DNA of 64,000 bases, from NCBI GenBank assembly GCA_031763025.1, contig JASSKH010000002.1, forward strand, positions 16,776,468 through 16,840,467, read 5' to 3'. Position numbers and translations under genes: made by a program. The notes beneath the pieces were generated by a model, which saw only the letters and a program-made list of their open reading frames with translations, was not told where the DNA came from and did not search any database. This document shows positions 1 through 64,000 of this stretch, piece by piece. The stretch is from Macrocystis pyrifera (lineage: Eukaryota; Sar; Phaeophyceae; Laminariales; Laminariaceae). Each line of letters opens with the position of its first letter. Position 1 is the first letter of the stretch.

Positions 1-62
1 GATTTGCCTATGATACGTACTACAATACATGCTCTGTCATTACGGGCATCCGCGAAACCGCA

Positions 63-80
63 GGCGGGCGTCCGCCCGCC
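63..80. repeat. Perfect GC-rich hairpin
   Basis: GGCGGGCG and CGCCCGCC form a perfect 8-bp inverted repeat with a two-base loop. The surrounding 41-100 segment (CCGCAGGCGGGC...GCGGCGAAGCCCGC) resembles two GC-rich palindromic patches near 48.1 and 48.3 kb. No function is assigned. Confidence 0.6.
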
Positions 81-112
81 GCGGCGAAGCCCGCTTGTGG
101 CTTGTGTGAATA

Positions 113-163
113 CGGCGTCATCCCACTTCCTTTAGCTTGACTGCTTATGGCGTCATCCCACTT
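113..163. repeat. Short direct repeat
   Basis: GGCGTCATCCCACTT occurs twice, about 37 bp apart, upstream of the Rep-like gene. It could be promoter-proximal, but nothing in the sequence shows that. Confidence 0.5.
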
Positions 164-930
164 GCGGAAATCTCTACAACAAAAACATTACTTCCTCTTG
201 TGCTCTTCCACCTCTCTTTACCTGGTATTATTGCAGGTCCATCCACCACCTTTTTAAGTGCCTCATATATTATTTCCGCTAAGTCGCTCACGCGTCGCCA
301 CCGCTTGTCTCTTCGCGCAGCCAGCTTGGCAACAGCAGATGAGCCAAGCCGCGAGAGTTACTTTTTCTGCCGGGTGTCTTCGCCTCTTCGACGAGGAGCC
401 GATGGGCCCTAGCGGCGACCCTGTGGAGGCTGAGACAATGTCGGACGGCGACGAGTACGAGGCGACTTTTATCGACAACCGCCCTGTGGCAGAACTGCCG
501 ACCTTCAGCGATGCAGACACGGACGTAAGTGCAACAGCTTTAGAACGGTTTAAATTTTTCATCTCTTGTATTTTGTCTTCTGTCTTCATTCAATTCTGCT
601 GAAAGACCGTTTCCATAAGAGTAAAAATATTTTACGTCGCGTGTGCGCGGGTCTTTTTTTCTCAGATTGGGCGAGTACTCCTTCGCTTCGACCCAGAACT
701 GAGACGAGATCATCTCTCTCGTCTGTATGTGTGTTACGGGTATGCCAGTATTTATTATCTCAGTTTGCTCAATTTATGCTACTGCGTTGCTCCTTTGTAC
801 CACTTTGTACCATAGTTGGTCGTCTTGTTCACACGTCCATGTTGCATTTATTAGCCGTGTTTGCTTAGTTTATACTACTACGTTGCTCCTTTGTACCTCG
901 TACTATCATATTTGCTCGAACTGTTCACAG

Positions 931-1534
931 GTCGATGTTGGAGCTCCGGTTATCTCGTCAGCGGCTGTAGCATCCGTCTCTGCCTCCTCTCCGCAGGGCC
1001 TTCAGGCCTCCGCCTCTTTAAATTCGCCCTTTCCAGTAGCTGTCCCAGCCGTCGGCAATGCTCAGGCGACCGTCGGTGCCGCCGCTACCGATGCTCAACC
1101 TGGACCCGTGACGGATGCCGAAGTGACGTACGGACCTTACCGTCGCACTATCGGCGACGGCCTACTCAGCGTGGAGTGGCCGAGATCGCCCAACGGCACT
1201 GGCAAATCCTGCTTCATCGACGATGAAGCCGGGATGCGTTACGCCTTTAGCTTCACCCTCACCTGCCTCAGCGGCCACACCGACGTCTCCTTCCAGTGGT
1301 TTGAGAAGCTAGGGCAATGCGTGCATGTCTTTTACTACCGTGCCGCGATTGGGTTGGAACGCGGCGGCGATCGTCGCGTTCTCCATGTACAAGCGGTGAT
1401 AGAGATAGGTCTGCACTGCCGCGGCGACACCACCAAGATAGCGTCCTCTCTCAGGGAGAAGCTTCGGAAGTTTTGCGGCCTCGTGGCGGCCAAGATCACA
1501 ATCAAGGAGCTCGCGACTACCCAGACTTTCGCAC
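931..1534 (+). other. Exon 2 of Rep-like gene, HUH motifs I and II
   Basis: The acceptor is TTCACAG|GTC at 929-930 and the donor is GCAC|GTTAGG at 1535. The exon is open throughout and ends in phase 1. It starts with a low-complexity Val/Ala/Ser/Gln linker. The folded part runs from about 1120 and contains motif I at 1252-1266 and motif II with the His codon at 1384-1386. An ERGGDRR stretch lies just before motif II, where Rep proteins usually carry a charged GxERG-like turn. Confidence 0.68.
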
Positions 1535-1579
1535 GTTAGGCTCTTCTCTTGTATTTTTCCTATAGGTTTTTCCTACTCA

Positions 1580-1978
1580 CACACTTTCACCTCTCCTTGT
1601 TTTGCTTTCGCGCTTGCCGGCCTCATCCTTCTCCTTGCGAAGTCAGTTCGTGCTATCTCGCTTATTATTTTCTCTTTTCCATTCGTTGTTTTTTTCGTTC
1701 TCCTTGTTGTGCATCGCACCTCTTTTGTTTTCTTTTCCATACCCTCTCGTAGTAGTGATGACCGGCTACTCCCAGAAGGGATCATGTTCGCCTCTCGTGT
1801 TGTTCTTTCGCGCTTGCCGATCTCATCCTGCTCCTAGCGAAATCATGTCGTGGCATTTTCCGTGATCCTCTTCTCATTTATTTTCCCTGTTTTTCGTTCT
1901 CCCTATTGTGCTTCGCACCTCTCTTTTTTGTTTTGTGTCCTCTATCCTCTCGCGGTCATGACCGGCTACGTCCAAAAG
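1580..1978 (+). repeat. Tandem duplication of intron end plus start of motif-III exon
   Basis: Two diverged copies of about 200 bp (roughly 1580-1785 and 1786-1978) each hold the end of intron 2 and the first codons of the motif-III exon (MTGYSQK at 1758, MTGYVQK at 1958). The first copy keeps a good acceptor (TAG at 1753-1755) but runs into duplicated intron sequence after YSQKG. The second keeps the rest of the exon, but its acceptor position reads GCGG instead of an AG, and the 80 bp before it contain no AG at all. Neither copy can make the normal splice. Confidence 0.75.
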
Positions 1979-2489
1979 GACTCCGACCGAGCGTGGTACG
2001 CCTTTGATTCTGTGGGCATTTCGCCGGAATTTGTCAGCGACGCCCGCGAGAATTACAAGCGCACGGCCAGGTGAGACTTCACACAACGGTTCAATCAGTA
2101 CTTGAGACTTGATCAACAGTTTAATTTGCAAGTTTTGCGCAACATGATCAACATTTACTTTCATATTATGAAACTGTTGCATATTACCCCGCCCTTGCTG
2201 TTGTCTTCTACTTGTTAATTTCAGCGGGTGCGTCAAGGACGAGGCATGGATCGAGGTCACCAAGAAGGCTTTCTAGGGCATCTGTCACAACAAAGTGAGG
2301 CAGGAGTTTTACCCTCTCTACATGTCTCCCGTCCAAGTCCTCAAATTCTGCATCAACAGCCGCGAGTACATCCCGCACTTCTCCTGGGTCTAGCCCACTA
2401 ACGCTCAAGGCATCCCCATTGAGAAAGCCAGGTCGCTGTGGACGTCCTATGTCTCTCCGGAGGAAGTTGAGCGTGAAGACATCTACAAC
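1956..2489 (+). other. Exons 3 and 4 of Rep-like gene, motif III and two nonsense codons
   Basis: Exon 3 (1956-2070) holds the YxxK motif, TAC at 1967-1969 and AAG at 1976-1978. It ends at CCAG|GTGAGA. Exon 4 (2225-2489) follows a TTTCAG acceptor and ends at CAAC|GTGAGT. Its reading frame is clearly protein-like (DEAWIEVTKK, FYPLYMSPVQVL, YIPHFSWV) but carries two TAG codons 39 codons apart. CAG to TAG changes would explain both, which is inference. Confidence 0.7.
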
Positions 2490-3725
2490 GTGAGTAGCGG
2501 TTTCCTATATTTTCTTTGCCCAGCCGGTATTTTTGCCACGATTCTCCCCAATTAAAAAATACATATCTAGTGCCGGTTTAGTATATTCTGATGGGGTGGT
2601 GCCTGATTTCGACGTTATGTGGGTTGTATGTGCCTCTATATTGCCGAATGAGTGCCTGATTGCCAAGCATAGTTTCGGTTACCTCGTACAGTCACGGTTA
2701 AGTAGTGCTGGTTTATGTTGAGTAGTACCGCGGTTACCCACTATAATCGGCTGCCCCCTATATTGCTATTGCCGGTCAAGTAGTGCCCACTATTATCGGT
2801 TGCCCTCTATAGTGCCGGTTAAGTAGCACTTGTTTTATATCTTGCCAATTAATTGGTGCCGCTTACCTCCCACAGTGCCTGTCACATCGCTCGTCACAAA
2901 TGGGAACAACCAGTAGTTGTGATATAGGAGTAACTGCAGTTCACTCGTTTTGTCTATTTCACAGTTACGGTACAGGTCCCTCTATAATGTCGGTTTTTAT
3001 GTCTCTCTATACATGCCTAGCCGTTTTTTTTGTCGCGATTCGCCCGAACAAGAAAATAAATACGTAACTAGTGCCGGTTTTGTATATTTCCGATGAAGCA
3101 GTGCCTGATTTCTACGCCACATTCCTATTATGCCGGTCTTGTCTGTTGCCGGTTAAGTATTAAGTGGTTGCCCACTTAGTGTCGGTTACCCCATACCTAT
3201 TATGCCGGTCTTGTCTGCTACCGATTAAGTATTGCCAGTTGCCCCATATAGTGCCGTTTTTTTGTGTTTCCGGTTGTTAACTGTAGTGCCAGTTACCCCT
3301 CAAACTAGTGCGGGTTACCCCTTACAGCGCCGGTTAACTAGTGCAGTTTTGTGTGTTGCCGGCTGAGCAGTGCTGTTTACAAACTATGGTGCCGGTTTAA
3401 GTACTTCCGGTTTCGCATCTTGACGGTTAGTACAGCCGATTACCCGTTATAGTGCCTATCAAATCTCACGTCACAAATACGAACAAACGTGGCTGTGGTA
3501 CAGCTATATATCCCACGGGTATATACCGCCACTATTACTTAGTGCCGGTTTTCATTTCCCTCTATATTGCCGGTCGAGTAGTACCGATTACCCACTATAG
3601 TGCCTGTCACATTGTTCTTCGCGAGGTGCTTACTCACGTCGTGTCCCTTCTACCTGGTATACGTGTGACGCACGTCGTGTCCCTTCTCTACGTATTCCCT
3701 ACCGTTGCCTCGCTTTCTATGACAG
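2490..3725 (+). repeat. Intron 4 of Rep-like gene, filled with a degenerate TAGTGCCGGTT repeat
   Basis: This 1236-bp intron (donor GTGAGT at 2490, acceptor GACAG at 3725) consists largely of spaced copies of the core TAGTGCCGGTT, with variants of GTTAAGTAGTGCC and TTACCCCATA between them. A second internal repeat, CACGTCGTGTCCCTTCT, occurs twice near 3636 and 3672. No coding potential is visible. Confidence 0.65.
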
Positions 3726-4127
3726 ATCTTCTTCGACACCTGCCCCGGGTCCACCTGCCAAGCGTGGGAACTCTCCGACTTGACATTCGCCGACATGACC
3801 GCTGACGGGGCGCAGTCTTATGCTTCTCGTCGCCGCGATATCCTCACCACTATGGCGGAGGCGGAGGATAACGTCGCGCGCGGCGCCGCTGGAGGCATTC
3901 CTACTACCCCTGCCACGGCGGCAACGGCCTCCCCACCTTCGCCTGGCTCTCCCGCCGAAGACACCGCCACTGCTGCAGCCGCGTCCGGTAGTTATTCCCA
4001 CGACTCGCAGATGTCGGCATTCCTGTCTGCCCTCGACACGCTCCTACTGTCTAACATTGGGATCGGCGAGGACAGCAGCCACGGCGAGGGGGGAATCCGG
4101 ACGCCTAGTTTTCTTCGCCTTCTCTGA
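3726..4127 (+). other. Last exon of Rep-like gene
   Basis: The frame enters at phase 0 from exon 4 and runs to TGA at 4125-4127. It starts with a cysteine- and tryptophan-containing segment (IFFDTCPGSTCQAWELSDLT), followed by a basic stretch (YASRRRD), a Thr/Ala/Pro/Ser-rich linker and a hydrophobic patch (FLSALDTLLL). I do not recognise a known domain in it. The low-complexity linker suggests a flexible tail. Confidence 0.6.
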
Positions 4128-5330
4128 ATTGGATAGCTGTTCGGGCAAGTTCGCCTACTTATTCTTTCATGAGAGGTCACCAACGTCTTCTTGCCATTCC
4201 GCCAGTTGTCCGTGCGGGAGGTTACGTTGGACAGTAGTGGCACCGTTAAAGAGGGGCCGGGGCGGGGAGTGTAGATTTCCTTTCCTTTCCTAAATTAGTC
4301 AGTCGTCGGTGCAACTTCCCCTGTGTATCATTCATGAGGGTACTGACGCGTTCATACCGTGGTTACTACCTACCACGCCCACGGTGGATGCGGGGGGTGG
4401 CGCGGGTTTTCTTGCGATCTTGTCGTGAAATGCTCACCCGTCGGAGTAGACACGGGAGGGGGTTCTATATTATTTTCGCTGTTGGCGTGAGTGTTAGCAC
4501 ATGTTCGTTGTTCATCTTTTTTCCGTCGTTGCCATGTGGAGAGGAGTGTTACCAATATATTTCGGACGTCTTTCTAGACCTCCTCCCCTCCTGAACGCTT
4601 TTAGTGGTCACGTGTTCATCTTGCGTAGTGATAGCAGTGTTCTCTGTTGTTTCACTATCCCGTCGAAGTGCATATTATGGATGGTGCATGTGATCCATCT
4701 GATACATCTGAGCAGTTTTACCATAAGAGTTTACTAAGTCCGTACTGCAGTACTAGAGAGATTTCTGTACAGTCCCAAAGAGTCTCACCTTGGGTCCCAG
4801 AAAGTTTTGCTTGACGTTCCCGTAGAAGTAACATGTTAGGGTGTTACGTCTGACGCTTGGTAGACAGCAACATATGTCATCATGCTAGTAAATATGCGTA
4901 TATCGATCTGGGTAAGTTAAAGTTATTGTTATTGCCCTCGATGAAATGCATTCGAGCGCTGTTCTCAGTTTGCTTGTCTCTTTTTTTGTGAAGTCGCAGG
5001 TGGAGTTGTTAAGAGTGACGGGAGAGGCCAGTCGGGACCAGCACGGACGGAACCCCAGAGTGCTGTGTTTCGCTCAGGCAGAGCGTCTACTTGTTGACTA
5101 ACGGTACCACTTGTTATAGTACTCGGCGGGGACATCTATCCAGCAGCAGCACACGAAGACGGAACGAGCACCCGCACCAGTACCACAGCAATGGGATCGA
5201 TATCATTGAGGTGTAATTAATTGGGGTCGGTTGCAGGGCTTTATAAATACAAGACTTTTGGCCAATGAAAAACGAAACCTGAACGGGGAGAGATCTCCAA
5301 CAATCAGTCAGATAGCTGACGACGCTCTCT
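4128..5330. other. No gene recognised
   Basis: The segment holds the presumed 3' flank of the Rep-like gene, including a GGGGCCGGGGCGGGG tract at about 4254-4268, and then unremarkable sequence. I see no coding region, RNA gene or clear repeat. Confidence 0.5.
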
Positions 5331-5605
5331 TGGGTTATTATTTTTGCGAGTACCGAAACACACGATGAGGATCGCAAAATACAAATAAAGGCGAAAAGTA
5401 GGAAGTAATCAATCAACTAACTAACTGCTGTTGTTGTAAAAAGACCTACGCGGATAGTATGCAATTTTGGGTAATTCTTTTTGCGAATACCGAAACATAC
5501 GACGAGGATCGCAAAATACAAATAAAGGCGAAAAGTACGAGGAAAGTAATCAACAAACTGCTGTTGTTGTTGTAAAAGACCGACGATAGTTCGTATGCAA
5601 TTTTT

Positions 5606-5639
<34 letters not shown>

Positions 5640-5830
5640 TTTCAGGCTCTACTTACTGCTGCTGCTATAGTATGCGAGTGACGACGCTTTGTTGGCCAAT
5701 GCAAAACATTATGTGGGTTGTCACACATTCGACAGATTGACATGCATTTTCATTGTATTTTATGCGAGTACGGAAACATACGATGACGATCGCAAACAAA
5801 TACTCGTAAAGGCGAAAAGTAGAAAGTAAT
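5330..5830. repeat. Dispersed 70-bp repeat (3 copies) and (AGT)n
   Basis: A block with the core GATCGCAAAATACAAATAAA followed by GGCGAAAAGTA occurs at about 5333-5405, 5475-5550 and 5757-5830. Between them an (AGT)n microsatellite of about 11 units lies at 5606-5639. No coding role. Confidence 0.65.
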
Positions 5831-5837
5831 CCACTGC

Positions 5838-7115
5838 TGCCGGCGGCGTCCTACGGTATCCCCCCAAACCTGAAGAAAAACCCATTTTTTGCCTTTCGCT
5901 GCTGTAAAAGACTTGTGATAGTATGCATTTTTTTTTGCCATTCGAGACACAGCAGTAGTACTCGTAGATAATTTTGCTCTGGCACCAAAAGTAACGCACT
6001 CCTGTTGCTGTACTGTAAATACCTCCTATAGTATGCGCATGGAAACGCGAAGTACACCAAAAAAGAATTATTTCAGCTCGTGCCACGATACACGATAGAC
6101 GCTCGATCTCGACAGAGACTCAGCCCACGTACAACTCGCGCGGTGGCGGGCAAGATCAACTAAGTATAGATGACGGGCTCGAAGAAATGAGGTGGATGCA
6201 TGCTCTAGGGGGCAAGAGCTTGCCGGCGGCGTCCAACTGTATCCAAAACTGAAAAAAGCCCATTTCATTCGAGACGTTTGTTGTACTACTGATGTACTGA
6301 TAGACACAATGCATTTTTTTTGCCGTTCTGTTATGATACTGCTTGGATACAGCACTCTTCAGTACAGCAGTACTCGTCCATAATTTTGCTCTGACACAAA
6401 AAGTAACCCACTCCTGTTGTACTCTAAAAATCCTGCTATAGTATGCGAATGGAAACGCGAAGTTCACCAAAAAAGTATTATTTCAGCGGGTGCGACGATA
6501 CACGATTGACGCTCAATCTCGACAGAGACTCAGCCCACGGACAACCCGCGCGGTGGCGGGCAAGATCAACTAGTATAGATGACGGGCTCGAAGAAATGAG
6601 ATGGATGCATGCTCTAGGGGGCAAGAGCTTGCCGGCGGAGTCCAACGGTATCCTCGCAAACCTGAAAAAAAGCCCATTTTTTGCCATTCGAGACGTTTGT
6701 TGTACTGATGATGTACTGGCAGACACAATGCATTTTTTTGACATTCTGTTATGATACTGCTTGCATACAGCACTCTGCAGTACAGCAGTACTCGTCCATA
6801 ATTTTGCTCTGACACAAAAAGTAACCCACTCCTGTTGTACTCTACAAAACCTGCTATAATAGTATGCGAATGGAAACGCGAAGTTCACCAAAAAAGTATT
6901 ATTTCAGCTGGTGCGACGATACACGATAGACGCTCGATCTCGACAGAGAGGGCAACCCGCGCAGTGGCGGGCAAGATAAACTAGTATAGATGACGGGCTC
7001 GAAGAAAAGAGGTGGATGCATGCTCTAGGGGGCAAGAGCTTGCCGGCGGCGTCCTAAGGTATCCTCCCAAACCTGAAAAAAAGCCCATCTTTTGCCATTC
7101 GAGACGGATGCAGCA
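5838..7115. repeat. Tandem repeat, ~415-bp period
   Basis: Two full copies begin at 6031 and 6441 (landmark GTATGCGNATGGAAACGCGA) and a partial third starts at 6862. A partial leading copy is at 5838-6030. Shared landmarks include GGGGGCAAGAGCTTGCCGGCG and GGGCAAGATCAACTA. ORFs of about 100-137 codons on both strands simply repeat with the units and are not good gene candidates. Confidence 0.8.
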
Positions 7116-7197
7116 GTAGTAGTACTCATAGCTAATGTTTTTCATCTATTTCGTGCACACCAGCGGCCAATGCGCTGCACTGAGCGTGGGACCCAAG

Positions 7198-7425
7198 CGT
7201 CTGAGCCAACTCTTACTCTTGTATTCATCGCCACTCTTGCGCAACAAGACAGCACTACAACAGTAGCAGGCACCTGGTCTGGTGTATAGACGTCTCCCCA
7301 ACTCGGTATGGGCGTCTGAGCCAACTCTTGTATTCATCCCCACCCTTGCACAACAAGACGGCACTACAGCAGTAGCAGGCACCTGGTCTGGTGTATAGCC
7401 GTCTCCCCAACTCGGTACGGGTCAT
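7198..7425. repeat. Tandem duplication, ~116-bp period
   Basis: Two copies of a unit containing CACTACANCAGTAGCAGGC and CCTGGTCTGGTGTATAG lie back to back. Identity is high, so the duplication looks recent. Confidence 0.8.
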
Positions 7426-7650
7426 GGGATATGTTGGTATGGTATGTGGGAATGTGGTATATGGGATATTGGTGGTATGGTATATGGGGATATATATGGG
7501 AAAACCACCGTATGTGGTATGGTATGTGTTGACGGTATGGTACGGGAAAAACACAGTATATGGTATGGTACGTTTGTGGTATGGTACCATGGTACGATGT
7601 CGTGGATGTATTATATGGCTAAATTTGCCTTGTGGTATGGTATGTTTCAG
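7425..7650. repeat. TGGTATGG-rich low-complexity tract
   Basis: A strongly strand-asymmetric stretch of GGTATGGTAT-type words. Tyr/Met/Trp/Gly/Val-rich ORFs in it are a by-product of the repeat. Confidence 0.7.
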
Positions 7651-7745
7651 TATATAAGGTCCTTAAGGGTCGAAAACGTCGTGCGAATATCAATTGTAAC
7701 GAGCTTATATATCGGCCATTGGAAAGTGTTCGAAAATATAAGCTT

Positions 7746-7819
7746 GCGGACAGATAGACAGACAGACAGACAGACAAGATTGCAATTACCGCAGCTGAGA
7801 CTCAGTTTTACAAACTGAG
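7746..7819. repeat. (GACA)n microsatellite followed by a hairpin
   Basis: About six GACA units are followed 30 bp later by a perfect hairpin, CTCAGTTT-TAC-AAACTGAG, at 7801-7819. The hairpin follows a GCTGAGA word. No function assigned. Confidence 0.6.
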
Positions 7820-8109
7820 AATAACGTACGTGGATGTCCAAATCCTAATATTGTGTTCAGTGCCAGTACAAGCACAGATCACGGCGTAACATAATGTTAC
7901 TGTGCCAGAGCTGGACGGGATCGAGCACAAACATAACGTTAAGGCGTGAACACGTTCCTGGGTTCCCAGTCAACACTGTGTTACCGCGTGGCCGTGATTG
8001 CCCCCCCAGTGCTAACACTATGTTGTACGTGGCCACGTTCCTGCGTCAGGCCCCATAACATCGATAAGTGGTATCCGAGTGCTGCGTGACCCGAGGTGTG
8101 GTTTCTTTT

Positions 8110-8325
8110 GATTTTTCTCTGTTTAAAACAATGTTTATGTCGTTCCTTTCGTATTCAGTACGATGGCTTGGCATTGCATTGTCTATTCTGCATACTGCAT
8201 AACGATGTAGTATCTCTGTGCCATAGTTTTGTGACTATAGGGCTTGTATCTCTCTGGGATTGAATAATCGGCACGTACACTGGTTGTGCTGGATGTCGAC
8301 GGGTAAAAATAATTACTTAATGTGA
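8110..8325. repeat. Left inverted arm of an 8.1-11.6 kb block
   Basis: The reverse complement of this segment matches 11338-11580 over about 215-240 bp. It includes the words CGTCGACATCCAGCACAACC and AGAGAGATAC. The arms bracket about 3 kb of repeat-rich sequence and could be terminal inverted repeats of a large decayed element. Confidence 0.7.
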
Positions 8326-8394
8326 AGACCACACACACCACATAACAAACCACAGCACCACAACAGCACCATTACCACGGCCACCGGCCAACCC

Positions 8395-8915
8395 GGGCTA
8401 CAGGTTCTGCTGCTCCTGCTGCTCCTGCTGCTTGGCTGATGGGGTGGTGTTGGCGGTGGTGCCGGTGGTAGCAGGTGGTGTGTGGTGGTGTGGTGTAGTC
8501 GTGCCCTCGGTATGATACTCTTCTGATGCGGCCATCGAGCACACCGCACAGTCGACAGGTGCTCAACACGAGACAAGTCATGGCCCTTCGATCCTGTCCC
8601 CCCCCGTGTGTCCATCACTACGCAACCACCGGTACCCATGCAGAGCCGTTGTACTCGCATGTAGCAGTTCGTCCTCCACTACAGCACTACAAACAACAAT
8701 GATTTCACAACAGCAACAACCCAGCACATCACCACATCACAAACCACTGCACCACCGCCACGTCCACCAGCCACCACGCGCAACAGGCTTCTGCGGCTCC
8801 TGCTGCTTGGCTGGTGGGGTGGTGGTGGCGGTGGTGGTGGTAGCAGGTGATGTGTGGTGGTGTGGTGGAGTCGTGCCCTCGGTACGATACTCTTCTGGTG
8901 CGACCATCGAGGAAC
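8395..8915. repeat. Duplicated GTGG-rich segment, ~385-bp spacing
   Basis: The stretch at about 8400-8535 recurs at about 8785-8915, sharing CTCCTGCTGCTTGGCTG, GGTGTGTGGTGGTGTGGTG-like and GTCGTGCCCTCGGTA words. The 192-codon ORF across it (8606-9184) is low-complexity and not a persuasive gene. Confidence 0.75.
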
Positions 8916-9084
8916 CCCCATACTCTGTTTTTTTCAAGTACTGGCATCATACATATCGTACTCATACCAGCTCGCACACAAAAAATGTTCGCTGGTATCG
9001 AGTGATGATCAACGACAGCAACAACAACAAACAACAGCGGCCTTTAGAGGCCATTGCCACCACCATATCAAGCAGCAGCGGACA

Positions 9085-9160
9085 CAGTGATGACATCTAT
9101 ATCAACACCGCTCTTGAAGATGCCCACCTCAGTGCTCTGTATCGAGAGCACTCATTGATT
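9085..9160 (+). repeat. Dispersed repeat, copy 1 (second at 40430-40500)
   Basis: CACCGCTCTTGAAGATGCCC... is about 80% like 40430-40500 (CTCCGCTCTTGAAGCTGCCC...). It lies just upstream of a second dispersed repeat at 9231. Confidence 0.6.
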
Positions 9161-9230
9161 GCTCTTGTCGACTTACACGCATAACATTTTTAAGACAAGC
9201 ATACAGAAATAAATACCAATACCTGGTGTA

Positions 9231-9460
9231 AGTTTTGTTGTCAACCACTCGAAATCACTCTTTGATAGTCATGGACTTTGCCGACGTGAAGCTTTTATGC
9301 TGGTAGACGGCAAGTAGAACGGAAAGAGGGAGTCACTCGCGAATATCTCGTGCTTGATGCGCATAGCTACGCGTGTAGAGCAGAGGCACACGAGCAGGCG
9401 TCGCGACACTTCCCGTTGCCGAATGATAGGCCCAGACTAGGTCTACTGTTGTGGTTATCT
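9231..9460 (+). repeat. ~230-bp dispersed repeat, copy 1 of 3
   Basis: Copies at 37111-37363 and 62781-62998 share GTTTTGTTGTCAACCACTC, GATAGTCATG, ACGAGCAG and the end GGTCTACTGTTGTGGTT. The fixed 3' end in all three copies suggests a short mobile element. No coding capacity. Confidence 0.7.
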
Positions 9461-10212
9461 AGGGGCGGTCCGAACAAACTCTCAGTTAGCTATCTTCATG
9501 TCGACGGCTGTTGTTGTGCTTGTTTCATATAAAATATAAACCTCATGCACCCACTTTGGTCTGTGTAAATCAAGAACTATTGCTGCGTTAGTCGAAATGG
9601 TGTCTGTTTAAAATACGCGACCGATGATAGGCTTTCCATCGATGCTTCATTTGCATCAGTATGCGTCAGAAATACATCGGGAAGTCTCTCTCCCCCATTT
9701 TGGGCATACGATAGTAAGGGCCACAGCAGTGATACGGCGAGTACCACTATCGTCTGTCACATATCCGGTACCTGGTAAGCATGGTAGCATGGCAACATGG
9801 TGTTCCGGTATTACCCTATTGGGCTATGACGATGCTAATATGCCCCAAGATGACCCTTGTCACATATGACACCGTGCTTCAACAATACGTCGCGTCGCCA
9901 CACATCCTTTCGTCGCGGCTGTAGACGAGAGTATAGGAGGTGGGAACCGAGCTTTGCCCGATATCGATACGGCATGCTACGTGTGAAGTGCACACCAATA
10001 CGGATTAGTATGCCAAGTGAGTGGTCAGCAGGAGCAGGGAAGGGATATATATCCTCCTCATGTACGGGATGTATACCCTGCATGATGCCACATAAAACCC
10101 GAAGTACACTCGATTAATTTAGCACACACAGCTTGCAAAGATGGGTTTCGACGAAATCTTCGATCTCACAGCTATTAATAGTTTATTTTATTTTATTTTA
10201 CGAATTCATTCT

Positions 10213-10380
10213 CAAGGCCCCCCTTCGGGATGTGGGCAACGTGAAATCCCGGGGGCGTCGCAAGGCGAAAAGGGAGTCACAGGTAACACGCATGTAGCTG
10301 CTCTGGGCGGAAACGTGAGCCATGGGTTGGCGTATTGCTCGAAGGAAAGAGCAGTAGCCAGCAGGAACTGAGTACTACTC
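10213..10380 (+). repeat. CCCTTCGGGAT family, copy 1 of 3
   Basis: The copies at 42501 and 58371 share CCCCTTCGGGATGTGGG, GTGAAATCCCGGGGGCGTCG and CAAGGCGAAAAGG. The start forms a short UUCG-type hairpin, best seen as ATCCC-CTTC-GGGAT at 58 kb. The strong conservation of this block against much weaker flanks suggests an RNA-structured or recently spread unit. Confidence 0.65.
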
Positions 10381-10449
10381 TTTCTTTGGAGTAATACACT
10401 AGCTCCTGCCACACGTTTCCGCAGCAGCAACTGACTCGTGGCAACCGCA

Positions 10450-10620
10450 GTTGAACTATAACATCACTATCAATAGGCAGCAACTCGGATGCAACTATGA
10501 ATGCACCTGTGGTATACATACGGTTGAGGGCATCATGAAAAAAAGTTTCTCCTCGCGTACAAATTAAAGACTGTCAAAAACACTATACTCATGGTTACAG
10601 CAGCAGACTCGTGGCAAAAA
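10450..10620 (+). repeat. Dispersed repeat shared with 26660-26870
   Basis: Both loci contain AACATCACTATCAATAGGCAGCAACT, GAGGGCATCATGAAAAA and CAGACTCGTGGCAA, in the same order and spacing. A shorter piece recurs at about 26500-26560. Confidence 0.65.
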
Positions 10621-11330
10621 CTATACTACTACCCACCGCTACTACTGCAACAGCTACTACGACTATGGCTAAAAGTTCGTACGAATGGCAGCAGTTGCAT
10701 GTACGCGGAACCATGGGTTAGGGTATGACTACTACATTGAGACTATACACTACCTGGTACTACTGATGTAGAATAGCATGAATACATACTACGCTATTAA
10801 TACTTCATGCACACGGTACAATGGGTTGGCTACTACCAGTATACTGTTACTGTACACCACTACCACTCCTACGCACATGCAGTACAGTTAGAAGCAGCAA
10901 TACAAACTACTACACTACCACGACTACTATTTATACCACTATGCACTACTGCTGGAGCATTGACCAAACGCTCACACAACATAGACAACCTCATGGTAAA
11001 CGGAGGTCAAATAACCACGCGGTACCATGGCTTATGGAATAAATACTACGCAGTTACTACATACCACTACCACTACTATTAATACGTAGACCCAGCACAG
11101 GTAAAAGCAGCATGACTAAATACTACACCTACTATTAATACCTACTACAGTGGTACTACTACAGCTACTACTAACTTTCATACTACGGCAACACTAGCAT
11201 GCAAGCGGTACCATGGTTTCGGGGCATGACTGCAATGCTGTTACTATACTCCACACCATCACCACAACTACGCAGATAGATGTACCAAAAGGTAGAAGCA
11301 GCATGCTACCAGTACACATTACTGTTGTTG
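10620..11330. repeat. TACTAC/TACCAC low-complexity region
   Basis: An irregular TAC-triplet-rich stretch with recurring words (AAGCAGCATG, GCGGTACCATGG, GACCAAACGCTCA) also seen at 58550-59160 and 26200-26260. No gene seen. Confidence 0.6.
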
Positions 11331-11337
11331 TTGTTTT

Positions 11338-11580
11338 TTTCTTCACATTAAACCGTTCTTTCTACCCGTCGACATCCAGCACAACCAGTGTCCGTGCCGA
11401 TTCTTCAATCCTAGAGAGATACTGGTACAAGTTCTGTAGTCACAAAGCTACGCCACAGAGATACTACGTTGCAACGTACACAGTGAGCAATGCCGTGTCA
11501 TCATACTGCGTACGACAGGCATGACATACACATTCCATCACCTGGAGAAACGAAACGAAACAAAGAGAAAAACAAAAACA
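11338..11580. repeat. Right inverted arm of the 8.1-11.6 kb block
   Basis: Reverse-complement partner of 8110-8325. Similarity extends from TTAATGTGAAGA on the inside to ACATACACATTCC on the outside, with small indels. Confidence 0.7.
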
Positions 11581-11648
11581 AAAACAAAGAAGACAATTCG
11601 AAAGAGAAAAAGAAACAAGAAAAAGCAATATATATATATATATATGTA
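11548..11648. repeat. AAAAC-rich tract and (AT)n
   Basis: An A-rich AAACAAAAAC tract runs into about nine AT units at 11629-11645, directly next to the 3' end of tandem unit 1. Confidence 0.7.
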
Positions 11649-12573
11649 CAAGGCTTTCCTTCGGAGTGGGTATTCCGTCGTTTCTTGTACAAATACAGTT
11701 AGTTTGGTTGGCTTTGGGCTATGACGCCAATTGCAGTTTTGGTTGGCTTTGGGCTTTGACGCCAATTGCTGCAGTTATATTGCAATTGGGGTAATAGCCC
11801 AAAGCCAACCAAACTAAATGTTATGACGCCAATTACTTGCAGTTATATTGCAATTGGGGCAATACCCAAAGCCAACCAAACTAATGTATTTGTGTAAGAA
11901 ACGGTGAAGGATGTAATACTCGCGTTTATTTGTGAATGTAATGTGAAACGTAAGATCGGGTGACGCAAGAGTAAGAATGACATTCGTCTAATAATAAGGA
12001 TAACATATTTCATCAGTGCGGGGAGAGAGTGGAGTAGTGCATGGCATGTGGATGATATACAACATACAGGCTGTTGTTTCAAGGAAGGTTTGGGACAGAG
12101 GGGAAAGCAGCAGTGCCGGCAACGACAACGGTTATGGAAATGTTGTATAGTTGCTGGGCGGCCGCGATTTCGATTTAGCCAGCATAGGAGTTTGGATGAG
12201 ACATGATATGTAAATAGTCTTCCAGGCTGCTGTAGTAACGAGGCGGGAGGCCCAGAATGTGGATCTGTCCGCTGCTGAACCCGTTGGGTATGTGTAGGGA
12301 GAAATAATCGTGATTTTGGGAAATGTGGGAACAGTTTGTTGCCTCTCATTCGTCCTGGATGGAGACAATCTGCTTGGCGTACTGCTTCGGAATTCCGCGA
12401 AGCCCTGGAGCAGGCGAAATGGAAGGGATTCTTCTTGCGCTTGATGATGATGTCTCCGTCTTTGACGGTGGAGTCCGTCAGGCGGCAGTTGTAGCACTTG
12501 CCACCGACCTGGTCGAAGTACACAGGGTGCGCGGGGCGGGAGTGGCGTGCAGGGAATGGCGGGGGAGGGGGAT

Positions 12574-12592
12574 GGGGGGGGGGGGGGGGGGG
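12574..12592. repeat. G19 homopolymer
   Basis: A run of 19 G's on the + strand lies 66 bp upstream (gene sense) of exon 3 in unit 1. The same site has G17 in unit 2 and G22 in unit 3. In the sense strand it is a C-run before the splice acceptor. Confidence 0.85.
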
Positions 12593-12654
12593 CAGAGTTC
12601 ATTATTTGTACTGCTCTACAGCGGCACAACAGCAGTACGTAATCGCTTGCTATA

Positions 12655-13261
12655 CGACGGCAGCAGCAGCAGCAGCAGAAGCAGCAAGTACATGCGTAAA
12701 ACGCAGCAGGAAAACGGCCAAAATATTTCTTAACGTACCAAAACGACCATTTGGGTGCAAAAACGACCAAGAAAAACAGTAATCCGAATACATACGAACA
12801 ATCAGTGGATATTGAGCCAGCATTAGCAGTATCAGCAGCAGCAGCAGCAGCAGCCGCAGCGGCTTCGAGCAGTGGTTGCGGCAGCATTAGCAACATTAGC
12901 AGCAGCAGAAGCAGCAATGGATCGCCGCGGCGTTGGCAGCAGTAGCGGCACAGCAAAGATATGATTAAAAAGAAGAAACAAAGTATGTACCCTGGTATGC
13001 CGCGACCGCAAAAACTACGGAATTTCATTGGCGAAACAAAAATATGTACACACAAATGACCAGCATGGTGTACAACGCAGCAGCAGCACTACAGCAGCGT
13101 AGCAGCGATATGGAAAGAACGAAGCCCAAAACGAGAAAAAGCAGTACGTACGCAAAAGGCAACAGCAAAATGACCAAAATGTTTTTTTCCAGGTACCCAA
13201 ACGACCATTTAGGTACAAAAGCGATCAAGAAAAACAATAATCCGAGTACATTATTAGCATT

Positions 13262-13297
<36 letters not shown>

Positions 13298-14718
13298 TGA
13301 AGCAGCAACAGATCGCCGCAACGTTGGCTGCAGCAGCAGCAGCATAGCAACGACATGAAAAGAAGGAAGAAAAAAACTATGTACCCTGGTCTGCCGCAAT
13401 CGCAAAACGTACGGTAATTATTGACGATACAGAAATATGTACACACACACGAGTGTAATACACACACAAATCACGTCTAGCATGATGTACGGCAACAACG
13501 CAGCAGCATCACAAAAAAAATTATTGACGATACAGAAATATGTACACACGCACAAGTGTAATAGGCACACAAATCATGCCCAGCATGATGTGTACGGGAA
13601 CAACGCAGCGGCGCCACAAAACGACAAAACGACCAAGAAACACAATTATCCGAGTACATACGAACATTCAGTGAAATTGCGGCACCATTAGCAGCAGCAG
13701 CAGCAGCAGAAGCAGCAACGGATCGCCACAGCGTTGGCAGCAGCAGCAGTAGCAGCATAGCAACGATACGAATAGAAGGAAGAAAAAAAGTATGTACCCC
13801 GACTCCGTCCGAAAAGTATTTTTGGTACCTCACTATAGATAGACCCACCCCCGCATGCTGTACGGCAACAACGCAGCAGCAGCATAGCAACAATACGAAA
13901 AGCACCATATGATAAAATACGAGAAAAAGTAGTTCGTACGCAAAATGCAGGAGCAAAACCACCCAAATATATTTTTTACGTATAAAAAAAAACATTTGGG
14001 TACAAAAACGGCCGACAAAAACAATAATCCGCGTTGGCAGCAGCAACATAGCAACGATATGAAAATAAGGATGAAAAAAAAACTATGTACCCTGGTATGC
14101 CGCGATCGCAAAACCTACGGAAATTCAGTGACGATACAGAAATATGTACACACACAAGTGCAGCATGATGTACGGCAACAACGCAGAAGCACCACAGCAG
14201 CAGCATACCAACGATAGGAAAACAAATCAAGCCAAAAACGAGAAAAAGCAGTATTGTACGTACGCAAAATGCAGGAGCAAAACGACAAAAATATTTTTCA
14301 CGTATCAAAAGAAGCATTTGGGTACAAAAACGACCAATAAAAACAATAATCCGAGTACATACGAACATTCAGTGGATATTGCGGCAGCATTAGCAGCAGA
14401 AGCAGCTACAGCATTAGCAGCAGCAGAAGCTGCAACGAATCGCCGTAGCGTTGGCAGCAGCAGCGTTGGCAGCAGCAGCGTTGGCAGCAGCAGCAGCAGC
14501 ATAGCTACGATATGAAAATACGGAAAAAAAAAACAATGTACCCTGGTATGCCGCCATCGCGAAACCTACGGAATTTTATTGACAATCCGAAAATATGTAC
14601 ACTTCCAGCATGATGCACGGCAACAACGCAGCAGCACTACAGCAGCAGCAACTGCACAGCAGCAGCAACTGCACAGGAGCAGCAGGTGCACAGCAGGAGC
14701 ACTCATGGCGTGGCGCTG

Positions 14719-14754
<36 letters not shown>

Positions 14755-14760
14755 GAAAAC
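12655..14760. repeat. CAG-rich intronic subrepeats of unit 1
   Basis: Imperfect ~300-bp subrepeats cycle through the words CAGAAATATGTACACAC, AGCATGATGTACGGCAACAA, AAAACGACCAAGAAAAACA, CGAGTACATACGAACATTCA and a (CAG)n run. All long ORFs here encode poly-Ala/Ser/Gln or poly-Cys/Leu and are repeat shadows. Confidence 0.8.
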
Positions 14761-15928
14761 GAGCAAAGGGGGTACGTAGGGTCACCAAAACATGTACACA
14801 CAGAAATCGTGTGCACCGAAAATGCACCACAGTAGCAGCAGCACTCACATCGTTCGGTGCAGCGGTGACGGCGACAGCTGAATCCTCCGTTCCTTCGTTC
14901 ACGTCCCGCAAACAGTTGTGCATGTGCGCGTTCGCGTACACCGTGTAAGAGGAGCCGACGCAACGCACGAAGGGGAAAGAACGAGCATGGATGAGTCCAA
15001 AAAATAATGAACGCTTTGAGGTAGGTTTGTATGCAAAAAGGCAATTGAAAACCCCCAAGAAACGTACTGGCAACAGACAGCATTCAACAATAGACCCAAG
15101 ACACTCACCACTGTCAGCAATCTCGAGGGAGTACGAGACAGTCCCTTCCTTGATCGGGCGAGCACAGAACTCGCAGTTGGTTGCCCAATACAGTATAGGA
15201 TGATCCCGCCACCAGCGCACGTGAGATCCTTGCAAGTGGCGAAGGCCACGTTTTTGCCACCAGGCGCGGAGTTCTTGACCAAGTAAGTGCTGGTCCGTGC
15301 ACCGGTCGCAAACAACAGCCGGCACCAGGTCGGTCTTTGTCGTTGCCGCTCTCTTGCCAGAGGGCGAGGACCACGCGCCTCTCGACGAGGGGGAGGTGAG
15401 CTTAGGGGGCGTGGAGAAGGGAGAGGCGGGGATTGCAGCACCAGCAGGTTCGCCACCGACAGCAGCAGCTTGGCCGCCTACAGCTGCATCTAGATGCCGT
15501 TCGTCGAAGGCGAGACGCCTCTTCTAGGCGCCGTGCGAAGAGCTGTCTATTGGTTGCAGTTTGCGCACGAAGAAAGAAGAAAGGTTGTTTGGCTGTTCGG
15601 CTGTTTCAAAGAAGAAGGGCTGTTTGCGAAGAGCTTTCTATCGGTCGGTCTGTCTGCCAAGAGCTAGCAAGTGACAACGACCTCAAAAATCGTAATTATA
15701 GTTGTATTTATACAAGGCTTTCCTTCGGAGTGGGTATTCCGTCGTTTCGTGTACATATAACTGCAATTAATTGGCGACATAGCCCAAAGCCAACCAAACT
15801 AAATGTATTTGTGTAAGAAACGGTGAAGGTTGTAATAATCGCGTTTATTTATGAATGTAATGTGAAACGTAAGATCGGGTGACGCAAGAGTAAGAATGAC
15901 ATTCGTCTAATAATAAGAATAACATATT

Positions 15929-18593
15929 TCATCTGTGTGGGGAGAGAGTGGAGTAGTGCTTGGCATGTTGATGATATACAACATACAGGCTGTTGTTTAA
16001 AGGAAGGTTTGGGACAGGAGAGAAAGCAGCAGTGCCGGCAACGACAACGGTTATGGAAATGTTGTATAGTTGCTGGGCGGCCGCGATTTCGATGTAGTCA
16101 GCATAGGAGTTTGGATGAGACATGATATGTAAATAGTCTTCCAGGATGCCGTGTAGTAACGAGGCGGGAGGCCCAGAATGTGGATCGGTTCGCTGTTGAA
16201 CCCGTTGGATATGTGTAGGAAGAAATAATCGTGATTTTGGGAAATGTGGGAAACAATTTGTTTCCTTTCGTTCGTCCTGGATGGCGACAATCTGCTTGGC
16301 GTACTGCTTCGGAATTCCGCGAAGCCCTGGAGCAGGCGAAATGGAAGGGAGTCTTTTTGCGCTTGATGATGATGTCTCCGTCTTTGATGGTGGAGTCCGT
16401 CAGGCGGCAGTTGTAGCACTTGCCACGGACCTGGTCGAAGTAAACATATAGGGTGCGCGGGGCGGGAGTGGCGTGCAGGGAATGGCGGGGGAGGGGGAAG
16501 GGGGGGGGGGGGGGGGCAGAGTTCATTATTTGTACTACTCTACAGCGGCACAGCAACAGTACGTATTCGCTTGCTATACGACGGCAGCAGCAGCAGCAGC
16601 AGCAGAAGCAGCAAGTACGCAATTTCATTGACGATACAGAAATATGTACACACACAAGTGTAGTACAGTACACACACAAATCACGTCCAGCATGATGTCG
16701 GTACAACGCAGCAGCACCACAAAAAAATCATTGACGATACAGAAATATGTACACACGCACAAGTTTAAGTGTAATAGACACACAAATCATGTCCAGCATG
16801 ATGTACGGCAACAACGCAGCAGCGCCACAAAACGACCAGGAAACACAATTATCCGAGTACATACCAGGTACAAACATTCAGTGAATACTGCGGCAGCACT
16901 AAAAGCAGAGCAGCAGCAGCAGCAGAAGCAGCAACGGATCGCCACAGCGTTGGCAGCAGCAGCATAGCAACGATATGAAAAGAAGGGAGAAAAAATTATG
17001 TACCCCGAGGCCGTCCGAAAAGTATTTTTGGTACCACACTATAGACCCACCTGCGCATGCTGTACGGCAACAACGCAGCAGCATAGCAACATACGAAATA
17101 CGAGAAAAAGTAGTACGTACGCAAAATGCAGGAGCAAAACGACCAAAATGAATTTTTACGTATCAAAAAAACCATTTGGGTACAAAAATGGCAAAAAAAA
17201 TAATAATCCGCGTTGGCAGCAGCAGCACAGCAACGATATGAAAATAAGTATGTACCCTGGTATGCCCCAATCGCAAAACCTCCGGAATTTCATTGACGAT
17301 ACCGAAATATGTACACACACAAGTGCAGCATGATGTACGGCAACAACGCAGCAGCACTACAGCAGCAGCATAGCAACGATATATACGAAAATAACCAAGC
17401 CAAAAACGAGAAATTGCAATACGTACGCAAAATGCAGGAGCAAAACAACAAAAATATTTTTTCACGTATCAAAAGGAACCATTTGGGTACAAAAACGACC
17501 AAGAAAAACAGTGATCCGAGTACATACAAACTTTCAGTGGATATTGCGGCAGCATTAGCAGCAGCAGCATAGCAACGATATGAAAATAAGGAAGAAAAAA
17601 AGCATGCACCCTGGTGTGCCGCCATCGCAAAACCTACGGAATTGACGATCCGAAAATATGTACGCTTCCAGCATGATACACGGCAACAACGCAGCAGCAC
17701 TACATACAGCAGCAGCAAGTGCACAGGAGCAGCAGGTGCACAGCACCGCAACAACGCAGCAACACTACAGCAGCAGCGAGTGCACAGGAGAAGCAGGTGC
17801 ACAGCAGCAGCAGCACTCATGGCGTGGCGCTGACAGCAGCAGCAACAGCAGCAGCGGCAGCCGAAAACGAGCAACATGAGTACGTGGGGTCACCAAAACA
17901 TGTACACACAGAAATCGTGTGCATGCACCGAAAATGCATCACAGTAGCAGCAGCACTCACGTCGTTCGGTGCAGCGGTGACGGCGACAGCTGAATCCTCC
18001 GTTCCTTCGTTCACGTCCCGCAAACAGTTGTGCATGTGCGCGTTCGCGTGCACTGTGTGTAAGAGGAGCCGACGCAACGCACGAAGGGGAAAGACCGAGC
18101 ATGGATGAGTCAAAAAAAAAAAAACGCTTTGGCGTAGGTTTGTATGCAAAAAGGCAATTGAAAACCCCAAAAAAACGTACTGGCAACATACAGCATGCAC
18201 GATATAGACATAAGACACTCACCACTGTCAGCAGTCTCGAGGGAGTACGAGACAGTCCCTTCCTTGATCGGGCGAGCACAGAACTCGCAGTCGGTTGCCC
18301 TGTCAGGATGATCCCGCCACCACGCACGTGAGATCCTTGCAGGTGGCGAAGGCCACGTTTTTGCCACCAGGCGCGGAGTTCTTGACCAAGTGCTGGTCCG
18401 TGCACTGGTCGCAAACAACAGCCGGCACCAGGTCGGTCTTTGTCGTTGCCGCTCTCTTGCCAGAGGGCGAGGACCACGCGCCTCTCGACGAGGGGGAGGT
18501 GAGCTTAGGGGGGAGTGGAGATGGGAGAGGCGGGGGTTGCAGCACCAGCAGGTTCGCCACCGACAGCAGCAGCTTGGCCGCCGACAGCTGCAC
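15929..18593 (-). pseudogene. Zinc-finger/OTU-like gene, copy 2, decayed
   Basis: Exon 1 spans 18593-18223 and begins GTGCAGCTG where copy 1 has ATG. Exon 2 spans 18052-17961 (92 nt) with an intact CACACAG acceptor and GAC|GTGAGT donor. Exon 3 starts at 16430. Splice phases agree: exon 1 ends in phase 1, exon 2 ends in phase 0. Zinc-binding candidates are VVCDQC, ATCKDLTC, CEFC with HMHNC across the exon 1/2 junction, and CYNC with HFAC in exon 3. The frame between KDLTC and WWRDHP is broken by an indel, and another break lies after HFAC. The OTU-like part reads SYADYIEIAAAQQL... to HAKHYS and stops at 15929. Confidence 0.58.
16500..16516. repeat. G17 homopolymer
   Basis: Equivalent of the G19 and G22 runs in units 1 and 3, just upstream (gene sense) of exon 3. 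Confidence 0.85.
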
Positions 18594-19052
18594 CTATCTA
18601 TGTCGTTCGTCGAAGGCGAGACGCCTCTTTTAGGCGCCGTGCCAAGAGCTGTCTATTGGTTGGCAGTTTGCGGAAGAAGAAAGAAGAAAGGTTGTTTGGC
18701 TATTCGGCTGTTTCAAAGAAGGAAGAAAGGTTGTTTGGCTGTTCGGCTGTTTAAAAAAAGAAGGGCTGTTTGCGAAGAGCTGTCTATCGGTCGGTCTGTC
18801 TGCCAAGAGCTAGCAAGTGACAACGACCTCAAAAATCGTAATTATAGTTGTATTTATACAAGGATTTCCTTCGGAGTGGGTATTCCGTCGTTTCGTGTAC
18901 ATATAACTGCAATTAATCGGCGACATAGCCATAAGCCAACCAAACTAAATGTATTTGTGTAAGAAACGGTGAAGGATGTAATAATCGCGTTTATTTATGA
19001 ATGTAATGTGAAACGTAAGAACGGGTGACGCAAGAGTAAGAATGACATTCGT

Positions 19053-20055
19053 CTAATAATAAGAATAACATATTTCCATCAGTGTGGGGAGAGAGTAGTG
19101 CTTGGCATGTTGATGATATACAACATACAGGCTGTTGTTTAAAGGAAGGTTTGGGACAGGAGAGAAAGCAGCAGTGCCGGCAACGACAACGGTTATGGAA
19201 ATGTTGTATAGTTGCTGGGCGGCCGCGATTTCGATGTAGCCAGCATAGGAGTTTGGATGAGACATGATATGTAAATAGTCTTCCAGGATACTGTAGTAAC
19301 GAGGCGGGAGGCCCAGAATGTGGATCTGTTCGCTGTTGAACCCGTTGGATATGTGTAGGAAGAAATAATCGTGATTTTGGGAAATGTGGGAAACAATTTG
19401 TTTCCTTTCGTTCGTCCTGGATGGCGACAATCTGCTTGGCGTACTGCTTCGGAATTCCGCGAAGCCCTGGAGCAGGCGAAATGGAAGGGAGTCTTTTTGC
19501 GCTTGATGATGATGTTTCCGTCTTTGATGGTGGAGTCCGTCAGGCGGCAGTTGTAGCACTTGCCACGGATCTGGTCGAAGTAAACATATAGGGTGCGCGG
19601 GGCGGGAGTGGCGTGCAGGGAATGGCGGGGGAGGGGGAAGGGGGGGGGGGGGGGGGGGGGGCAGAGTTCATTATTTGTACTACTCTACAGCGGCACAACA
19701 GCAGTACGTATTCGCTTGCTATACGACGGCAGCAGCAGCAGCAGCAACAGAAGCAGCAAGTACGCAATTTCATTGACGATACAGAAATATGTACACACAC
19801 AAGTGTAGTACAGTACACACACAAATCACGTCCAGCATGATGTCGGGCAACAACGCAGCAGCACCACAAAAAAAAATCATTGACGATACAGAAATATGTA
19901 CACACGGACAAGTTTAAGTGTAATAGACACACAAATCATGTCCAGCATGATGTACGGCAACAACGCAGCAGCGCCACAAAACGACCAGGAAACACAATTA
20001 TCCGAGTACATACCAGGTACAAACATTCAGTGAATATTGCGGCAGCACTAAAAGC

Positions 20056-20099
<44 letters not shown>

Positions 20100-21854
20100 G
20101 GATCGCCACAGCGTTGGCAGCAGCAGCATAGCAACGATATGAAAAGAAGGGAGAAAAAAAGTATGTACCCCGAGGCCGTCCGAAAAACATTTTTGGTACC
20201 ACACTATAGACCCACCTCCGCATGCTGTACGGCAACAACACAGCAGCAGCATAGCAACATACGAAATACGAGAAAAAGTAGTACGTACGCAAAATGCAGG
20301 AGCAAAACGACCAAAATATTATTTTTACGTATCAAAAAAACCATTTGGGTACAAAAATGGCCAATAAAAACAATAATCCGCGTTGGCAGCAGCAGCACAG
20401 CAACGATATGAAAATAAGGAAGAAAAAAAGTGTGTACCCTGGTATGCCCCAATCGCAAAACCTCCGGAATTTCATTGACGATACCGAAATATGTACACAC
20501 ACAAGTGCAGCATGATGTACGGCAACAACGCAGCAGCACCACAGCAGCAGCATAGCAACGATATATACGAAAATAACCAAGCCAAAAACGAGAAATTGCA
20601 ATACGTACGCAAAATGCAGGAGCAAAACGACAAAAATATTTTTTCACGTATCAAAAGGAACCATTTGGGTACAAAAACGACCAAGAAAAACAATATTCCG
20701 AGTACATACGAATATTCAGTGGATATTGCGGCAGCATTAGCAGCAGCAGCAGCAGAACCAGCTACAGCATTAGCAGCAGCAGAAGCTGCAACGAATCGCC
20801 GCAGCGTTGGCAGCAGCAGCAGCAGCAGCATAGCAACGATATGAAAATAAGGAAGAAAAAAAGCATGTACCCTGGTATGCCGCCATCGCAAAACCTACGG
20901 AATTGACGATCCGAAAATATGTACGCTTCCAGCATGATGCACGGCAACAACGCAGCAGCACTACATACAGCAGCAGCAAGTGCACAGGAGCAGCAGGTGC
21001 ACAGCACCGCAACAACGCAGCAACACTACAGCAGCAGCGAGTGCACAGGAGAAGCAGGTGCACAGCAGCAGCAGCACTCATGGCGTGGCGCTGACAGCAG
21101 CAGCAGCAGCAGCAGCGGCAGCCGAAAACGAGCAACATGAGTACGTGGGGTCACCAAAACATGTACACACAGAAATCGTGTGCATGCACCGAAAATGCAC
21201 CACAGTAGCAGCAGCACTCACGTCGTTCGGTGCAGCGGTGACGGCGACAGCTGAATCCTCCGTTCCTTCGTTCACGTCCCGCAAACAGTTGTGCATGTGC
21301 GCGTTCGCGTGCACTGTGTGTAAGAGGAGCCGACGCAACGCACGAAGGGGAAAGACCGAGCATGGATGAGTCAAAAAAAAATAAACGCTTTGGCGAAGGT
21401 TTGTATGCAAAAAGGCAATTGAAAACCCCAAAAAAAACGTACTGGCAACATACAGCATGCACGATATAGACATAAGACACTCACCACTGTCAGCAGTCTC
21501 GAGGGAGTACGAGACAGTCCCTTCCTTGATCGGGCGAGCACAGAACTCGCAGTCGGTTGCCCTGTCAGGATGATCCCGCCACCACGCACGTGAGATCCTT
21601 GCAGGTGGCGAAGGCCACGTTTTTGCCACCAGGCGCGGAGTTCTTGACCAAGTGCTGGTCCGTGCACTGGTCGCAAACAACAGCCGGCACCAGGTCGGTC
21701 TTTGTCGTTGCCGCTCTCTTGCCAGAGGGCGAGGACCACGCGCCTCTCGACGAGGGGGAGGTGAGCTTAGGGGGCGTGGCGAAGGGAGAGGCTGGGGTTG
21801 CAGCACCAGCAGGTTCGCCACCGACAGCAGCAGCTTGGCCGCCGACAGCTGCAC
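19053..21854 (-). pseudogene. Zinc-finger/OTU-like gene, copy 3, best preserved
   Basis: Exon 1 is 21854-21485, exon 2 is 21313-21222 and exon 3 starts at 19570, with intact GT/AG borders and matching phases. The first exon codes for a hydrophobic N-terminus (LSAAKLLLSVANLLVLQ), which could be a signal or membrane anchor. It is followed by a Pro-rich stretch, a Lys/Arg patch and the cysteine motifs. The OTU-like frame is open from NHDYFFLHISNGFN through LEDYLHIMSHPNSYAG, IEIAAAQQLYNISITVVV and HAKHYS to the stop at 19053. Frame breaks remain after KDLTC and after HFAC, as in copy 2. If OTU-like, the protein would be a deubiquitinase-type cysteine protease, but no catalytic cysteine block is visible. 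Confidence 0.58.
19640..19661. repeat. G22 homopolymer
   Basis: Longest of the three homologous G runs (19, 17, 22), so the tract has been gaining or losing bases between units. Confidence 0.85.
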
Positions 21855-22311
21855 CTATCTATGTCGTTCGTCGAAGGCGAGACGCCTCTTCTAGGCGCCG
21901 TGCCAAGAGCTGTCTATTGGTTGGCAGTTTGCGGAAGAAGAAAGAAGAAAGGTTGTTTGGCTATTCGGCTGTTTCAAAGAAGGAAGAAAGGTTGTTTGGC
22001 TGTTCGGCTGTTTCAAAGAAGAAGGGCTGTTTGCGAAGAGCTTTCTATCAGTCGGTCTGTCTGCCAAGAGCTAGTAAGTGACAACGACCCCAAAAATCGT
22101 AATTATAGTTGTATTTATATAACAACAAACCATCGTGCCCCCCCCGCAGGGGATCTGGCAGACACTTGAAAAGAACGAGCTGGAAAAAAAAAGGAAAAAG
22201 AAGAAAACACCACTAATCGTCGTCAACAGTGTAAGACTAAGAACCAAGGGAAAATAACAGGCAAACCAAACAAAGCACAAAGCATCCTCCAGGTAACGGC
22301 AGCAGTTTATG

Positions 22312-22400
22312 GTACGAGTAGCACAGCCAGGGTCTCCCTGCTGGCCTGGTATCTTGCTACCCTGTCTGCCACCTTCGCCCAGCGTTCGTCAACTATGCCC
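22312..22400 (-). pseudogene. 3' tail fragment of a second LINE copy
   Basis: Reading on the - strand, WAKVADRVARYQAS matches the tail of the LINE ORF beginning at 22658 (MADRVARYRAD). Both are followed by a GGTACGAGTAG or its complement. So a second LINE 3' end lies about 270 bp beyond the first. Confidence 0.6.
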
Positions 22401-22401
22401 G

Positions 22402-22640
22402 GCACCTCGGCGTCAGACAACACGAAACAAGCAAATCAGGCTCGTCATCCACCCACGCCACACGACTCCTTCAATAAGGCTTATCAATCGGAGAAAGGAA
22501 GAGAAAGAAAATAAAATGAAAATCACATAGGGTCAGCGCAAAAGAAGAAAATAAAATGAAACAAAGATAAACAAAAACAAAAGGAAGACAAAGGAAGACC
22601 ACGCTCGAACCAGCTGCACCAGTTGGTGGTACGAGTAGTA
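22402..22640. other. A-rich spacer between LINE tails
   Basis: AAAATAAAATGAAAATC and related A-rich words dominate. No gene is visible. Confidence 0.5.
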
Positions 22641-24644
22641 TAGGCATGTTCTACTCCTTAGTCTGCCCGGTACCTTGCTACCCTGTCTGCCATCTCCTTC
22701 CTACTTTCGTCCACTGCAGTTTCCCTTCTACTCCTCTCCCCCCCCCTCTCCGCATTCCCTTGGTCGGGTTTTCTGCTTCTCCTCTTGTTGTCCCTCCTCC
22801 CCCCATTCCTTTGGACACCACCCACGGCGGATGCGCGGCGCTGCCTACTCAGCTCAGCCTCAGCCTCGTGCCACCTCACCATGAACCGTTCGGCTGCTTC
22901 GAGGATCCCCCGGTACCACTTCCCCGCCTTTTTTGCAGCAGTGGGCCACAGCGCGGTCTCAACTCCAAACACCAAGGGAGCAAGCTCCGTTGACCCTGCG
23001 GTGGCTCGGAACTCCCTAAGGTCTTCGACTATGCATCTATGCCGAGACATAACCTGTCCGCCAGGTCTCGGATTCTTCCCACCAGCAATCGTCCCGAACA
23101 TTACCCGACTGGGTAATCGATCCTTGCTTTGCCGTGCCACCCCCCCCGCGAAGAAGAGACGCCGTTTGCGGATGGTCGTTTCGATGCTCTCGCAACATGT
23201 CATCTTGAGGGCCTTCGCGTACGAGAGGGTTGTATGGTCAGTACGAAGTCGGCGCTGGAAGCCAATGACTCGCAACAGGACTTGGTGGTGAGCCGTTCGA
23301 AGCTTGGCAAAGTGTTCCGCTCTGAGGAGTCCCACACCCGTACAGCAGGGTCTCAATCACCTCGGCCTTCAGCATTCGGACTTTCAGGCTAAGGGGGGCG
23401 GTCGTCCTATTATACAGCTCCGGGCCGAACCGTTTGAGGCATGCTCGCATGAGACGGATCCGTCGGTCGATTTCGAGCGAGAGGTCAGCGTTTTCGTGGA
23501 TAATGCCGTCTAGGTATAAGAACTGGGCCGTCTGCTTATACCTCTGGCCTGCTGCTTCGATAACGAGCGGTGGTGCGAGAGTTTTCTGGTCTGGCGTTTG
23601 GAGAAGCATAGTTTCTGCCTTCTTTTCCGACGCCGTAAGGCCTGCTGCTTCGAAGACAGTTACGATGACTGTCATCATTTTCGCGAGCCCTTCAGCCGAC
23701 TTCGAGACAATCCCTGCGTCATCGGCGTACAACATGCCCCATACAGCCCTTCGCACGCACGCCAACGGCTCCTGCTCCTCCGTTCCGACTACTCCAGCAT
23801 CACTGAGTTGGACCAAATCCCTTACGATGGCTTCGTCATGGCTAAAGCGTACTATTAATAGTACGACGTGCAACACAGCAGCGAAGAATACGTTGAACAG
23901 TAACGGTGACAGCACACAGCCTTGCCGCAGCCCCTGCGTGACATCAAACCATTCCGAGTGCTCGCCGTCATCCGTACGCACGCGAGCCCGTATGCCATCG
24001 TGGAAATTACGTATAATTCTCAGCATCTTGGTTGGTACGCCAAAACGTGTGAGTACTTCCCATAACAGCTCTCGGTCGACAGAGTCGTACGCTTTCTGCA
24101 GATCGATGAAGCACAAGTACGGGGAGATTTTCCTCTGTCTTCCAAGCTCTTGCAACCGACGCACGACGAACAACATATCAATCGTTGATCGTGCGGGGCG
24201 GAAGCCGCACTGTTCCTCCGGGAGTAATTCCTCGGTCTCGCAGTAGTTGCTGAGGCGGGACGCGACGATTTTCAACTAAACTTTGCCTGTGTGGGCAACA
24301 AGCGACATCCCTCTGTAGTTGTTGCAATCAGTTCGGTCCTTCTTTTTGTGAAGGACCTTGATGATCGCATCTCACCATTGCTGGGGGACTTCTCCTGTTA
24401 CCCAAAAATTGATAAGGATGTTGTGAACGCACTGGGCGAATGCGGGGTCCTCGATTTTCAGGAGTTCGGCCGGGAGACCATCTGGCCCGACAGCCTTCCA
24501 GTTTGACATCCCCTTAAGTGCTTCCGTCATCTCGTCCATGGATGGTTCGTCTCCGAGCGACAGATTAAGCGGCCGTGGTGGCAAGAGGTCGATGATCGTT
24601 GGATCGAGTTTAAGCGATTTCGTGTTCAAAAGTTTGTGGTAAAG

Positions 24645-25215
24645 CCCCCCCCACTGTTCCTGGCCGTTTTATATATATTATATATGGGTTGGGTTGGCGT
24701 CGGTTGGCAACGACACTGTAAAACATGCCGCTCACTACGTGAGCTAGACATCCAGGGTACCGTTTTTTCTTGTTTATTTTTTTTTGGCGGTCGCCCACAG
24801 CTGGTCGTCTAGTTAGATCATTTGTGCGAAGTAAAGAACCTTTACTCTGCACAAGGGAATTGATCGTATCACGTAGTGTTCAAGGTAAGGCACCCAAGAG
24901 GCAGTTACATAGTACTCCCATTGCTGTCTCTGGAAGTGGCCACACCGGAAATCATACTAACTCATTGAAGCTGTCATCCATATGCAAGTCCGCCTCACAA
25001 GCGGTTCTTAGTAGGATGCAGCTCACCCTTCATGCGACTCGCCGGACACCTCACGGCGCTTCGCGCTTGGTGCAAGCAATGTCTGCCTGGTCGGTGAAAA
25101 CCCGACATACTCCGTCCCGGCATTGTGGGGATGCGAGGGTCTATGGTCATACGACTACGACCATGCATGAGATCGAGTACATCTCTCCTATCGAGTACAC
25201 CCCCCCCCACTGTTC
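24645..25215. mobile_element. SINE-like element inserted in the LINE, with 15-bp TSD
   Basis: CCCCCCCCACTGTTC is present at 24645-24659 and again at 25201-25215. Removing the 541 bp between them plus one TSD copy rejoins the LINE frame (RIREQWGG to LYHKLLNT), which proves the insertion. The element has no long ORF and shares its whole length with 50741-51224. Conserved words include GGGTTGGGTTGGCG, CTCACTNCGTGAGCTAGA, GTGTCTCTGGAAGTG, CACGGCGCTTCGCGCTTGG and CCTGGTCGGT. No clear tRNA A/B boxes or LTRs are seen. It is either a SINE or a short DNA element. Confidence 0.82.
24822..24854 (+). ncRNA. Hairpin in SINE-like element, copy 1
   Basis: A 33-nt stem-loop, TTGTGCG A AGTAAAG-AAC-CTTTACT C TGCACAA, pairs along its length with one mismatch. 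The second copy (50863-50895) keeps the stem with compensatory changes. The strand of the RNA, if any, is not known. Confidence 0.5.
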
Positions 25216-25689
25216 ACGAATTCGCACCTTATCCCGCAACAGTGTGCCATCCTCGTCCCTAATGAACTGTTCGCTTCTCGCTTTAGTCCCTTCCAATGCT
25301 AGTGCTCTTAAGGTGCTTGTAGAGGCCTCTCTGGTCGTTGTTCGCTAGGAGTCGTTCGGTTTCAGCGAGGTACGCTTCGAAGTACGCATGCAGTCCTGCG
25401 GCAATCACCCTCTGCAGGTTCGCACACGCAGATCTCAGTGTCTTCCACGCGGTTCTATCCCGGGGGTGGGCACGCAAGAATTGCCGTGCATCCTCCCTCG
25501 CTGTCCATGCTAATATGAATGCGGCCAAGGTTTCGGCAGACTCACACCATCCATGTCTGCGGTGGCGACGTGGAGGGGGTGGTACCTCTTTTTCGATCGC
25601 ATCAATAATAGCCGCAGTGAAAAACTCAACCATGCCAGACGTATTACGGGGCTGGTTAAGCTGGTACTATTCTCCTACGACTACAAATG

Positions 25690-26095
25690 TTTTTGTAAAC
25701 GTACAGGCTACGTAATATATACAATTGAGGGCATCTACTGTTTTTGGCCAGGTAGAAGCAGCATGCAAACGGCGACAGCAATAGCGGACACCACAACGAC
25801 TACGACTATTGCTACTACTGTAGTACAGGTACTACTATATATATATTAATCATCACTTTCACTTTCCAGCCAAACTCGTACCAGGTAGGAGGTTTTATCC
25901 TCAGCGGTCTTCTTCTGAGCAAGCCGTGGCCACCGGTGTCGTCCCTTCTCCCCCCCGGTACGTGCCTTCATTTTTATCGCGCATAGGGTTCAGCATTCCC
26001 ACTGCTCGTCGATTTTCATCGAATGTAGCTATAATAACTCACGCTTTCGCGCTTTCCACTAATCAATTTGTACGCAAGAAAAAGTCCTTACGAGT
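25690..26095. repeat. TAC/ACGACTAC-rich region, no gene
   Basis: The LINE sequence fades near 25690. The rest is TACTAC-type low complexity, with an (AT)n run at about 25837-25849 and sequence I cannot classify. Confidence 0.5.
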
Positions 26096-26176
26096 ATGCA
26101 CTCGGTGAGACTCGAACCCACGAAATTGATCTTAGTAGGCACGCGGACCACCTACCAAGCCACCGGGGACGCCGGC
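26077..26176 (-). tRNA. tRNA-like Pol III unit or tRNA-derived element
   Basis: On the - strand TGGCTTGGTAGG matches a tRNA A box and GGTTCGAGTCT matches a B box. They start 44 nt apart, the spacing in a normal tRNA. GTGGG-TTCGAGT-CTCAC forms a regular T arm. A T5 run (26085-26081) lies downstream and could end Pol III transcription. The 5' acceptor strand does not pair well with CGAGTGC, and I cannot fold a good anticodon arm. So it is more likely a tRNA pseudogene or SINE head than a working tRNA; the anticodon is not assigned. Confidence 0.45.
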
Positions 26177-26489
26177 TAATGGACAGGCATCAATAGAAGC
26201 AGCATACACTCGGCACCATGGGTTGGAGTCTGACCAAACGCTCATACAACGTCCACAGCATTAGCGCGCACAAACATTACTATTTTTATTACGGCAACTG
26301 CTACAACTGCTATTTACAATACTATACTATCACGGGTGAGCATAGTATATAGGACCAAGTATTGTTAGTAAAAATAGGTAAACATATAGGTTTTTGTGTA
26401 CCGTGGGTTCTCTTTATTATGGTCCCCCGCAATACTGGTATACTTGCGTGTCAAAAACGTCAAAAATACAAAACGCCTCATGGTAAACA

Positions 26490-26870
26490 GAAAGGCCAAC
26501 TAACCTAAAACATCACTATCAATAGGAAGCACCTTCTCTGTAATGTATAGGTGTAAGTACGGTTGAGGCACGATAAAAACGTTTTCTGCATTCGCCATGA
26601 AAAGTTTATAATGACTGTCAAATACAGCAGTACTCCCCCGGCAACAGTAGCTGACTCGTGGCAACAGCAGTTAACTCTAACATCACTATCAATAGGCAGC
26701 AACTTGGTTGTAATTGTTAATGCACAGGTACATGCACGGCTGAGGGCATCATGAAAAATTTATCAGAATTTGTTGTGAAATGTTTCTCTCTACATACTGG
26801 TATAAATTAATGACTGTCGAAAATAGTATACTTATGGTTACAGCGGCAGACTCGTGGCAACAGCAGCACT
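26490..26870 (+). repeat. Dispersed repeat shared with 10450-10620
   Basis: It contains two internal partial copies of AACATCACTATCAATAGG...AGCA (26507 and 26681) and the word CAGACTCGTGGCAACAGCAG near its end. It is arranged like the 10.45 kb copy. Confidence 0.6.
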
Positions 26871-26940
26871 ACTCGAGTGCTACCTACTACTACTACAACT
26901 ACTTTGACTAAAAGTTCATACAACGGCAACAATTGAGGCA

Positions 26941-27042
26941 GTTTTGTAGTCACGTACGTGCTCGGTGTGAGGTGTGTGGTGTACGTCAAAGGGCTTGGTG
27001 AAATATACATGACGCTCGACAGGCATGTACTGCTGCTGAGGT
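26941..27042 (+). repeat. CACGTACGTGCTCGGTG family, copy 1 of 3
   Basis: Shared with 27398-27512 and 59224-59345. All have GTCACGNACGTGCTCGGTGT, GTCAAAGGGCT and ATGACGNNCGACAG followed by a CTG-rich tail. It has a fixed order and no coding content. Confidence 0.65.
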
Positions 27043-27397
27043 TTGCCCAAAAACCAAAACTGGACAGTTAAGCGGGCGACTTCAAAATTGTTGGGATTTC
27101 AACGCAGAGAAAATCCAGCTGAGAAAATTCTTCGTTATTGAAAGTGCACACAGGTCGTCGAACGATACGTGTCCTGCATTTTTATTAGTAGTACAATTTG
27201 GATCGCAGCCAGGCAGTCGGACAGTGTGGGCCGTGCACCGAAACAGGGGACAGTACAGCTAGACGTTAGGCAGCATGGGGCTGACTCTGTGGCTTTTGCC
27301 CGTTGCGATTATCTGCTGCTGAGAGAATGCGAATGGACAACTAGCTAGGTATGACACCAATACCTGCCACCAAATTCTCCCAGGTAGACGGACCGAG

Positions 27398-27512
27398 GGA
27401 GCATTTTTGTGGTCACGAACGTGCTCGGTGTTGACTGTACACCACCCGTCAAAGGGCTCGGTGCAACAGATATGACGGCCGACAGACGTGTACTGCTGCT
27501 GCTGAGGTTGAA
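27398..27512 (+). repeat. CACGTACGTGCTCGGTG family, copy 2 of 3
   Basis: This copy is only 360 bp from copy 1 and more diverged (GTGTTGACTGTACACCACC instead of GTGTGAGGTGTGTGGTGTAC). The flank upstream in each is GACGGACCGAGG-like at 27.4 and 59.2 kb. Confidence 0.6.
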
Positions 27513-27597
27513 AAAAATGTACAGCAGAGGGTTCGAGGCCGGCGGCCTATTTACTTACGAAACAAAATGCAAAAAAAAAAAAAAAATGTAAACAAAT

Positions 27598-28035
27598 GTG
27601 GGGTTTTCTATGTCGCCTACTCGGCTTGGCGAGGCGGAAAGCACGCCCTTGTTAAATAGAGCCAGCTCAGCGACCTTGAATGCCCCGAGCACCGCCACAG
27701 AGCTCGGCCGGGATCGAGACATGCGTGGTCATGTACCCACGGCCCCTTGCTTCTTGCCCCGCAGCCGAAAGGGCGAGAAGGAACTCTCGGCCGCCGGAGA
27801 GCAGCATGCCGAAAATAAAAATGCATTTTTTTACACACTTGTGCTCATGGCGGTGCCCCTCCACTATTCATATTGGTACCTATTATTAGTGGCATGTCGC
27901 TTACAAAACTGCCCCTCAAACAAAGTGAAAAGTGGCCCGTTCGTATACCGTAAAATTTCGTCAACGGTGTCGCGAGAGCACGCGCCCTTGCCCCGCAAAA
28001 ACGAAAAGCGGTGCTGGCGCACCAGCAGGGCGTAG
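27598..28035 (+). CDS. Unrecognised 145-codon ORF, doubtful
   Basis: The ORF opens ATGTCGCCT-like within a GC-rich stretch and encodes a Ser/Ala/Thr/Arg-rich N-terminus, then a hydrophobic run (TLVLMAVPLHYSYWYLLLVA, about residues 80-99) that could span a membrane. No homologous domain is recognised and no splice or promoter support is seen. It follows an A15 run at 27572. Overlapping ORFs on the other strand are of similar length, so chance is a real possibility. Confidence 0.15.
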   Translation: MGFSMSPTRLGEAESTPLLNRASSATLNAPSTATELGRDRDMRGHVPTAPCFLPRSRKGEKELSAAGEQHAENKNAFFYTLVLMAVPLHYSYWYLLLVACRLQNCPSNKVKSGPFVYRKISSTVSREHAPLPRKNEKRCWRTSRA

Positions 28036-28547
28036 TATTGCTGCCAAATGCGCGTACAGTGGTACCTTTAGGTATTAATGCGAGAGTACAGCAGTATATA
28101 CGAAGCCACGGCCGAAGTCGATACCCGCAACGGCCCGGAACCCTGGTCAGCGGGGATACATGTAGAAATCCAGTACAACAGCCAATCGTCCACACACATT
28201 ATCTCGTCTACGAGCACTGTTTTTCTCGCATCGCCGGGCGGTCAACAACCTTTTTTTTACACGAACGGTTTTGGTCGTTGGCTCTCCGGTGGTGTGGGAA
28301 AAAGGACCCGCGTATACGTATGAAAACAGTACCAGAACACGGGAAGCGAGACATGCACGAAGCCAGAATATGGTGCAGGTTGATCGTGTCCAGACTGGGG
28401 TTGAGAGCGGCCCAATTCTATCTTGGCCCTTCCACGTACCCGTGCCCGGGCGTATATATCGTACCGGTATCACGCAGACTCCCGAGTGCCAACCACTCAA
28501 CCCGTTGCACCCACAGCCGGCGTACTGGTGATTCGTGTACATAATAT

Positions 28548-28690
28548 ACTGGTGTGCATCACGCGCCATGGGCCACCCTTCCATTTGTCTATGCCGGTGC
28601 ATACATTATCACGCAACTTCCTGAGTATTCATCCCTCAATCGGTCGAGCTCACAGCTGGCGTAATGGCAATGATTAATATAATATACCGT
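28548..28690 (+). repeat. CATTTGTCTATGCCGGTGCAT family, copy 1 of 3
   Basis: Shared with 29592-29735 and, in part, 29758-29850. Landmarks are CTTCCATTTGNCTATGCCGG, ATCGGTCGANCTCACAGCTGG and GTAANGGCAATGATT. Confidence 0.65.
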
Positions 28691-29591
28691 CGTATATTAG
28701 TAATAACCTCCGTTCCCCTCGCTGCCTCGGCAAGGCATGCTGCGAGGCATGCCCTATCAGGCTTGTAGCGAGCGGGGTAGGTTTTTCTGGCGGATGTAAG
28801 GCCGGACTCACCCTCAACGAGTGATACCTTCTCGTTGCTGCGTGTGGCCACGAGGCTTAGGCATGGCAGTAGAGATGGGTCGTACGTGATGCGTCAGGCA
28901 CGGACACCCACGATTCACGCGTCTTTGCAGACAGCAGCGGCAGAGCGGTAATGCTCAATCGGAATGTCCGTGCAGGCAGGCGCCACCACAGGCCAAACTA
29001 TGGCACAGTCCAAGTGCGCCAGCAGGAGGCTCGACTCGACAACGAAGGAGGAGGGACACAGAGCGTCGACGAGCGGGCAAGAGACGGATTGAACTCACCC
29101 TGCGCATGAACTTTTGTTTTTCAGATCGGAATGGCAAGTGCGAAGAGCATTTAGTTTTTGGGACGGGGGAGAAGAGAAGCCGGCTGGAAGGAAGTGGCAA
29201 CGAGAGCACGTGCGAAGGAGCGGGTCGATTGGGCTAAGACGATGAGGCGGCCATGGAGAACGGCAGCAGGACGGCACATGGAGACCCACGACCGGCGCGC
29301 ACACCATCACGAGAGCAGCGAGTCATTTATTTTCTGTTTTTTTTCAAGAGGCAGTAGAATGTACCTGTTATTTACGTCACTGGTCTTTGCAATGTTGGCG
29401 AATTGTATACACTTCATGGGGAATGCCCCCCGCAATTATCAGGGACGTGGCATCATAGTTGTACTTTACCTTTGCCAAAGAGATCATGAAGATATGACAA
29501 TTGTTGATATTCGTATGGTGGTTTGACTGCTCTTTATTCACTGCATGTCCGCGAGTCGTCACTCTGACAGCACCCTAGATAGCACGCTGTA

Positions 29592-29850
29592 TACTATTCT
29601 GATGTGTATCACGCGGGCGACTCTTCCATTTGCCTATGCCGGTGCATATATTGTCAAGCAAATCCTTCGTATCCACAACTTAATTGGTCGAACTCACAGC
29701 TGGCGTAACGGCAATGATTTATAGAATATACTGGCGTCTAGTCGTATTACGCTCAAGTGCACGCACATATATTATCTCGCAGCCACGCAGCTTCCGAAGC
29801 TGAGTATCGACCATTTAATCGGTCGAACTCACAGCTGGCGTACACAATGC
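29592..29850 (+). repeat. CATTTGTCTATGCCGGTGCAT family, copies 2 and 3
   Basis: Copy 2 (29592-29735) is nearly full length. Copy 3 (29758-29850) keeps only the second half, ending CTCACAGCTGGCGTACA. Confidence 0.62.
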
Positions 29851-30018
29851 GCCGAATGCGGCGGACCTCCGTCCCTCCACTACCGGTGTACTGGGTATAC
29901 TACACATTGTAGAACGTTACAGATCGTAGGCTTCATGATACATACTGCACCACAATGAATCAGGCAGAAACGCCGTCGCTTCTGACAGCGCACATTCAGG
30001 ATATGTACAACACACGAG

Positions 30019-30042
30019 GTGCCGGCGCCAACGCGCCGGCAC
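30019..30042. repeat. Perfect 10-bp hairpin
   Basis: GTGCCGGCGC and GCGCCGGCAC flank a CAAC loop with no mismatch. It lies in an otherwise unremarkable segment, and no T-run follows. Confidence 0.7.
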
Positions 30043-30390
30043 TTGATCCTCACCCCCCTCATAGCGATACATGCGCGCCGCGGATACAATTGAATACACA
30101 TCACAAATTATTTGCCGGTGCATAAGATACATAGCGGGCGACGAGGTGTCCGTCCATAGGGATGCATACTGGTCCGGCCACACATCTCGTACCAGTTGTA
30201 TACCTGGTCGTGAACATCGCAAGTACGTCCGATGCCAAGCACCAGCTAGAGGGCGTTGATGATTGGAACATATGCCGGCGCATTTAAAAATAAAACTACT
30301 GTAGTAAAACACGCATAAATATACCTATTTTTTCAGGATTCAAGGTCGGTGATACTTACTAGCTCTTCGGTTCGTATCAGGCGGTCGGTA

Positions 30391-30521
30391 CGACACGCCC
30401 CGGCGGGCTGGCTTTTGGCGTCTGCAGCTGACAGCAGGTGACGGTGCACAGCACGACTAGCTTGCAGCAGCCGGGCTTTTAGCGTCAGCATCTGAGGTGA
30501 CGTACGCACGGCACGACTAGC
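30391..30521. repeat. Imperfect tandem duplication (~65 bp)
   Basis: Both copies contain CGGGCTNGCTTTTNGCGTC, a TGACG word and the end GCACGACTAGC. Confidence 0.6.
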
Positions 30522-30599
30522 CCGAACGTACTTCGTCACCAATGTCACGATTTGCCCGCATTTTGTCACCACGGACACCTGTGTCTTGACAGCTGTGAC

Positions 30600-31730
30600 A
30601 GCAAACGAACGTACGTACTATCATAGGTATCTGTCCTAAATAGAGCAAACTCAGCTTCTTTTTGAAGCACGACATGCGGACAGAGCAAAACACTGCTGTA
30701 TGCTTTAGGTAAGCAAGAGCACTGGAGAAAGGGGAATCAATAGTTGAACGTCCTGCTCTACTCTGCCTGCGACTGCTGCTGCTGCGCTGCTGCTGCTGCT
30801 GTACTGGTGTGCCTGTAACACTGTTTACTGATTTCCAGGGTTTTTTTTTTTGTGTTCGGTGTTTTCGCCCGCATTCCGACACCACTGAAACTTGTGACTT
30901 GACAGTTATGATAGCTGATGTACCATGTACGGTGTACCAAGCAAACTCGCATCGTTCTTTCGTAATTCGACACTGGGACAACGCAAGACAGGGCATCACA
31001 GGAACGGGACAGGTCCTGCTTTGCTCTGTGTGGTGGTACTACTGCTGGTGCTGGTGGTGCTGTTGGCGGTGCTAAGTGCTGTTGCCGGGGGCTCTGCTGC
31101 GAACGCCCAAACAAACTCCTTGGATACCTCTGCTCTGCAGATTATGTGTGCTACTGTGTTTAATATTAATTGTGTACCTGTTACCATATAATCTACAGTA
31201 CGTATTATTAGTCACGAATGCCTGGCCGTGCGCGAGTGGCCAGAATAATATTGCTTTTACTCTTTTTTATTATACCCTTGGTATATGTGTTATGCCACTT
31301 TTTTTTCGTTTTAGTTACGTACAGCAATTGTATGGCTTTGAGTATATCATCGTACAACAGTACTTGGGCAGAGCGTTGAGGATGGGTGGGTCTGTTGGTG
31401 GGTTTGTCGTTGATTCGTGGGTGGGTGTTTAGGTGGGCGGTGGGTTGGTCGGTTCGTACGTGGGTGAATGATTTCTTCGTGCGTGTGGGTACGTTGTGGC
31501 CCTGTTATTTTTTCGGCGATTATTAACAGTAGTTTTTTTGCCTGCTGCTATACTGGCTCCGCCCTGGCATACTTCAGCGTAACCACTGTTCACATTAATA
31601 GCACTGTAATAATTAATGTAAACCGTGTCTTTAGACAACGTAAAAATATAATTAGATAGATAAACAAGCATTCAGTCATAGCCATAATGATTTGGGCCTT
31701 TTCTTGCGACACTGTCGTTATTTTTGTAAC
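30600..31730. other. No gene recognised; CTG-rich and GGTGG-rich tracts
   Basis: The segment holds a GCTGCTGCTG run at 30774-30802, a T11 run at about 30841 and a G/T-rich GTGGGTNGGTNGG tract at 31381-31470. Short hydrophobic ORFs here come from the triplet repeats. Confidence 0.5.
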
Positions 31731-31734
31731 ACAG

Positions 31735-32175
31735 CGACTCCGAAGGGAACTTTACTATCGAAATCGCGGCCGCCCAACAACTGAACGACATTTATTTCCA
31801 TAACCGAACCGTCGTTGTTGCGGGCACTGCTGCCTTCCCCCCCATACCGAACTCTCTTCTAATCAATAGCCTATACTTGACATATCATCCCCATGCCATG
31901 CACCACTGAACCCTTCCCCCGGACTGAATAATACCTGGCATTACCCTGTTGCTGTTCGCCGCGTTTAAACCTTACTCTTACGCCACTCGTTCATCGGTTA
32001 GATTGTAGCTGCCAAGACAATATTTTCGTTCTTACGCAAATACAACTTTGTTTGGTTGGTTTTCTTTGGGCTATTCCGCAATAATTGGCGGAATAGCTCA
32101 AAGCCAACCAAACGAAGTCGTATTGGCACAAGAAACAACTCCATCTTAGTCCCACTCCAAAAGAAAGCCTTGTAT
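31735..32175 (+). pseudogene. Zinc-finger/OTU element, 3' fragment (+)
   Basis: Frame 31748-31909 encodes IEIAAAQQLND...TVVVAGTAAF...INSLYLTYHPHAMHH, clearly homologous to the OTU-like C-terminus of the tandem units. It ends at a TGA where they have HYS. The following 260 bp match the units' 3' end, with CTTACTCTTACGCCACTCG, the TTGGTTGG palindrome and CCACTCCAAAAGAAAGCC ending at TTGTAT (32175). The zinc-finger exons are absent, so this is a truncated, older and opposite-strand copy. Confidence 0.68.
32040..32120. repeat. TTGGTTGG palindrome
   Basis: TTTGGTTGG...TTTGGGCTATTCCGC and GCGGAATAGCTCAAAGCCAACCAAA form a long hairpin around AATAATTG. The same palindrome, more or less complete, lies near the 3' end of the tandem units (11690-11890). 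Confidence 0.7.
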
Positions 32176-32525
32176 ATGTAAGAAAAATTCTACCAGGTAT
32201 CACATAAATGCTGCTATTATGTCCCCTGTATGTATGTGGGTGGCGCGATCCAGAGCGCCTTAGCCCCGCCTTGCCCCATGGGCAGGGGGGCTGGGTGTCA
32301 TAACCAGTAGAACACTATTATAGGTCTCGCGTCGCGTCGCGTCGTGCCGTGGCTGTCGCTCTGAGCTGCCGACAATGCCGAGCCGGTTCCCAAGACAGCC
32401 CCCGAGGACTGAGACATTGGATCTGGCTTTATTACAGTTCAGATTAGAAAACAAGCATCCTTGGCCAACTGCCAAAGTGCAGTGCGGCCGAATCACACCA
32501 CGAACCTACATCTTCCACCATCGCA

Positions 32526-32600
32526 CAGCAATCCGCAGCAGCGCAGCAGCAGCAGAAAACAGCACCGGCCGCAGCAGCAGCAGTAAGCAGCAGCAGAACA
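32526..32600. repeat. GCAGCAGC-rich tract
   Basis: Short CAG runs are interrupted by ACACCGG-like words. No other feature is seen here. Confidence 0.5.
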
Positions 32601-32734
32601 CCGGGGGCCTTATGCCGCGCGGAGACGTGGCCGTGGCACTATCCCGAGGCAGTTCTAACAGCCATCTAGCCAGCGTTGCCGCCGACTTACAATTTTTGAA
32701 ATGCAATTCCGGCAGCTGTTCGGGTGGTTAAACA

Positions 32735-33835
32735 CATGCCAGAGCCCGCTGACTCTTTCTATAAGATTGGTGCTGAATAGAGCCATCGAGGTTCCACCAC
32801 ACCCAAGGGAGGTAGGGTCCCATCCCTTGGTCAGAAACCCCTCCATATCTCTACAACTCCGACCAACCGGGAACAAAAACATCGTTCCCCGGGTCAATCC
32901 CGCTCCGCACGATGTTTCCACACCGTGCGACCCCCAACGGCTTGCCACTGATTGACTGAGGCTCATGGATAATGACACCCGGGGACGATAATGCCTCATC
33001 TCCGGATAATAAACGCTTCCATACATGTACAACTCCCACAACCCCAGCACTAAAACGAACACCACCCTGGTTGAAACCGCCCAGGAAGGTGTGGAAACCC
33101 CAACGCTACTAACTACTAACTGATTTATGGTTGGCTGGGGTGCATGGAGCCAGTCCGCTGAAAGAGTTGCCCTTCCGGGCAACGTTGAGGTCCCGCCGCA
33201 CATGGGGATGATAAGTTCGCATCTCCGGATCAGACATCCTTCCGTACATCTAAAACTCCAACAACCCGGGGACGAGAACGGACATCCCCCGGGTAGAGAC
33301 GGCCCCGCATGGTGTGAAACCCCAACTCTACTGGCTGATTGCTGATTTGTCCGGGGCTTGTGGAGTCAGCGCGCGGCGAAAATTTCCCACCGGGACAACA
33401 GCGGGGTCCCGCCGCGTTCGCGGACGCTAAGGTCTCATCGTCGGATCATAAATCCTTCCATACATGCACAACTCTAACAACGCGGGGACGAAAACGAAGT
33501 TCCCCAGGGTCGAAACCGCCTCGCAAGGTATGGAAACCCCACCATCATCCGCGCTGATTTGTCTGGGGCTTAGAACCAATGCGCGGCGAGAGTGTCCCCT
33601 CCGGACGACGGCTAGGTCCCGCCGCACCCGGGGGCGACAAGGTTCCATCTCCTGATCATAAATCGTTCCGTACATCTACAGCTCCAACACCCTGGAGACG
33701 AAAACGGACATTCCTCTATGTAGATGTCGCCCCGCAAGGTGTGGAAACCCCAACCCTACTGGTTAGTTCATGGTTGGCTGGGGCTCGTGGAGCCAGCGCG
33801 CGGCGATAATTGCCCACCGGCGCAACGGACCCCGC
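32735..33835. repeat. Satellite-like tandem array, ~215-bp period
   Basis: About five units carry the landmark GGTGTGGAAACCCCAAC (33089, 33312, 33530 and 33739 or variants), plus CCGCCGCAC, ATAAATCNTTCCNTACAT and CTCCAACAACCCNGGGACGA. First and last units are truncated. The 182-codon - strand ORF at 32655-33203 is repeat-derived. No higher-order structure is seen. Confidence 0.82.
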
Positions 33836-34029
33836 ACGGTGGTTCTTACATTTCCGTTCCGGGTAGTACTTCACAGCACACTCCGAGTACTACAGTATTG
33901 ATACCACGTACTTACAAACTACTATGGGCAACGCAAGACTACCGGTGCACACGAATAAAAGTACTGATTCATGCAAATAAAACACAACGAAGAACGGGGC
34001 AATACACAGCACCAATGCGACCATTTCGA

Positions 34030-34988
34030 ACGCATGAACAGTACCCTCCCTCGTCCACGCCAATGCGTGGATAATACCTTTCCTCGTTCACGCGAATGCA
34101 TGGATAGTATCCACCCTCGTCCATGCCGGCTTATGGACAGTACCTTCGTCCGCGCCCGTGCATGGGTAGTACCCTCGCCCATGCCGGTGCAGGAATCGTA
34201 CCTTCGTATATGCCGGTGCATGGATACTACCCTCGTCCATGCCGGTACATGGATAATACCCTGTCCATGCTGGTGCATGGAGAGTACCATCGCCCATGCC
34301 GGTCCATGGATAGTACTCTCGTCCATGCCGGCGCATGGATAGTACCCTCGTCCATGCCGGTGCATGGATCGTACCCTCGCCCATGCCGGTGCATGGATAG
34401 TACCCTCGTCCATGCAAGTACATTGGATAGTACCCACTCTCTTCCACGCCGGTGCATGGACAGTATCCTCGTCCATGCGGGTGCATCGATAGTACCCTCG
34501 TCCATGCCGGTGCATGGATAGATCCCGCGTCCATGTCGGTGCATGGATAGTACCCGCGTCCATGACGGTGCATGGATAGTACCCTCGTCCATGCTGGTGC
34601 ATGGATCGTACCCTCGCCGATGCCGGTGCAAGGATAGAACCCTCGCCCATGCCGGTGCATGGCTAATATTCTCACCGACGCCGGTGCGTGGAAAATACTC
34701 GTCCATGCCGGTGCACGGATAAAACCCTCGCGGATGCCGGTGCATGGATAGTACCCTCGTACATGCCGGTGCATGGATCGTACCCTCGTTCCTGCCGGTG
34801 CATGGATAGCACCCTCGTCCATGCAAGTATATGGATAGTAACCTCCTCCATGCCGGTGCATGGATAGTACCCTCGTCCATAGCGTTGATTGGGAAATACC
34901 CTCGTCCATGCCGGTGCATATAGTACCCTCGTCCATGCCGGTACATGGATAATACCCTTGTCCATGCCGGTGCATGCATAGTACCCAC
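34030..34988. repeat. 29-bp minisatellite, about 32 units
   Basis: The core unit is GTGCATGGATAGTACCCTCG followed by TCCATGCCG. Each unit holds a hairpin, TCCATGC-CGGT-GCATGGA. Because 29 is not divisible by 3, the encoded peptide repeats every 29 residues. All three - strand frames stay open for long stretches, giving overlapping ORFs of 242-295 codons. These are best read as by-products of the array. Confidence 0.9.
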
Positions 34989-35059
34989 CGTTGTCTCTGT
35001 TTACTTTCGTCGCCGCCTTTGCGCTTTGTTCCGTTATCGTCCGCGTGTACGGTTCCGCT

Positions 35060-35185
35060 TTCCGTGCCGTCCCGCAGCGCCTGTGTTCTGTTCCGGTTCC
35101 ACGCCGTCCCGCCGCGTCTGTATTCTGTTACGTTCCAAGCCGTCCCGCAGCGTCGTTTTCCGCGCCGTCCCGCCGCGTCCCATGT
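35060..35185. repeat. GCCGTCCCGCNGCG repeat
   Basis: Four copies of GCCGTCCCGCNGCG with 36-bp and then shorter spacing directly follow the minisatellite. Confidence 0.7.
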
Positions 35186-35239
35186 TTCAAGAAGGGAGAA
35201 GGCTCGACGTGAAGGACACTGACGGGCAGCGACAACGAC

Positions 35240-37085
35240 GCGGCGGGCTCTGTGCCACAGTCTAACTCGCGAACTTCAAGCCGGGTGTACGGCGAACGAG
35301 ATCGCCCAGCTTCAAGCCGCGCTTCACAAAACGGTGAACGACATCGACATCACGTCCCAACCCGCCCTGGGAAGAGGACGGACGATACCCGCAGGCTTGG
35401 ATCGCATTCCGGGAGCTCGGTGGCCGGAGTCTCCCTTCCGGGCTACGGCTCGCTCGACACCGCTCTGCTCGGTCAGAGATCCGTCGGGGCGGTTTGCAGC
35501 TTCACCGGCGGCCCTGTCTTGGTGGGCACGCTGGGGCAGCCCTTCGAGGTCCCGTAGCCGGGGCTCTCCCACTGACAGCGCGGCATCTCTGGCCACCCTG
35601 TCGGGCGGGTCATGGGCGCCTACGCCGGACTGCCCACCTCCCCCCCTCTATTCCGGACAGGCGGGCGGGCTCGCCATGGGACAGGGGGGGTGGGAGGGGG
35701 GAAGGTTCGAATACGGCGGTGCACGGCTAAACTCCGATCGGGGGAACTCACGCGTCCTCTAGGGCGTCTGGAGGTGATGGGGCTGGTAGGCGTCGCGCCA
35801 TGCCCAGGAGTGCCGGCAGCCAGCTCATCCGTAGGTCGATTGCACCTCCGCCTCACCGAGCTTATACGTTACGTCTCCCGTCTTGGACTTTTGCTGCTTT
35901 TCTTATTCGGAGATGATAAGAGAGGTTGAGTAGTTGGTGCGGCAGCCTCCGATACTGAAAATATCCAATCGTTGCTCCAGTTTGTAGCTTGGGTGCGTCG
36001 GAGTAAATCCAGCGAGCACTATCGCGGGTAAACTGTCGGACGTGTTACACACTGTAATATGGCAGCCCAAGCCGTCGGCGTTTATTAAAACGCGCACGGA
36101 AGGGGGGTGCATGATCGCACGTTGCCGTATGAACCCCTGCAAGACCTCGTCACCCTACTCCGTGGAACACATTACTGGGAGGACAGGATTTGGCCTCGTT
36201 GCGGGGGCCGGGAGGTCGAGTTCTTTGGATGTCTTTTTGGTGGCAAGGTCGGAGGATAAATCTTTGCCTCGAGGGGAGACGTAGCGCTGTACTGGGCGGG
36301 CGGCGGTTGACCTCGTTGCAGAGGCACCCGGCCACTAGTATCAAAGTTCGTTTCGACGCCATAAAGGCGACCGGGCCCAAAAGGGGGTCGAATATCGTGC
36401 GCACGCACGACGACGCCTGGGGGGGCATTCCAGGCGAGGGGCAGGCGGCGGCGGTGCCGTCGCCCTCATGGAGTTTCTGCTGGGTTATTCGACATTGCCG
36501 GAAGGCGCCCCCCTGTCGTCGTATCGGTACGGTGACGAGGATAGAGTGTGGAGGCACACGGAGGCCCTCGGGCACATCGGAGGCCCTCGCGGCACATCGC
36601 CAGGCAGGAAATGATCCCAGCGAAATCGCCCTTCACTCATTGCCTATCGGTGCAGCCGCCATGCTGGCGGCCGAGAGGAGGTGCCGCTGAGGGTAATCCT
36701 GATTTAAGGTAGATGGAGGCCCTTAGAGTCTTCCAAGGAACATACCCGCAACAACCCGGAGGACGCGGGTACACTAGCAAAAAGGTGGAAAATAGAGCAG
36801 AGGCAGCCAGGTCAGGGTGCGGTATGGGGTCAAACACCACATTATCGACCCGACCTCGGATGTCAATGGCTTTCTACCACTGGGGGTTAAGGTCGTCCGA
36901 GACCGCGCGTGTTAGGCCCCGGCCAGTCGGCTGGGAGGGGGGCTCTTGGGTACTGGCAGTACGATAGGGATCGAGAAGCAGCGACCGGTGTCGTGGCTCT
37001 CGTACCATGTCAGAGGAGTCCACCCCCCGACGTCGAAGAGAGTAACGATAACATGACAATTCTAAGGTATAACAAAGCACAACAC
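35240..37085 (+). pseudogene. Tyrosine-recombinase mobile element, copy 1, decayed
   Basis: The + strand holds, through several frameshifts, a region like the gag-like part of copy 2, then a core-binding remnant (ASTIAGKLSDVLH) and a catalytic-domain remnant (SLQRHPATSIKVRFDAIKATGPKRGS, then VRTHDDA, EFLLGYSTLPEGAP and ALHSLPIGAAAMLA). Known tyrosine recombinases need HxxR and a nucleophilic Tyr. Here the R of HSLRIG-type is Pro, and the position before TRNNPEDAG reads His instead of Tyr. No reverse transcriptase is seen next to it, so DIRS versus Crypton-like cannot be settled. The 3' terminal block is 36840-37085. Confidence 0.62.
36840..37085 (+). repeat. 3' terminal block of recombinase element, copy 1
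   Basis: It shares GGTCGTCCGAGAC, CCCCGGCCAGTCGGCTGGG, CTGGCAGTACGATAGG and CGACGTCGNAGAG...AACATGACAATT with 40200-40405. Part of it is shared with 52870-53000 in reverse. Confidence 0.72.
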
Positions 37086-37110
37086 TTCCCAGTCAAGCAT
37101 AAGAAACGTG

Positions 37111-37363
37111 AGTTTTGTTGTCAACCACTCAAATTCACCTTTTGATAGTCATGTACTCTACCGACGTATGGGCTCTACCGACTTAAGGGTTTACCAGGCA
37201 TCTTGGTACAAGAGAAGGAGGGTGGAAAGAGGGGGGTCACTCTCGAATATCTCTTGCTTGATGTGCATAGCTGCGCGTGTAGAGCAGAGGCACACGAGCA
37301 GACGGCATGACACTGTCCGCTGCAGATTGATAGGCCTAGACTAGGTCTACTGTTGTGGTTTCT
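37111..37363 (+). repeat. ~230-bp dispersed repeat, copy 2 of 3
   Basis: Same family as 9231-9460 and 62781-62998. It directly follows the recombinase terminal block and ends CTAGGTCTACTGTTGTGGTT. Confidence 0.7.
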
Positions 37364-37639
37364 CCCGGCCTCGCCCCTTTTTCTTTCGAAGGTGGGTGAA
37401 TAAGAGCGGCCATGCATGTATGGTGCTGGCCATACCGTAATAGACATATCTATTTTTTTGCGTGGAGTGGTCCGTATAATCGTTGCCGGTTACTTGCCTG
37501 GACGATTGTTTATGTTCGAACGTTACATGTCGGGTAGGTTTTATTGTTTTCTTTGTTATTTGTTCGAACCTCATGAACTTTGCCGCTTTCGAGGCTTTCC
37601 CGCTTTTCTTCTCATTAAAAAACCTTTGGCCGTTTAAGC

Positions 37640-39250
37640 GTATTTCTACCGGCCGCTTTCGAAGCTTTCCCGTCTTCTTCTTCTGCTGCTGCCACTGCTC
37701 ATATAGTTTGCTGCTGCTGTTGCCTATATAATATGGTCTGTCTTTGTTGCTGGGTTTTTGCGAGTACTGCTTATTTTTTGCCTGTAGCTGCTGGTTATAT
37801 GTACGGATTTTTTTTACCCTGTGTTAATTAGCCACTACTGCCCATGCTTCTGCTGCCACTGCTCATATAGTTTGCTGTTGCTGTTGTTGCCTACCTGGTA
37901 CCTGGTATATAATATGCTCTGTCTTTGTTGTTGGGTTTTTGCGAGTACTGTTTATTTTTTGCCTGTAGCTGCTGGTTATATGTACAGATTTTCATAAACA
38001 GGGGTTAACGCTGCTGCTGCTGCCACCGCTCATATAGTTTGCTGCTGCTGTTGTTGCCTACATAGTTTGGTCGCTGTCTTTGTTGTTGAGTTTTAGCGAG
38101 CACTGCTTATTTTTTACCTGTAGCTGCTGGCTATATGTACAGATTTTTTTTACCCTGGGTTAATTAGCCACTACTGCCGATGCTGCTGCTGCCACTGCTC
38201 GTATAGTTTGCCGCTGCTGTTGTTGCCTGTATAATATGCTCTCTGTCTTTGTTGTTGGGTTTCTGCGAGTATTGCTTATTTTTTGCCTGTAGCTGCTGGT
38301 TATATGTGCAGATTTTATATACAGGGGTCAATCAACGCACGTCATCAACATTAACAAGTGACTTTTTTTTTCTTCTACTATGTCGTGTTGTTGAGTTTTT
38401 GCGGGTACGACGATTGTTTGTTAGCCACTACTGCCGATGCTGCTGCCACCGCTCATATAGTTTGCTGCAGCTGTTGTTGCGTACCTGGTATGTAATATGC
38501 TCTCGGTCTTTGTTGTTGGGTTTTTGCGAGTACTGCTTATTTTTTGCCTGTAGCTGCTGGTTATATGTACAGATTCTCATATACAGGGGTTAACCAACGC
38601 ACGTCATCAACATGAACAAGCAACTTATTTTTTTTCTTCTGCCCTGTCGTGTTGTTGAATTTTTGTGGGTGCGAAAATTGTTTTTTTGTCAGTCTACTCG
38701 GTGCTTTTTGTCTTGCGTTGATTGTGGGGTTAGCCCGCATTTCGCGAAAAAGCGCGCACGTCATCAACATTAACAAGCAACATATTTTTTCTCTCCTTTG
38801 ACGGTGTACTCTGCCGTGTTGTTGCAACTTTTTTTTTTTTAGGTCACCCTGTGTTCATTAGCTACTGCCGATGCTGCTGCTGCCACTGCTCATACATGAA
38901 GTCTGCTGTTGTTGCCTATATATGCCCTGTCGTTGTTGTTGGGTGTTTGCGAGTACTGCTTTTCATTTGGCTATACCTGCTGGTTTTATGTACAGATTTT
39001 CATATTCAGGGGATAACCAGCGCACGTCAACAACATGAAGAAGCAAGTTATCGTGTTTCGTCTTTAACGGTGTACTCTGCCCGCACTTACCAGCAAACAA
39101 CCGGCCGGAAAGGGCGTGCACATCATCAACATGAGCAAGCACTAACAAGCCAGTTCGTTTCATTTCTTCTTCCTTTTCATATCATACTACCGCTGTATGG
39201 CGCAGCAGCATGTTTTTATGCCTTTTTTAGTTCTGGTGTTAAAGGCGATA
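37640..39250. repeat. Tandem array, ~165-280-bp variable period
   Basis: The landmark GGGTTTTTGCGAGTACTGC recurs at about 37750, 37932, 38090, 38255, 38518 and 38941. Other shared words are GCCTGTAGCTGCTGG, TATGTACAGATTTT, GCACGTCATCAACAT and CCACTGCTCATATAG. The unit length varies because segments drop in and out. No gene. Confidence 0.8.
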
Positions 39251-39310
39251 TGTGTTGAAGTCAGTATCAAATCATGGTTTTCCCCACAACATCGTCGCTT
39301 GGCTGTTTGT

Positions 39311-39430
39311 GTTGATTTTAATCAACTAATCTCGATTAAATCAACTTAATTTCGCCCAAATAATTAACCTTACACATCATCGCTTCGTTGCTTGTGTTGA
39401 TTTTAATCAACTAATCTCGATTAAATCAAC
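39311..39430. repeat. Duplicated TTGATTTTAATC hairpin
   Basis: GTTGATTTTAATC-AACTAATCTC-GATTAAATCAAC occurs twice, 85 bp apart (39311 and 39396), without change. Each copy is a near-perfect hairpin. Confidence 0.75.
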
Positions 39431-39934
39431 TGTATGGCGTGTAATGCAGACTATTTTGTTTTGCCTTTTTACTGTGTTGATGCTGTTCGTGCTCATGTTC
39501 CTGCTGTTGCTGCCGCTGCTGCTGCTGCTGCCACACATGAACAAGCGAGTTGTTTTCTTCTTTTTTTTCGTATCATACTATGTACTGCTGTATGAAGTGT
39601 AAATGCAGCATTTTATCATTAGTTTTTTTTTGTACTGATGTTGTGCGTGCTCATGCTCCTGCTGCTGCCGACGCTGCTGCTGCTGCTACTGCCACCACTG
39701 CTCATGCTATGCTGCTAGTGTTGCGTATATTCCACCTATATATACGGGTACAAATGTATATACTCTGTCGTTGGTGTGGAGTTTTTGCGAGCAATATTTT
39801 GTCCACCAGTGATTTGTCGTGCGTCTCTTTGCGACAGTATTAAACTCAGTCCAAGACTAAAACTTACACTTTACACACCGTATTTAAACCGCATTCTGGC
39901 GCCACCTACATATTCCTCACATACCGGGTCCAAC

Positions 39935-40163
39935 CCGTATTCTTGCGTCACCTACTTATGGTGATTTAATGAGTACTCCTGAATCAAACATTACTTCACC
40001 TTTTCCTACGCAATTACAATTTGTTTATTAGTAATCATCTTTATTAGTAGCCAATACTCCAATCGCAGCATTTAACTGCAAGTGGAGGCATAGCCCAAAG
40101 CTGACCAAACAATGTTTACGTGAAGAAACGGCCACTCCGAAGGAAGCCTTGTATACATTTATC
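39935..40163 (+). mobile_element. Zinc-finger/OTU element, solo 3' end
   Basis: Only the last ~230 bp of the element remain: a TCTTGCGTCACC word, CATAGCCCAAAGCTGACCAAAC and GCCACTCCGAAGGAAGCC ending TTGTATA. No coding part is left. The point where similarity stops agrees with the ends at 11648, 15711, 18857 and 32175. Confidence 0.65.
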
Positions 40164-40199
40164 ATTCTTGCTTGCGATTGACTGGTAGCGTTTGCGGGC

Positions 40200-40405
40200 T
40201 CTTAGAATGGGATATGACAATAGTCTTCTACCGTTGGGGGCCTTGGTCGTCCGAGACTGTGTGTGTTAGGGCCCCGGCCAGTCGGCTGGGGGAAGGGACT
40301 CTCGGATGCTGGCAGTACGATAGGTGTCGTAGCTCCCGTACCACGCCAGTGGAGCCCCCCCCCTAGACGTCGCAGAGAATAATAATAACATGACAATTCA
40401 AAGGC
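40200..40405 (+). mobile_element. Solo terminal fragment of recombinase element
   Basis: It is very similar to 36870-37085 but has no recombinase sequence. It contains CCCCGGCCAGTCGGCTGGG, TGGCAGTACGATAGG and AGAATAATAATAACATGACAATT-like words. It could be a solo terminal repeat or a 5'-truncated copy. Confidence 0.68.
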
Positions 40406-40429
40406 TATACAACAAATAACTATTAATAG

Positions 40430-40500
40430 CATCTCAACTCCGCTCTTGAAGCTGCCCGCCTCGGTGTTCTGTATCGCGAGTACTCGCTGCGTGTATCCTG
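40430..40500 (+). repeat. Dispersed repeat, copy 2 (first at 9085-9160)
   Basis: It follows the terminal fragment directly and shares CTCCGCTCTTGAAG and TCTGTATCGNGAG words with the first copy. Confidence 0.58.
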
Positions 40501-40674
40501 CTATGTTTGAGATGATTACATTATGGATTATAATCTTGGCCATCATCGTGTGTGAATATATTTAGTCATCACTAAAATCAAGTTTTACCACGATGATTAC
40601 TTGACTGATATGAAATATGCAAGCCAGACTTCATTATTTACTTCCTTCGCCGTGGAACAGTGTCTCGTAGTCCC

Positions 40675-40815
40675 CGCTTTGATCAAGCGAAAATCCTATT
40701 TCTCGCCGAACTTACCGGGTAGAACCACGATAATTTGGAAAGTGACTCCCGTCTTTGATCAAGTGAAAAAACACGGAGCACGATTTCTCGCCGAACCATC
40801 CGAGCAGAACCACGA
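40675..40815. repeat. Tandem duplication (~78 bp)
   Basis: Both copies contain TTTGATCAAGNGAAAA, TTTCTCGCCGAAC and AGNAGAACCACGA. Confidence 0.65.
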
Positions 40816-41478
40816 GCCTTCGATGAGAAGTGGCGGGTGCCACGTGTGAAACCACCGCCGAGAGCGCATGGCCGTGGCTTGGTTGAGCGTGCATGTTTCA
40901 ACGCTGGTAAAATGTACGCAACCCAAAAAAAAACGAAAAAGTGCGGTCACGAAAAGATGGGAGTTTTTTTTAGAGGAAACAGAATCAACACCCTGAAGGG
41001 ATTTAGAATAGCTAGGATGTCGACCGATTATTTAAAGTGTTTTACCCACGATTTAGTGTAAAATAGTACACCGCACGTGCGCCAGCAACCGGTTCAACGT
41101 CATATGCTTAAATATGTCCCCATCAACTATCGCGTGAGTTTTGTTGGCGCGAAGGAGGTCCGTATCGACAAACAACCGTACCGACGACGGTCGCGCATGT
41201 CATTATGTCCAGTCGGGCCCGTCTGTCGTGTAATGCTCGGGCCTGTCTGTTGTGTGGGGATGTGGAGAGGATAGTCGGCTTGCTTTATTCCCTCCATCCG
41301 TCAAACATTCCAATTCCGTTCGTGTTCGAACAATATGCTACCATTCATGTACCTGAATGACGACCAACACAGAAAATAACTGCGGTATAACATAGAACGC
41401 GAGAATTTACTCCAACAAACACAGCGTATATCATACGAGTACTCGTTTTACGTTTAACCCGTTTTTCTGCGTTCTTGT

Positions 41479-41944
41479 TTATGGGTACTTGAACTTTATA
41501 TAACTATTTGGTTCTGCGAGGTGCGCTTCAAACATACTCAATATCCATTCGTATCCTGTACTCATATCGTCAAAACCAACAGCGACATAGCACAACGCGC
41601 CGCCAGGTATCGGTATAAGGAGAAGGATCTCCGTGCCAATATCGTATCTCCAAAAATATGAATTCCTCGCTTTTTTACGTTGGCGTCCTATCAACTCTTT
41701 CTTTCAGCGCATACAGCAGTACAGGACACGCAAATAGGAGCGAAATTAAAAAGTCAGTCTGAGATGTTCGCACAGGAACACATAGAAAATAGGAAGTGAT
41801 TATACCGAAATTAATGAACATAGAGAACGCGCCCATTTCCAAACAAGAATTAACCGCCTTGTTTCCTCTCGCCATGTTCTCGTAGCGCGAATCCCTTTCG
41901 ACCTTAACTTCAGCAACTACGACATTCCATCGACCAATCGTCAT
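41479..41944 (-). pseudogene. Possible membrane-protein ORF pair, frameshifted
   Basis: Two - strand ORFs overlap by 20 nt in different frames: 41944-41675 (89 codons) and 41694-41479 (71 codons). Both have varied, protein-like composition, unlike the repeat ORFs elsewhere. The first has charged starts and a hydrophobic stretch (FSMFINFGIITSYFLCVPV, then FLISLLFACPVLLYAL). The second has a hydrophobic ILLLIPIPGGALCYVAV run. A single frameshift would join them into one protein of about 155 residues with two or three membrane segments. I do not recognise the family. The locally lower GC content could mean a different origin. Confidence 0.35.
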
Positions 41945-42231
41945 ATCGCCAACTCAATTTGTATGTGCGTGCTGCATGTTGACCCAGGCCCTAACCCTGC
42001 AGCGCACCCCGTACGCTTCGCATTTCGTTCATACTATCTGCTGTATCCAAAATACGCCATTAGTGCGAAGCGACCAGTTATAAACCCTAGTACATACTGT
42101 AGAACACGACAATGATATGCGTTGCCGTGCTGCCTCCTAAGTGTAATCTCAACAAGTGTATGGTGATCAGCGAGGTGGTGGTCTGTGTTGGGGTTAAGGT
42201 GTGTACTAGGTACCGCTTTGTTTACGAATCG

Positions 42232-42252
42232 GACGGACGGACGGACGGACGC
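42232..42252. repeat. (GGAC)n microsatellite
   Basis: About five GGAC units. Confidence 0.8.
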
Positions 42253-42500
42253 TTTTAGAGTTTTGGGAACAGACAACCGCGCAGCCTTAATTCTTAGGCG
42301 TAGCCAACGTTGATCTACGTAGCGGTAGGTGCGATAGGCATAGCAGCAGTAGTAGCTGCAGCAGTACGTACAACAACAGTAAGTAGGGAAAGTCTCGGGG
42401 CAGGTAACCGGAAAATGTAAGTATCATGAGTAGGTGCAGTGCGTAGCTGCTGTACGTACGTATCAGACGTACATAAGTACTGCTATATCGTATTATATAT

Positions 42501-42765
42501 AAGGTTCCCCTTCGGGATATGGGTGTCATAAAATCCGGGGGGTGTCGCAAGTTGAAAAGGGAGACGCAGGTAAAACCCTTGCACCTCTGGTTTGAGTAAA
42601 AATGATCTCGGAGTAAAATGAGTCATGGGTTACAGTAGTACTGTAATATTGCAAAAAGCGAAGAGTAGTAGTCTAGTCTCCGATGATCTCGCATGTCTTG
42701 GCGCATAGGAGGCATGGACTACTGTATTGCTCAAAGGAAAGCGTATCACTCAGAAGGAAATTGAC
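42501..42765 (+). repeat. CCCTTCGGGAT family, copy 2 of 3
   Basis: It has the start TTCCCCTTCGGGATATGGG and GTCGCAAGTTGAAAAGGGAG, and later GAGTCATGGGTTA and TATTGCTCAAAGGAAAG. It is longer than copy 1 because of an internal insertion of about 90 bp. Confidence 0.62.
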
Positions 42766-42784
42766 GGGCTTTTTATCATCCAGG

Positions 42785-44935
42785 TATTTATCGCCTGGGT
42801 GAGATCTGTATCATCGATATATGTGTGATCTGTGATGGTCTGAACACCTCTACTGGGTGGAGTCTGCACGATCTGCATGAACTACACATGTTAATCGAAC
42901 ATAAAATGTACCGTGATTAACTGATGAATAGTTTTGCGTGGGTGGGTCTGCATGATCTGAAGGATCTGTACGATCTGCAGGATTTGTATAATTTAGATGT
43001 ATCACCCTTTTTTTAGCGGTGAGATCTGCTTGGTCTTTATGATTGCACTTGCGTGCCAAGTGAGATGATCTGAATGCCATGTGTGCATGATGTGGAGGAT
43101 CTATCAGCCTGATCTGAAGGATCTATTATCTACACACTCCAACTAGTTTGCCTGGGGAGACATGTACGTTCCGTATCATTGGCACTTGTGTGTTAGGTGG
43201 GATCTGGTTGATCTCAATGACATGCACATTGGGGAGACATGTACGTTCCGTATCATTTGCACTTGTGTGCTAGGTGGGATCTGGTTGATCTCAATGACAT
43301 GCACATGTTTAGCCTGAAGGGGATCTGTGTGGTTACAATTTTCATAGATGTGTACTTGAGTAGAATCTGTGTGATCTGTGCAATCAGTACATTTCGACCG
43401 AGATGGAATCTATCCCATGTGCCTAATCTGTACATCTAGAGCGAGATAGGGTCTGTACGATCTGCATGATCTGCACATGTTTATCGGTAGGTGTCATTGA
43501 TCTGCAGTATCTGTATAATCTGCAGGATCCGTACGATCTACCTGAGTGGAATCTGTGTGGTCTGTATGGTCTGTACACCGAGATAGGGTATGTACGATCT
43601 GCAATATATGCACGTTTTTATCCGTGGGTCTGCATGATCTGCAGGGTCTGTATGATCTGCGGTATTTCTGCATGATCTGGAGCATCTGTAACATCTGGAT
43701 ACTTCACACCTGTTTACAGCATGTTCAGTCGGGATGGGGTCTGTATGAGGTAGATATTTCACAGGGTGTACAGTGGGATCTGTGTGATCTGTACATCTTT
43801 ACCGGGTGGGATCTGTATGATCTGCAGGATCTGTATGACCTACAGAATTTGTATGATCTGCAGGATCTGTATGATCTACCAGAGTGGAATCTGTGTATCT
43901 GTATGGTCTGTACATCTTAACCGGGATGCGGCCTGCACGATTTGCAGGATCTGTATGATCTGCAGAATTTCTGTATGATCTGGAGGATCTATAAGATCTG
44001 GATACTTCACACTTGTTTTCAGCATGTTTAGTTGGGATGGGGTCTGTATGAGGTAGATATTTCACACGTGTGTACCTGAGTGGGAACTTGCAGGATTTCT
44101 TTATGATCTGAAGGATCTGTAAAATCTGAATACGTCACACTTGTTTACATCATGTTTAGCCGAGATGGGGTCTGTATAAGGTAGATACTTCACACGTTGT
44201 GCCTGAGTGGGGACTTGATCTGTGTGGTCTGTACACATGTGTGATCTGCAGGATCTGAATGATCTACCTGAGTGGAATCCGTGTGATCTGTATGATCTGT
44301 TCATCTTGACCGGGATGGCGTCTGTATGATCTGCATGATCTGCACATGCTTATCGGTGGGTCTGCATGACTTGAAGGATCTGTAATATTTGGCAGGTGTG
44401 TACCTGAGGGGGATGTTGATGTGTGTGATCTGTACATATTTACCGGGTGGTATCTGTATGATGAGGTAGACATTTCACACGTGTGTACCCAGGTGGGAAC
44501 TTGCAGGATTTCTGTATGAGCTGCAGGATTTGTAAATCTGGATATTTTATAATTGTTTACATCATGTTTAGCCGGGATGGGATTCGTATGAGGTAGATAT
44601 TCACACGTGTGTACCTGAGTGGGAAGTTGATGTGTGATCTGCACATATGTGTGATCTGCAGGATCTGTATGATCTACCTGACTGAGTCGAATATATGTGA
44701 TCTATATGATATGTTCATTTTGACCGGGATGGGGTCTGTACGATCTGCATGATCTGCACATGTTTATCGGTGGGTTTGCATGACCTACAGGAACTGTATG
44801 ATCTGTATGATCTGCATGATCTGTAATATTTGGCAGATGCGCACCTGAGTAGGATCTTGGTCTGTGCAATCAACACATCTTCACCGGGTGGGATATGTAT
44901 GATCTGCATGAACTGTACATGTTTCGTCGGGAAGA
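42785..44935. repeat. GATCTGYAK (9-bp) minisatellite, 2.15 kb
   Basis: The basic words are GATCTGCAG, GATCTGTAT and GATCTGCAT. They are arranged in a longer pattern with ACATGTTTATCGGTGGG, GAGTGGAATCTGTGTG and TTTAGCCGGGATGGGGTCTG blocks that recurs several times. The frames give DLYDLQDLYDL or MICRICMI peptides. Because 9 is a multiple of 3, one frame may stay open over 100 codons (43546-43920) without being a gene. Confidence 0.88.
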
Positions 44936-45191
44936 TCAAAGAAGCAATCAATACAAATCAAGCTCGAAAATGAGTTTTCTGGACAACCCTATTATTATTA
45001 TGCTTGCCATTCGATAATGTGTAGCGTTGTTCCAAAAAAGACTGAGGAACAGAAAGTGAAGAACTCTCCAGAACAAAAAGCGCAGCAGTATCATACGACA
45101 AATCAAAACCGATGTGAAGCACATGAAGACTACCACAACCAACATCCCTGCACCTCGCCCACCACAACCCTATACACGCGCAACGCAATTA

Positions 45192-45857
45192 GGCTGACTC
45201 TTATGGGACCAGAAACCAGAAAACGAAACAGGATTTTCCCTTCATCGTATAGAAACCCCAGGGTCGTGCCGTCGGTAGACATGAGCCATTTCCGATCACT
45301 GCCCAAACATGAAAACCTGTGCTTTCAACACACAACACCTACCACCGCCGATGATTCCTCGTCTCACAGGTCACGAGATGACGTCAAACCTTCGAGGCCG
45401 TATGCTCCACTGCTCTGAGAGTGATTGCTGCCAAGTTTGAGGGTCGTTGATGCGGTGTGGCCGGAGTTCTTGCTCGAGACGTGAGAGCCTTACCCATTTC
45501 TGGCTGGATTTTTTCCAGGCGGAAATGGGACGCAGTTTCGTCGTTAAAAAAAACGGCCAGAAAAGGGTCAGGCTCTCACGTCTCGAGCGAGAACTCCGCC
45601 CACACAGCATCAACGACCCTCAAACTTGGTAGCGAGCACTCTCAGAGCAGTGGAGCATACGGCCTCGAAGGTTTGACGTCATGTCGTGCCCTGTGAGGCG
45701 AGGAATCATCGGCGGTGGTAGGTGTTGTGTGTTAAAAGCGCAGCTTTATCCTGCTGCGGCATACGAAATAATATATCCCATCGGTTGTGTGGGTTTCAAC
45801 ACCATAACGGGGAAATCCTGTTCTGTTTTCTGTTTTCTGGGCCCATAAGAGTCAGCC
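45192..45857. mobile_element. Long palindrome (foldback/MITE-like), ~330-bp arms
   Basis: The left arm (45192-45520) matches the reverse complement of the right arm (45530-45857). The inner ~170 bp is about 90% identical, the outer part weaker. Outer ends are GGCTGACTCTTATGGG and CCCATAAGAGTCAGCC. The inner arms share CCTCAAACTTGG and CTCACGTCTCGAGC words. No target duplication is obvious. ORFs of 60-80 codons mirror each other across the centre. Confidence 0.82.
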
Positions 45858-45929
45858 ACAACACCCGGTACAAAATATACTGGTGCACGAAATAGCCAGG
45901 GCATGATAAAATCATCAGCCGCACGGACA

Positions 45930-46264
45930 CAAAAAACTATTAACAAGAGTAGCAGCGAGGAAAGCAATCTGTGCCAGCAACAGCAGTAGGAGCACCAAGC
46001 TAAGCCACCGAGTGATACGGGCAAAAAAATACTTTGGGCAGCAGCAAGAAAAGGCAGCAACAGTAGTAGTAGCAGGTACACTGTGATTGTGCGCAGCAGT
46101 GTGCCGCAGCAGCGGCAGCAATAACTGTTAACAAGAGCAGCAAGATAAGCAACCGCGTGGCACGGGCAAAAATATAATGAGGGTAGCAGCAAGAAAAGCA
46201 ATCTGGCCAGCAACAGTAGTAGCAATACCGTGATTGTGTGTAGCAGTAGCGGCAGCAACAACAG
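45930..46264. repeat. Imperfect tandem duplication (190 and 143 bp)
   Basis: Both copies share ACAAGAGNAGCA, CACGGGCAAAAA, GCAGCAAGAAAAG, AACAGTAGTAG and GTGATTGTG, and end at GCGGCAGCAA. Confidence 0.65.
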
Positions 46265-46479
46265 GGGTAGCAGAATAATAAGCAAACCATGTGGGACGGA
46301 CACATTGCACAAAGGGCAGTGAACACTCGATTATTACACGCAACGCAATACGTCGTACAAAAATCCAATAAATGATTCATCGCGCCGAGATACTAAACAA
46401 ATGCTACCAGGTGTGTACGTGGTGGATACAGCCTTTTCTCACGTCTTGTGGCCAAGCAGTCACGAGTACACGAGCACTC

Positions 46480-46880
46480 AGCAGCAGCAGCAGCAACACT
46501 CAGCACTCGTGCTACACTCGATTCGAGCAGCACTCGTACGCCTGTTGTTGCTGTTCTGGTACAGCTGCGTACTGCTCGAGCAGCACTCGGAGCGCACGAG
46601 CATGGGTAAGTTTCCAAGCCTATTGCAGCGCAAAAAAAACACGGGACCACGATCATCGATAGCTCGAGCGCAACGAGCACGAGACGAACACGAGCACGAC
46701 GTGGCCAAGGAGCCACGGGCACAAGGGCACTCAGCAGCAGAGCAGCAGCACCCAGCGACAGTCGAGCAACACTCGACTCAAGCAGCACTCGTACGCCTGT
46801 TCTTGCTGTTGTTTTACTGCTGCAGCTCGAGCAGCACGTCGAGCTTGAGCAGCACTGCGGTGTGCTGTTGCAGTTGCAAG
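46480..46880. repeat. CAGCACTCG-rich repeat; part shared with 62578-62635
   Basis: AGCAGCACTCGTACGCCTGTT occurs twice (about 46527 and 46782). Between them GGGTAAGTTTCCAAGCCTATTGCA, continuing to GGACCACGATCAT, matches 62578-62635. Confidence 0.65.
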
Positions 46881-47357
46881 AAGCGAGAAGAACAAAATAT
46901 TTGCAGCTAAAAATACGAAGATCCGGATAGGTTTCCAAGACCCTAGATGGCTTTTCGGAAGTGGGACCCCATCCCCTGAGTTGCTTGCTGGGTCATGTGA
47001 CTTTGACCACCTAGAGCATCTGCCATGAAGCCCGGCCCGAGCCAACGCTTGCACCGTACTGTCCACGCCGCCCCCCTGCGGGCCCCGCAGCAGCAAGCAC
47101 GAGAAAAAAACCAGCGGCCAGACAAGAAAAGTGAACTATTCCGGAAAAATAAACGCCATTTGGTACAAAGCAATCTAGAACTACTTACAGATATCTCACT
47201 CTCTGAACGTGCTCGGTTGGTACATCCTTGGCCTCTCAGAGCTCCCACTTGGAAATCGCCTCCTTTTATTACTTGCCGAACCTTTCCAGCGGGTTTTTGT
47301 TTTCTCCAAATCTCTTTGCACTTTCAGTCCTTCTTTCCTTTTTTCTTCTTTCATTTC

Positions 47358-47910
47358 GTGTGCGTGCGTGTACCCCGAGCACGGTTCCGCGGGCGAGCGC
47401 GGCACCGTCGCGGGTGTCAGCGGGTACTGGCGGGTAGAGGGAGGGTCGTAAGGAGCGCGGTCGCTGGTTTCGTAGCTGGGCGTCGCGTGTGCCTCGAGAC
47501 ACGAGGGAAGCATGAATGGGCCCTGTCTGGGCTCCTGGCGTGGTTCCGGTTATACTATGTACGAGTATATAAGGGCCGTTTTGATAAGAAACAAAAAATC
47601 AATTGGTGCTTATTTTTGCGACCAATATGAAATTCACCGAGAGAACTACGCTGTCTGAGCACCAACAATGTCGAGCTGCTGGCGAGCGAGGTCCACGGTG
47701 AGCACCGGGCTTCACGCGAGTCGGGCGACGGGGCTCACTGTGGAAGAGAGGGAGGGAAGCTTTACCCGGACTGAATCGGTCGCGAGATGGTCGCGAGAGG
47801 GGCGGGCGGCGTACGAGGTCGAGAGAGAAGCTCTGCTGTTTGATTTTCTTCTTCCTTTCTTTTTGACCGGTGTAAGGTGTTCCAATCAGGCAGGAAATTA
47901 TTACACGAGT
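47358..47910 (+). repeat. Promoter-plus-ORF repeat, copy 1 (inverted partner 61459-61990)
   Basis: A ~550-bp segment is shared with 61990-61459 on the other strand, covering upstream sequence, TATA box, leader and the first ~60 codons of an ORF. It could be an LTR-like or other mobile unit, or a duplicated small gene. No PBS, gag or integrase is seen. Confidence 0.75.
47566..47573 (+). promoter_or_regulatory. TATA box
   Basis: TATATAAG lies 95 bp before the ATG at 47668. The inverted copy has GATATAAG at the same distance (61779-61772, start codon position 61676). The surrounding GGGNCGTTTTG and TACTATNTACGAG are conserved too. Confidence 0.6.
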
Positions 47911-48051
47911 GGAGAAGGGGATTTTTTTTTCTTTCCGAAATTTTCGGGTTTATTTTCATTGTATTTGCAGCGATACTGTGCCGTGCTGTGCTTTATCTTT
48001 AGTACACACGAGTACAGACATAGCATAGGGCATAACGAAAGAAGAAGATAA
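47668..48051 (+). CDS. Small Arg/Ser/Thr-rich ORF downstream of TATA box
   Basis: The frame starts MSSCWRARSTVSTGLHASRA and continues TGLTVEEREGSFTRTESVAR and WSREGRAAY. It matches the inverted copy for about 60 residues, then diverges into a T-rich, Phe/Leu-rich part that is probably untranslated or intronic. No domain is recognised. Differences between the copies are not concentrated at third positions, so purifying selection is not evident. The full 127-codon length is therefore doubtful. Confidence 0.35.
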   Translation: MSSCWRARSTVSTGLHASRATGLTVEEREGSFTRTESVARWSREGRAAYEVEREALLFDFLLPFFLTGVRCSNQAGNYYTSGEGDFFFFPKFSGLFSLYLQRYCAVLCFIFSTHEYRHSIGHNERRR

Positions 48052-48090
48052 GTACCCTACCTGGGGTATGTACGTACGTACGACATGTGC

Positions 48091-48333
48091 GCGAGCGTAG
48101 CGGAAAACCGCCCGCGACGCGAAGCGTATGTGGCGTCCGAGCTGTTTTCTCCTGAACCATGGCGGCGGGACTCTTGGCATTTTCAAGTCGCCAGTTTGCA
48201 ACTACAATCAACCATGAAAAAAACTATATTCAATCATGTCCGACCTCTGTCCGCTTCGCACAGTTTGATGTGCTTTTCCTTCCTGAGTGAGCGTAGCGGG
48301 CGACATAGACCGCCCGCAGGGCGAAGCGCCCTG
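48091..48333. repeat. Two GC-rich palindromic patches
   Basis: GCGAGCGTAGCGGAAAACC followed by GCCCGCGACGCGAAGCG (48091-48126), and GAGCGTAGCGGGC with CCGCCCGCAGGGCGAAGCG (48289-48329), share the pattern GCGTAGCGG...CCGCCCGC...GCGAAGCG. A related patch is at 41-100. Confidence 0.55.
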
Positions 48334-49079
48334 TGCATACATACGTACATTTGATATTGCTGGTACGCGTCGTACCGTACTACCTGTAGGTAGAGTACTA
48401 CGTACAGAGGTATGATCGCAAACAGAAAGATACGTCGCATTCGTGCTGTTGGTTGTTCACTATGCCATTCGACGCTCGTCGTTGTTATACGAAATTAACT
48501 TGGAACCGTCGCTTACGGTGTTTTTATTGGGGGAGGGTTGCTGCTGCCTACGCTTGATAGTGGCGGAGGTGAGAGATGGTGCTGCTCTAATCGCCAGTAC
48601 CGTCCGTGGATAATAAACTCATTTTGCGACATGATTACAGTATACCGGTAGTACCGTTCATTGTGGGTAAGATCCGGGCATATACCGGGGCTGGAGCGGT
48701 TCCCAGCACAACATATACACAGCGTGTGGAATAGAGGCAAAGAACGACAGCCGGAACCTATTGCTACTACTACAGTTCTACTACCACTCTTGTGCTGTCG
48801 ATTGACTGCGGAGGGCTGTGCCGCAGCTGTTATTGGGTCCACTATGTCAGTCAATGAAACGAACACGAGTTTCTTTGTCCATTTTTTGGTACGGAATAAT
48901 GCCGACAACGGCGCGGCTTTGCGCAGCAAGATACACAGCAGCGTGCGTGGGGCAGGCAATCGATGGCAGCGACGGGAACGTACTCGTACTAACCGCTGCC
49001 ATCTCGGCCGGCTGCGAATATCCTACTGCTGCTGCTTTTGCTGCTGCCTGTAGCAGCAGTAGTGTAGCATCTATCACAC

Positions 49080-49945
49080 ACAAACAAAGGTATAGAATGC
49101 GATCGGCAACAACCGACAGATCCAAGTAGCTCGTGGTAGCAACAAAAAAATCCCGAACAGCAGAGACGGTCAACAGCTCTGTAGCATCTACCACACACAA
49201 ATAAAGCTAGAATGCGATCGGTAACAACGGACATATCCAGGTAGCTCGTAGTAGCATAAAAAATATCCCGAACAACACAGACGGTAGGTGCGTGGTGGTG
49301 TAGGCGAACATCGACAGCAGCAGCAGAGGCACGTTACTGCTACAGTGCAGCAATCCTCTCGGCTGGCTTTGAGATTTGCACTGCTTGATGTTGCTCTGCC
49401 AGCAACATCTAACAGAGTCGTACCGCCCTTCTTACAAAAAACGCCAATTAATGTACCACAACGTCCGTTGGTGGATGCATGTGTTGGCAGGCTGAAGTCA
49501 GCTTGCAGGATCCGCTGCAAGCGGAGGGCTACGCAGTGCAACAATCCCGTTGGGCAGCAAAATTTTCTACGTTCGAACACGATCAGTAACAACCGACAGA
49601 TCCCAGGTAGCCCGTAGTAGCAACAAAAAGATCCCGAGCTGCAAAGACGATCTGTGCTGGTAGTATAGGCGAACATCGACAGCAGAGGCGCGTACATGCT
49701 GTCCTCTCGGCTGGCTCTGAGATATGCACTGCTTGATGTTGCTGCCAGCACAACAGCAACACCTAACAGCGTTCGTACCCCCCTCCTTACAAAAAACGCC
49801 ACCTAATGTACCACAACGTCCGTTGGTGGATACGTGTGCTTATAGGCTGAAGTCAGCTTGTGGGATCCGCTGCAAGCGGAGGGCTACGCAGTGCAACAAG
49901 GCAGTGTAACAATCCCGTTGGGCAGCAGAACTCTCTACGGTTAGA
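49080..49945. repeat. Tandem array, ~345-bp period
   Basis: GATCCGCTGCAAGCGGAGGG (itself a hairpin, CCGCT-GCA-AGCGG) recurs at 49519 and 49864. CTCTCGGCTGGCTNTGAGAT recurs at 49355 and 49703. AACAACNGACAGATCC-type words recur four times. ORFs on the - strand (up to 204 codons) repeat in step. Confidence 0.8.
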
Positions 49946-50256
49946 ACACCCACTTGGTCTGATCGATGGCTTATGCAGCATTTGCGAGCGATGCTCGTAC
50001 CGACATACACAATCGATTGTTGTTGTACGTACGTAGGGTCTCCATCGCATATATTTGGATTCATAATATCATTTATTTTTTTTATAAATTTTGAAATACG
50101 TCAGCTGTGAGTTCGACTGATTAAATAGTTGATACTCAACTTTGAAAGCTGCGTAATACGTCTCGTCTATATTTCATTATTAATAGTGTTCGTAGCACCC
50201 TGTCAACAAACGCCACATAATTTACCACAACGTCCATCGGCCATGCTGCCGTGTGC

Positions 50257-50570
50257 TTGCGCAAGGGGTGCTCGGGTGGGTCGTCTAGCTCAAGGCACAG
50301 AGCTCCGGAGAAGCCGAAAGTTGGCACAAACTGCTGATATGTGTGGCAGGTATCGATTTTCGCAGCGATGCTGCTCTATGCGAACGATGCTCGTACAGCA
50401 GCAACACCACCACACCAGCATGCATCAGCGATAAGATGATAATAATCGTTGTGGTTGTGCGTACGAGGAGTGTTCGCGTGGGTCGCGTAGCTCAAGGCAC
50501 CGGGCGCCGTTGAAGACGAGCGTTGGCCCAGACCGCTCGCATGTATGTCGGCTATCGATTCCCACTAAGT
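50257..50570. repeat. Tandem duplication (~200 bp)
   Basis: Shared words are GTGGGTCGNNTAGCTCAAGGCAC, GTTGGC and TATCGATT. Confidence 0.65.
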
Positions 50571-50599
50571 ACGGTATGCGCGTCAACGTTGGGAGTCGT

Positions 50600-50685
50600 T
50601 TGGAAAGAAAAAATGCTGTGGAGCCGCCGTTGGAGCCGTTTGGGGAAAAAAGATGCTGTAGTTTGGAGCCTCCGAGTGGTGAGGG
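50600..50685. repeat. GGAGCCGTTTGG short repeats
   Basis: GTTGGGAGTCGTTTGG and GTTGGAGCCGTTTGG, each followed by an A-rich run and GATGCTGT or ATGCTGT. Confidence 0.55.
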
Positions 50686-50740
50686 TTAGATAGAAAGACA
50701 GACAGGTTTGGAGTTTCCTTCATAGATACCCTTGGATAAA

Positions 50741-51224
50741 GGGTATATAGGTTGGGTTGGCGCCGGTGCCTTAAAACGCGCCTCTCACTGCGTGAGCTAG
50801 ACCACGGGGGTTCGTTTGTTTTTTTTCGGCGGTCACCACGGCTGGCAATCGATTTAAACCATTTGTGCGGGGTGGAGAAACTCGACTCCGCGCAAGGGGA
50901 ACGATCGAATCGCTCAGGGTCTATATGGTAAGCTACCTTCGAGGCAATTGTATCGTATTCTAATTGGTGTCTCTGGAAGTGATCACACCAGGAAACAAAT
51001 CAATTCATTCGAAGCTGACATCAATTGCAAGTCCGCTTCACAAGGGGTTCTTAGTGAGATATAGCTCACCCTTCATGCGACTTGCCCAACACCTCACGGC
51101 GCTTCGCGCTTGGTGCAAGCAATGTCTACCTGGTCGGTAAAAATCCGACGTGCTCCGTCCCGGCATTGAAGGCATGCGAGGGTATGTGGTCATACGACTA
51201 CGGCCACGCATGACGTGAGTACAC
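50741..51224 (+). mobile_element. SINE-like element, copy 2
   Basis: It matches 24668-25200 from GGGTATATAGGTTGGGTTGG to GAGTACAC. A C-rich run follows at 51224-51243, just as the LINE copy is followed by C9. No flanking duplication is recognisable here. No long ORF. Confidence 0.78.
50863..50895 (+). ncRNA. Hairpin in SINE-like element, copy 2
   Basis: TTGTGCG GGGTGGAG-AAA-CTCGACTC CGCGCAA pairs except at one position. Compared with copy 1, an A-T pair became G-C at the 13/21 position, A.C became G-C at 8/26 and G.T became G-C at 7/27. So pairing is kept while bases change. Confidence 0.5.
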
Positions 51225-52030
51225 GCCCCCCCCCGCCCCCCCCGTCTCACATCCCGATGCACAACTACAGTAGCTGCTCGGCTCCTTTTGCCGTACAGAG
51301 TACCGACCTGATCTCCACCTGGCATAAAATCGAACCGTGTGCCATGTGTCGGCGTACATAAACACTTTGTACGAGGCAGTTGTTGGGCAAGGTTGCTGAT
51401 TTTGCACTCGTAGTACTCAGCCCACAATACTTCCCTTGAGCCATGTGCCATGTCTTGAATTTATGCCGTGTACACTACTACGTATATCATCACAGCATTG
51501 CGCCCCACGCGTCTCCATCGAGTCCGTGTTGTTTTTAATTTGTCACACCGTTGCTGCAGTAGTCAGGATGATACATCACACCAGTGCGCCCCACCCGTCG
51601 GTTCACACATGCATGCCGCCCCTTCCTAGGGAAACAAAAAGGGGGGGTTTAGATCGAGGCTTGGGCTACTCCCAAGGCGATTCTATTCTATTTCATTTGA
51701 ACGTTCTATTTTTTTTGGTGGGCGCGATGCAAGTATCACGGCTATGTACATACGGAGTAAATGTATAGTTGTGTTTGTCGATTTTTTTTTTTGTTCAACA
51801 TATCTTTTCGAACGCGCACTTTTAGACGAAACGCAGAGGAGGTCGACAGAGGAAGGCCGGCCGGACACGCTCGTCGACGTTTGGGAGCGATCCGAACAGT
51901 GTATCGCGCGTGACAAATGCTAAAAAAATGTGTTCGCGGGAGTAGATATGACCATTCTCCGGACTTCTCTGCATGAGGCCTTACTCTATTTTCATACGTA
52001 GGTACCGGTAATATTTTGTCTGTTTTTGCC
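51225..52030. other. No gene recognised
   Basis: A C-rich run (51224-51243), a small duplicated GCGCCCCACNCGTC word (51505, 51587) and T-rich runs are present. I see no coding region. Confidence 0.45.
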
Positions 52031-52041
52031 CTCTCATGAAC

Positions 52042-52495
52042 ACGCAGCCCAGACAAACAACATGCAGAAAGCACAACTTTACGACGCTGCCGCGCGTAGC
52101 AACACCAGCAGACAACACTGTGCGTATATGGCACATCCATTTGCGCTGTACTGCTGTGGCTAGTGGTTTTATCGGAGCCTGCGGTCCGCAATCTACCACC
52201 TATCTTTGCTGCTGTGTGTTAGTGACATATACACGCTCACTCTGGACGAAAATGTAAAGGCCGTTTGGATTAAATATAAGTACCTCAACCATCCTTATAT
52301 TTCCGATGTTTTGTGTGTCTTGCCCGAAGAACATCCCAGACATTTAGACAACAGACAACATGCACAGAACACAAACAACGTTGCAACTCCGCCCAGCACC
52401 ACAAGCATCAGCAGCCAACACCCCGCGCCTGTGGCAGGTCCGCGGTATACTGCTGTGGCTAGATGCTCTGTCGGAGCTTGCGATCCGTCATCAGT
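52042..52495. repeat. Diverged tandem duplication (~300-bp spacing)
   Basis: Copies share ACAACATGCANA, CAACACCANCAG and CTGCTGTGGCTAG...TCGGAGC.TGCG.TCC. Each is roughly 155 bp. Confidence 0.6.
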
Positions 52496-52869
52496 CATAA
52501 GACTAGACGCCATCACTTCCCTTCTGTGCATGTGTGTGCGGTGTGTCGCGCGTTTCTCGCGCGCCGCGAAAAATAAAAATATGTATATTTGGCGTTATGG
52601 CCAAATGGCCACGACGCCCGACTTTGACTTTGAGGGAGTGAATTCGCGCCTCGCGAGCTCCAGTCTTTTTTTATTAACCCGAAAACATTTTTTTTTTTCC
52701 GAGTATTAGTCTACATACTACTGCACCTGGTACGTGATAAAGATCGCGTGGGGCGCCTCTTGAGATGACCACAGGTACAGAATACAAAATACGCTGCATT
52801 TCATATTGCAGTACGTAGTGAAATAATATAACGACATCCTCGGTCTCACAGCTGTTGTAGTGTATTTTT

Positions 52870-54740
52870 TTTGTGTATCCTTCGAATTGTCATGTTATTA
52901 TTATTCTAAGCGACGTCGGGGGGACAGAATCCCCTGGCGTGGTACGAGAGCCGCGGCACCGGCCGCTGACTCTCGTTGCCTATCGCACTGCCAGGGGGCG
53001 CTTTCTGGCAACGTCGGATATCCCGACAACAACTCCACCACGAGAGCGCCGGCACCGCCGCCTGCTCCTACCCCGGAACGCGCCCGGAAGGCGTCGTCGC
53101 GTGTACGCACGATGACCGATCCTCGCTGAGCCTGGTCGCCTCTATGGCCTCGAAACAGGACCTCGATGCTGGTGGCCTAATGCCACTGCAACGAGGTCAA
53201 CCGCAGCTCCCCCGCGAATAACGCTACGTCACCCCTCGTCAAGCAATGCATGGGGTGAAAACTCCGGACGAAGAGGCGAGTATTTCGTCAGACCTCGCCA
53301 TGAAACAAATAGCCCAATGCCAACGACAGCCAAAGAACTCGGCCACCCGGGCCCCACGACACGGCCAGGCCCTGTCCTCCCGACAACGTGTCCCATGAAA
53401 AAGGGCAACGAATTATTTATATGGGGTACCGGCGGCAATGTGCGACCGTGCCACCCTTTCAATGCACGCTTGACAAGCGGCGACGACGTGGGCAATTTTT
53501 TTTGCAAGTTTACGCGGTAGAAGTGTGACGCGGCTGATAGTTTACTGGCAACAGTACCGGCTTGGTTGCCCTCCGACGCACACCACCCTACGAACTCAAG
53601 AAACGCCTGAATCTTATCCGTATTGGAGACTGGCGTGTCAAAATACGCAGCCACCCTGATTAACCCCCGAAAAACGGTCCGAGACCGGAAACCTGACGTA
53701 TAAGCTCGGTGAGACGAAGGCGGAACCGACTGGCGGATGAGCTGGCTGCCAGCACTCCTGAGCATAGCGCGACGCCCGCTGGCCCCAAGACCTGGGCTCC
53801 CAACGGACGCCGACCCCGGACGTACTAGCTGCGCAACCCGCGCTGCTACTTCCGTACACTCTACGATCGGGCTCGCCCCCACTAAGGGGCGAGGCCCGTC
53901 CCCCTATTCGTCAGTCTTGGCCGCCGCCGAGCGAATGAAGGCCCTCCCACTCGACGCCCCGCTGCCGCTGGTGCTGCCACTACCGGGGCCATTGCCGCTG
54001 CCGCTGCCATTGCCACTGCCACTGCCACCGCTGCCGCCGCCGCTGCTCCCCATTACTTGCACCGCCACCCCCCCCCCCGCCCGCCCTTGCCCTTGGCCCT
54101 CTTGGCCAGGGTTCTCCGAATACAGCGCCACTAGCTGTGACGCCGCTATCGGCCGACCCCTCCACCGGTAGCCGCCTTGCGCTTGTTTCCGCTGCCCGTC
54201 TTGCGAGCGGGACCGACGTGGGCGAACACGCAGGTGTCACCGAGCGGCACCTGCCGGTCTTCCCCCCCTGCCGGTATTCGCCACCCCCGGCTCCGGCCGC
54301 CAGGGTGGAGGTAAGGCGAGGTTGCTGGACTTCGGCGTTGACAAAACCGCCGAGGGCGACGTAGCCGGAAAGCCGGGGCCAGTGCGGCCCTGGAATGGCG
54401 GGGAAGGACTCCGCCGGCGGGGGTAGGCCCAAGCGTGACCGCAGGAGTCGGAGAAACCGCGCAGGTCGAGGGTGAAGGTCTCCAGGTCTTTGGTGGCCAG
54501 AGTCGCCAGTCTGGCCTACTTCGCCAGGCGATCGGCGACCGCAAGGTGCTCCATAACGTGGTCGTTGAGGATCGCATCCCCCGCGCTGAAGGCTCGTCCG
54601 AGCGCTTCCAAGCGAGCGCGCGCCACATGGAGGTCCGCGCCATCTTGTGGGAGCCCGCGGGACGCGATCGTAACGATCGCGTACTCCAAAATGCTCAGGT
54701 GTTGTGCCAATGGACGTTTGAAACCACAATAACAGCAAGC
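52870..54740 (-). pseudogene. Tyrosine-recombinase mobile element, copy 2, internally deleted
   Basis: Reading on the - strand: a gag-like region with EYAIVTIASRGLPQ, ARLEALGRAFSAGDAI and FAHVGPARKTGSGNKRKAA; then an open frame (53882-53229) with a recombinase core-binding domain (SSHRAYTSGFRSRTVF, IQAFLEFVGWCASEG, GTVASKLSAASHFYRVNL, SPLVKRALKG); then a catalytic-domain remnant (TSIEVLF, VIVRTRDDAF, ELLSGYPTLPESAP) at 53200-53000. It then jumps straight to the terminal block (52990-52870). The part with HxxR and the active-site Tyr is missing, about 400 bp compared with copy 1. In life the enzyme would cut and rejoin DNA during integration of the element. Confidence 0.68.
53985..54045. repeat. 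CCATTGCCGCTGCC-type repeat
   Basis: Repeats of CCGCTGCCATTGCCACTGCC inside the gag-like region encode a Gly/Ser- or Trp/Gln-rich stretch depending on frame. Confidence 0.65.
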
Positions 54741-54839
54741 CTAGCCTCTAGACCTGTCAATCGGCAGCGAGCAGTGCCGTGCTCTACTCATGCATCTATC
54801 ACGAGAAGCTAGGAGGGGGCACGGGACGAGTATGGTCGT

Positions 54840-55190
54840 TCTTCTCTTCTCTCTGCCTCTGAACAAATTAAGCCATATACATGACTATAAATAAATGAAT
54901 TCCGTCAGTTGTGAACAAAACAGGCATCACGTGAACTTAAAGATACTACACATTTCATTTTTTTACCGGGTGCATCAAAGCATCTTCCGAAAAAACGTCA
55001 AACAACTAAACACAAAACAATCACACCATCACGCGAGGAAGGAAGGAATAACACTAAAATATATATATATATATATATACCAGGTAATGAACACCAACAA
55101 CCTAAAATTGGTACTGAATTCACTAAGTGTGAGGTGATACAATCAATTGCAACTTTTAATAAGAAGGCGAAAAGTGTAGATACGTATCAT
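54840..55190. other. AT-rich spacer with (AT)n
   Basis: AT-rich sequence with an (AT)n run at 55060-55079. No gene. Confidence 0.6.
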
Positions 55191-55194
55191 AAGT

Positions 55195-56257
55195 TCAAAA
55201 AAATCTTAGGGGCAGGACTGGATTTTTGTTACATACGTGAACTTCGCATTTTCGTGTCCGGTGTTCCATAATTGGGGGGAAAAAAACGTTAGGAAATGAC
55301 CCAATCCATAACAAGGAGAAAAGCAACACGTCACCAAATAAAAAACTCTTCGTAGGCAGGAGATTGAAAAAAAGGCTATGCCGCCGAGCTTGCGCGAGAG
55401 AAAAAATCAGTAATTGCTGCTGCTGTCTGCCTTTCTCTGTTGCTTTTGTACGCCGCATGCTGATGCGCAGCACCAGGCTCGGACACACGGACGCACGAGC
55501 ATGAACAGGGCAATGCTGTCGCCTTTGTGTGATACGCAGGAATCGAGTCGCGAGTTTTGACTGTGGTTTGCTGCTGCTGTACCAGAGTACACAACATATA
55601 CCCAGCCATCGACATCCGCTACGTGATGTCATGCTGCGCCTCGTCAGGACTGAGAACGCCAACAACGCTGCCTGCAACTCCGAGGGTGCGCACTCCACCT
55701 CTAGCTCACGAGCATGTTGCTGCCGTGTTATGCGGCTGGGCTTGAGTCTTGGACAGGGTTGCGTCACTCACCACGCGCATGAGACTCTGCTCCTGGCTTG
55801 TGTCATACTCCTGTATTATGCTCGAATAGATACATGCACCTGGGGTCGTTTTGATATATATGTTAATACCCAAACCATCCCAACCACCCTCACATTTCCG
55901 GACAGAGTGCAAAAGTATAGTTTTTTTTACCAGAACCAGCAAACATGTTTTGAAGTCATGCTGCTTTCGCCAGGCGCGACTCGCTTCCCGTCGCATCTAG
56001 GCCCGATGACAGATACCCTCCGCCGTCGTGATGGCACCTGGTGTGGTGGCAACCGCTCGGCGTACGACCACGCCCACGTGTCTGCCAAACGTTTGCCTCC
56101 GGGGTTTGCTTCTCTTCCACAAAATACTTTGTCCCCTTCGTTCTTGTTTTTTTTTCCCCATGACGAAATATATATATTTTTAATCGAAAGGCGGCCGAGA
56201 GACGATTTTCGGAAGCAAATTCCAAAATTGTTGCCGAAAGAAATCAAGCGCGGGTAG
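55195..56257. other. Unrecognised overlapping ORFs (190 codons -, 242 codons +)
   Basis: A - strand ORF (55767-55195) and a + strand ORF (55529-56257) overlap. Both have mixed composition without simple repeats. The + ORF has Arg/Lys-rich C-terminal IERRPRDDFRKQIPKLL. No domain, splice pair or promoter supports either, and they cannot both be right where they overlap. I keep them as unassigned; the + one is slightly more protein-like. Confidence 0.2.
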
Positions 56258-56667
56258 CTCTGCTGCGCGCACCAAATTCCACGGCAGGGCATGATGTCAG
56301 CTGATGCTAGATCAGCACGAGAACTTTTTTCCCCTAGCCAAAAGAGAAAGAACAGTCCCAAAATGCAGGCATTTCCATACTAAAAAGAGCCAGATAAAAA
56401 AATCAAAGCACTACAAGCGACCATTCGGTTCGTCTGTACCAGCCAGAGGTGCCTGTCAACTGTCACAACCCAACTCGTCTCCGGCGCCGAGTTTTTCCGG
56501 ATGAAATTTGAATGTTTGCGTAGTGCAAAACCTGCCAGGTACCTGGTAGTATTTAGTGTTGCCGATGATTTTTTATTTTTGTTCCTGTTTTAGGAATTTT
56601 TAGAATGGTAGTTTTGTGTAGACCGGACACCTCATTGGTATTTATTGACTTCCAATCCCAACCCTAA

Positions 56668-57162
56668 GGCCAATTCTTATGCCGCTGGATCACAGCCAAT
56701 TGAAAAAGTCCCCTTCAGCATGTTCGCATGAGCTTTGACCCGGAAATGTTGAAAAAAAATGTCTCTCCTCATAAAGTGTCGGAGTTCTGTCCAAGATCTA
56801 TCAGGGGGTGTTTCCCGCTTCTCCACGGGCCCGGTGCAAGAAATCACCGTTGGCACTTTTTCGATCCAACTGAGGCGAATATGATTGCGATGGGGGATCG
56901 GATGAAAAATACGTTTTTTTCGATCCGATCGGACGTTTGGATCGTGTTTGACCCAGTTGGATAGAAAAAGTGCGGACGGCAATTTCCTGTATCTGGGTGC
57001 CTGGAGAAGCGGGAAACACCCCCAGATAGATCTTGGAGAGAGATTCGACACATTATGAGGCGAGAAAGACCAATTTCCAACATTTCCGTGGCAAACGCTC
57101 ATGCGAACGTGCTGAAAGTTGTTTTTCAACTGACTGCAAATCCGACGGCTTAAGAAGTGGCT
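56668..57162. mobile_element. Long palindrome (foldback/MITE-like), ~240-bp arms
   Basis: Arms around a centre near 56915 share GGGGTGTTTCCCGCTTCTCC, CCAAGATCTATC, GGAAATGTTG and GTTCGCATGAGC, with about 75-80% identity. Similarity weakens outward at CTTATGCCG/CTTAAGCCG. No related palindrome is seen at 45 kb, so it is a separate family. Confidence 0.8.
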
Positions 57163-57289
57163 TAAGGCTGTTTCCCATGCGCTTCGTCTTTTTAGCTTCA
57201 GATTTCGACCCGATGGCATTTTCGGATGTGAACTTGGCAAATCGAAACAGTCTTCCTATGCGAAAAAAAACAACAACAGATTTATTGTG

Positions 57290-58085
57290 CGTGCAGAGAT
57301 TCGAGCAAACGCCGAGACCAACTGCTGCTGTTGTGGCCTGGCGCCGCGAAGAGGCGCGCTGAGCCGCTGCACTGCGCGTAGGATCCAAGCGTCCGAGTCC
57401 ACGCTGACTGCCTCTGGTCTGGGGGTGGAGAGACGTGCCGGGTGCGCTGGAGTCAACCCGTCTTGGTATTTTGTGCTGTGACACAATGCGACTGACTGCC
57501 GCTGCTACCACTGCCGCTGCCGCTATAGTCTACGAGTACGCATCCGCGGAGAGGTGCGCGCCGAGTGCGCTTCTCTTGGTACCTAGGCCTGAGCCCGCGC
57601 CAGCCGACTGCAGTCTGACCACGGACAGACGCGCCGCTCGCCGACGTTGCGTCGGGCGCGACGCATCGTCGCTATCCAGCTGTGTCACCATCCAACTCAT
57701 CGATCGTTCTGCTGCTGCTTGCTGTCGTGGATAACATCTTGAATTAAGAGACCATGCCACTTTTCGTGGGCCATCGGATTGCCATATCGAAAAAAGAAAC
57801 AGTCAGATTTTGCATATTCGGATTGCATAAGCAGATGCTTTCATTTTTGGGATCGAAAAATACAAATCTGAAGCTCGAAATATAACCGCATAGTAAACAG
57901 CCTAACTGTAGTTTTATTGTCGGTCTGTTGTACTGTATTTACGAGCGCGGTAAAAACACACCAAAGTTTGCCCACATAGATAAGACAGATTAGCTCACCC
58001 TAGCTCACAGCTACGTAGCTCATTTGGGTGAGAGCTGCAGTATGATCGATCACATATTTGACGAGTGTGAGCTACAAAGAAATAT
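57290..58085. other. No gene recognised
   Basis: GC-rich 57300-57740 holds several short ORFs, and its GCGCTGCACTGNGCGT/GACCCAAGCGTC-like words resemble 7165-7200. Nothing else is identified. The rest is unremarkable. Confidence 0.45.
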
Positions 58086-58092
58086 ACGACAT

Positions 58093-58372
58093 CTTTGCCG
58101 GATGTAAGCCGTGGAAATAGCTCTTTTTGGCTAACGTTTCCCTTGGATCAGCCGTCAGAGCTATTAAAAGATGATCTATCAACATATTGTTAATGTTTGC
58201 CAGGGTTTGATTCCTACGAAATACAGCCATTTACACAGGTTTGCCGGATGTAAGCTGTAGAAATAGCCCTCTTTAGCTCACGTTTGCCTTGGATCAGCTG
58301 TAAGAGTTATTGATAGATGAGCTATCTAAATATTGTTAATGTTTGCCGGGGTTTGATCTCCTATGAAATACA
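58093..58372. repeat. Tandem duplication (~148-bp period)
   Basis: Both copies run TTTGCCGGATGTAAGC...CTTGGATCAGC...ATATTGTTAATGTTTGCC...GGGTTTGAT...GAAATACA. The second abuts the CCCTTCGGGAT repeat. Confidence 0.8.
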
Positions 58373-58544
58373 AGATCCCCTTCGGGATGTGGGTAACGTG
58401 AAATCCCGGGGGCGTCGCAAGGCGAAAAGGAAGTCATAGGTAACACCCGTATAGCTGTTGTTGGCGGAAACTGGGGCCGTGGGTTAGCGTATTGCCCGAA
58501 GGAAAAAGTAATATAGTCGTCGGCAGGAACTGAGTTTTTACTCT
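58371..58544 (+). repeat. CCCTTCGGGAT family, copy 3 of 3
   Basis: It is very close to copy 1 (10213), with GATGTGGGTAACGTGAAATC, CCGGGGGCGTCGCAAGGCG and the end GGCAGGAACTGAGT. Both copies lead into a TACTAC-rich region, so the original unit may be longer. Confidence 0.65.
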
Positions 58545-58549
58545 GTCTG

Positions 58550-59160
58550 TGGTGGATACTATACTACTACATGCACGCCGTACCATAGGTTGACTACTTT
58601 ACCGTAACTATACACCACTACACTACTACGCAAATGCAGTACAAGTAGAAGCAGCACACACCCTTCAAAATACTACTACGACTACTACGTACTAACTATA
58701 TACTACTAAGTATTAACAGTACTGTTGACCAAACGCTCATACAACAGACAACCTCATGGTAAACAGAGAGGTCAAATAACCACGCGGTACTATGGGTTGG
58801 GGCGTGACTTCTGTATTACACCACCAGTAGTACGTAGATGGATGCAGTACAGGTAGAAGCAGCATGAGTAAATATTACACTACAATACCCACTGCTACTG
58901 CTCCTAAAATACTAAAACTTCCATACAGTGGCGACGTAGCATGCAAGCATTAACATGAGTTGGGGGTTGGGGGCATGACTACTGTACTGATACTCTTGAT
59001 GTACCCTATTAATACCACTACTACGCCGAGAGATGTACTGTACGTAGTAAAGGTAGAAGCAGCATGCACGCTACAAACTTCCTGGTACTACGTATACTAC
59101 TACAACTACTATTAATAACGATGTTGTAAATGTACAGGCTACGTATCATATACGGCTGAG
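58550..59160. repeat. TACTAC-rich region like 10620-11330
   Basis: It shares GACCAAACGCTCATACAACA, CCTCATGGTAAACAGAG, GTCAAATAACCACGCGGTAC and GTAGAAGCAGCATG with the 10.6-11.3 kb region, in the same order. Confidence 0.65.
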
Positions 59161-59223
59161 GGCATCTACTGCTATAGGCAGGGTAGAAGCAGCATGCAGA
59201 GGTAGACGGACCGAGGATTCCAG

Positions 59224-59345
59224 TTTTGTTGTCACGTACGTGCTCGGTGTGAGGTGTGTGGTGTACGTCAAAGGGCTAGGTGACACATATATGACGCTCG
59301 ACAGACGTGTATTGTTGCTGCTACTGTATCTGCTGCTGCTCCTGA
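59224..59345 (+). repeat. CACGTACGTGCTCGGTG family, copy 3 of 3
   Basis: It is nearly identical to copy 1 (26941) over GTCACGTACGTGCTCGGTGT and GAGGTGTGTGGTGTACGTCA, followed by a CTG-rich tail. Confidence 0.68.
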
Positions 59346-60037
59346 TATTAGATGCTGCTGCTGCTGAGGTTGATAAAAAACGGGCGATTGCAAAATATTG
59401 TAGAGCAGGGCAAGGGTTGCCCTGCTGTTCCCTAGGTGTTACCATTTAATACAAGGTTGGACTGAGGTATGAAAATTCTCTCGCGACGTAGATCTTCCTA
59501 GATAGAATTGTACTTGCTTGAAGATGCTATGGTTGTTGACGCTATATATTGTTCATTGCGTGGCTTTTCAGAAGAAAGAAGTGATAGCAGCAGGAGATAC
59601 CAGGCATGCTTATACAGTAGATGCTGATCACCCGACCCGAACTCCAACCCCAACCCGACCGCTACGGAGTGACCTATGTGCTTGGATGCAAAAAAGGTAC
59701 TGCGGGTTGTGTGGGCATGGAGACGTCAGTAGTATCACTGTTGTAGTCTTGTTTTGACCTGGTGTAAAAGGGTAGGTTGTCTGTCGTCCTTTGTTGTTGT
59801 AGGCCGTTGTTGTCGTGGCCCGTCTGACTCTTTTGTCGCAGTCGGCCTTTTATTTCTTGGAAATAATCATTCTGACTCTTTCAAGTCTGCCTATTAATAA
59901 TAGGTCAGCATTGTTCTTTGAATTATGAAGCAAATAAACGATACAACATCAGTCGGCCTGTTGGAAGCCATCACCATCGTGCCAGTAGTAGGTACCAGGC
60001 AATCTCGGCCGGTTGTCTGTGATCGCGACGACAGCAG

Positions 60038-60490
60038 CTACTTGTTGTGGTGGTGGTGTGGTGCTCTCTCTCTCTCTTGCTGTAATCGCTCATGCATCTG
60101 CTGGCGGCCAAAACTCTTGGCGGGCAAAGCTCAGCAGCAGAAGCAGCAGCAGCTATTAATAGCCGCAAAAAAAAATCTCCCTAGTCAGCGGCAGGCGGCA
60201 GCTAAGCTACTCCTCAGAGCTGGTGCTGCTCAGGAAGAGCTGCTGCTCAGGAGCAGCTAGCTACTTGTTGTGGTAGTGGTGCGGTCCCTCTCTGTCGCTT
60301 AGGTATCTGCCGTCGCGACAACCTGAAGAAGCATATATATGTCGATCGCGGCCAAAGCTCTCGGCGCGGCCAAAACTCAGCAGCAGCTTCTGAAGCACCA
60401 GCAATCAGCTAGCTGCAAAAAAAGTTCCCCGCAGTCAGCGGCAGGCAGCATCTAAGCCGCTGCTCAGGAGCTGCTGCTCCGAGCAGCAGC
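60038..60490. repeat. Tandem duplication (~223-bp period)
   Basis: Both copies contain TACTTGTTGTGGTNGTGGTG, GCGGCCAAAACTC, TAGTCAGCGGCAGGC or CAGTCAGCGGCAGGC, and GCTGCTCAGGAGC. Confidence 0.75.
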
Positions 60491-60539
60491 TCAAAAGTTC
60501 GAAGCCTGTCTTACGAGTAGCTGCTGCTGCTGCCGTCTC

Positions 60540-61455
60540 GTGACTCCTGACTCGTGATATCGCAATTTTTCGAGCGTTACAACAGCATCAACAGACCATA
60601 TATTTGGCATGCTGTCCGTCGCGGTGCATGATATTACGTAGATACGGGTATCCTGGGCGCGTTCATTTGTCTCAACTGCTGCTCCACTTTGTCGGGTCCC
60701 TTGCTACGTTATGTACCGATGCGGGTGTCCGCGCTGTGGATCGCTGCGTGCTGCGCGTCGCGTTGATGTATTGCCTAATATAATCAGCAGCAGCAGAGGA
60801 GTGGAAAAGACGATAGATAGATATGTACTACTGCTGTAATAATACCTGGTACAATAATTAGTTGTACGATCGCGCTCGCTCCTCCTCCTCCTACTACTAT
60901 ACTACTGTTGTTGTAGTAGTACTACTACTGCCGTGCTTCGTTAAAAACAAACAGCAAGAGAAAATGATGCACTGCAGTGACTTGGTATATCTACTGAAGA
61001 ATATTTTGTGGAGACAACGCTACTACCGCTACTACAATACTACCTAATGAGTAGAACATGACGAAATGATGTGACTCACTGGCAAGGCAGTATCATAACA
61101 CATGGTTGATGATTCCAATCTACCGATAGTCGGATGCGTACTCTGTTGTAATTTGACTGTTTTACGACCGATAAGATATCGATCTCAGGCAGAGGCGGCG
61201 CGGACAGCTGTTAGGCTGATCCGTAATTTGTTCTGCGCAATGCCGTTGCCCATCTGCACTTTGGCTCGCTCATCGTTTAGATAGCTTGAATAGACCGACA
61301 TACTTCGACTGGTTACAAGTGATGAACGTTGAAGCTCATGCTGCGGCGAAGCCACGTTTGCTATGTGCAGGATCTCACTGGGATCTGCGTGCAGTTTAAT
61401 TCGTATGAAGAAGTACGAAAAAGCGCGGAGGAAGAAATATCCCGGTCCCCCTTCA
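60540..61455. other. No gene recognised; TAC/CTC triplet tracts
   Basis: A CTCCTCCTCCTCCTAC/TACTAC tract at 60880-60932 is the only clear structure. Confidence 0.5.
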
Positions 61456-61458
61456 TGT

Positions 61459-61990
61459 CATAATTTTCTGCCTGATTGGAACACGTTCCACCCGTCAAAA
61501 AGAAAAATACAACGAACATCCCTCTTAGCCTTGTACGCCGCCCGCCCGTCTCGCGACCATCTCACCACCGATTCGGTCCGGATAAAGTTTCCCTCCCTCT
61601 CTGCCATAGTGAGCCCCGTTGCCCGCCTCTCGTGAAGCCCGGTGCTCACCGTGGCCCTTCTTTGCCAGCTCGACAAAGTTGGTGCTCAAACTGCATTGAA
61701 TTCTCTTCGAAGTTTAGTTTGGTTGCAAAAATAAGCACCGCTTGAATATTATTTTGCATTGCAAAACGACCCTTATATCTCGTATATAGTACAAGCGGAG
61801 CCTCACAAGGAGGCCAGACAGAGCCCATTCGTGCTTCCTACGTGTCTCGAGGCACACGCGACGCCTAGCCATGAAAACGGCGACCGCGTTCCTTGCAGTA
61901 CCCCCCCCAGTCTACCTGCTAGCACCCGCTGACACCCGCGGCGGGGCCGGGCTCGCCCGCGGTACCGTGTTCTGAGTACACGCATGCGCA
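61459..61990 (-). repeat. Promoter-plus-ORF repeat, copy 2
   Basis: Inverted partner of 47358-47910. The ORF (61676-61458, 72 codons) begins TTGTCGAGC where copy 1 has ATGTCGAGC, so its start codon is lost. It ends in a TGA after FDGWNVFQSGRKL, inside the conserved TTCCAATCAGGCAG segment. The TATA-like GATATAAG is at 61779-61772. Confidence 0.72.
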
Positions 61991-62138
61991 CGGAACGAAA
62001 TGACATGTCTTGAAAAATATTATAAGCAACGTGTGACTCGTACCTGGTGTGTTTGTAAGTCCAAGAAGGCGCTTCTATTGACGAACGCGTTTTTTGTTCG
62101 AAATTATAAGCTATACCGGGACATTGTTTCTTTGCCAG

Positions 62139-62430
62139 AAGACGGTATACGTTGACAGAAAACGTCACATAACTTGAGTTTGGTGTGCCCTGATCACCTC
62201 GTTTTACTTTTTCGTACCGTAAACTGGCAAAAATACGATGGTGTACCGTTTTTTGGAACTTTGGCAAGTGAGACGGACGGACATGATGTTTCGCCATAAA
62301 ACGGTATACCTTGACAGAAAAGGTCATCTAACTTGGGTTTGGTGTACCCTGATTGCTTGGTCAGAGTTTTTTGTACCGTAAAATGACAAAAAAGCGCTGG
62401 TGTACCGTTTTTTGTCATTTTGTCCGTTAG
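62139..62430. repeat. Tandem duplication (~160-bp period)
   Basis: Shared words: CGGTATACNTTGACAGAAAA, CTAACTTGGGTTTGGTGT-like, GTACCGTAAANTG and TGGTGTACCGTTTTTTG. Confidence 0.75.
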
Positions 62431-62577
62431 GATAGGAAATTAATTTTGCTTCTAGATAACCCTAGGTAAACCTAGGGAATTATTGAGATTTTCAACACAG
62501 AAAATTCAGCAGAGAAAATTCTCGTGCTCGTGCAGGATTGATTATTGTTGACTGCTCGCCACGACTCGCGAGCTCAC

Positions 62578-62635
62578 GGGTAGGTTTCCAAGCCTATTGC
62601 ACCGAAACATAAGAACACGAGACCATGATCACTTG
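62578..62635. repeat. Repeat shared with 46605-46660
   Basis: GGGTAGGTTTCCAAGCCTAT followed by TGCACCG and GAGACCATGATCA. Confidence 0.6.
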
Positions 62636-62780
62636 ATTGCGCGACCTGGTGAACACTGCAAACACATACTATACGAACACTGCTGTCGTACTGCTGCTGC
62701 TGTTATTACGGGAGTCCATAGTTAATAGGACCTATGGTATACATAAAAAGCGGAGTATCTCTACGTGCACGAGAGATGCA

Positions 62781-62998
62781 TGTTTTGTTCACAATCGACG
62801 GAATTAATCATTTATAGTCATGGGCTCTACCGACGGAAACTAATAGCTGAAGTTGCCCAGAGGCAGAGAGAAGAGAAGAACGGCCACACTCGTCCCGCGC
62901 CCCCGCCTAGCTTCTCGTGATAGGTGCACAAGCAGAGCACGGCACTGCTCGCTGCCGATTGATAGGCCTAGAGGCTAGGTCTACTGTTGTGGTTTCTA
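62781..62998 (+). repeat. ~230-bp dispersed repeat, copy 3 of 3
   Basis: Same family as 9231 and 37111. The middle is more diverged, but GATAGGCCTAGAGGCTAGGT and CTACTGTTGTGGTTTCTA are intact. Confidence 0.65.
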
Positions 62999-63587
62999 GC
63001 AGCAACTGCGGAGGTCGGCAGGCTACAGCATGCAGCGGGAGGAGGAAGAGCAGGAGCAACGAGCGCTTTCCCGGTATGTGTGCGAGGCGCGCGAACGAGC
63101 GGGGGTCCCGGGCGTTCGCGGGTCTAGACCCCGAACTCGATCACAATGGGGCGTGGGGCGGTCGACTCCGGTACACAATGATACACGTCCGCAAGCAAGC
63201 ATCGTTAACTCGCTCGCTCGGGGCTGCCAGCCGTGATTCCCACGTGGTTTGGTCGTGGCCGGTTCGTCGTACATGCACGAAGTTATTATAGCTGGCACGG
63301 GTAGAAGGCAGCTCACGTCCTTTCCCAACCCGCGAATACGCTATACGAAAGGCTATACTGCTGTATACCTAGGAAAGAAATACATACCCGGACCTAGAGT
63401 ACTGGGCATTAATATGGGAACACCGTTGACGCCGGAGCGGAGGGCATATGTGGTGTACGAGTATATGCCAGGTTGGTTCCTTTGCCCTTCTCGCAGACCC
63501 CGTACCCAGGAACGCGATACATTCTCGCATACACCGGTATACATCGCGAGACACAACGGACTGTTGTACGTACCACAATGCTGTGTC

Positions 63588-63810
63588 ATACACGTTGCGA
63601 GACACATCTGTACTGCTGTATGCTCCAACTATATACAGGATCGATGGCCAAGGAATTGTGGCCGGCGCCACTAACGATACGTACAATACAAATCGCGAGA
63701 CATAGTTGTACTGCTGTATGCCCCAACTACAGGGACGATGGCTAAGGAATTGTGGCCGGGGCCACTAACGATACATACCATACACATAGCGACACACGTG
63801 GACTGCTGTA
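63588..63810. repeat. Tandem repeat (~105-bp period)
   Basis: Copies share GCGAGACANAN.TGTACTGCTGTATGC, AAGGAATTGTGGCCGG and CCACTAACGATAC. A third, shorter piece extends to about 63960. Confidence 0.7.
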
Positions 63811-64000
63811 GGCACTGCTGTAAGCTCCAACGACACCAACGACATCACGCCGCACAACAGGCACAACGATATATCATACTATGCATAACGATATATACCA
63901 TACTCGTCGGGAGACACATCGTATTGTCGTACCTACCAACAACGATGTGCCAGTGCACGTCTAATACAAGGCGGTCGATGGCGGGGGACTCGGGGCCGGT

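Follow-up and report, generated by a model that had tools for sequence, protein, structure and literature searches.

A spliced, decayed gene in a brown alga in or near the kelps very probably encoded a Replitron transposase

The window, the whole stretch of 64,000 nucleotides analyzed here, very probably carries a decayed copy of a Replitron transposase gene belonging to a brown alga in or near the kelps (Laminariales). The joined exons 2 (from the HUH part on) to 4 matched Replitron_HUH (PF21859) with 60.1 bits (E 3.6e-16, profile positions 7-128 of 128, curated cut-off 28.5 bits) and Replitron_C (PF21860) with 27.7 bits over profile positions 6-72 of 77, with X placed at two stops and a narrow margin over the cut-off of 27. 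No Pfam family besides these two reached E 1 in the joined exons. Since both domains score above their curated cut-offs, the gene is assigned to the Replitrons and not to a new transposon class; the earlier note had named Replitrons without placing the gene among them, and its suggestion of a possibly distinct class is not upheld. When the exons were scanned one by one, exon 2 matched PF21859 with 30.1 bits (profile 7-93), the exon 3 piece matched profile positions 94-128 of the same family with 16.6 bits, and one of the two exon 4 pieces matched PF21860 with 16.1 bits, each below the cut-off of its family, while exon 5 and the remaining exon 4 piece had no Pfam match. The change from profile position 93 to 94 coincides with the predicted splice of intron 2. 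As read from the sequence, the match to the HUH domain is well beyond chance.

The three motifs described in the earlier note were recovered on the joined exons in the same order and spacing, with FTLTC (motif I, 1252-1266) and HVQ (1384-1392) in exon 2 and the tyrosine motif YVQK (1967-1978) in exon 3, all on the forward strand, at residues 170, 214, and 268 of the first gene model and thus 44 and 54 residues apart. Loss of these motifs among homologues had been named as counterevidence, and they were largely retained. Across alignment A3, with 10 rows, the H and Q of HVQ never varied, while motif I varied at its last residues, and the tyrosine was kept in 10 of 11 genomic copies (YVQK in nine, YVHK in one, and FFQK in one). 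In order and look, the motifs resemble motifs I to III of Rep proteins from CRESS-DNA viruses and plasmids, as would be expected of an endogenized viral or plasmid Rep gene. This origin nevertheless has a vanishingly small probability, given that no viral Rep or helicase family matched in Pfam at E up to 1, that the gene is interrupted by several introns and lies in a dispersed 8-kb repeat with common ends, and that none of 26 pattern matches in viral contigs was confirmed as a relative. A fragment of a Helitron is just as improbable. In a passage of a plant review (PMC10741241), Helitrons are described as HUH transposons of eukaryotes that lack terminal inverted repeats, and the element studied here is likewise a eukaryotic HUH transposon with no clear inverted repeats at its ends; unlike them, it has a single tyrosine in the motif and no helicase or Helitron Pfam domain in the gene or in seven further frames of the element that were scanned, in agreement with the earlier observation that a helicase is lacking.

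If a working copy acted as other members of the HUH superfamily do, its histidine motif would bind a metal ion, and the tyrosine would nick one DNA strand at the end of the element and stay joined to the 5' phosphate. The freed single strand would then pass to a new site, and host enzymes would remake the other strand. The exon 2 part was modelled twice with AlphaFold2, both times with low confidence (mean pLDDT 43.0 and 58.7) and with the tyrosine helix outside the folded part. In these models, the order of strand-strand-helix-strand-helix-strand, of equally low confidence, would presumably fit an HUH domain minus the tyrosine helix. A Foldseek search with the second model (pLDDT 58.7, without the tyrosine helix) returned 613 matches within E 10. 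None of them reached 0.001 or better, and the best 50 of the 613 matches to this low-confidence model included nothing annotated as an HUH enzyme. A sequence search of the PDB gave two weak rows, both unrelated.

The five exons of the window join on the forward strand with agreeing phases (0, 1, 2, and 0 at the four joins), as the earlier note had proposed. The exon at 339..524, counted there as exon 1 and probably the third of the gene, contains an acidic stretch and matches the protein P0004. It is followed by intron 1 (525..930, phase 0, GT-AG, from splice sites in the 11 copies, that of the window included) and by exon 2 (931..1534), which carries the first part of the HUH domain and is covered by PF21859 and by the relatives P0001 to P0003. 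Intron 2 (1535..1955, phase 1, from splice comparison of 11 copies) precedes exon 3 (1956..2070), with the tyrosine motif and the end of the HUH domain (PF21859 profile 94-128), and intron 3 (2071..2224, phase 2, GT-AG), whose join agrees with the Undaria gene model P0004, leads to exon 4 (2225..2489) with the Replitron C-terminal domain PF21860. Intron 4 (2490..3725, phase 0, GT-AG, from splice comparison) contains many short diverged repeats of the kind TAGTGCCGGTT. Exon 5 (3726..4127) encodes a Cys/Trp-containing tail matching P0004, P0005, and P0006, although after GEDSSHGEG the last residues of the gene model diverge from P0004 and P0006.

Splice sites were compared among those of the 11 copies that have bases at the site in question. 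Donor 1 was GT and acceptor 1 AG in 10 of 11 copies each, donor 2 was GT in 9/11 and acceptor 2 AG in 8/11, donor 3 was GT in 9/10 and acceptor 3 AG in 10/10, and donor 4 was GT in 10/10 and acceptor 4 AG in 7/9. Of the four introns claimed for the window, introns 1, 3, and 4 stand as GT-AG introns, whereas intron 2 reads GT...GG here, its acceptor being lost. This lost acceptor and two in-frame stops in exon 4 (2274-2276 and 2391-2393) support the pseudogene status suggested before, and the window copy as it stands should not make a working enzyme. Coding through intron 1 was considered and rejected: no stop interrupts the frame 703-1539, and P0001 likewise continues across this region, but the resemblance to P0001, judged by eye, falls in two different frames of the window, so that an intron fits better.

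Two of the splice ends lie in tandem duplications. A 95-bp duplication found by self-comparison (750-844 and 846-940, forward strand) covers the 3' splice site of intron 1. A second one of about 200 bp on the same strand (1586..1979, with halves 1586-1779 and 1787-1979 about 75% identical) takes in the acceptor of intron 2 and the start of exon 3, which accounts for a second Y-x-Q-K-like stretch inside intron 2. In the window, the first half of this duplication retains TAG where the second half has GG. The halves cross-match in other copies as well, indicating that the duplications predate the divergence of the copies.

Relatives were found only within the Laminariales where a species was given (P0004 from Undaria, P0003 and P0005 from Laminaria digitata). 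The exon 2 search of about 5.8 billion proteins returned three relatives, P0001 (79% identical), P0002 (65%), and P0003 (65%); the joined-peptide search, in which 7993 candidates sharing most words were scored, returned three proteins, among them P0004 and P0005; and the profile search, with 7995 scored, returned five relatives. All five proteins from P0001 to P0005 matched PF21859 at E up to 0.1, two of them above the cut-off, and P0004 and P0005 matched PF21860, both below the cut-off. The joins at introns 2, 3, and 4 are identical in P0004. This model skips most of exon 2, including motif I and HVQ, and is therefore uninformative on intron 1 and does not represent an intact enzyme, so that among these relatives no complete intact one was seen.

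P0004 also extends the gene beyond the window. Its residues 59-186 match an open frame at about -1822 to -1370 (71/128 identical), and its residues 187-281 align first with a short exon that begins upstream, at about -674, and then with the exon at 339 (47/98 identical). In Pfam, neither of the two upstream frames matched any family at E up to 1. Because AG directly precedes 339 in 11/11 copies and P0004 continues into sequence upstream of the window, position 339 probably marks an exon edge inside the gene instead of the gene start for which it had been taken. The gene most likely comprises about seven exons and about six introns, counting two introns upstream of the window; the donor ends of the upstream exons are uncertain.

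Within its own genome (537 Mb, 223 contigs), the domain was detected in 17 rows, which fall at 13 places. Eleven copies, that of the window included, were compared, and the weak places on C219 and C196 were left out of the copy counts. In the gene region, the other ten copies are 84.4 to 92.4% identical to the window copy. Two copies on C223, at about 9249284 (+) and 9255100 (-), face each other within about 6 kb, and the one on the plus strand matches the window only to about 1994, inside exon 3. The search for intact homologues in the same genome that the earlier note had proposed yielded copies, and all 11 compared are damaged. Read as aligned, 10 of them carry one or more stops upstream of the last exon, some due to frame-shifting length changes; stops in the last exon were not scored as damage since it includes the end codon. 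The eleventh, c223_9.2551, is free of stops upstream of the last exon, yet its acceptor 4 is lost and its exons 1 and 2 differ in length from the window reading. Dispersed damaged copies with mostly conserved exon edges support the view of a long-resident, eukaryotic, intron-bearing HUH gene.

Over the 55 copy pairs, which are not independent, the differences amounted to 8.2% at codon position 1 (2077/25212 sites), 7.7% at position 2 (1955/25272), 11.6% at position 3 (2917/25131), and 10.8% in introns (8262/76452), with exon 5 taken to 4090 and parts of the introns compared. In pairs with the window copy, position 3 differed most in 8 of 10, the exceptions being c204 and c223_9.2493. Exon edges that are mostly kept, together with positions 1 and 2 that are less diverged than position 3 or the introns, argue that the spliced frame was once under selection and suggest that selection for the protein came first and decay later. 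Such a trace of purifying selection would also fit a Replitron-derived host gene formerly kept for a cellular role, but this is extremely unlikely with damage in every copy and with copies dispersed through the genome.

The part of the Replitron copy inside the window covers 1..4838 on the forward strand, as delimited by blastn against the ten other copies. Its 5' end lies about 2037 bases upstream of the window, where similarity starts at -2037/-2038 in three copies, and c190, as a fourth, is similar over the first 95 bases at this edge. At the 3' side, similarity stops at 4838 in c190, c191, c202, c204, and c223_9.2551, at 4850 in c200_10.63, and earlier in the other four. The six copies with an edge at 4838 or 4850 continue together past the stop of the window copy, which by this comparison is 3'-truncated at 4838. 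A shared end, ...CTCCTCAACCA, follows 1.4 to 1.6 kb further on in c190, c200_10.63, c202, and c223_9.2551, and in c204 and c200_11.86 the similarity ends within some tens of bases of it; the 3' end of the element gave 12 matching rows in the genome. The fullest copy, c200_10.63, spans 8385 bases (8.4 kb) between the 5' and 3' ends. In this copy, the last ~410 bases of the element occur twice in tandem at the 3' end (C200, about 10632540-10633141). Near the beginning of the window, about 114 bases (63-176) containing GCGTCATCCCACTT twice are absent from c223_9.2493, c195, and c202.

The repeated element ends sought around the copies were thus found as common 5' and 3' ends, but not as clear terminal repeats: no clear terminal or inverted repeat was seen at the element ends. 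A 9-base stretch, CAGGCATTT, occurs close to each end of c200_10.63 and is a candidate repeat only, and at the ends of c190 the longest exact share is 5 bases, with the CAGGCATTT stretch present with one mismatch. No target-site duplication was found in four end pairs from three copies, the longest shares being 4 to 5 bases, which 209 to 299 of 300 shuffles equalled.

Other features were observed elsewhere in the window. An open frame of 345 residues at 23241-24275 on the minus strand matched the reverse transcriptase family RVT_1 with 98.8 bits and is a retroelement remnant. A tandem array with a 411-base unit in 2.8 copies (5953-7106) begins some 1.1 kb past the point where the Replitron copy ends, and a repeat scan of 1-40000 found a minisatellite with a 29-base unit in about 30 copies (34113-34986). 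The units of the arrays at 16625-16832 and 17679-17806 recur about 3.1 to 3.3 kb further on, at 19770-19981 and 20939-21067, which suggests a larger duplicated segment. ARAGORN detected no tRNA genes in the window.

Replitrons are an already described group of transposons, with Craig (2023, PNAS 120:e2301424120) as the primary paper. In the passage of the plant review, they are given a length of 0.9-4 kb, direct repeats of 5-11 bp at their ends, target-site duplications of 2-8 bp, and an occurrence in green algae and several groups of seedless land plants (PMC10741241); they are also treated in a second article (PMC13231165). The kelp element resembles them in the succession of PF21859 and PF21860, in having no helicase that was found, and in its dispersed copies in a eukaryotic genome. 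It differs in reaching 8.4 kb against the range quoted in that passage, in showing only the candidate CAGGCATTT where the direct repeats quoted there would be, and perhaps in its N-terminal exons, which have no Pfam match. These same differences, along with the target-site duplications not found at the ends examined, would be the grounds for placing the element in an undescribed class of its own among eukaryotic HUH transposons. That reading is very unlikely with both Replitron domains above cut-off, in order, and over most of each profile, and no new transposon class is opened by the kelp element. Within the Replitrons, the chances are about even that kelps harbor a separate subfamily. Its elements would be long, reaching 8.4 kb in the fullest copy, their gene would have some seven exons and encode an additional conserved N-terminal domain, and its splice sites would have been tandemly duplicated along with the intron ends.

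No report of Replitrons in Phaeophyceae or of HUH transposons in brown algae was found in the literature searched, which mostly excluded subscription papers, so that prior publication is possible. The assignment of the gene to the Replitrons places this family in brown algae near the kelps, beyond the groups listed in the review passage (PMC10741241), and adds a long multi-exon form whose N-terminal part has no Pfam match. It would also aid the annotation of kelp genomes, in which the core of the HUH domain can be missed, as in the Undaria gene model.
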